From Propionibacteriales bacterium (GTDB lineage: Bacteria > Actinomycetota > Actinomycetes > Propionibacteriales > Nocardioidaceae): a stretch of DNA of 33,409 bases. Every line of letters starts with the position of its first letter. The first letter of the stretch is position 1. The position numbers and the translations under genes are program-made. The notes under the pieces are model-generated. The model did no database searches. It saw only the letters and a program-made list of their open reading frames with translations, and had not been told where the DNA came from. Positions 1 through 33,409 of this stretch are shown here, piece after piece. The stretch covers positions 1 through 33,409 of the forward strand of contig WHTJ01000050.1 of assembly GCA_009377795.1 (NCBI GenBank), read 5' to 3'.

Positions 1-205
1 GGTTGGTCGGCACCGAGGAGTCGAGGGTTCCGAGTACCCGGTTGTGGAACCGGATGAACGCCAGATGGGTCTGCGCCACGGCGAGGTTCTCGTCGTTGCG
101 ATGATCCGGAACCAGTGCCTTTCGCCTCTCCGCCGGCGTGTCGCCGGTGCCGACCCGAGGCAGGTCGAAGCCCGTGCGGGCCTGGTCGCTGCCGATGAGG
201 CAGGG
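1..205 (-). pseudogene. Fragment of animal-type heme peroxidase, truncated at both ends
   Basis: Read on the minus strand, this stretch is open and encodes a peptide with segments ARTGFDLPRVGTG, PDHRNDENLAVAQTH and LAFIRFHNRVL. The RNDENL...Q.H..F.RFHN pattern is characteristic of bacterial members of the animal heme peroxidase family (PF03098), which oxidise small substrates with peroxide. The fragment runs off the left edge. Its 5' side ends abruptly near 200-216, where the plus strand becomes recognisable argininosuccinate-lyase sequence, so neither gene has its N-terminus. No start codon or upstream part is visible. The family is inferred from the motif only; confidence in the peptide being real coding sequence is good, in the exact end point low. 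Confidence 0.6.
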
Positions 206-1357
206 CGGATCGCCTTCCGGCTCGCGCTGCGCGATCAGCTGCTGGATCTGCGTGCGGCGGTCGCCGGATTCGGGGCGACGGTCGCGCGCCGTGGGGCGGA
301 GCATGCCGAGACGTTGTGGGCGGACTCGACGTACCTTCAGCCCGCGCAGCCCTCGACGTTCGGGCACTACCTGGGTGGCTTCGCCGAACAGGCGGTACGC
401 CACCTCGGCCGCATCACCGCGGCGTACGATCTCGCGAACGTCTCCCCCGCCGGCGCCGGCGGGGTGGGCGGCACCCGGCTGCCACTGGACCTGGCCCGGA
501 TCGCGGAGCTGCTCGGATTCGCCGCCGTGGGACAGCAGACCCGGGACGCGATGTGGTCGACCGACGCCCTGGTCGACGCCGTGACGGCCGCGAGTCAGAG
601 CGTGCTTACCGTCGACCAGCTGGCCGAGGATCTGGAGGTCTTCGCCAGCCCGGCGTTCGACTACGTCGCGCTGGACGCGTCACTGTGCCGGGCCAGCGTC
701 CTCATGCCCCAGAAGCGCAATCCGTACGCGCTCGCCGTGCTCCGCGGTGGCACCGGCACCCTGCTCGGCCGGCTAGGCGGACTGCTCACCACCGGCCGGA
801 CGCCGTCCGCGCGTACCGACAACTGGCTCTACGCGTACGGCGAGGTGACCGAGGCGCTCGGACTCGCGGATCGGCTGGTACGCCTCGGCACCGCCGTGGC
901 GAACGGCCTGCGGCCGAACGCCGACGTACTGCGCGAATGGGCCGGCATGCACCATGTCGGCGCGACGGACCTCGCCGAGGACATCGCGGTCCAGTGCCGA
1001 CTGGACTACCGCACCGCCTACCGGGTCGTCGGCCGGGCGGTCGCCACCGCAGGAGAGCGCGGCGACCCCGAACTGACTGCCTCCGCGGTCAGCGCCGCCG
1101 CCGAAGCGCTCACCGGATCGCCCTTGTCGGTCCCGCCCGCGCTGCTTGCCGCCGCTCTCGACCCGGCGATGACGGCGACCGCCAGGAACGGCACCGGAGG
1201 CGCGAGCCCGGACCGGGTCCGCGAGCACGCGCAGGCGGTACGCCGACGCGTCGACGACGCGAGTCGCTGGAACGTCGACCAGCGAGCCCGGATCGGCGGG
1301 TCCGAGAATGCCCTGCTCGATCCCGCTCGCGCGCTCCTCCGCACGAATCAGGAGTGA
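44..1357 (+). CDS. Argininosuccinate lyase/fumarase superfamily protein, N-terminally truncated or chimeric
   Basis: Homology to the aspartase/fumarase superfamily begins only around base 210 (GRIAFRLALRDQ) and continues through a conserved stretch with ADSTYLQPAQPSTFGHYL, NVSPAGAGG and the superfamily signature SVLMPQKRNP, to a normal C-terminus. Argininosuccinate lyase cleaves argininosuccinate to arginine and fumarate; divergent paralogues act on other substrates, and arginine-pathway neighbours are absent here. The open frame starts with GTG at 44, but the first ~55 residues are the antisense of a heme peroxidase segment and not lyase sequence. About 100 residues of the usual N-terminal domain, with part of the active site, are therefore missing. 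The stop overlaps the end of the convergent amidohydrolase by 10 bases. Probably a non-functional fragment or an assembly chimera. Confidence 0.75.
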   Translation: MEPDERQMGLRHGEVLVVAMIRNQCLSPLRRRVAGADPRQVEARAGLVAADEAGRIAFRLALRDQLLDLRAAVAGFGATVARRGAEHAETLWADSTYLQPAQPSTFGHYLGGFAEQAVRHLGRITAAYDLANVSPAGAGGVGGTRLPLDLARIAELLGFAAVGQQTRDAMWSTDALVDAVTAASQSVLTVDQLAEDLEVFASPAFDYVALDASLCRASVLMPQKRNPYALAVLRGGTGTLLGRLGGLLTTGRTPSARTDNWLYAYGEVTEALGLADRLVRLGTAVANGLRPNADVLREWAGMHHVGATDLAEDIAVQCRLDYRTAYRVVGRAVATAGERGDPELTASAVSAAAEALTGSPLSVPPALLAAALDPAMTATARNGTGGASPDRVREHAQAVRRRVDDASRWNVDQRARIGGSENALLDPARALLRTNQE

Positions 1358-2382
1358 GGGACGCCGAACAGCCGGGCCGTATTCTCCGACGCGATGCAGT
1401 GATGCTGTGCGGCGGTCAGCTCGATGCCCGCCAGTTGGCCGGCGAGGGATCCGCCGGCCATGTCGTACGGGAAGTCGGTGCCGTAGGCGACCCGGCGCTC
1501 CCCCACCAGATTGATCAGGAAGTCGAGTGCCCGAGCGTCGTGCGTGATCGTGTCGTAGGTGAACCGGGTCAGGTAGCTCGACGGCGGGTTCGCGCATCCC
1601 TTGGACTCCGAGCGGACGCGGAACCCGTGGTCGAGTCGCCCGATCTGGTACGGGAGGAAGCCGCCGCCGTGCATCAGGACGAGCTCCAGCTCACTCAGCC
1701 GGTCGAGTACGCCACTGAAGATCAGCCTCGCCGCGCAAATGCAGGTCTCCAAGGGATTTCCGACGAGGTTCGTCAGGTAGAAGTCCTCCAGGCCGGCCTT
1801 GTCGCCCACGTACGTCGGATGCACGATGAGCGGCACGCCGAGACGCTGAGCCGACTCCAGAACCGGCACGAGCGCGGGGTCGTCCAGCGGCGTACCCTCG
1901 ACGAACGGCGCGATCTCGGCACCGCGCAGCCCGAGGTCTCCGACGGCACGCTCGAGCTCATTCGTGGCCGCATCGGGATCCTGCATCGGCAGCGTCGCGA
2001 CCCCGATCATCCGTCCGCCGGAGTCGCGCGCGAAGCGGGCAAGTGAGTCGTTGGCCATCCGGGCGTAGTCGACCGCGCTCTCCGCGTCGACCCAGTACAT
2101 GTACATCGGTGGGGCGATCGAGACGACCTGGGTATCGGTACCGATCCCATCCATCTCGCCGATCCGGGAGTCGTGATCGTAGAAGCCGGGGTGCACGGGA
2201 TAACGAAAGCCCTGCGGGTGGACCATCCACTCCGTCCCGTCCACCTTCTCGATCCGGATGCCGTCCAGCACTGGGCGCTTGCGGGCGTCCGCGACGAGTT
2301 CGGCCGGGATGTAGTGGTTGTGGAGGTCGATGACGGTCCCCTGATTCCCGTGGTGATGCGGCCTGGTGGCTGGTTCCTCCAT
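1348..2382 (-). CDS. Amidohydrolase family 2 metal-dependent hydrolase/decarboxylase
   Basis: A 344-residue TIM-barrel amidohydrolase of the ACMSD/gamma-resorcylate decarboxylase-like branch (Amidohydro_2). The metal site is visible: HNH near residues 21-23 after strand 1 (TVIDLHNHYIP), a mid-protein His in LIVHPTYVGD, a His in LVLMHGGGFLPY, and the terminal Asp in AYGTDFPYD. Members decarboxylate or hydrolyse aromatic or dicarboxylic ring-cleavage compounds; the substrate cannot be read from sequence. The start ATG has AAGGAG six bases upstream. It is the last gene of the minus-strand operon that begins with the GntR regulator at 9352 and also encodes an aldehyde dehydrogenase and an enoyl-CoA hydratase, which supports a catabolic role. 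Its 3' end overlaps the convergent lyase by 10 bases. Confidence 0.88.
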   Translation of the reverse strand: MEEPATRPHHHGNQGTVIDLHNHYIPAELVADARKRPVLDGIRIEKVDGTEWMVHPQGFRYPVHPGFYDHDSRIGEMDGIGTDTQVVSIAPPMYMYWVDAESAVDYARMANDSLARFARDSGGRMIGVATLPMQDPDAATNELERAVGDLGLRGAEIAPFVEGTPLDDPALVPVLESAQRLGVPLIVHPTYVGDKAGLEDFYLTNLVGNPLETCICAARLIFSGVLDRLSELELVLMHGGGFLPYQIGRLDHGFRVRSESKGCANPPSSYLTRFTYDTITHDARALDFLINLVGERRVAYGTDFPYDMAGGSLAGQLAGIELTAAQHHCIASENTARLFGVPHS

Positions 2383-2418
2383 GTGCGGCTCCTTCTTCGC
2401 GAGACGGCGGGCGTACGG

Positions 2419-2505
2419 TCAATCATCCAGGACCCGGGGCATAGCACCCGAGAGATGGGTGAACTGGAGGGCGAGGTACGCGATCGAGACCGCGAAGAAG
2501 GCTTC
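2419..2505 (-). pseudogene. Remnant of a second ecfT 3' end
   Basis: Between the peroxiredoxin stop and the amidohydrolase, the minus strand encodes EAFFAVSIAYLALQF followed by a short tail and a stop. This matches the C-terminus of the intact T protein upstream (WAFFVLSIAYLVWQF) at 11 of 14 positions from AFF to QF. The DNA differs mainly at third codon positions, as expected for an old duplicate that was once translated, not a recent copy. No start or upstream homologous part is visible. It suggests that a second ecfT once lay here and was largely replaced or deleted. Confidence 0.5.
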
Positions 2506-2512
2506 CGGGGAG

Positions 2513-2986
2513 CTACGCTTGGAGGCGCCGGAGCGCCTCGATCGCGTGGGAGAAGTCTGGCACCTCCTCAGCATTGTCGGTGACCCAGCGGTATCGGACC
2601 ACGCCGTCGGTATCGATGAGGAAGACCGAGCGTTTCGCCAAGCCCTCATGGCCCTTCCAGACGTCGTACCGCACCCCGTAGCTGGCAGCGACCTTTCCGT
2701 TCCAGTCCGACAGTAGCGGGAAGGCAACCCCGAGCTCCCGCGCGAAGCGCTGTTGGGAAAAGATCGCGGTGACCGCGACGGCAACGATCTCGCCGCCAAG
2801 GGCGCGGATCTCCGCCGCCGACTGTCCCAACTGGGACAACTCTCCCGTTCATATGCCGCCAAAATCGAAGACATAGAAATGGACTAGCACGGGTCCGCGC
2901 TCCCGAAGCTCGGCGAGACTCACCGACTCGTCGAACGTGCGGCGCAGGGTGAAGTCCGGGGCGTGATCACCGACATCAATCAGCAT
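2513..2986 (-). CDS. Peroxiredoxin with in-frame UGA at the catalytic position (probable selenoprotein)
   Basis: Translating from ATG at 2986 gives MLIDVGDHAPDFTLRRTF, then VLVHFYVFDFGGI, an in-frame UGA (2851-2849, codon 46), then TGELSQLGQ and a complete AhpC/TSA-type thioredoxin fold ending at a TAG: 157 residues, normal for the family. FYVFDFGGI-U-TGELSQL aligns column for column with the family pattern FYPKDFTPGC-TxE, so UGA occupies the peroxidatic cysteine. There is no cysteine anywhere else in the protein. A perfect hairpin follows the UGA (see 2823-2838). The start is fixed by a TGATG overlap with the ecfT stop, implying translational coupling. Peroxiredoxins reduce peroxides in the cytosol; a Sec form would be a 1-Sec enzyme. 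Automated calling would give only a 108-residue piece from TTG at 2839, without a catalytic residue. The alternative is a nonsense mutation of a Cys codon. Confidence 0.72.
2823..2838 (-). promoter_or_regulatory. SECIS-like hairpin after the peroxiredoxin UGA
   Basis: On the minus strand, TGTCCC-AGTT-GGGACA forms a perfect 6-bp stem with a 4-base loop, plus a flanking T-G wobble pair. Counting from the base after UGA, the stem starts at nt 11 and the loop is at nt 17-20, with G as the second loop base and GU inside it. Known bacterial SECIS elements are hairpins directly 3' of UGA with the apical loop roughly 16-37 nt away and a G early in the loop; this fits. It lies inside the coding frame, as in bacterial formate dehydrogenase genes. 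SelB recognition is inferred. Confidence 0.6.
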
Positions 2987-3804
2987 CAGCCGAGATTCCA
3001 ACTCATCGTTGCGGAGTTAAATTGCCAGACGAGATAGGCGATAGAGAGCACGAAGAACGCCCAGCCGAAGATTTTACCGCCGGTGCTCTCCGGCGGCGTG
3101 CGCATGTAGGTGCGCGTCTTGTGCGCACCGTATCCGCGGATGTCGAGCGCCATCGCCTGGGTTTGCCCGTTGCGCAAGCCGAGGACGAGCATGGCGAACG
3201 CGAGATGCTTGAGGCGGTGGAATTTGCGCGTGACCGGGTTCATGTCCTGACCGAGGTCACGGATCCGCTGCGTTACCGAGATATCCCTGCCAAGCTGCAA
3301 GAACGAAGGGAACAACACAAGCCCAAGCACGGGTGCGTGCACTAGGCGGTAGTCGAACCCCCGCCGCGAGAATCGTTCCACCAGGTCTAGCGGATGGGTG
3401 GTGAACGCGAACATCAGGCCCGATATGCCGATGGCCATGAAACGGAGACCGAGCAAGGCGCCGAACCCGAGCGCCGCCCACGTAAGGTCCTTTATTGGGG
3501 TGTGTAGGGCGATGTCGGCGGAGCCGGCTGTCGCCTGGCCTCCGTAAAAGAACGGGAAGACAATGGCGAGGATGATGACGAACGGCACCAGCACCTTGCC
3601 GAAGGTCCAGTACATGCGCAACGGGACTCCGCTGAGGAACGCGGCGCAGAAGAACGTGAAGACGAACAATCCCACACTGACCCACAGGTTGGTGTTGAAG
3701 ATCGCGACGAAGGACACTCCGAGGATGAAGAGGGTCTTCGCGAGCGGATCCATCCTGTGAAAGGGAGAGTTGGCCTCTTTATAGGCGAGCTCGAGATCGG
3801 CCAC
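2986..3804 (-). CDS. ecfT: ECF transporter T component, transmembrane coupling protein
   Basis: A 272-residue integral membrane protein of the CbiQ/EcfT family, which couples paired ATPases to a substrate-binding S protein. Visible: N-terminal NSPFHRMDPLAKTLF typical of EcfT, several hydrophobic segments (about residues 20-60, 65-90, 110-135), a cytoplasmic stretch with RRGFDYR and SVTQRIRDLGQD, an ALDIRGYGAHKTRT coupling-helix motif, and a final membrane segment. The start is GTG at 3804 because AAGGAGG lies six bases upstream; longer upstream extensions are antisense-like sequence over the ATPase gene. The gene overlaps the ATPase 3' end by 26 bases and its stop overlaps the peroxiredoxin start (TGATG), so all three are probably translated in a coupled manner. 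Confidence 0.88.
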   Translation of the reverse strand: MADLELAYKEANSPFHRMDPLAKTLFILGVSFVAIFNTNLWVSVGLFVFTFFCAAFLSGVPLRMYWTFGKVLVPFVIILAIVFPFFYGGQATAGSADIALHTPIKDLTWAALGFGALLGLRFMAIGISGLMFAFTTHPLDLVERFSRRGFDYRLVHAPVLGLVLFPSFLQLGRDISVTQRIRDLGQDMNPVTRKFHRLKHLAFAMLVLGLRNGQTQAMALDIRGYGAHKTRTYMRTPPESTGGKIFGWAFFVLSIAYLVWQFNSATMSWNLG

Positions 3805-5545
3805 CGATCGCCTCCTTGATTCGTGCCCGTGCCTCGTCGGCATCCAACAAGGGCGTGCCGAGCAGCTGCCGCGAGAACTCGAACAGTGGGGGAACGCGCA
3901 GTTTCGCCCGCGCCATGACATCCGGGTTACTAAACAACTCTGACGGCGTCCCGTCGAAGATCGTCTCGCCCTCGCACATCGCCACACAGCGGTCAGCGTG
4001 TTGCGCAACCAACCGCATGTCGTGGGTGATGAACGTCACCGCCGCGCCCTGGCGGGCCAGCTCCCGCAACAACCCCATGAGTCGCTGGGCCTGCTGGTGG
4101 TCCTGACCGAAGGTCGGTTCGTCGAGCACGACAACGTCAGGTTCCCCGATGACCATGCACGCGACCGACAAGCGGCGTTTCTGCCCTTGGCTGAGGACAT
4201 ACGGGCTCGCGTCCCGCCGGTCCCAGAGCCGGACGCTACGCAGGAACGTCTCCACCCGTTCATCGATCTCCTCATCTGGCACCTTGAGTGCCTTGAGGCC
4301 GTGGGCTACTTCATCTCTCACGCTGCGCCGGATGAACTGCTTCTCCGGCACTTGGAAGATGAACGCCACCCGCCTGACGAGGTCGGCGAACCGGTATCGG
4401 GTTGTCGGGGTGCCCTCGACGAGCACCTCGCCAGAGGTTGGCCGGTAGATTCCGTTGAACTGCTGGGCCAGCGTCGATTTGCCCGAGCCGTTCTGGCCCA
4501 CGATCGCCAACAGCTCTCCCCTGCGGACCTCCAGGTTGACGTTGCGCAGCACGTCGGCCTTGGACGGGTAGGAAAAGCACAGGTCGCGAACCTCGATGAC
4601 GACCTCACCTGGGGTCTGCTCGGTAACGACGGATCTCGGCTCCGGCTCGCCACCCGTCGGCCTCGGCATCCCTGTGGCCGTGAGCGTCTCGACGAGCTCT
4701 TTGCCGTTGAGCGGTACGAACGGCAGCTCGACCCCGTCGCCCTGCAGCTCCAGCCCGACCTCGCAGGCTTGAGGAATCCACAGACCCATCCGGTCGCGCA
4801 CGTCCAGCCCGTGCTCCGCCATGAACTCCCGCGGTTGCTTCGGGCCGTGTACGGTCTGGCCGTCGACCAACAGGACCTTGTTGACCTGGTCGTACACGGT
4901 GTCCACCTCATGCTCGACGACCATCAACGTCACGTCTCCGCGCTCTCGGACGCGGTTGATCGCGTCCAGCACCTCGTGCGTCCCGACCGGGTCGAGATTG
5001 GAGGTCGGTTCGTCGAGGATCAGCACCCGGGGCTCCATGGCAAGCATGGACGCGAGAGCCACCCGCTGCTTCTCCCCACCCGAAAGCTTGGTCGTCGAGC
5101 GCTCCCGAAAACCGGTCAAACCCACGAGGTCGAGCGCGGTGTCAATACGCCGGTGGATCTCGTCGCGCGGGAAGAGATAGTTCTCGAGGGCGAACCCGAT
5201 CTCCTCCTCGACGGTCAGCGTGACGATCTGGTCCTCGGGATTCTGGAAGAGCATGTTCACGGTGGCGAAGCGCTCGCCCCGGTCGAGTTCTCGCCGGTTG
5301 ATCAGGCCTTTGGTGGCGTGGTTGACGAGGATTCGGCCTTCGTTGCGTCCTCCGAAATAGTCCGGATAGATGCCGACCAGGTTGAGTGCCAGCGTGGACT
5401 TGCCCGAGCCGCTCTTCCCAAGGATGAGCAGAAAATCGCCTTGTTCGACTTCGAACGATACGTCGCGGAGCGCGAGCGCTTCGCGATCCTCGGAAAGCTC
5501 GAACCAGAAGCTGTAGTCCTCGACGACCATGATCGGGTCGGCCAT
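3779..5545 (-). CDS. ECF transporter double ATP-binding protein
   Basis: A 588-residue fusion of two ABC ATPase domains, as in YkoD/EcfAA'-type fused energising subunits. Domain 1 (about 1-250): Walker A GKSGSGKST, signature LSGGEKQR, Walker B LILDEPTS, followed by H-loop VVEHE. A linker of about 60 residues follows. Domain 2 (about 310-560): Walker A GQNGSGKST, signature LSQGQKRR, Walker B VVLDEPTF and H-loop ITHD. Both sites look competent. ATG at 5545 is preferred since AGGAG sits seven bases before it; an ATG at 5560 is possible. It powers uptake with the T protein downstream and the S-like protein upstream. The 116-base gap to the upstream gene holds degenerate repeats and a strong hairpin that could tune its expression relative to the S protein. 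Confidence 0.9.
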   Translation of the reverse strand: MADPIMVVEDYSFWFELSEDREALALRDVSFEVEQGDFLLILGKSGSGKSTLALNLVGIYPDYFGGRNEGRILVNHATKGLINRRELDRGERFATVNMLFQNPEDQIVTLTVEEEIGFALENYLFPRDEIHRRIDTALDLVGLTGFRERSTTKLSGGEKQRVALASMLAMEPRVLILDEPTSNLDPVGTHEVLDAINRVRERGDVTLMVVEHEVDTVYDQVNKVLLVDGQTVHGPKQPREFMAEHGLDVRDRMGLWIPQACEVGLELQGDGVELPFVPLNGKELVETLTATGMPRPTGGEPEPRSVVTEQTPGEVVIEVRDLCFSYPSKADVLRNVNLEVRRGELLAIVGQNGSGKSTLAQQFNGIYRPTSGEVLVEGTPTTRYRFADLVRRVAFIFQVPEKQFIRRSVRDEVAHGLKALKVPDEEIDERVETFLRSVRLWDRRDASPYVLSQGQKRRLSVACMVIGEPDVVVLDEPTFGQDHQQAQRLMGLLRELARQGAAVTFITHDMRLVAQHADRCVAMCEGETIFDGTPSELFSNPDVMARAKLRVPPLFEFSRQLLGTPLLDADEARARIKEAIGGRSRARL

Positions 5546-5561
5546 GAGGTCACTCCTCATC

Positions 5562-5622
5562 GGTTACGGGGTAGCCCGGATCGGTTGCGGGCTGGCCCCG
5601 GTGAGCTGCGGGCTGGCCCGGT
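5562..5622. repeat. Three degenerate 20-21-base tandem repeats
   Basis: Three consecutive units share the core xCGGGxTxGCCCxGG: the first starts GGTTACGGGGTAGCCC, the second GGTTGCGGGCTGGCCC, the third AGCTGCGGGCTGGCCC. They fill the gap between the S-like protein and the ATPase and run directly into the hairpin at 5620-5645. This looks like an intercistronic minisatellite. Confidence 0.6.
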
Positions 5623-5645
5623 CGGGGCGCGCCCGCGCCCCGACC
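5620..5645 (-). terminator. Intercistronic 10-bp hairpin (attenuator or processing site)
   Basis: GGTCGGGGCG, loop CGCCCG, CGCCCCGACC is a perfect 10-bp stem. It lies between the stop of the S-like gene (5662) and the ATPase start (5545) on the transcribed minus strand. No T tract follows, so it may be a partial terminator, an mRNA stability element or a polarity element rather than a full stop. Confidence 0.45.
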
Positions 5646-5661
5646 AGGTCATCGTGTCGTC

Positions 5662-6294
5662 CTAGGCGTATTTGGCCTCGCCTGTCCTCGATGGTGGGTT
5701 GCTCACCGACGGCACGCCGGCTCTCCCCAAACCGACGCCCAGGTAGCGGCCGACGACGCCCCAAAGCAGACCGCCGATCGCCCCGACGATGATCGACAGG
5801 ATTCCCCAGCTCGCGCCTCCGGCGAGCCCGAAGCCCACGACAACGAAGAGCGCGATCTGGTTCGTTCCTGCCGCCACCGCGCCGGTGACCGCGAACAGGA
5901 AGTTGCCGCCCCGCCACCGCATAGCGTAGAAGGCGATCACGGTGAGGATGCCGGGGAACAGGGCGTACCACAGCAGCAGCGGTCCGTCCGGGTCGCCCAT
6001 GAACCACCGCACGATATGCGTGACGGCGATCGCGAGCAACAAGACGCTCGCTCGCTTGCGCAGATACGCTCCCGCGAAGAACAAGATCCAGGTCGTGCCG
6101 TTGTAGATCGCGTAGATGACGAAACCTACGGGGCCTGTGGCCCAGACGGTGCGCTCGAGAAAGCCGAGTGCACCCACGATTTCGATCACGGCCTCGATGA
6201 TGCCGAGCAGGACCGCGACCACGATGTCCATCGTGTTCATCCTGAGGTCCTCCCGCCAACTAAATCGGGGGGACGCTTTCTCTGCTTGTGCCAT
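5662..6294 (-). CDS. Integral membrane protein, probable ECF substrate-binding (S) component
   Basis: 210 residues with about six hydrophobic segments (around 22-45, 55-75, 82-98, 104-122, 130-155, 162-185) and a short polar C-terminal tail. I do not recognise a specific S-component family by motif. The call rests on size, topology and position: immediately upstream of the fused ATPase and EcfT on the same strand. S components bind vitamins, metals or other small molecules and dock on the T protein. Start: ATG 6294 has GGAG seven bases upstream; ATG 6240 has GGGAGG eight bases upstream and would begin directly at the first membrane segment, so either is possible. The substrate is unknown; the surrounding dehydrogenase, hydratase and amidohydrolase hint at a carbon compound or cofactor. 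Confidence 0.68.
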   Translation of the reverse strand: MAQAEKASPRFSWREDLRMNTMDIVVAVLLGIIEAVIEIVGALGFLERTVWATGPVGFVIYAIYNGTTWILFFAGAYLRKRASVLLLAIAVTHIVRWFMGDPDGPLLLWYALFPGILTVIAFYAMRWRGGNFLFAVTGAVAAGTNQIALFVVVGFGLAGGASWGILSIIVGAIGGLLWGVVGRYLGVGLGRAGVPSVSNPPSRTGEAKYA

Positions 6295-6363
6295 CTCCTC
6301 GCTCCAATCCGCTGGAGTCCGGCGGGTTCTCGGCCCCCGCCCGAGCCGGACGTGGTCGTTCCC

Positions 6364-7101
6364 TCACCGCTGTTGCATTGGCTCCCTCACCGCAGTTGTC
6401 ATCGATCCATCAAGGGATCCGATGATGAGTTTCTCGATCGCGAGGTCATAGGCGTTGGCCTCGCTTTGATCCGCAGTCGCGTTCAAGAACTGCTTGATCT
6501 CCGCGTGTACGCGAGAAGAGTGCTTCGCGAGCGCGGCCACCTCCTCTTCGACCGTCGCTTCCAGCGCGTCGCCCGCCGACGCGACCCGGGTGACCAGACC
6601 GATCTCGGCCGCCTCCGCCGCGGTGAGCGTCTTGCCCGTCGCCGCGAGGTGCAGGGCGCGCTTGTGTCCGACGAGCCGCGGCAACCAGGCGAGTACGACC
6701 GCAGGAGCCAGACCGAGCTCGACCTCGGGAAACCAGAACCTGGCCGAAGGGGCCGCGATCGTCACGTCACACAGGGCGGCGAGACCGACGCCGAACCCTG
6801 CCGCGTCGCCGTGGACCTGCGCCACCGTGATCAGCCGAGCGGTGGTCAGTGCCAGGTTGAGCTCGACCAGTGCCGACACCTCCGCGCGAAGCTCGTCCAG
6901 CGTGTGTCCCTGACGTTCCCTGCCCAGGCAGAATGCCGGACCCCGCGCGCTGATGACGAGCACGTGTGCGTCGTCCGGGGGATCGTGTAGGTAGCCGGAG
7001 AGCGCGGCGCAGATCTCCCCGTCGACCGTGTTGCTCGCGCCGTTCTCCAAGACCGCGCGTCCGATCCCGTCCCGAGTGGAGATCTGAAGTCCGGTTGTCA
7101 T
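6364..7101 (-). CDS. Enoyl-CoA hydratase/isomerase (crotonase) family protein
   Basis: A 245-residue crotonase-fold protein, near the usual 250-260. Visible features: N-terminal beta strands ending VLVISARGPAFCLG (oxyanion-hole loop, residues ~48-60), VAQVHGDAAGFGVGLAALCD (residues ~94-112, second oxyanion-hole Gly region), and FWFPEVELGLAP with Glu residues near 126-128 where catalytic acids lie in hydratases. Members hydrate enoyl-CoA or isomerise/cleave CoA thioesters. It lies 31 bases after the aldehyde dehydrogenase in the same operon, suggesting a pathway that passes through a CoA thioester and an aldehyde. AAGGG seven bases before the ATG supports the start. The precise reaction cannot be assigned. 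Confidence 0.82.
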   Translation of the reverse strand: MTTGLQISTRDGIGRAVLENGASNTVDGEICAALSGYLHDPPDDAHVLVISARGPAFCLGRERQGHTLDELRAEVSALVELNLALTTARLITVAQVHGDAAGFGVGLAALCDVTIAAPSARFWFPEVELGLAPAVVLAWLPRLVGHKRALHLAATGKTLTAAEAAEIGLVTRVASAGDALEATVEEEVAALAKHSSRVHAEIKQFLNATADQSEANAYDLAIEKLIIGSLDGSMTTAVREPMQQR

Positions 7102-7132
7102 CGCGCCGCCCTTCGCGTCGCCGTTGAGTGGT

Positions 7133-8671
7133 TCAGTTCAGCCGTTCCACACCGCGATTCCCGTACCAGTCGACGGCCTCGGCCGACGTACGGACCGTCA
7201 CCGCCTGCAGATGGCTGAAGTCGTGGAACGACTCCCAGCCGCCTTCCTTGCCCACGCCACTGTCCCGCAGACCGCCCCACGGGGACGCCGGGTCGAGCCG
7301 ATGGTGGTCGTTGACCCAGACGATCCCCTGCTTCAGCTCGCTCGCGACCCGGTGAGCGCGTGCGACGTCCCGCGTCCATACCGCGGAGCCGAGGCCGTAC
7401 GGCGAGTCGTTCGCCTGCGCGATGGCCTCGGCCTCGTCCGCAACCTCGATCACGACGAGGACCGGACCGAAGATCTCCTCCCGAGCGACCCGCATCGTGT
7501 TCTGTGCCGCGGTCAACACCGTCGGCCGCACGAAGAAGCCGCCTTCGCAACCCGGCACCACCGGAGGCTCGCCGCCGGTGGCGAGATGGGCGCCCTCGTC
7601 CAACCCCAGCTGGACGTAGTCGGCGATCCGCTCCCTAGCCTGGGCAGAGATCACGGGACCGAGCTGCGTGACGGCCTCGCGCGGGTCACCGATGCGGATC
7701 CGTTCAGCCTGGGCGACGAGCGCATCGACGAACTCGTCGTGTACGGCACTCTCCACCAGGACGCGGGTGCCTGCGATGCAGGTTTGGCCCGCGGCGACGA
7801 ATCCGCCGAACGCGACTCCTCGCGCGGCCTCCTCGACCGGGGAGTCGGCGAACACGAGCACCGGGCTCTTGCCTCCGAGCTCCACGGTGTGCTTGGCGAA
7901 ACGGGCGGCCGCCGCTGTCGCGACCGAACGCCCCGCCGTCGTCCCGCCGGTGAACGTGATCTTGGCGACGTCCGGATGGGCGGCGAGTGCGGCACCGGCG
8001 ACGGGACCGGCGCCTTGGACCACGTTGAACACGCCCGGAGGGAAGCCCGCCTCGGCGGCCGTCTCACCGAGGACGATGCTCGTCAAGGGCGTGAGCTCCG
8101 AGGGTTTGAGTACGACGCTGTTGCCCGCGGCGAGGGCGGGAGCCAGGCTCTTCGAGCCGATCATCAACGGGTGATTGAACGACGACAGGACGCCGACGAC
8201 GCCGAGCGGGAAGCGTCGCGTGTACGAGTGGTAGGGCCCGGGCATCGGGACCACGGCCGTGCGGTCGGCGAGCAGCAGCGCCGCGTTGTAGCGGTACCAC
8301 TCCGGCAGCCTGCCGATCTGCGCTCGCGTCTCGGTGATGGGGCGTCCGTTGTCGACCGTCTCCAGCTGGTACAACCGATCGAGCCGGCTCTCGATGCGGT
8401 CCGCGAAGCGGTTGAGGATGCGTGCCCGATCGGCGATGGGTCGCTCGCTCCAATCCCCCGAAAGAAACGCCGCCTTGGCCACCTGCACGGCGCGGTCGAC
8501 GTCTTCGGCGCCCGCGGAGGCGACGCGGCCCATCTCCTGTCCGGTCGACGGGTTGAGGACGGGCATGGTCTCGCCTGAGACGGCACCGACCTCCTCGCCC
8601 CCGATCAGCAGCCCTCGCGTCGACACCTCAGCGGAGTCGCTGGGGGTCTGCCCTGTCTGCGTGGTGGTCAT
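7133..8671 (-). CDS. NAD(P)-dependent aldehyde dehydrogenase
   Basis: A full-length (512-residue) aldehyde dehydrogenase, oxidising an aldehyde to its acid in the cytoplasm. Visible: SSFNHP with the oxyanion-hole Asn (~166), cofactor site KPSELTP (~189-195), FTGGTTAGR (~240-248), general-base Glu in VELGGKSP (~264) and nucleophilic Cys in AGQTCIAGTRV (~298), then EEIFGPVL near the C-terminus. All catalytic residues are present. The ATG is preceded by GAGGAGG four bases upstream, and that ribosome-binding site contains the stop codon of the GntR gene, so the two are probably translationally coupled. It is the first enzyme gene of the operon and thus the best candidate for direct control by the GntR protein. 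Confidence 0.93.
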   Translation of the reverse strand: MTTTQTGQTPSDSAEVSTRGLLIGGEEVGAVSGETMPVLNPSTGQEMGRVASAGAEDVDRAVQVAKAAFLSGDWSERPIADRARILNRFADRIESRLDRLYQLETVDNGRPITETRAQIGRLPEWYRYNAALLLADRTAVVPMPGPYHSYTRRFPLGVVGVLSSFNHPLMIGSKSLAPALAAGNSVVLKPSELTPLTSIVLGETAAEAGFPPGVFNVVQGAGPVAGAALAAHPDVAKITFTGGTTAGRSVATAAAARFAKHTVELGGKSPVLVFADSPVEEAARGVAFGGFVAAGQTCIAGTRVLVESAVHDEFVDALVAQAERIRIGDPREAVTQLGPVISAQARERIADYVQLGLDEGAHLATGGEPPVVPGCEGGFFVRPTVLTAAQNTMRVAREEIFGPVLVVIEVADEAEAIAQANDSPYGLGSAVWTRDVARAHRVASELKQGIVWVNDHHRLDPASPWGGLRDSGVGKEGGWESFHDFSHLQAVTVRTSAEAVDWYGNRGVERLN

Positions 8672-8680
8672 TCGACCTCC

Positions 8681-9352
8681 TCACTCCGGCGCCGCAGACT
8701 TGTTGGCCCGCTCGGCCGGCGTGAGCTCCTGCTCGAGCAGCTGTTGCAGGATCATCTCGTGCGACGTCACGAGATGGCTTCTCGTCGCACGTTCGACCTC
8801 TTCGGCGTCCTGACGCTCGACCGCCGCGAGAATCCCGCGGTGCTCTTCGCTGGTGTGGTCGACCGCGTCGAGCCGTTCCAGGTAGAGCCAGACGTACCGG
8901 TCTGTCTGCTTACGCAGCGACTCGATCGTCGTGATCATCCGGGGCCGGCCGGACTGCTTGTAGACCTGTCCATGGAACTCGGCGTTCGCCGCCAGCCACG
9001 TGCGGCGATCGTCGGCCTGGTCCATCCGCCTCAGGCAGTCGTGCATGCGCATCATCTGGGCACGGCCGACGTTCGGCACCGCGAGCCGGCTCGCGAACGG
9101 CTCGACCAGTCCCCGCAGCTCGTACAGCTCCTGCAGGTCGTCGAGCGACAGGCTGGCGACGACCGCGCCGCTGCGACCGGCGAGCGTGACGAGCCCCTCC
9201 GCCGCGAGCTCGGACAGCGCCTCGCGCACCGGGATCCGGCTCACGCCGAACCGGGTGGCCAGATCGCTTTGAGTCAGTCGTGTGCCCGGCGCGAACGTGT
9301 TCGAGAGGATCGCCTCCCGCAACCGCTCGACCACCTCGTCGACTGCACTCAT
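8681..9352 (-). CDS. GntR family (FCD) transcriptional regulator
   Basis: 223 residues. N-terminal winged helix (about 5-70): REAILSNTFAPGTRLTQSDLATRFGVSRIPVREAL pattern, summarised by the SRIPVREAL recognition helix. C-terminal FCD helical ligand domain with metal-type residues in NAEFHGQVY, EEHRGI and RSHLVTSHE. FCD regulators sense organic acids and usually repress adjacent catabolic genes. It is the first gene of the minus-strand operon, directly followed by the aldehyde dehydrogenase. The mRNA appears leaderless: the -10 element ends seven bases before the ATG (see 9360-9389), and a GTATAC-centred palindrome overlaps that -10, pointing to autoregulation. Confidence 0.9.
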   Translation of the reverse strand: MSAVDEVVERLREAILSNTFAPGTRLTQSDLATRFGVSRIPVREALSELAAEGLVTLAGRSGAVVASLSLDDLQELYELRGLVEPFASRLAVPNVGRAQMMRMHDCLRRMDQADDRRTWLAANAEFHGQVYKQSGRPRMITTIESLRKQTDRYVWLYLERLDAVDHTSEEHRGILAAVERQDAEEVERATRSHLVTSHEMILQQLLEQELTPAERANKSAAPE

Positions 9353-9359
9353 GAGGATG

Positions 9360-9389
9360 TGTATACGGAGACATGATATTGGATGTCAA
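9360..9389 (-). promoter_or_regulatory. Strong sigma-70-type promoter, leaderless, for the GntR/ECF/catabolic operon
   Basis: On the minus strand: TTGACA (9389-9384), 18-base spacer, TATACA (9365-9360), then seven bases to the ATG at 9352. Transcription would start at or within a base of the start codon. GTATAC, the palindromic core common in GntR/FCD operators, coincides with the -10, and ATGT/ACAT arms flank it, consistent with repression by the encoded regulator. Confidence 0.7.
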
Positions 9390-9568
9390 GTGCCGTGAAT
9401 AAAAACCTGGTGCTGGAAGTTGTATCCAGGACCGCATGGTCAGGCGGGATACGCATATAGCCGACGAACTCGTCACCAACGGGACGCAAAGCGCCACGCC
9501 CGGCTCTTTACTCTCTGTGTTCGTTGTGGCACGATGCGCAAAACCCGACTAGGGCAAAGGTGCATTAA

Positions 9569-10780
9569 ATGATCGCCCCAGAGGAATCGCTCTCCCCCGC
9601 CGATTCGCGGTCCGTCGCCCCGAAGTCCGGGCTTTTCCCGGCGGCTCGATGGGGCGGGTACGAGCGGGCCGCGGTCGAGGAGAGCTGGCGACGCCAGGAG
9701 ATCGGGCGACGCGAGGCCGAGGGGGCCCTGAGGTCGGCGCGAGCGGAAGCCGCGTCAGCCCGGCAGCAGGTCGCTTCCCTGGAATCCGAGGTCGAGCGGC
9801 TGCGGAAGGGACTCGCCGAGTCGGCCAGCCCGTCGTACTCCGGGCTCGGCGATCGGGCGACTCAGCTGCTCAAGGAGGCCGAACAGCAGGCGTCCGACAT
9901 CGTCGCGCAAGCGTTTCGCGAGGCCAAACTCGTGCGGCATGAGGCCGAGGAGGCCGTCGTCGCCCAGCGGGCGAACGCTTCCGCGGAGGCCGAACAGCTG
10001 ATGGCGGCGCAGCGGGTCGAGATCGAACGGCTTCGGGCGGAAGCGGTCCAGGCCATTGTTCGCCGGCGCTCCAGCGTGAAGGCGGAGGCCGACGATCTGC
10101 TCGGCGGCGTCAAGCTCGAAGCCGAGCAGGTGCGGCTGAGCACTCGGCAGGAGGCCGAGTCCGTGCTCGCGAGCGCCGTACGCGAAGCCGAAGAAACCCG
10201 GGCCGTCGCGGAACGGGAGGTGGCCGACATACGACGTAGCCTGGCCCTCGAGCAGGAGCGGCTGAGCAAGGAGGCCGCCGAGCGGTACGACGAGGCCGTC
10301 AGGGAGACCGAGCGCCTGAGATCCGATGCCGACGAGCGGACCGCCGCCGCCGAGGAACGTGCGGAGGCAGCGGCGGGACGCGCGGCTCGGCTTCGAGAAC
10401 AATCCGTGGCCGAGGCGGAAGCCCTCACGGACAGAGCCCAACAGGACGCCGAGCAGATCGTGTCCGCGGCGCGCCTCCAGGCCAAGCAGATCGAGTCCCA
10501 CAGCCAGGCCGAGGCAGAGTACGTGCTCGAACGCGTGCGCAAGGAGGCGGACGCCTTCCATCAGCGACGCACCGACATCATCGACCAGCTGGCCGACCTG
10601 CGCGACATGATCAGCGGTCTCGGTAGTGAGGTGGCACGCCCCCTCGATACGAGCCCGGTCGACACGAGCCCGGACGTCACGACACCGGAGCCGGACTACA
10701 CCGCGACATCCGATGACTCGGCACTGCGCGCGGACTCCTCCAACCAGAGCGACCTGTCGAGGCCCGTACCGGCGGCGTGA
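9569..10780 (+). CDS. Long coiled-coil protein, DivIVA/Scy-like
   Basis: 403 residues. After a short N-terminal segment (1-35), a nearly continuous Ala/Glu/Arg-rich heptad region spans about 37-345, followed by a disordered Ser/Thr/Asp-rich tail. Repeated EAE and REAE motifs (e.g. QQASDIVAQAFREAKLV, AEREVADIRRSL) resemble actinobacterial polar-growth scaffold proteins of the DivIVA/Scy/FilP type. No transmembrane or enzymatic motif is seen, so the product is probably a cytoplasmic filament or scaffold. The ATG has AAAGGTG six bases upstream. It is divergent from the GntR operon across a 216-base gap and is not obviously linked to the downstream signalling pair. Assignment beyond coiled-coil protein is tentative. 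Confidence 0.75.
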   Translation: MIAPEESLSPADSRSVAPKSGLFPAARWGGYERAAVEESWRRQEIGRREAEGALRSARAEAASARQQVASLESEVERLRKGLAESASPSYSGLGDRATQLLKEAEQQASDIVAQAFREAKLVRHEAEEAVVAQRANASAEAEQLMAAQRVEIERLRAEAVQAIVRRRSSVKAEADDLLGGVKLEAEQVRLSTRQEAESVLASAVREAEETRAVAEREVADIRRSLALEQERLSKEAAERYDEAVRETERLRSDADERTAAAEERAEAAAGRAARLREQSVAEAEALTDRAQQDAEQIVSAARLQAKQIESHSQAEAEYVLERVRKEADAFHQRRTDIIDQLADLRDMISGLGSEVARPLDTSPVDTSPDVTTPEPDYTATSDDSALRADSSNQSDLSRPVPAA

Positions 10781-10952
10781 GATCCGCGCGCGGTTGACTC
10801 GATCCGCGACGCTGACGAGCGGCGACGATCCTGCTTGATCTCTGTCGCGGTGGCGTACATCTGCTGGTTCCCGGGACAGGCGGCCTCTGTGCGTGTCACG
10901 CTCCTTGTTGACGCAGACGGACGTCCGCGGTCACCTGGGGGGAGCCGATCCG

Positions 10953-12611
10953 ATGAGCAGACCAGCCATGCTGACGGTCGACGACGATCCCCTGGTCTCG
11001 GCAGCGATCTCCCGTGACCTGCGCTCCCACTACGGTGCCGACTATCGCATCGTGCAGGCGACGTCGGGGGCCGACGGGCTGGCCGTACTGACCGAACTGG
11101 CCCTGCGCAACCAACCCGTCGCGCTGATCGCCTGCGACCAGCGGATGCCGGAGATGACGGGCATCGAGATGCTCGAACGGGCGCGCACCACGGCTCCGGG
11201 CGCCAAGTGCCTGCTGCTCACCGCCTATGCCGACACCGACGTCGCCATCAACGCGATCAACGACATCGGACTCGATTACTACTTGCTCAAGCCGTGGGAT
11301 CCACCGGACGAGCGGTTGTACCCCGCCGTCGACGACCTGCTCGGCGACTGGTGGCGGGCCAACCCGGAGCAGACCTCGCAGGTGCGTGTCGTGGGGCACC
11401 GGTGGTCCGACCGAAGTCACGACGTGAAGACGTTCCTGGCCCGGAACCACGTCCCTTATCGCTGGTACGACATCGAGCGCGACTCCGAGGCCCAGCGACT
11501 GAGCGACCTTGCCCAGGCGACACCGACCGATCTGCCGCTGGTGCTCGTACCCGAAGGAGAGACGCTCCGCTCGCCGTCGACGCTCGATCTCGCCGGAGCC
11601 CTCGGCCTGCGTACGAACACCGAACAGCGTCTGTACGACGTCTGCATCGTGGGGAGCGGCCCGGCCGGCCTGGCCGCCGCGGTGTACGCGGCGTCGGAAG
11701 GCTTGAGCACCGTCGTCGTCGAACGCGAGGCGCCGGGCGGTCAGGCCGGTCAGAGTGCGGCGATCGAGAACTACCTCGGGTTCCCCAAGGGGCTGACTGG
11801 CTCAGACCTGACCCAGCGCGCAGTCGCCCAGGTCAGTCGCTTCGGCGCTGAGATGGTGCTCGCGCGCGACGTCGTCGGTATCCAGACCCGCGGCCCTGTC
11901 CACGCCGTACTGTTCGAAGGATCGGGAGAGATCGAGACCCGAGCGCTGATTGTGGCCACCGGTGTGTCCTACCGGCGCCTGGACGCGGCGGGCCTCGCCG
12001 AGCTGACCGGCCGGGGTGTCTACTACGGAGCAACCGCCAGCGAGGCGAGCGAGTGTCAGGGCGACGTCGTGTACGTCGTCGGTGGCGCCAACTCCGCAGG
12101 GCAGGCTGCGCTCAGCCTGGCCGGATTCGCCGAACGAGTGGTGCTCGTGGTCCGGGCACAAACCCTCAACGAAACGATGTCGCGATACCTGATCGAGAGG
12201 ATCGCGTCCACCGCCAACATCGAGGTGCGATACCGCACCGAGGTGGTGGCATGTCGTGGCGACGGTCACCTCGAGGCGCTCACCCTCGCCGATCGAGACT
12301 CCGGCGTCCAGGAGGAGGTCACGTCGAGCTGGTTGTTCGTCTTCATCGGCGCCTCACCACGCACCGAGTGGCTCGGCCCCGAGGTGGTCCGTGACGACAA
12401 GGGGTTCATCGTCACGGGTCCCGATCTGCTCACCCCCGTCCATGCCAAGCACTGGGCACTTCCCCGGGCGCCGTTCGCGCTCGAGGCGAGCGTGCCCGGG
12501 GTCTTCGCGGCGGGCGATGTCCGGCTGGACTCCATGAAGCGGGTCGCGTCGGCCGTCGGTGAGGGCGCGATGTCGGTCTACCTCGTGCACCGCTATCTGG
12601 CGACGATCTGA
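10953..12611 (+). CDS. Response-regulator receiver / Trx-like / thioredoxin-reductase-like fusion
   Basis: 552 residues, three parts. Receiver domain (1-130): acidic pocket VDDD, phospho-acceptor Asp62 in ACDQRMPEMTG, Thr90 and Lys113 in LLKPWD. A short thioredoxin/glutaredoxin-like segment (~145-220) has RWSDRSHDVKTFLARN but no CxxC. The FAD/NAD(P) reductase domain (~227-552) has GSGPAG (234-239), GGQAGQS, ATGV, a second Rossmann VVGGANSAG and GVFAAGDVR. The thioredoxin-reductase active site CATC is replaced by GATA (359-362), so dithiol chemistry is lost and the module may sense flavin/NAD(P)H state. The start is ATG 10953, with GGGGGAG eight bases upstream. Its TGA overlaps the kinase ATG (TGATG), marking them as a cognate pair. 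Confidence 0.88.
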   Translation: MSRPAMLTVDDDPLVSAAISRDLRSHYGADYRIVQATSGADGLAVLTELALRNQPVALIACDQRMPEMTGIEMLERARTTAPGAKCLLLTAYADTDVAINAINDIGLDYYLLKPWDPPDERLYPAVDDLLGDWWRANPEQTSQVRVVGHRWSDRSHDVKTFLARNHVPYRWYDIERDSEAQRLSDLAQATPTDLPLVLVPEGETLRSPSTLDLAGALGLRTNTEQRLYDVCIVGSGPAGLAAAVYAASEGLSTVVVEREAPGGQAGQSAAIENYLGFPKGLTGSDLTQRAVAQVSRFGAEMVLARDVVGIQTRGPVHAVLFEGSGEIETRALIVATGVSYRRLDAAGLAELTGRGVYYGATASEASECQGDVVYVVGGANSAGQAALSLAGFAERVVLVVRAQTLNETMSRYLIERIASTANIEVRYRTEVVACRGDGHLEALTLADRDSGVQEEVTSSWLFVFIGASPRTEWLGPEVVRDDKGFIVTGPDLLTPVHAKHWALPRAPFALEASVPGVFAAGDVRLDSMKRVASAVGEGAMSVYLVHRYLATI

Positions 12612-14005
12612 TGCGCGTCGACGACCTCCGCTCACTCAGCCTCTTCGACGGTCTGAACGACGACCAGCTTGCCGAGCTGATCGATGTCGGTACGGAGGTA
12701 CGCATCGAGCCCGGGGTCGACCTGTTTCACGAAGGTGAGCATGCGGATTTCTGGTGGGTGCTCGTCGACGGTGCGATCGACCTCATGCGTCACGTCGGTC
12801 GCGAGCACACCGTGGTAGGGCGAATGGACGCACCGGGTCGCTGGGCCGGTGGATTCCGAGCGTGGGACGAGCACGGCGTCTATCTCGCGACCGGTAGAGG
12901 GGTAACCGGCGGGCGGGTGCTCCGGGTGTCAGCGGAAGCGTTGCGTGAGCGGTCTAATGCCTGGTTTCCGTTCGGCAGGCACCTCATCGAGGGGCTTTAC
13001 ACGACCGCGCGACGCATCGAGTCGACGGCGCGCCAGCGCGAGTCCCTCGTCGCTCTCGGCACGCTCTCGGCCGGCCTCATGCACGAGATCAACAATCCGG
13101 CGGCCGCCGCCACCCGAGCCGTCGACGCCCTCGAGGACGCCTGCACGACGCTGCTCTCGTCGCTCGGCCGGCTTGTCGACGACGAGATCTCGGTGCAGCA
13201 GTTCGGCGCCCTCGATGCCCTACGCCGTGAGATCGAGCCTCGGACGGGTGCCCTGGACCCACTGGAAATGGCCGACCACGAGGAGGCGCTGTCGTCCTGG
13301 CTGGTCCGCCACGGCGTCGAGCGCGCATGGGTCATCGCGCCACCGCTGGTGGCCGCCGGTGTGGACGTTCCCTGGTGCGAACGGGCCGCCACCGTGCTCC
13401 CGGGTTCGGCCTTGGAGCCGGGACTGGAATGGGTGGCGAGCACCTTCGCCATCGCCACGCTTCTCTCCGAGGTGAAGGTGTCGACCGGGCGCGTCTCCGA
13501 GCTCGTCGCCGCCGTCAAGTCCTACTCCCAGATGGACCGCGCGTCGATGCAGCACATCGCCGTGACAGACGGCCTCGAGAGCACCCTGGTCATGCTCGAG
13601 CACAAGCTCCGCGACGGTGTCACGGTCGTGCGTGACTTCGGCGCCGAGGTTCCCCGGATCGAGGCGTACGCCGGGGAGCTCAACCAGGTGTGGACCAACC
13701 TCATCGACAACGCCGTCGACGCGATGGACGGCGCCGGAACGCTCCGGCTGACCACCCGTGCTGACGGGGAAGTCGTCGTGGTCGACATCGGCGACACCGG
13801 TCCGGGCATGGCACCGTCGGTGGCGGCACGCGCCTTCGAGGCGTTCTACACGACCAAGGACGTGGGCAAGGGCACCGGTCTCGGCCTCGACATCGCGCGG
13901 CGCATCGTCGAGGACCGCCACGGCGGCACGATCAGCATCGACTCCCGACCCGGTGAGACGGTCCTGCGGGTCCGCCTGCCCGTGCGAGGGCACCAGCGTC
14001 GGTGA
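12611..14005 (+). CDS. cNMP-binding-domain histidine kinase
   Basis: 464 residues without membrane segments, so soluble. An N-terminal cyclic-nucleotide-binding-like beta-roll (about 1-125; SLFDGLNDDQLAEL, ...FWWVLVDGAIDL) is followed by a dimerisation helix with phospho-acceptor His158 in GLMHEINNPAAA, an insert of about 120 residues, and an ATPase domain with N-box LIDNAVDAM, G1 DTGPGM, F-box FEAFYTTK and G2 GTGLGL. HEINNP is typical of the NtrB-like HisKA group. It overlaps the preceding receiver/reductase gene by one base, so it is the likely phosphodonor for that receiver. The canonical Arg and Glu that bind cAMP phosphate are not evident, so the sensed ligand is open. Confidence 0.88.
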   Translation: MRVDDLRSLSLFDGLNDDQLAELIDVGTEVRIEPGVDLFHEGEHADFWWVLVDGAIDLMRHVGREHTVVGRMDAPGRWAGGFRAWDEHGVYLATGRGVTGGRVLRVSAEALRERSNAWFPFGRHLIEGLYTTARRIESTARQRESLVALGTLSAGLMHEINNPAAAATRAVDALEDACTTLLSSLGRLVDDEISVQQFGALDALRREIEPRTGALDPLEMADHEEALSSWLVRHGVERAWVIAPPLVAAGVDVPWCERAATVLPGSALEPGLEWVASTFAIATLLSEVKVSTGRVSELVAAVKSYSQMDRASMQHIAVTDGLESTLVMLEHKLRDGVTVVRDFGAEVPRIEAYAGELNQVWTNLIDNAVDAMDGAGTLRLTTRADGEVVVVDIGDTGPGMAPSVAARAFEAFYTTKDVGKGTGLGLDIARRIVEDRHGGTISIDSRPGETVLRVRLPVRGHQRR

Positions 14006-14014
14006 CTTCGTTCT

Positions 14015-14031
14015 GCCGGCGCCGAGCCGGC
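14015..14031. terminator. Bidirectional hairpin between convergent genes
   Basis: GCCGGC, loop GCCGA, GCCGGC, ten bases after the kinase stop and 17 bases before the stop of the convergent membrane-protein gene. The arms pair perfectly and there is no T tract, as is common in high-GC actinobacteria. Confidence 0.5.
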
Positions 14032-14047
14032 GGATCGTCCGACTCGT

Positions 14048-14578
14048 CTAGTACCGCTGTCCCTGGACGCGGGTTACCCGCGAGCGCCGTAGGTGCATCA
14101 GCACTGCCGCAACGACCCCGATGGCACCGGCGACCATCAGGATGGTCGCGAGCGCGTCGTCGAATATGTAGGGCAGGTTGAGGTCGACGGCCCAGTACAC
14201 GATCGCTCCGACCGCGACCAGGCCGACGCCGGCGCCGACACCGGTCTCCGCGTGCTGGGCGTTCACGATCACGGATGCAGCCACGCCGATGGCGCCGGCG
14301 ACCATCAAGATCGCACCCAGCGCATCGTCGTCCACGTACGGCAAGTTGAAGTCCACCGCCCAGTAGACGATCGCTCCGACCGCGATCATGGCAACGCCGG
14401 CGCCGACACCAGTCTGCGCGCGCTGTGCCTTCATGAGTGCGGACATCGTCAAGGCAACGATGCCGGCCACCATCAAGATCCCCCCGAGTGCATCGTCGTT
14501 CGCGTAGGGCACGTCGATCTCGACCACCCAGTACAGAATCGCCCCCGCAGCAAGGAACAAGATTCCTGCCGCGCCCAT
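14048..14578 (-). CDS. Membrane protein of three tandem DUF6458-like repeats
   Basis: 176 residues built from three copies of one 56-residue unit (period 168 bases). Each unit has two membrane helices around a conserved loop: GAILYWVVEIDVPY...DDAL..ILMVAG, GAIVYWAVDFNLPY...DDALGAILMVAG, GAIVYWAVDLNLPY...DDALATILMVAG. The last two are the most alike, pointing to stepwise internal duplication. Single-unit proteins of this kind (DUF6458-like) are widespread small actinobacterial membrane proteins of unknown function. AAAGGA seven bases before the ATG supports the start. About six membrane segments and a short basic C-terminal tail are predicted from hydrophobicity. Function unknown. Confidence 0.8.
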   Translation of the reverse strand: MGAAGILFLAAGAILYWVVEIDVPYANDDALGGILMVAGIVALTMSALMKAQRAQTGVGAGVAMIAVGAIVYWAVDFNLPYVDDDALGAILMVAGAIGVAASVIVNAQHAETGVGAGVGLVAVGAIVYWAVDLNLPYIFDDALATILMVAGAIGVVAAVLMHLRRSRVTRVQGQRY

Positions 14579-14915
14579 GGGTACATCCTTTCAGTCTGCT
14601 TCGCGGTAAACAGGGCGGACTCTACATGGGGACTGAGGGATTTCAACACCTGGCCTCATGCCGGGCGACCGGTTCCCCAGCGCGAGAACCTAACCGACGG
14701 TGAACGTCCCTTGACACAACGGAACACGACCACCACCGGAACCGGCGGAGTGGTGCTGTCCCGCTTCAACCTCGGACCTCTGGGGTATGAGGACGCCGAC
14801 CGTTCTTTCTGGGCGTCGCGATGACCTCCATCGCTGCCGCCGGTTCACCGCAACCGACGAAGATGCACTCGCCTGGGCGGATCGACGACCTCTTCGTCGG
14901 TTTCGGTGGCCGAGA
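14579..14915. other. Non-coding stretch with a long inverted repeat
   Basis: I see no credible gene here: short open frames on both strands show no domain, no good start and no membrane pattern. The stretch contains an inverted repeat at 14846-14863 and 14891-14908 (AACCGACGAAGA with TCTTCGTCGGTT, 12 bp perfect, then one mismatch and CACCG/CGGTG) enclosing a 27-base loop. It lies directly after the stop of the small membrane-protein frame on the minus strand and may be its terminator. A TTGACA at 14711-14716 has no convincing -10. Confidence 0.5.
14846..14908 (-). terminator. Long hairpin following the small membrane-protein ORF
   Basis: Twelve perfect pairs (14852-14863 with 14891-14902), then a C/T mismatch and five more pairs (14846-14850 with 14904-14908). 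It starts eight bases beyond the stop at 14916 on the minus strand. No T run follows. It could equally be a structured RNA or a protein-binding inverted repeat. Confidence 0.4.
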
Positions 14916-15047
14916 TTAGTGGGCATCGCCATCGCCGCCGCCGTCGCCGTCGCTGTTCCGTCTGGTGCGGACGTAGCGCACCACGGCGACCGTGATCAGG
15001 GCCAGGGAGCCGATCGCCCACACAACCAGCACGATCGTGATGATCAC
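14916..15047 (-). CDS. Small single-span membrane protein
   Basis: A 43-residue frame with GTG start at 15047, preceded by GGGAGG at five bases, an excellent ribosome-binding site. Sequence pattern: IITIVLVVWAIGSLALITV forms one membrane helix, followed by basic RYVRTRR and an acidic, Gly/Asp-rich tail ending DAH. This helix plus positive-inside tail is typical of real small membrane proteins. A longer frame exists upstream in the same phase but has no comparable ribosome-binding site. A stable hairpin follows the stop. Function unknown; no recognised family. Confidence 0.45.
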   Translation of the reverse strand: MIITIVLVVWAIGSLALITVAVVRYVRTRRNSDGDGGGDGDAH

Positions 15048-15130
15048 CAGGTCCTCCCTCGAGAGCAGGACGTCCGTCAGGTGGAGGGACGGCCGCTCGG
15101 GCACCAGGCCGGCCGTCCCCCCACGTGGCG

Positions 15131-15176
15131 GACAGGGCCGGTAACGGGTCCAATATCCGGCATCACCAGCCCTGTC
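15131..15176. repeat. Inverted repeat upstream of the HTH regulator
   Basis: GACAGGGC (15131-15138) pairs with GCCCTGTC (15169-15176), with an inner CCGG/CCGG pairing. It sits in the gap between the divergent small membrane protein and the HTH/TPR regulator and could be an operator or leader structure. Confidence 0.35.
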
Positions 15177-15283
15177 GGTTTCATCCTGTGATTGACTGGT
15201 AACAGCATGAAAGGTGAGAGATGGGGAGAATTGCGTCTCCTCTCCTCCACCCGAGACGTACTCCAGGCAAGGGATGGGGAGAT

Positions 15284-16525
15284 ATGTCCGGCGACCGCCC
15301 GACATGGGCCATCCGGATGATCGGCGAGCGCCGGGCACGCGGCTGGTCGCAGGCGCAGGCGGTGACGAACCTCCGGATGGCCTTCAGCGCGCGAAACGGC
15401 AAGGAGGGCGGGAGCCAGGCGTCGCTGTTACGGCAGTGGAAGGACTGGGAGGCCGGACGCGTCAAGCCACGGTTCTGGGCGCCCTACATTGCCGAGACGT
15501 TCGGCACCGTCACGCAGGATCTGTTCCCGACCGAGCGCAGCGGTGATTCTCAGTTGATCGACGCGGCCGGCATGGACACCGCCGAGCTCATCGCCCGGTT
15601 ACGACGGTCGACGATCGACGACGCGACGCTGCGTGCCGTCCGCGTGACGGCCGACCGCCTGTGCACCGAGTACCGCTACCGAGCCTCCGGCGAACTCCGC
15701 ACCGAGGGCCACTCGTGGCTGCGACGCGTGACGCGACTCCTCGGCGAGCGGCTGACGCTCGAGCAGCATCGGGAGGCGCTGTCGCTGGCCGGGCTGATCG
15801 CGCTCCTCGTGGGCTGCGTCGAGTACGACGCCGGGGACCCGACCGCGGCCGACGCCACCAGAGGGTTCGCGCTCGACCTGGCCGTCGAGGTCGACGACCA
15901 CACCATCATGGGCTGGGCGTACGAGATGGAGGCGTGGATGGCGCTCACCAGCGGTGACTACCACCGGGTGGTCGCCGCAAGCGAGCGGGGCCGTGACGTG
16001 GCCGGACACCGTGGGGTCGGCGTCCAGCTGGCCGCCCAGGCCGCGAAGGCATGGGCCAGGTTGGGCAACCGCCGCCAGGTCGAGATCGCGCTCGACCGGG
16101 GACGCTCACTGCTCGAGTCGCTCCCCAACCCGCCGAACCCGGACCATCACTTCGTCATCGACCCGGCGAAGTGGCACTTCTACTGCATGGACGCCTACCG
16201 GCTCGTCGACGAGAACGCGCTGGCGCAGACCTACGCCGACGAGGTTCTTCGCCTCGGCGTCACCACCGACGCAGAGGAACGGTCCCCGATGCGCAATGCC
16301 GAGGCCCGAGCAACCCTGGGTGTGATCGCGGCCCGAGCCGGAGACCTGGACGCGGCCCTAGACTACGGGCACCAGGCTCTCAGCGGCAGCAGGAAATCCC
16401 TGCCCACCCTCGCCATGGTCAGCGGAGAACTCGCCCGAACCATCAAAGCACGCAACGATCGCCACCCCGACATACGCCAGTACCTCGACCAGGTACGCGA
16501 AACCCGACAGGCGATAGGGGGCTAG
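15284..16525 (+). CDS. Helix-turn-helix regulator with TPR-like helical domain
   Basis: 413 residues. The N-terminus (about 1-85) has an XRE-like helix-turn-helix layout (RMIGERRARGWSQAQAV... LLRQWKDWEAGRVKP.. ETFGTVTQDLFP), the arrangement of actinomycete regulators that read WE.G...P as the end of the DNA-binding unit. The remainder (about 115-400) is an all-alpha repeat region (e.g. YEMEAWMALTSGDYHRVVAA, AKAWARLGNRRQVEIAL), likely binding a peptide or protein partner. Start ATG 15284 follows a GGGGAG-rich stretch. Its stop shares the palindrome CTAG (16522-16525) with the convergent secreted BNR protein. Target genes are unknown. Confidence 0.8.
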   Translation: MSGDRPTWAIRMIGERRARGWSQAQAVTNLRMAFSARNGKEGGSQASLLRQWKDWEAGRVKPRFWAPYIAETFGTVTQDLFPTERSGDSQLIDAAGMDTAELIARLRRSTIDDATLRAVRVTADRLCTEYRYRASGELRTEGHSWLRRVTRLLGERLTLEQHREALSLAGLIALLVGCVEYDAGDPTAADATRGFALDLAVEVDDHTIMGWAYEMEAWMALTSGDYHRVVAASERGRDVAGHRGVGVQLAAQAAKAWARLGNRRQVEIALDRGRSLLESLPNPPNPDHHFVIDPAKWHFYCMDAYRLVDENALAQTYADEVLRLGVTTDAEERSPMRNAEARATLGVIAARAGDLDAALDYGHQALSGSRKSLPTLAMVSGELARTIKARNDRHPDIRQYLDQVRETRQAIGG

Positions 16526-17913
16526 GCCCGTCCGCCGACCACCTCGGTCGAAAGCTCGACGGCGATCGCCGGGGCGGGTCCCTCGGTGCCATGCACCGGG
16601 TGCCGCATGGTGGTGGTGGAGTCGAGGAAGGACACGGCGACCCGGCCGTCCGGGAAGATGCTTACCGACTCGAAGTCGAACCGGACGGGGTTTCCGACCC
16701 CCGACACCGCGCCGACGTCCCCCAGCCCGACTTCGTAGAGGCGGACCAGGCGCGGCCCGGTCCCGGTGATGTCGAACTTGTAGACCAGGTCCTGGTCCGT
16801 CCCGGTGACGAGGTTGTGGGCGCGCATCGCCACAGCCGCGACCCCGGCAGCACGGTTGGCGCGGAAGTCGACCTCGTTGATGGTGTGGCTGCCGGGCAGC
16901 TGCACCGTGGTCGTCTTCCAGGTGTTGCCTCCGTCGCCGGACGTCCGGTAGTCGAAGGAGGTCCGGTCACCGGAGGGGATCACGTTGTGTACGCGGCCGG
17001 CGGAGTCAACCTGGAAGAGGCCCTCGGGTTCGGACTCGTCGGGGAACTGGTACGAGGACCAGGTGAAGTCTTCGCCCTCGAGTACGGACCACCCTCCGAA
17101 GAAGTCTGGAGAGGCGAGCAGGTCGCCGGCTCCGAGTTGCGTCATGCCGCCGTTGGTGTTCGGCTGCACCCAGTCGCTGTCGGGGTTGGCCGCGGTCGAC
17201 AGCGGCTCCTGTGTTTCCGCCCCGGAGAGCATCCGATCCATGTCCTTGCTCGTGACCTGGGTGTAGTTCAGGCCGTCGGTGCTGTAGAACCACACCTCCT
17301 TGGGGAGTCCCCCCTTGACGAAGGAGACGTACTCGTGTGTCTGGCCGTCGATGGTGACCGGGCCGGGGAGGACGCCGATCCACTCCCGGTCGTAGAACGG
17401 CTGGTGCACCGGCATCTCGGTGTAGAGCCACTGCTCAGTGTCCGCCTCGAACTTGTAGAACTGCAGATGGTCACCCGAGTACGGGTCCCACTCGACGCCG
17501 AGCACATCGCCGCCAGGGGCGGCCACGATCGCACCCTCGCCGTTCGCCAAGGGGACCAGCGGCTCGACCCGGCGCCACGTCGAGCCTCGGTCGTCGCTGA
17601 AGTGGATGTAGCGGCCACCGAAGTCGAGCAAGCGGCTGCCTGGAGTGGTGGTCAGATACGTTTCGCAGCAGTTCCCCGTCTCCTCGACGATCCGCCAGGC
17701 GGTCTCCGTCGCCCGGTCGTCCTTCGGGCTGGTCTTGCGCCCGTAGTCGACCCCGGAGTAGGTGGCCTCCGAGACGGGAGGGTCGACGACGACGATCCTC
17801 GCCGGGATGGACGTCGACACCTGTGCCTCCGCGGCCGACACGGGTGACAGGCCGGCGGACACCGCCAGGACGGTCACCAGACCCGCCGTACGCTTCGGCT
17901 TCCGTGCAGTCAT
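16522..17913 (-). CDS. Secreted BNR/sialidase-fold beta-propeller protein
   Basis: 463 residues. The N-terminus (RKPKRTAGLVTVLAVSAGL...SAAEAQ) is a classic Sec signal peptide. The mature part contains Asp-box-like repeats HFSDDRGSTWRRV, YSTDGLNYTQV and TSGDGGNTWKTT typical of six-bladed sialidase/BNR propellers. The arginine triad of true sialidases is not evident, so the product may bind carbohydrate or be structural rather than hydrolyse sialic acid. ATG 17913 has AAGGAGAG four bases upstream; an in-frame ATG at 17976 would add a hydrophilic stretch in front of the signal peptide. It lies 22 bases downstream of the CocE-type hydrolase on the same strand, so the two are probably co-transcribed and co-secreted. 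Confidence 0.8.
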   Translation of the reverse strand: MTARKPKRTAGLVTVLAVSAGLSPVSAAEAQVSTSIPARIVVVDPPVSEATYSGVDYGRKTSPKDDRATETAWRIVEETGNCCETYLTTTPGSRLLDFGGRYIHFSDDRGSTWRRVEPLVPLANGEGAIVAAPGGDVLGVEWDPYSGDHLQFYKFEADTEQWLYTEMPVHQPFYDREWIGVLPGPVTIDGQTHEYVSFVKGGLPKEVWFYSTDGLNYTQVTSKDMDRMLSGAETQEPLSTAANPDSDWVQPNTNGGMTQLGAGDLLASPDFFGGWSVLEGEDFTWSSYQFPDESEPEGLFQVDSAGRVHNVIPSGDRTSFDYRTSGDGGNTWKTTTVQLPGSHTINEVDFRANRAAGVAAVAMRAHNLVTGTDQDLVYKFDITGTGPRLVRLYEVGLGDVGAVSGVGNPVRFDFESVSIFPDGRVAVSFLDSTTTMRHPVHGTEGPAPAIAVELSTEVVGGRA

Positions 17914-17935
17914 CGGCCTCTCCTTCTGGTTGCCG

Positions 17936-19606
17936 CTACCTGCGTCGGACGGGCACGTCGACCTGGACCGTGGCATCGGCCTGGGCCGGGGTTCGGGCGG
18001 CGGTGTGCATGAGGCTGGTGGTGGACACCTGGAGGTCGAGATGGTTGCCCTCGGGAAGGGTGTACGCGACCCCCGACATGGTCACGTGGAGCCGCTGTGG
18101 CTCGGCGGAGAGATTCTCCACCCGTACGGGGGTCTCCTGCAGGTTGACGACCTCGCCGGCCTCCCGGTCGACCAGCTTGAGGAAGAGGTGGGCCTCCGGC
18201 CCGATGCCGGACACCGCCAGGCGTGCCTTCGGCACACCGACCAGTTCCAGATCACCGCCCCGCGCGGCGGCCACCTCGACAGTGAACGCGTGCGGGTCAC
18301 CGGCACGGTTGGGCTGGGCGATGAACGGAGCGGTGTTGGTCGGCTGGTCCAGGACCGATCCAGGGTCGTCCAGCCCGATGGTGGTGGGGACCGGGGTGCT
18401 GACCACGCTGCCCGCACCCGAGGCGGTCAGGAAGGCCGCGTCCCGCGGGGTGAAGTCGCCGGCGGACCGCCACACACCGGCGTTGGTGCGGTAAGCCACA
18501 GGTGGGCCGGTGTCGACGTCCTGACCGCGCAGGTGCTTCGCGAACCAATCGAGGATCGCCCGGTCGATGAACCGCCGATCGTCCGCGTCCGCGTACGACG
18601 CCGGGCAGGAAACGTGCCCGCCGCAGAACACGATCAGCCTGGCCGGAGCCCGCTCCCGGACGTGACCGAAGTTGCGGGCCGCCTCGGTCAGGTCGAACAG
18701 CGTGTCGACGCTGCCCTGAACGAACAGCGACGGGACCCTCACCGGGTGCTCCGCGCCGTACACCGCCAGGCTGCTCCGGCCGAAGAAGTCCACCGACTCA
18801 GCAGACAGCCGGCCGGTTGCCAACCCTTCGGCCTGGGCCTGATGGATACGCGGATCCAACCCGCCCGACTGCGTACCGGCGGGATTGCCCGGGTCCAGAC
18901 CCTCGGCCTGAGCGGCCGGCAGTCCGACCGCATACAGCGCCTCACCCCAGCCGAGGTTGAGCACCTGGTCGTCGTAGAGCGAGTACCGCAGGTCGTTCCA
19001 GGTGATCTCCGGCGCGATCGCATCGACCCGTGACCGCCCATCGGACGTCGTGGAGGAGAACTCGCCGTCGAAGGCCGCGGTCAACAGCTGGATGCCGCCG
19101 CCATACGAACCCCCGCTCATCCCGATCACCGGATCCGGGCAGCTTCCACCGACACCCCGCGCGGTTTCGCACGCGATCATCGGCGCGACGTCGGGATCGG
19201 TGGCCAGCCAGTCGACCAGCACGCTGGCGTCGCGGCCCTCGAACTCCGGCTTGAGGACGTGTACCTCCCCGCCCGAGTAGCCGAACCCCCGCTCGTCCCA
19301 CGTCAACACCGCATAACCCGCACCCAACAACGCCATCGTGGTAGAGGACGCCTCGTCCAGGCCGCGTTCGCCATGCCCGGCCCAACCATGGGCACGCATC
19401 ACCACCGGAACCGGGTCTTCAGCACCCGCCCCGGCCGGCCAGAACAGCGTGGTGTGAATGGGTACGCCGTCGAACGACTCGACCACCTCGTGGGTCACCG
19501 TGGGCTCGCCACCACCCCCCTGCGCAGCGCCGGCTGACACCGGCAGTACGCCGGCGACCGGAACCAGGGCCGCGAGACCCGTGAGCAGTAACGTACGCAG
19601 ACTCAT
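17936..19606 (-). CDS. Secreted CocE/X-Pro dipeptidyl-peptidase-like serine hydrolase
   Basis: 556 residues. A signal peptide (about 1-27, ending SAGAAQ) precedes an alpha/beta-hydrolase domain of the S15/CocE type: oxyanion region MRAHGWAGHGER (~70-82), TWDERGFGYSGG (~102-113), nucleophile in GMSGGSYGGG (Ser ~167), Asp in LFVQGSVDTLFDL and His in FCGGHVSCP. The C-terminal beta-sandwich (about 400-556) matches the X-Pro peptidase C-terminal domain. Family members remove X-Pro dipeptides or hydrolyse esters and acylated compounds outside the cell. GGGAGG seven bases before the ATG supports the start. It is divergent from the second BNR protein, and the 227-base gap between them must hold promoters for both. 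Confidence 0.86.
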   Translation of the reverse strand: MSLRTLLLTGLAALVPVAGVLPVSAGAAQGGGGEPTVTHEVVESFDGVPIHTTLFWPAGAGAEDPVPVVMRAHGWAGHGERGLDEASSTTMALLGAGYAVLTWDERGFGYSGGEVHVLKPEFEGRDASVLVDWLATDPDVAPMIACETARGVGGSCPDPVIGMSGGSYGGGIQLLTAAFDGEFSSTTSDGRSRVDAIAPEITWNDLRYSLYDDQVLNLGWGEALYAVGLPAAQAEGLDPGNPAGTQSGGLDPRIHQAQAEGLATGRLSAESVDFFGRSSLAVYGAEHPVRVPSLFVQGSVDTLFDLTEAARNFGHVRERAPARLIVFCGGHVSCPASYADADDRRFIDRAILDWFAKHLRGQDVDTGPPVAYRTNAGVWRSAGDFTPRDAAFLTASGAGSVVSTPVPTTIGLDDPGSVLDQPTNTAPFIAQPNRAGDPHAFTVEVAAARGGDLELVGVPKARLAVSGIGPEAHLFLKLVDREAGEVVNLQETPVRVENLSAEPQRLHVTMSGVAYTLPEGNHLDLQVSTTSLMHTAARTPAQADATVQVDVPVRRR

Positions 19607-19833
19607 CAGACGGCCTCCCAGATGCGCTTCCAGGACCTACCGTGACAAACGACTCACCACCCGAAAGGACACGCGCACCCACTCGCGACTCGGTAGATCG
19701 GCCCCGCCGGTTGAAACTGGCCGGCATCGGGCGCATTCTCAGATGTAGCGGCCAATCGCTTACCACGTGCCAGCCGCTCAGGTTCGGGAGGGACCGACGG
19801 CCGATGAGGCCGGACCGACCCAAGGGGGTCGCC

Positions 19834-21726
19834 ATGGGTGCCCACCGATACCCCGGCCTCGTCGCAGGTACCATGCTCGCGACCGCCGCCCTGTTCACCA
19901 CCCTGCTCGTCGGCGTGGCGCCGCCGTCGTCGGCGCAGGAGCAGGTGACGGTTCCGACCACACCGGGCGAGACCGTCACGGTCACCTGGGAAGGCACCGT
20001 GCTCCCGGGCGCGAATCCCAGCAGCGAGTGTGGTCAGCCGACCGACGTGGGTTCCGACACGCACGAGGTCGAGCTCGTCGTCCCCGATGGGGCGTACGGC
20101 CAGGTGACCGTCCTGGCGACGGCGACGGTGAGCTACGACGGCCCTAACGACCTGATCGTGACGATCATCCTGCCCGATGGGAGCCGCGTGTCCGGTGACA
20201 GCGGGTTCGTCGACGCCGACGAGAGCACCTCGGTGTCCAACCCCGAGGCCGGCGCGTACCAGGTCGTGGCGTGCATGTTCGCCGGGGCCACACCGCAGGA
20301 CTACACGGGTACGCTCACGCTCGAGGCCGGCGAGTTGCCGGCGCCCGCGCCGGAGGCGTGTGCCCCGCCAGGGAAGCCACTGGAGTTCGCCGAGCCGTCG
20401 TACGTCGACATGAACCGCGCGGGCGGCGAGCCGAGCGTCCAGACCCACCCCGACGGCACCCTGTTGTACGCCGCACACGCCGGCACCACCCACTTCTTCG
20501 CGCCTGAGGTGGCCGACGAGGACTCGACCGCCTTCGCCGAGAACTATCGCGGGCAGGTGTACGCCTGGGTCAGCGACGACGGCGGCGAGAACTGGCAGTT
20601 CGTCGACCGGACACTGCCGCCGGACGGCGTCGCGGGATCGGGTTTCTCCGACCCCGACTTCGCGATCGACGCGGCCGGAAACGTGTACCTGTCCGAGATC
20701 AACCTGGTGAACGTGGCGGCCTCGAAGTCGACGGACTCCGGACACAGCTACCAGCTGCAGAACCTCTTCGCCCAGACGCTCACCGACCGGCAGTGGACGA
20801 CCGCCGGACCCGAGAACGTGCTGTTCATCGTCGGCAACGCCTCCGCGGGGGGCACCTTCCCCACCGACCCGGTCGGCAACAACGGGCACACCATCTACCG
20901 GAGCACGGACGGCGGCCAGACCTTCTCCGAGGGCGTAGCCGATCCCGGCGGTCTCGGCGACATCAAGTTCGACGACGGCTCCGGCGCGCTGTACGAGGCT
21001 CACCTCAGCGGCGGCGCCCTGAGGATGGCCGCCTTCCGGGACGCGCTCGCGTCGGACGTCTCGACGGCCTTGACGCCGGAGCTGAACACGATCGCCGAGG
21101 GTGTGGACATGCTCTCGCACTGGCCGGCCATCGACGTGGACGCCGAGGGCAACGTCTACATCACCTGGGACGAAGGCGGCGACGGCGCCCGGGCGGCGGG
21201 CATCTGGTACTCGTACTCGGCCGACGGCGGGCGCACCTGGGCGACTCCGGTACGCGTCGACGAGGACGACCGCACCGACATCTGGCCGTGGATCGCCGTC
21301 GGCGACCCGGGCCGGGTGGCCGTGTCGTGGTTCGGGAACGACACCGAGTTGCCCGGGCACGACGCGGAGCAGGCCGGCCCGGACGACCCGTGGAACGTCT
21401 ACGCCGCCCAGACCCTGACCGGCCTCGGGTGCCGGGAGTCCGAATCGGCCGGGTTCCGGGTCACCCAAGCCACCCCGGAACCGTTCCACGTGGGCACGGT
21501 CTGCCAGGGCGGCACGATCTGCCAAGCCCAGCTCGTCGACCGGCGTCTCGGCGACTATTTCACCATCGACGTCGACATCGACGGTGCCATGGTCTCGGCG
21601 TACTCGGACACCCGCCAGGGCGGCGCCGTCGCCCTGCCGGCGTTCCTCGAGCAGACCGGCGGCCCGAGCTTCCACCGCGGGCGACCGATCGGCGTGCCCC
21701 CGAATGGGCCGCCCGGAGACCGTTGA
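19834..21726 (+). CDS. Secreted sialidase-fold (BNR) protein with N-terminal beta domain
   Basis: 630 residues. Signal peptide of about 35 residues (LVAGTMLATAALFTTLLVG.. SSAQEQ). Next comes a beta-rich domain (about 35-180) resembling pre-peptidase/carbohydrate-type modules, with SYDGPNDLIVTIILPDGS and a terminal DYTGTLTLEAGE. The propeller domain (about 195-615) has Asp boxes VSDDGGENWQFV, YRSTDGGQTF and YSADGGRTWATP plus VDAEGNVYITWDE. The product is probably exported and bound to, or acting on, a surface or extracellular polymer. Start ATG 19834 has AAGGGGG five bases upstream; the in-frame region before it is not signal-like. It is divergent from the CocE-type hydrolase and distinct in sequence from the other BNR protein at 16522. 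Confidence 0.8.
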   Translation: MGAHRYPGLVAGTMLATAALFTTLLVGVAPPSSAQEQVTVPTTPGETVTVTWEGTVLPGANPSSECGQPTDVGSDTHEVELVVPDGAYGQVTVLATATVSYDGPNDLIVTIILPDGSRVSGDSGFVDADESTSVSNPEAGAYQVVACMFAGATPQDYTGTLTLEAGELPAPAPEACAPPGKPLEFAEPSYVDMNRAGGEPSVQTHPDGTLLYAAHAGTTHFFAPEVADEDSTAFAENYRGQVYAWVSDDGGENWQFVDRTLPPDGVAGSGFSDPDFAIDAAGNVYLSEINLVNVAASKSTDSGHSYQLQNLFAQTLTDRQWTTAGPENVLFIVGNASAGGTFPTDPVGNNGHTIYRSTDGGQTFSEGVADPGGLGDIKFDDGSGALYEAHLSGGALRMAAFRDALASDVSTALTPELNTIAEGVDMLSHWPAIDVDAEGNVYITWDEGGDGARAAGIWYSYSADGGRTWATPVRVDEDDRTDIWPWIAVGDPGRVAVSWFGNDTELPGHDAEQAGPDDPWNVYAAQTLTGLGCRESESAGFRVTQATPEPFHVGTVCQGGTICQAQLVDRRLGDYFTIDVDIDGAMVSAYSDTRQGGAVALPAFLEQTGGPSFHRGRPIGVPPNGPPGDR

Positions 21727-21738
21727 GCAACGTTGACG

Positions 21739-21754
21739 CCGGCAGACCCGCCGG
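21739..21754. terminator. Weak hairpin between convergent genes
   Basis: CCGGC, six-base loop, GCCGG in the 48-base gap between the secreted BNR gene stop and the DHFR-like gene stop. The stem is only 5 bp without a T tract, so it is a weak candidate. Confidence 0.3.
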
Positions 21755-21774
21755 TATTACCGATACCCGGCTCG

Positions 21775-22329
21775 CTACCGCACCACGGAGTAGTGGAGGC
21801 ACGCGAAATCCATGCTCCGACTGACGTGTTCAAGCCTGAGCGGGAGGCGTCGAGGCAGCAGCGGGGCTCCGGCGCCAAGAGTCACCGGGGCGATCGCCAG
21901 GATTACTTCGTCGAGAAGCCCAGCGTCGGCGAACTGGCCTGCCAGGTCACCGCCGCCCATCATCCAGATGTTTCGGTTACCTGCCGCCTCGGTCATCTCG
22001 GCATGAACGCCTCTGACGTCGCCGCTGGAGAAGACGATGGGCGAGCTGGAGGATGCGCGGGGCAACGTGCGATGGGTGAACACCCAGCCGGGCGGTTCGT
22101 ACGGCCATGGGACCGCTGCCGAATCGTCGTTCTCGTCCGTCGCGTGCCGCAGAATCCACTCATAGGTCGTCGCTCCCATGGCGATGGCACCGACATCGGC
22201 GATGAACTCGGCATATCTGGGTGGCCCACCCTCCTCGCTGCGAGCCGTGAACAATCAGTCGAGGGAACTCCTCTCGTCCGCGATGAACCCGTCGAGCGTC
22301 GACGCGACGTAATACTGAGTGATGGTCAC
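21775..22329 (-). pseudogene. DHFR/RibD-C family reductase interrupted by UGA at a Trp position
   Basis: From GTG 22329 the frame reads TITQYYVASTLDGFIADE..SSLD, then TGA (22257-22255, codon 25), then LFTARSEEGG and a complete C-terminal part with AIAMGATTYEW, NIWMMGGGDLAGQF and APVTLGAGAPLLP. The family motif is SLDGFIA...LDWL, so the TGA replaces the Trp of LDWL (TGG to TGA). A full product would be 184 residues, normal for this family of small NADPH-dependent reductases. AAGGA four bases upstream and a GTGA overlap with the preceding small gene show an originally intact gene. It is probably a recent nonsense mutation or a sequencing error; a restart at TTG 22254 would lack the N-terminal strand and cofactor loop. 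Confidence 0.75.
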
Positions 22330-22505
22330 GGCGTCCTTCCTTCCCTGGGGGCGTCGAGCCGGTTGGGGGCGGCGAGCCGTTTGGGGGCGAGCTGCTTCTC
22401 GTACCGGAGCGCCGGCACCGGGAAGGCGGCCTCGGCGGTGTGCGCCTGGTAAGTGAACGCACCGGCCGCGGGGCCGGTTTCCTCGATCTCTGCCACGCTC
22501 GTCAT
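22326..22505 (-). CDS. Small hypothetical protein coupled to the DHFR-like gene
   Basis: 59 residues starting at ATG 22505 with GGGAGGGG seven bases upstream. It contains AFTYQAHTAEAAFPVPAL, and the C-terminus has repeated basic/proline units (LAPKRLAAPNRLDAP). No family is recognised and there is no membrane segment. Its stop overlaps the GTG of the DHFR-like gene by four bases (GTGA), so it is translated ahead of it. It is divergent from the CGNR regulator, and the shared 69-base gap contains a palindromic candidate operator and a TTGACC-17-TACCGT promoter, which suggests control by the CGNR protein. Confidence 0.6.
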   Translation of the reverse strand: MTSVAEIEETGPAAGAFTYQAHTAEAAFPVPALRYEKQLAPKRLAAPNRLDAPREGRTP

Positions 22506-22539
22506 CGGACAACCCCTCCCTCCGTCGTGACTGACGTAA

Positions 22540-22600
22540 ACTAGATAGCTAGTGACGACGGTAGGCGAACGAGAGTGACCGGTCAAGTGCAATTAGATAG
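22540..22600. promoter_or_regulatory. Divergent promoter/operator region with repeated TAGATAG sites
   Basis: An imperfect palindrome ACTAG-ATAG-CTAGT lies at 22540-22553. TAGATAG recurs 52 bases away at 22594-22600, both followed by a GACGACG/TACGACG tail. For the minus-strand small gene, TTGACC (22586-22581) and TACCGT (22563-22558) are spaced 17 bases apart. The palindrome would lie just after that transcription start, and the second site lies inside the first codons of the CGNR gene. Confidence 0.5.
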
Positions 22601-23162
22601 TTACGACGACGGTGGCCTGCTGGTTGCCGTGGCGACGATCAACGCCCTGGCGATCCGCCATGTCTTCGGCCGGCCCGCGCCGACCGGTGATGAGTTCGAA
22701 GCCATCGCGCAGGCCCTGGCGATCGACCCGCCGTCGGCGGCGGTGTTGCGCGCCGAGGACGTACCAGGCTTCGTGGTACTCGCAGGGCAGCTCAAGGAGG
22801 TGTTCGATGATCTGGACCGCGACGACGTGGACGCCGCGGCAGTACGGCTGAACAACCTGCTGACCGCCCACCCGGCTCACCCACATCTCGCCAAGGAGCA
22901 GGGTCGGTGGCGAGTCCATCATCACGCCTCAGATGCAGAGCTGGTACCGATGGCAACGTCGATCTGCGCTGAAGGAATCGCTCGCTTCATCGGAGCCGGG
23001 AATGCCGGTCGCCTGGGAACCTGCAAAGCGACCAACTGCGACCGCGTCTACGTCGACCTGTCCAAGAACGGTAGTCGGCGATTCTGCTCGACGGCTTGCC
23101 AGAACCGCGTCAAGGCCGCAGCATTCCGAGAGCGGCAGAGCGGACTCCAAGCAGCCGAATGA
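22575..23162 (+). CDS. CGNR zinc-finger (ABATE domain) transcriptional regulator
   Basis: 195 residues. The N-terminal ABATE-type stress domain (about 1-135) carries LDSYDDGGLLVAVATINAL near its start. The C-terminal CGNR zinc finger (about 148-190) has GTCKATNC, RVYVDLSKNGSRRFCSTAC and QNRVKAAAFRER; the four Cys (two CxxxxC/CxxxC pairs) are complete, and the eponymous CGNR reads CQNR here. Family members are probable DNA-binding regulators with few characterised cases. The start is GTG 22575; GTG 22587 is an alternative that would put the conserved LDSYDDG closer to the N-terminus. It is divergent from the small protein/DHFR-like pair and likely regulates both through the TAGATAG sites. Confidence 0.86.
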   Translation: MTGQVQLDSYDDGGLLVAVATINALAIRHVFGRPAPTGDEFEAIAQALAIDPPSAAVLRAEDVPGFVVLAGQLKEVFDDLDRDDVDAAAVRLNNLLTAHPAHPHLAKEQGRWRVHHHASDAELVPMATSICAEGIARFIGAGNAGRLGTCKATNCDRVYVDLSKNGSRRFCSTACQNRVKAAAFRERQSGLQAAE

Positions 23163-23396
23163 CCTACTGGTGTGAGGAAGTCCTGCGACGCCCGTGACGC
23201 TGGGACGCCGTGGCCTCGGTTCGAATCGGCGAAGTCGCCAGTCTCATCGGCGCGAGTGCTGCGCGTGCTTCCTCGGTCCCCGCGACCGCCTGCCGGTCGA
23301 ATTCCAGCGTTCTTCTGCGGCAGGTCGGCTGCGATGAAACCATTGACTCAACCTTGAGTGACGGACGGTGAGCGGTCTGCGAGACGAGGAATCGCG

Positions 23397-24976
23397 ATGA
23401 ACACCGGGACTCTGCCGCGTTCGCATGGGCGGGATCGTGAGATTGACCTCGTGCAGCGCGTCCTCGACGATGTGCTCGAGGGTCGCCCGCGGACTCTCGT
23501 GATCGAGGGCGAGCCCGGGATCGGCAAAACCCGGCTCCTCACCGAGGCCACAGCGCTGGCCGGCGGCAGAGGCCGCGGAGCTGCTCGGCAACGCGCTCCG
23601 GTTGACCGGCGAAAACGGCTCCGAACACGACTCGATCGTCGCCGAACTCGCTCCTCTGCTGGTGGTGACCGGACAGGTAGACGAGGCGAGGACACTCACC
23701 GAAAGCGTGCTCGCCCGCGACCCGGACCCACGGATCGAAGCCAAGCTGCGGACCGGGATGACCCATGTGATGATGCGCCGTCGCCGCGTCGACGAGGCCG
23801 ACGCCCAGGTCACCCGGTTACTGGAACGGTTGCCACCTCCCTTGCGCCTGCGCGCACAAGGCGTGGCGAGTTTCGTCCAGGTGATGTCCGGCAACGTGAG
23901 CATCGCCGATGCGATGGCCGGCCAGGCGCTGGAAGCGGCCCGGCAAGCAAAGCACGACGTGGTTGAGGCGACGGCTCTGATGACGTTGACGTGGACGCAG
24001 AGTGCACAGGGCGGGATCGATGCCGGCATCGCGGCTGGGCGCCGTGCGGTCGAGGTCGCAGAGGCCAGCCAGGCACCGTTCTCCGGCTTCTTGTTTCCGC
24101 ACGCTCCGCTGGGCGGCGCACTTCTGCAGGCTGACCGGATCGATGAGGCCGAGGAAGCATTTGGCGCAGGCCTCAGCCGGGCCGATCAGACCGCTGCGCC
24201 AGGCGCCGTGGTGTATCACCACGCCGGCCTGGCAGCGGCGAAGTTCTTGCGCGCCGAATGGGGCGACGCTGTGTCCGAAGCAGAGGTGGCGCTCGAGCTG
24301 ACCGAGCGTACCGGCACGAGCTGGCCGTTGTTGCCAGTCGCAGTTCTCGCGCGGATTGCGATCGCGCACGACGACCTGCCGGCGGCGCAGGCAGCAATCG
24401 GCACCGGCCTCGCGTCACCGGAGGCCGGCCAGCCGGTGATGACCGCGCAGTGGCTGCACTGGGCACGCGCCGTGCTGCGTGCTGCGTCGAACGATCTCCA
24501 AGGAGCGGCGAACTCGGTCGAACAGGCCTGGTGGGTCACGCCCGAGCTGCGAGACGCGATCGGCAATCGGATCATCCCGATCGACTGTGTGCGGGTTGCG
24601 CTCGCCGCCGGTGCGCACGTGCTGGCGAAGGAGATCGCCGCTGGGCTGGAGGTCCTCGCACGCCGTACGTCGGTGAACTCGCTACCGGGAACTCGACGCA
24701 AGGCGGGATGCCCGAAGAGTTGCGGCCACCATGCGGGCGGCGGGTTGGCACCCCGCCAGCACTGGCAACCGTCGACCTGCCGAGGGGATGGCTTCGCTCA
24801 CCCGTACCGAAAACGCGGTCGCCGAACTCGTCGCCGAGGGTCTGTCGAACCCACAGATCGGGCAGCGGCTCTTCATCTCCCGGCACACGGTCGAGACCCA
24901 CGTGAAGCACATCTTTCGCAAGCTCAGCGTCTCGTCGCGGGCTGAGCTGGCCGCCGAAGTCGCCAGAAATACCTGA
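23397..24976 (+). pseudogene. LAL-type LuxR regulator with two internal deletions/frameshifts
   Basis: Three pieces in three frames. Piece 1 (from ATG 23397, GAGGAA upstream): HGRDREIDLVQRVLDDVL with Walker A GEPGIGKT, ending near 23567. Piece 2 (about 23563-24680): helical repeat region from AAELLGNALRL to LARRTSVNSL. Piece 3 (about 24677-24976): RYRELDARRDARRVAATMR linker and LuxR helix-turn-helix with LTRTENAVAELVAEGLS, ISRHTVETHVKHIFRKL. Intact LAL proteins have about 900 residues. Here Walker B and most of the ATPase are missing at the first junction, and roughly 100 residues of repeats at the second. Each junction changes the frame, so no functional product can form. It probably once controlled the hydrolase downstream. 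Confidence 0.82.
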
Positions 24977-25171
24977 GCTCGGGGATCCCATAGGCCGTAC
25001 TGCCTAGGCATGCTCGGGTCCAGGAGCGTTCTCGACATACCCGGTGCTCGAGCCGGGAGGGGTGGTTTCGAGCAATGGCGACGTCGACGGGCCTCTGAGA
25101 AGACTCGGTCATGGAGGAGCTGTACCGCTACAAGATTCTTCGTTCTGTTGTGACCCGGTGGAGGATTCTGG

Positions 25172-26908
25172 ATGTTTGGGCTCGCCAGCTCGTTGACGGG
25201 CGCGGGCGGCACACTGACAGGTGGGGCTTCCCGTTTCCGCCGAAGGATCATGGTGTTCGCGCTCGCGTTGGCGATGGCAGCGATGACCGTACCGGCTGGC
25301 CTGCCGGCGACGGCCGCCCCACCTGGCCGCGGAACGCTGCACTGGTCGCCGTGTTACAAGGATGTCGGTGCCGAGTTCGGGGTGACCTATGAGTGTGCGC
25401 AGCTCAACGTCCCTCTGGATCACGACGAGCCTGCAGGCGCGCAGGTCCAGCTCGCGCTGGTACGCCTGCCGGCGAGGGATCAGGACGCGCGGATCGGCTC
25501 GATCCTGCTCAACCCGGGTGGGCCTGGTGGGTCCGGTGTGGACTTCGCGTTGTTCTTCGGCCCGTTCGCCGAGTTCATCTGGGGTCCGGAGGTCCGCGAC
25601 CGTTTCGATCTCGTCGGCTTCGACCCGCGGGGGGTGGGGCGCAGCATCAAATGCTTCGGAAACGAGCGCCAGGCGCTGGAGGCACTTACCCCGTTCACGT
25701 TCCCGCTCACACCCGCGGAAGAACAGATTCGGGCCGATGGTGACGGCCTGTTGGCCGAGCAGTGTGACCGCCGCGGCAACCGGATCGGCGAGCACATGTC
25801 AACCGCGAACGTGGCGCGGGACATGGATCTGCTGCGTAGCGCGGTGGGTGATGAGCAGTTGACCTATGTCGGCCTTTCGTATGGAACCTATCTCGGGGTG
25901 ACCTACGCCAACCTGTTCCCGGATCGGGTGCGTTCCGTGGTCGTAGACGCGGTGCTCGATCCGCACGCGTGGGCGAATGTGGACGGACAGGTCCCGTTCT
26001 CCACCCGGCTGCGGTCCGACCAGGGGGCGCAAGCGACGTTGGACCGTTTCTTCGAGCTGTGCGAGGCCGTAGCACCGGGCAACTGTGCTTTCGCGCCGAA
26101 CCCGGCCCAAAGGTTCGATGCACTCGCGCAACGGTTGCTGGCCGAGCCGGTGAGGTTCACCGATCCGGAGACCGGGGAGCCGGTCGCCGTCACCTATCAG
26201 GACATGATCGGCGAAACTCTCATCGGCCTCTATGACCCGTTCGAGTACGCCGCGGTGGCCGAACTGCTCGCCGTCCTCGAATCCGTCGCCTCCCCCGGTA
26301 CAGAAGCGTCCCCCGCCAAGCGGCAACGTGCCGCACAATTTGTGAACAAGCGCGGGGTCCCCCACTACCAGAACTTCGTGGAAAGTTTCCCCGCGGTCGC
26401 ATGCTCGGACAGCAACAACCCCACCGACTACGCCGTATAGTCCGCCGAAGGTGCGGCCGCCGACGCCGAGTTCGGCTACTTCGGACGGATCTGGACCTGG
26501 GGGTCGAGTCCATGCGCGCAATGGCCCCTCGCCGACGACGACCGATACCTCGGCCCGTTCAACGCAGACACCGCGAACCCGGTGTTCATCATCGGCAACC
26601 TGTACGATCCCGCAACCCGCTACGAGGGCGCGCAGACCGTTCGCGGGTTGCTGCCGAACTCGGCGTTGTTGACCGTCGACATGCCCGGACACGTCTCGTT
26701 GGGTGCCAGTGGATGTGCCGGGTTCCTCACCGGCCGGTACCTGCTGGACCCGTCGGTCGCCACCGGGATCGACGGCACCGTCTGCCCGCAGGAGTTCAAC
26801 CCGTTCGACCTCGTCGCCGAGGACCCAGCGACCGCGTCCAGCCCCGACTTAGCTCCGAAGGTGCGCGCCAAGCTGATGGAACAGATCGGCTACAGACCGA
26901 TGCACTGA
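25172..26908 (+). pseudogene. Secreted TAP-type alpha/beta hydrolase interrupted by UAG at a Trp position
   Basis: From ATG 25172 (GGAGG seven bases upstream) a signal-like N-terminus (FALALAMAAMTVPAGLPATA) precedes a tripeptidyl-aminopeptidase/proteinase-type hydrolase: NPGGPGGSG oxyanion loop (~114-122), FDPRGVGRS (~150-158), nucleophile Ser236 in GLSYGTY. The frame meets TAG at 26438-26440 (codon 423, after NNPTDYAV) and continues in the same frame with SAEGAAADAEFGYFG, FIIGNLYDPAT (catalytic Asp), VDMPGHVSL (catalytic His) and a normal end at 26908: 578 residues in all. The TAG probably replaces TGG. A product ending there would lack the Asp and His of the triad. It is a nonsense mutation or sequencing error. 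Confidence 0.82.
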
Positions 26909-26940
26909 CCGTGATCGAAGAACTGGTACGGCCGCCCGGA

Positions 26941-27393
26941 TCAGCCGAGCGTTCCGACCTCCTGATCACTGAAACCAAGAGCGTCCCGGACCGCACGGAC
27001 CGCCTCGGCGGGCTCGAGAACCTCCCCGGAGCTGATGGTGCGCCCGTCGACAATGACGGCCGCGTACGCGGGACCGTGCAGGGCGGCGACCAGCGCGTCT
27101 CGCCAGGCGCCGCCCCGGCGGCGAACGTCGTGGATCATCGCGGGCACCAGGAACAGGTGGTTACGCGGATCGACGATCTCCACGTCGACGTCGTCCGGAA
27201 GGTTGTCCCGCAGGGCCAGGTAGACCTGGGCCAGCGGCTCCCAGGTTGTCCGCTCGACGAACCGGGTGCCGTGCTCCTCCGGGTGGTGCGACGGATCAAC
27301 ACACAGGCCCTTGGTGGACCCGCCGCCGCAGCATCCTGCCCCGACGCCGTCAGACATGTCCCACGGCCGGATCAGGAAGACCCGGTGTGTCAT
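26941..27393 (-). CDS. Cysteine-containing small protein coupled to CstA, possibly thioredoxin-like
   Basis: 150 residues. The N-terminal strand RVFLIRPWD is followed by a loop with adjacent cysteines and a third (GAGCCGGGSTKGLC; Cys21, Cys22, Cys31) and a His-rich stretch SHHPEEHG. Then come a helix (EPLAQVYLALRDNL), VDVEIVDPRNHLFLVP, and AAVIVDGRTISSGEVL, an arrangement like the alpha/beta core and final strand of thioredoxin-like proteins. I do not recognise a named family. Its ATG overlaps the CstA stop (ATGA), so synthesis is coupled to the transporter. It takes the position that the small protein YbdD has beside CstA in enterobacteria but is unrelated to it. A redox or metal-binding helper is inferred. 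Confidence 0.65.
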   Translation of the reverse strand: MTHRVFLIRPWDMSDGVGAGCCGGGSTKGLCVDPSHHPEEHGTRFVERTTWEPLAQVYLALRDNLPDDVDVEIVDPRNHLFLVPAMIHDVRRRGGAWRDALVAALHGPAYAAVIVDGRTISSGEVLEPAEAVRAVRDALGFSDQEVGTLG

Positions 27394-29162
27394 TGCTGGC
27401 CGTCTCCTGTCGTGTCGGCGCCGGTCTCGGCATCGCTCGACGCTGAGCCGTCTCCACCGGCCAGCGCCTCCTCCCGACGCTCTCTTACGAGAGTACGCGT
27501 CCGCACCGCGGCTTCAAAGACCAGCCACAGCGACAGCACGAGGATGACCAGGTCGAGCGGCACGAGCACCCACCACTCGTCCGCCTCCGCGAACTCCTGC
27601 ACCTGCACGATCAGTGCCCAGACCGTCATGACCAGCAGGAAGGCCATCGGGATGACGGCCGCCAGCGGGTTCCGCCGCTTCTGGGTCACCCACACCGCGA
27701 TCACCGCCAGCGCGAGCCCGCCGGTGAGCTGGTTGGTGGTACCGAACAGCCGCCACAGCGTACCGAACGCGAAGCCGTTCTGATCGCCGCTCGGCATCAG
27801 CGCGAGCGCCAGCGGAATGGCCACCGCGACGGCCGTCGCGCCCAGCAGGCTGCGGGCCAGCCGCGTCCAACCGGCGATCTGAGCGATCTCCTGGACGACG
27901 TACCGCTGCAGCCGAACACCGGTGTCCATGGTCGTCGCAGCGAACGACACGACCACCACCGCGGCGAACGTGGTGGCCAGCTGGAACTCCACACCCAGGT
28001 TGGACGCGAAGTGCGCGATCCCGTTGACGAAGTTGCCCACGGCACCTTCCGAAGCGGTGGCATAGTCCGCGTAGAGGACGCCCCATTCCTCATTGAGCGC
28101 GGCCGTCACACCGGCGCTGACCGCGAGCACGGACGCGAGCGCCAGGCTGCCCTCACCGAGCGACCCCATGTACGCCACGTACCGGGCGTCGGTCTCCTTG
28201 GCCAGCTGCTTCGACGTGGTGCCCGACGACACCAGCGAGTGGAAACCGGAGATCGCGCCACACGCAATCGTGATGAACAAGAACGGGAAGATACTTGGCT
28301 GACCCTCGGGCAGCTCGGTGTTGAAGGCGGGGGCAACGATCCGGTCCAGCCCGATGAGCACGCCGAGGAACGTCACACCCAGCGCGATGAACAGCTGGTG
28401 CGAGTTGATGTAGTCCCGCGGCTGGAGCAGCAGCCACACTGGCAGCCGGCACGCGATGAACGTGTAGGCGAACATGATGACGACCCACACGTTCCGCGGC
28501 TCCATGCCGATCGCACTGGCGAGCCCGTCGATCTCGATCGGGACGTTGTCGCCGACCCAGATGAAGAAGTACAGCGTGATGACCCCGATGATCGACGGCA
28601 CCAGCGCGGGGCTGCGGGTCCGGTAGATGAACTGCCCGATCCCGATCGCCAGGGGAATCTCCAGGAAGATCGGGACGACCGCGCCGGGGAACGCGACGAA
28701 TAGGTTCCCGATCACGACGGCGAACACCGCGTTCACCAGCGTCAACAGGAAGAAGATGATCAGCAGGAACAGTATCCGGGACCGCTTGCTGATCACTTCG
28801 CTGGCCAGCGTCCCGATGTTCTTCGCCTTGTGCCGGACGGACACCGCCAGCGCGCCGAAATCGTGCGCGCCCGCCGCGAAGATCGTCCCGAGCACGATCC
28901 ACAGCAGCGCCGGTACCCAGCCCCACACCACCGCGATCGCCGGACCCACGATGGGGGCGGCACCGGCGACCGACGTGAAATGGTGGCCGAACAGGACGTG
29001 CTTGTTGGTCGGCACGTAGTCGACGCCGTCGGCGAGCTCGTGCGCGGGCGTGACGAAATCCGCGTCGAGGGCGTAGACCTTCCTCGCCAGGTACCGGGAG
29101 TAGTAGATGTAGCCCAGCGCGAACAACGCCATGACTGCTACAGCGACGACGACGGCTGGCAT
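27390..29162 (-). CDS. cstA: CstA-family carbon starvation/peptide or pyruvate transporter
   Basis: A 590-residue polytopic membrane protein of the CstA family (Bacillus-like length; the E. coli protein is about 700). Visible: the N-terminal segment AVVVAVAVMALFALGYIYYS, FGHHFTSVAGAAPIVGPAIA (a CstA hallmark), HDFGALAVSVRHK, SGFHSLVSSGTTSKQL, many membrane helices and a soluble acidic C-terminus. CstA proteins import pyruvate or peptides during carbon limitation. GGAGGAGG four bases before the ATG is a strong ribosome-binding site. It has its own promoter (29234-29262) and a perfect palindromic operator immediately upstream of the ribosome-binding site. It is coupled to the Cys-containing protein downstream through ATGA. 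Confidence 0.92.
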   Translation of the reverse strand: MPAVVVAVAVMALFALGYIYYSRYLARKVYALDADFVTPAHELADGVDYVPTNKHVLFGHHFTSVAGAAPIVGPAIAVVWGWVPALLWIVLGTIFAAGAHDFGALAVSVRHKAKNIGTLASEVISKRSRILFLLIIFFLLTLVNAVFAVVIGNLFVAFPGAVVPIFLEIPLAIGIGQFIYRTRSPALVPSIIGVITLYFFIWVGDNVPIEIDGLASAIGMEPRNVWVVIMFAYTFIACRLPVWLLLQPRDYINSHQLFIALGVTFLGVLIGLDRIVAPAFNTELPEGQPSIFPFLFITIACGAISGFHSLVSSGTTSKQLAKETDARYVAYMGSLGEGSLALASVLAVSAGVTAALNEEWGVLYADYATASEGAVGNFVNGIAHFASNLGVEFQLATTFAAVVVVSFAATTMDTGVRLQRYVVQEIAQIAGWTRLARSLLGATAVAVAIPLALALMPSGDQNGFAFGTLWRLFGTTNQLTGGLALAVIAVWVTQKRRNPLAAVIPMAFLLVMTVWALIVQVQEFAEADEWWVLVPLDLVILVLSLWLVFEAAVRTRTLVRERREEALAGGDGSASSDAETGADTTGDGQQ

Positions 29163-29172
29163 AACGCCTCCT

Positions 29173-29186
29173 CCGAAACGTTTCGG
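29173..29186. promoter_or_regulatory. Perfect 14-bp palindrome, LacI-family-type operator
   Basis: CCGAAACGTTTCGG equals its own reverse complement and contains GAAACGTTTC, the core typical of LacI/GalR-family operators. It lies between the candidate transcription start of cstA and its ribosome-binding site, where a bound repressor would block elongation. Confidence 0.7.
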
Positions 29187-29233
29187 CCACTCCCCCGCAC
29201 GGCCGCGACACTATTGGGGCTGGATCCTTGGGC

Positions 29234-29262
29234 ACTATGACGGATGTCCTACCGCCCGTCAA
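29234..29262 (-). promoter_or_regulatory. Promoter of cstA
   Basis: On the minus strand: TTGACG (29262-29257), 17-base spacer, CATAGT (29239-29234), giving a leader of about 65 bases that contains the palindromic operator. It starts 15 bases after the stop of the RcnA-like gene, so cstA can be expressed independently of the genes upstream. Confidence 0.55.
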
Positions 29263-29277
29263 TAGCGGTGATACATG

Positions 29278-30858
29278 CTAGAACTGCAGCACAGCAGCGG
29301 TGGTGATCCATAGTCCTCCAACTAGTACGGCCACGGAACTCAGCAGCGGCAACACCGCCGTGAGGCGACGAAACGGAGCACTGATCGCCGCTCGCCGTTC
29401 GATGAGGACGCGCCCCTTGATCGCCGCAAGGCCGAACACCGTCAAGGTGCAAGCGAGCCCGAGGCTGAAGGCCAGGACCAACAGGAACCCGAACAGGGCA
29501 CGTCCCATCACGATCGCCGAAGCCAATACGAGAAACGCCGACGGCGATGGCAGCAGACCGCCGGACACGCCGAGCGCGACAATGGCGCGGCGCGACAACG
29601 GAGGGGCGTCGGCGAGAAGGTGCGCGTGGCCGTGCCCGTGGTGTGGAGGGTCCTGCCCGGTCCCGTGTGGGGTGTCGTGTCCGGTGACCGGGACGGACCG
29701 GGCGGCCCGCTCCCTGACCTGATGCGCGACCAGGCCGACCCCGACGGCTATGACGAGCGCTCCCGCCGCCACGCCCATCCACGGCACTACCGCTCCGACG
29801 CCTCCGTGCATGCTCAGGGTGGTGAACAGAATCCCGCCGAGCACCAGCACGGACGCACAGTGCATGACCGCCACGATCGTGCCCAACGTGACGGCGTCAC
29901 CGGCATGGCCACGCGTCCCGACCAGGTATGCGCCGATCAGTCCCTTGCCATGGCCGGGAGCGAGCGCGTGGGCCGCGCCGATGGCGAAGGCCCCCACCAC
30001 GGCAGCGGCGCCGAGCGGCACACTGACATCCGGTCGATCGATGAACCCGAGGAACTCGTCTTCCAACCAGCCGAAGCCCGAGGGCTCCGTGCTCGTTGCC
30101 AAGACGGCTAGGGGCAGAAGCCCGTGCATAGTGGTTCGAGACACATCGCGGGTCCGGCCAGCTGGGTGCGCCGGTTCGCTCGCTCGCTCCGACTCGACCC
30201 GCCTGCGCCGACGTCGTAGGGCCAGGCCCGCGAGCAGGCTGGCCAGGAGCGCGACAGCCGTAACCTGCAGCCAGGCGACCGTGCCACCACCCGAACCCGA
30301 AGCCCCGAACGTCCAGGCGTGGCGCGGTTCGCGGGCGGTGAATACCGCCTGGTCCGGTTGGGCCGCACCGCTGCTGCGCACGAACGTGCGATAGGCCGCG
30401 TGCACGTCGTGCAGCATGCCGATCTCGAGCTGGACCTGCTCGACCGGCGCGGGGCAGGAATGGACCGTCGTGGCGCCGTCAGCGGCGAAGTCAGTGAAGT
30501 GTTCGACCTCGCCCTCGCAGACGGCACCATCTTGGATGACCCGGATGCGCTCGAGCAGGTATCGCCGCAACTCCCCCGATGACGGCAGGAGCAGCTCGGC
30601 GGCATCTGCCGCCTGGGGGCCCTCAGGGGACCAGTCGAGCCGCTCCGGATCGACGAGCTCGAGCTCGACACCGAGGAGGAGTGCATCGTCGCTCTCGGCC
30701 TGCCAGTGCACGGTGACCCGGTGTCCGTCGCTCGTCACCTCGGCTACCGGTGGCGTTCCCCAAGGGTGGGCCGCGGCCGAGCCGGACGATCCAGCGACAA
30801 TTGCGCAGACCAGGACCGCCAGGACCATCCACCGCACCCGCCAGCGCCGCGCGGTCAC
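29278..30858 (-). CDS. NicO/RcnA-like nickel/cobalt transporter with exported N-terminal domain
   Basis: 526 residues. An N-terminal signal/membrane segment (VLAVLVCAIVAG...AAAHPWG) is followed by an extracytoplasmic domain of about 160 residues with Cys pairs (GAVCEGEV, HSCPAPV), a membrane helix and a basic linker. The C-terminal NicO-type permease has GAAHALAPGHGKGLIGAYLVG, AVMHCASVLVLG, a His-rich loop (HDTPHGTGQDPPHHGHGHAH) and GVSGGLLPSPSA. These motifs are those of RcnA/NicO efflux or uptake proteins. The start is GTG 30858, whose GTGA overlaps the stop of the upstream HupE/UreJ-like gene, so the two are coupled. The added exported domain is longer than in RcnA of E. coli and may scavenge or sense metal. 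Confidence 0.85.
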   Translation of the reverse strand: MTARRWRVRWMVLAVLVCAIVAGSSGSAAAHPWGTPPVAEVTSDGHRVTVHWQAESDDALLLGVELELVDPERLDWSPEGPQAADAAELLLPSSGELRRYLLERIRVIQDGAVCEGEVEHFTDFAADGATTVHSCPAPVEQVQLEIGMLHDVHAAYRTFVRSSGAAQPDQAVFTAREPRHAWTFGASGSGGGTVAWLQVTAVALLASLLAGLALRRRRRRVESERASEPAHPAGRTRDVSRTTMHGLLPLAVLATSTEPSGFGWLEDEFLGFIDRPDVSVPLGAAAVVGAFAIGAAHALAPGHGKGLIGAYLVGTRGHAGDAVTLGTIVAVMHCASVLVLGGILFTTLSMHGGVGAVVPWMGVAAGALVIAVGVGLVAHQVRERAARSVPVTGHDTPHGTGQDPPHHGHGHAHLLADAPPLSRRAIVALGVSGGLLPSPSAFLVLASAIVMGRALFGFLLVLAFSLGLACTLTVFGLAAIKGRVLIERRAAISAPFRRLTAVLPLLSSVAVLVGGLWITTAAVLQF

Positions 30859-32300
30859 GGCCCTGCCCCGTCGCCTCGGGTCGGCTGCCGTGGACCGCTG
30901 GCCGCGGCGACCGCCGGTGTTCGCTCCGCGAGGACGGGCTCGTCGATGGCTCCTGCCTTCGCAGCCCGGCGTCGGGGCCCCGTACGACGGTCGGCCAACA
31001 CCTCGAAGGCGACCCACAGGCCAGCCATCACCAGCAGCAGACCGGCAGCCCAGCGACCGAGCTCGAGCAGCGTCGCCGGTTCCCATGGCGGCAGCGGTGT
31101 CGCCAGCAACGCCTCACCACGGTCCAGCGTGTCCCGCCAGCCCACATACCCGATCAACAGGGCGGCCACGACCGGGCCGTGTCGTCGAGCACCAGCATGC
31201 CTGGCGGCCAACCAGGCGATCGCCATCGTGGCGCCGAACACCGCAGCGATGGCTGTGATGGCTCCGATGGCGTAGGCGAGCAGCGACAGCGCATCTCCCG
31301 CCTCGCGAAACTGCATGAGCACGTCAAGGCCGCCGGCCAACAGGATCCCGTGCGGGACGGCACAGACCCCGGCGGTCAGCCACCTCAGCCGGAGATCGCG
31401 GGCCAGAACGTTGCCGATCGCCAGCACCACCAGGCTCGCGGCGGCGGCCGCTTCGCCGACCACCCGGGTGAACGTGCTCTCCTGGCCCGCAGCCAGGCCG
31501 GCCGCCAGCACCGTCAACGACACCACGACACCGAACGTCACCACCGACCGCACCGGGATGCTCGGTCCTCGGGCCAACGCCAGGCCTAGCAGGACGACGA
31601 CCAGAACGTGCTCCCAGCCGGTGAGGACACCCAGCATCCCCTCCTCGGCGAACATTCGCAGCAGATAACCGAGTCCCGGGTTGAGCTCGACCCGGCCCAT
31701 GGTGCCGAGCAGGTCGTAGGCGCGCTCGGTGCCGTCGGGCGCCACGAACGTGGTCAGGATGTGCAGACGCTCGGCAAGCGCCGGCGACTCGACCTGCAAG
31801 GAGAAGGTGGACGTGTCGTCCTCGATGGGATAGACGAGGTGGACGTCGAGGAAGCCCTGATTCCAGAACAGGTTCGTGTCGTCCGGGAGGGGTTGCCCGG
31901 CGATGCTGGCCACGGCCGCCTGATAGTCGTTGAAAGAGCGTTCCGAGGGCAGTGACACCCGCCAGCCCGTGACAGCGGGATCCAACCGGGAACCGTCCTC
32001 GAAGAACGCGATGTCCGAGGTCAGCGCGTCAGCGGCGCGGCCGGCAGCCGCTTCGAGGCCCTCGGTGTCGGCGAGATCGAGGTAGCCAGGGCCCCGTTTG
32101 GGGAACGGATAATCCACGAGCCAGGCCATCGGCACGCGCAGGGGCACATGAAGCTCGGCTTCCTCCGGCGCGACGTGTGCCTGGAACACCATCTCGTCCG
32201 GCATGTCGTGAGCCGCGGCGGGGCCTTGCAGACCCACGAGCGCAAAGAGAACGAGGGCAGCCAGGCCGACGGCTCTGGCGGGGCGCGGCAGGGACGGCAC
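30855..32300 (-). CDS. HupE/UreJ-like membrane protein with exported N-terminal domain
   Basis: 481 residues. Signal peptide (ARAVGLAALVLFALVGLQ...AAAHD), then an exported domain of about 200 residues beginning HDMPDEMVFQAHV, then about seven membrane helices with GMLGVLTGWEHVLVVVLLGLALA, the HupE/UreJ motif containing a conserved His, and VCAVPHGILLAG. HupE/UreJ proteins are thought to move nickel for hydrogenase or urease; neither enzyme is in this window. The start is GTG 32300 (AAGGG seven bases upstream). A longer frame from 32357 would lie inside the upstream terminator and is rejected. It is coupled by GTGA to the NicO-like gene, making a two-gene metal-transport unit. Confidence 0.82.
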   Translation of the reverse strand: MPSLPRPARAVGLAALVLFALVGLQGPAAAHDMPDEMVFQAHVAPEEAELHVPLRVPMAWLVDYPFPKRGPGYLDLADTEGLEAAAGRAADALTSDIAFFEDGSRLDPAVTGWRVSLPSERSFNDYQAAVASIAGQPLPDDTNLFWNQGFLDVHLVYPIEDDTSTFSLQVESPALAERLHILTTFVAPDGTERAYDLLGTMGRVELNPGLGYLLRMFAEEGMLGVLTGWEHVLVVVLLGLALARGPSIPVRSVVTFGVVVSLTVLAAGLAAGQESTFTRVVGEAAAAASLVVLAIGNVLARDLRLRWLTAGVCAVPHGILLAGGLDVLMQFREAGDALSLLAYAIGAITAIAAVFGATMAIAWLAARHAGARRHGPVVAALLIGYVGWRDTLDRGEALLATPLPPWEPATLLELGRWAAGLLLVMAGLWVAFEVLADRRTGPRRRAAKAGAIDEPVLAERTPAVAAASGPRQPTRGDGAGP

Positions 32301-32323
32301 GTCAACACCCTTCCCAACAAGCG

Positions 32324-32362
32324 GTTCCGTGCCCCGCGGCCCTGGGCGGCGGGGCACGGAAC
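32324..32362 (-). terminator. Strong terminator hairpin after the NHL-repeat gene
   Basis: GTTCCGTGCCCCGC (32324-32337), 11-base loop, GCGGGGCACGGAAC (32349-32362): a perfect 14-bp stem starting 23 bases beyond the NHL gene stop on the minus strand. No long T tract follows. It separates the NHL gene from the metal-transport pair. Confidence 0.75.
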
Positions 32363-32384
32363 GTCCGGCGAGCTTCGGGTGGCG

Positions 32385-33409
32385 TCAGCCGACTGGACGG
32401 AGGCCCCTGAAGTCGAACTTCTGCGTCCGCTTGCCTTCATCGACCTCTGCCACGTAGAGGTTGCCCCTCGAATCCGTGTCGATGTTATGGATCCAATGGA
32501 ACATGCCGGCGTACCGGCCGTTTCGCCCGAACTCGGCGATGAGCCCAGCCTCGAGGTTGTTCCGTCGGGCAATCTGCACGCGCTGGTTGTACCCATCCGC
32601 GTTGTACAGGAACTCCTGCGCGCTGTCGGCCGAGAAGCTGACGTCCCACGCCGAGCCGTTTCCTGGCGTGCCGGGAACAATGGGGAGCTCCTCCACGAAG
32701 GTCCCGTCCTTCTCGAGCACGTGGATGCGGTTGTTCACCCGGTCGCAGACGTACAAGAGGCCGTCGTCGGAGAGCACGGCACAGTGCACCGGGGTGCTCC
32801 AGGGGTCGTTCTCCGGGTCCGGAGCCAGGTGGCGACGCTTGAACTCACCGGTGTCCATGTCGAACACGGCGACACGGTTGTTCCCGTATCCGTCGGCGAC
32901 GTAGACCTCGCGAGCGGCATCGTCGGTGTCGCCGTCGGCCGGCCGATTGAGCAGATCCTCGCTGTCGTTGTTGCCGGCGACGCCCCACTCACCGATCTGC
33001 AGCAGGCAGCTGCTCCCATCGCTGGTGAACTTGAGGACGATGTGGTCATCCCCGCCATTGCCGGCGATCCAGATGTTGCCGTCGCCATCAATCCAGAGGC
33101 CGTGCTCGTTGATGGGCCAATCGCATCCGGCCCACTCTCTCGGCCCTTCCTGGCCCTCCTCGGCGGCCTCGGGACCCCATGCCTCGAGAAGGTTGCCGTC
33201 CACGTCGAAGGCCATCACCGGCGGCGCGGGCGAGGCGCCGTTCAGGTCGGCTGCGGTCAGGCTTCCCGGCCGCTGCACGATCCAGATCCGATCCTGGTCG
33301 TCGACCTCGATCCCAGCCACTTGACCCAGAACCCAATCGTTGGGCAGGGGCTTCGGCCAGAACGGGTCGACTTCGAATTGCGGAGCGACCGGCCCACGGG
33401 CGTTCGCCC
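32385..33409 (-). CDS. NHL-repeat beta-propeller protein, 5' end outside the window
   Basis: At least 341 residues visible; the frame is open to the right edge, so the start and any signal peptide are missing. NHL-type blades recur: GIEVDDQDRIWIVQRP, GLWIDGDGNIWIAGNGG, REVYVADGYGNNRVAVFD, GLLYVCDRVNNRIHVLE and NIDTDSRGNLYVAEV. Such propellers are usually exported, and some act as peptidylglycine-type lyases or scaffolds. The Met/His copper residues of the lyases are not evident here. A strong terminator follows. GTG 33320 could look like a start, but the sequence upstream (FWPKPLPNDWVLGQ) is clearly part of the protein. Confidence 0.82.
   Translation of the reverse strand, partial: ANARGPVAPQFEVDPFWPKPLPNDWVLGQVAGIEVDDQDRIWIVQRPGSLTAADLNGASPAPPVMAFDVDGNLLEAWGPEAAEEGQEGPREWAGCDWPINEHGLWIDGDGNIWIAGNGGDDHIVLKFTSDGSSCLLQIGEWGVAGNNDSEDLLNRPADGDTDDAAREVYVADGYGNNRVAVFDMDTGEFKRRHLAPDPENDPWSTPVHCAVLSDDGLLYVCDRVNNRIHVLEKDGTFVEELPIVPGTPGNGSAWDVSFSADSAQEFLYNADGYNQRVQIARRNNLEAGLIAEFGRNGRYAGMFHWIHNIDTDSRGNLYVAEVDEGKRTQKFDFRGLRPVG

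Follow-up and report, generated by a model that had tools for sequence, protein, structure and literature searches.

In the window, that is, the whole stretch of 33,409 nucleotides analysed in this study, which comes from an uncultured actinobacterium, a reverse-strand gene was found to encode a protein of the AhpC/TSA superfamily in which an in-frame UGA at codon 46 occupies the position of the peroxidatic cysteine. The best explanation overall, to which we assign a probability of about 0.9, is that the product is a selenoprotein with selenocysteine (Sec) at position 46, the insertion of which would be guided by a hairpin following the UGA, and that it most likely reduces peroxide. Sec-containing peroxiredoxins (Prx, PF00578) are listed in passages of PMC13188914, PMC1794560, PMC1088965, and PMC2398784; the present protein is of this known kind, but with an active site unlike the motif described for it. 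The gene, its proposed Sec codon, and the gene upstream are located as follows.

2513..2986, reverse strand: coding sequence of the Sec-peroxiredoxin, 157 residues with Sec46, from ATG at 2986 to a TAG that ends at 2513; Pfam AhpC-TSA.
2849..2851, reverse strand: the TGA of codon 46, in frame and proposed to encode Sec at the peroxidatic position.
2986..3816, reverse strand: ecfT-like gene (CbiQ; PF02361, 72.4 bits), the TGA stop of which overlaps the ATG of the Sec-peroxiredoxin.

A sequence-only reading of this DNA had placed a single frame on the reverse strand from 2986 to 2513 with a UGA at codon 46, and its coordinates, ATG, TAG, and TGA (2851-2849) were all confirmed. The Pfam AhpC-TSA match spans the UGA with 98.4 bits against a gathering score of 26, which puts the protein in the AhpC/TSA (peroxiredoxin) superfamily, and the Pfam Redoxin match also spans it (70.5 bits). 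The UGA had been read as lying on the peroxidatic Cys; the alignment with the solved chain 2cx3 agrees, and the codon is TGC in 52 of the 52 Cys homologues examined. As had also been claimed, the read-through translation contains no Cys besides the recoded codon 46, and the TGATG overlap with ecfT was found in the sequence, the upstream gene being of the CbiQ/EcfT type; the two genes are presumably co-translated. Both flanks of the UGA had been described as well conserved, which held for the Pfam match across it and for purifying selection on either side, but not for the residues just before it, where Val39 and Gly43 replace Pro and Ser/Thr. Purifying selection acts on both sides of the UGA and continues beyond it: dN/dS between the window gene and its relative L021 was 0.12/1.13 over the 41 codons 5' of the UGA and 0.17/0.87 over the 111 codons 3' of it. 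An AlphaFold model of the protein (three sequences) had a mean pLDDT of 62.9, with residues 74-116 below 50. Since gene callers stop at UGA, annotation misses the protein's catalytic half.

Subsequently, codon 46 was compared among homologues. TGA was found in seven distinct genes, namely the window gene and six others, and the in-frame UGA is thus aligned with the Cys of the homologues, as expected for a bacterial selenoprotein. The sequence-only reading had named random residues at this position in close relatives as evidence against Sec; the position is not random, with TGA throughout the seven-gene clade and TGC in the other 52. The scan of named genomes yielded two relatives with TGA at codon 46, in Streptosporangiales bacterium Dino_bin12 (L021, 77%) and Nitriliruptorales bacterium Dino_bin30 (L022, 63%). 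Dino_bin12 is described in a passage of PMC8067395 as a bin from a Centrosaurus bone and mudstone metagenome, and Dino_bin30, judging from its name, comes from the same study. Genome searches added L081, L082 (family f57), L083 and L084 (family f67), and in each of these the codon is TGA; L080 (family f89) is the same locus as L022 and was left out of the clade counts and the tree, and L023 is the window itself. The seven genes span at least four families, that of the window (f1) included.

The Sec form is rare and patchy. It was found in 1 of the 58 relatives searched, 1 of 394 within the class (E <= 1e-24), 5 of 396 within the phylum (E <= 1e-28; the window and L083 both counted), and, for the classes to which G540 and G529 belong, 2 of 27 and 2 of 36, respectively; these search sets overlap one another. 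The 52 Cys rows, all actinobacterial, are the best matches with loci given (29 among relatives and 23 within the class); of more than 70 weaker matches from the search of relatives, two (L102 and L103, below) were read at codon 46. The Sec position was masked for a maximum-likelihood tree of these 52 rows and the 7 Sec rows, in which a branch with support of 100/99 set all the Sec rows apart from the rest. The window's genome also encodes a Cys homologue with an intact motif (L079), and the actinobacterial Cys homologues including L079 show 34-45% identity over equal length. Two genomes flagged with one TGA each (G003 and G017) were rejected as sources of Sec peroxiredoxins, because Cys is the peroxidatic residue at their loci (L102 and L103), the flagged TGA being the one that ends the frame; L072 (one TGA) and L066 (one TAG) were also rejected, codon 46 being TGC. 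The matches in the plasmid search were all below 60% identity (173 of 173 records).

The sequence-only reading had proposed a search of the source genome for selA, selB, selD, and tRNA-Sec, and all four were detected above their cut-offs in the draft assembly (4.58 Mb, 182 contigs, 96.8% complete). The scores were 74 bits for tRNA-Sec (cut-off 47), 438.7 bits for selA (cut-off 267.9), and 281.2 bits for selB (cut-off 242.25; the match, in a frame of 623 aa, covers only positions 2-350 of the 581 in the model), these three being neighbours on contig C39, and 383.7 bits for selD (cut-off 125) on contig C125. The anticodon of the tRNA-Sec was TCA according to ARAGORN, as in all 3 tRNA-Sec loci scanned. 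Because few of the 14 control genomes exceeded the same cut-offs (tRNA-Sec in 5, selA in 1, selB in 2, and selD in 2), these tests discriminate. Furthermore, tRNA-Sec was above the cut-off in six of the seven genomes with the Sec form. G529, the genome of L083, gave no tRNA-Sec match at E <= 1e-9 and is 97% complete; either a contig is missing there or Sec decoding is being lost, both being possible. At L083 itself (G529:C44:113938-114378) the TGA is kept and the hairpin is absent, as is a tRNA-Sec match from the genome. As a separate observation, second tRNA-Sec-like matches above the Rfam cut-off were seen at L055 (G058:C48:3061-3151, 49.8 bits) and L089 (G487:C21:40225-40313, 57.4 bits), each in a genome that also has a stronger tRNA-Sec.

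Other clients of this machinery were looked for in the window's genome. The formate dehydrogenase alpha-type matches, on contigs C16 (L098), C84 (L099), and C178 (L100) of G000, were without an in-frame stop, the best of them covering model positions 64-672 only; hence the main client of the Sec system is either not the usual one or was missed. A naive script scan of L094, L097, and L098 for more genes with in-frame UGA returned noise only.

A hairpin resembling a bacterial SECIS element (bSECIS) begins nine bases past the UGA.

2822..2839, reverse strand: bSECIS-like hairpin, with a 7-bp stem (2839-2833 with 2828-2822) and the loop AGUU (2832-2829).

Neither this hairpin nor the loss of the motif Pro and Ser/Thr described below was in the sequence-only reading. 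The bSECIS rules given in a passage of PMC13188914 call for a loop of 3-9 nt with G at one of the first two loop positions, a stem of 4-16 bp, a UGA-loop spacing of 16-37 nt, and an MFE of -7.5 kcal/mol or lower. The window hairpin conforms to them with a 4-nt loop (AGUU), a UGA-to-loop spacing of 16 nt, which is the lower limit, and -8.0 kcal/mol, its stem being counted in this test as 8 bp with a G-U end pair included. The rules were passed by 5 of the 7 Sec genes versus 8 of the 52 Cys genes. When the stem was examined at its fixed position, 7 of 7 pairs were formed in five of the seven Sec genes, whereas the Cys genes had 1 to 5 pairs of 7 and a complete stem in none of 52. The five complete stems are five different sequences, and both-sided (compensatory) changes were observed at 4 of the 7 stem pairs. 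In a shuffle test, 2 of 500 shuffles attained the paired fraction of the stem and 3 of 500 its covariation score; slid stem positions paired at 45-53%, compared with 87.8% at the actual position.

Part of the evidence is less favourable. Synonymous recoding completed the stem with probabilities of 0.022, 0.010, 0.096, 0.024, and 0.020 in the five complete-stem genes, and completion in 1-10% of trials per gene counts against the hairpin; the observed pairing was reached with probabilities of 0.185 in L084 and 0.89 in L083. The fold statistics of the window hairpin by itself were weak (z of -1.45 for 44 nt and -0.13 for 91 nt). When bases before the UGA were included in a piece of 48 nt, a different pairing was favoured. 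L083 has 2 of the 7 stem pairs and no qualifying hairpin, and L084 has 6 of 7 with a best energy of only -4.3. These two genes would need a different element, or L083 may be losing Sec decoding.

Next, the active-site residues were examined at the following codons.

2870..2872, reverse strand: codon of Val39, at the place of the motif Pro (-7) of 52/52 Cys homologues.
2858..2860, reverse strand: codon of Gly43, at the place of the motif Ser or Thr (-3) of 52/52 Cys homologues.
2630..2632, reverse strand: codon of Arg119, kept in all aligned Sec and Cys rows.

The motif PxxxS/TxxC is intact in all 52 Cys homologues. Among the seven Sec forms, the motif Pro is absent throughout, being replaced by Val in six and by Thr in L084, and the motif Ser/Thr is replaced by Gly in five, with Ser in L083 and L084. 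Sec therefore accompanies loss of the motif Pro across the clade and, in its main branch, loss of Ser/Thr as well. The window protein reads VxxxGxxU and so departs from the canonical PxxxS/TxxC(U); the aligned Arg119, which we take from knowledge of the family to be the catalytic Arg of the active site, is as in canonical peroxiredoxins. As for the published motif, passages of PMC1088965, PMC2398784, and PMC13188914 give TxxU for Sec peroxiredoxins and a passage of PMC1794560 gives T/SxxU, and a section of the 2026 review PMC13188914 describes PxxxTxxU as strongly conserved in Sec peroxiredoxins and as having an important part in hydrogen bonding to peroxide, a rule from which the present clade departs. 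No VxxxGxxU peroxiredoxin was found in the literature searched, and one may still be in print.

The protein was also compared with known systems. It resembles known Sec peroxiredoxins in the AhpC-TSA domain, the Sec in place of the peroxidatic Cys, and the bSECIS hairpin past the UGA, but differs from them in that the motif Pro has given way to Val or Thr in all seven members of the clade and Ser/Thr to Gly in five. The best NCBIfam match of the window protein was peroxi_PrxU (NF040737; 61.2 bits over residues 2-132), which is below the cut-off of 270, as are the PrxU scores of L081 (45.4 bits) and L083 (74.7 bits); an NCBIfam scan of these 3 of the 7 Sec proteins gave no match above any cut-off. 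The thiol peroxidase Prx-SUH (NF045827) is likewise a Sec thiol peroxidase, but the window protein scores 41.4 bits against its cut-off of 298, and its motif is given in a passage of PMC13188914 as CxxU, compared with GxxU here. The nearest solved chain was 2cx3 (E 1.9e-27), an archaeal Bcp/PrxQ protein, with 4gqc; the TGA falls on its peroxidatic Cys, whereas the further Cys that it carries five residues on corresponds to Ser51 of the window protein. Mycobacterial AhpE (5id2, E 4.1e-17; 4x0x) was also among the nearest solved chains, and we take AhpE to be a 1-Cys enzyme, without a resolving Cys, like the window protein. The actinobacterial Cys homologues differ from the Sec form in their intact PxxxS/TxxC, in TGC at codon 46 (52/52), and in the complete hairpin being found in 0/52.

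The insertion of Sec at the UGA, as the sequence-only reading had proposed, is supported by the sel machinery, the tRNA-Sec, the TGA clade, and the hairpin, and we infer from this genomic evidence that codon 46 is very probably decoded as Sec, the support being as strong as can be had from sequence by itself. Reading of the UGA as another amino acid, such as Trp or Cys through near-cognate decoding, appears highly improbable: the peroxidatic position, which is Cys in 52 of 52 homologues, would make no sense without a chalcogen residue, the genome has selA, selB, selD, and a tRNA-Sec with a TCA anticodon, the hairpin fits the bSECIS rules, and UGA serves as an ordinary stop in 8 of the 11 clear window genes. 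On the basis of the same 8 of 11 genes, UGA is not reassigned in the window's genome, and a reassigned UGA was rejected. A nonsense mutation, a decaying gene, or a base-call error could be imagined in a window taken from a 182-contig draft assembly, yet we regard such an origin as extremely improbable in view of the TGA at the same codon in six other distinct genes, the selection that persists beyond it, and the full sel machinery; a base-call error in particular is very unlikely because independent assemblies carry the same TGA. It is barely conceivable that the UGA is a true stop followed by a separate protein of 108 residues. The frame from TTG 2839 on which this would depend does exist and, as the sequence-only reading had pointed out, its 108-aa product would be missing the catalytic residue; it would also lack the first strands of the fold. 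Moreover, the hairpin stem begins at TTG 2839, and the start is not conserved, the corresponding codon being CTG in L081 and L021 and CTC in L082.

In the mechanism proposed here, tRNA-Sec and SelB would decode the UGA at codon 46 as selenocysteine, guided by the hairpin nine bases on. The selenol in place of the peroxidatic thiol would most likely reduce hydrogen peroxide or an organic hydroperoxide, attacking the peroxide to give a selenenic acid that would then be reduced by an outside thiol. Such a reductant would be required for the oxidised selenium because the protein is without Cys and thus without a resolving Cys; candidates in an actinobacterium are mycothiol/mycoredoxin or thioredoxin. 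The chemical steps of this selenol cycle are suggested by analogy with the superfamily. Peroxidase activity is predicted with less certainty than Sec insertion; the loss of Pro and Ser/Thr, as judged from the alignment, speaks against an ordinary peroxidase mechanism and the substrate may be another.

The neighbourhood of the gene bears on this point. The window cluster comprises a lyase, an amidohydrolase, the Sec-peroxiredoxin, ecfT, ecfA (a double ABC protein), a 210-aa protein, enoyl-CoA hydratase, aldehyde dehydrogenase, and a GntR regulator; the 210-aa protein has no Pfam match and was named ecfS from its position alone. The neighbourhood of L021 shares the peroxiredoxin, aldehyde dehydrogenase (79.5%), enoyl-CoA hydratase (63.8%), and the 210-aa protein (78.5%), and near L090 there are an amidohydrolase (38.8%) and, at a distance of about 6 kb, an aldehyde dehydrogenase (66.6%). 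L096 showed weaker matches only to the window genes, L091 showed GntR and ABC matches only, and L092 and L093 share with the window only the peroxiredoxin, a dihydrodipicolinate-synthase-family gene adjoining it. Because sharing varies in this way, a link with aldehyde or acyl-CoA catabolism is suggested by 3 of 6 neighbourhoods (window, L021, and L090; the amidohydrolase of L096 uncounted) and is not general. Elsewhere in the window, the lyase (44-1357, forward strand, cut by the window start) has XcbC of bacterial coenzyme M synthesis as its best NCBIfam match (310.3 bits against a cut-off of 575). A forward-strand gene at 10893-12611 joins a response-regulator receiver domain to a pyridine-nucleotide-disulphide oxidoreductase and is directly followed by a histidine-kinase-type ATPase gene (12611-14005, forward strand), which together form a redox-linked two-component pair.

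These neighbours, together with the motif, lend some weight to a selenoprotein that is no longer a peroxidase. Its selenol would instead target a different electrophile or serve as a thiol/selenol-disulphide oxidoreductase, perhaps in connection with the aldehyde dehydrogenase and enoyl-CoA hydratase. All seven Sec forms have lost the motif Pro and five of them Ser/Thr, both being kept in all the Cys homologues, an aldehyde dehydrogenase lies near the gene in the window, L021, and L090, and the motif-intact L079 is present in the same genome. We nevertheless consider this unlikely, though worth keeping in mind: Arg119 and the overall peroxiredoxin sequence are retained, L092 and L093 have no other gene in common with the window, and the motif Thr mainly activates the thiolate and the peroxide, so that a more reactive selenol may need it less. 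A peroxide-reducing Sec peroxiredoxin is the reading that we prefer.

With this reading, an actinobacterium whose formate dehydrogenase alpha matches lack an in-frame stop has in the Sec-peroxiredoxin a client of its Sec system. For the family, we tentatively raise the idea, which is perhaps somewhat less probable than its negation, that the switch to Sec freed the peroxiredoxin scaffold from its near-universal Pro and Ser/Thr and led to a different active site, VxxxGxxU, probably with a different substrate or mechanism. If so, the clade would be a natural test of which parts of the catalysis a peroxiredoxin requires solely on account of its sulphur nucleophile. Should the enzyme still reduce peroxide, selenium would make Pro and Ser/Thr dispensable; if peroxide is not the substrate, Sec would have been recruited to a new reaction on the peroxiredoxin fold.
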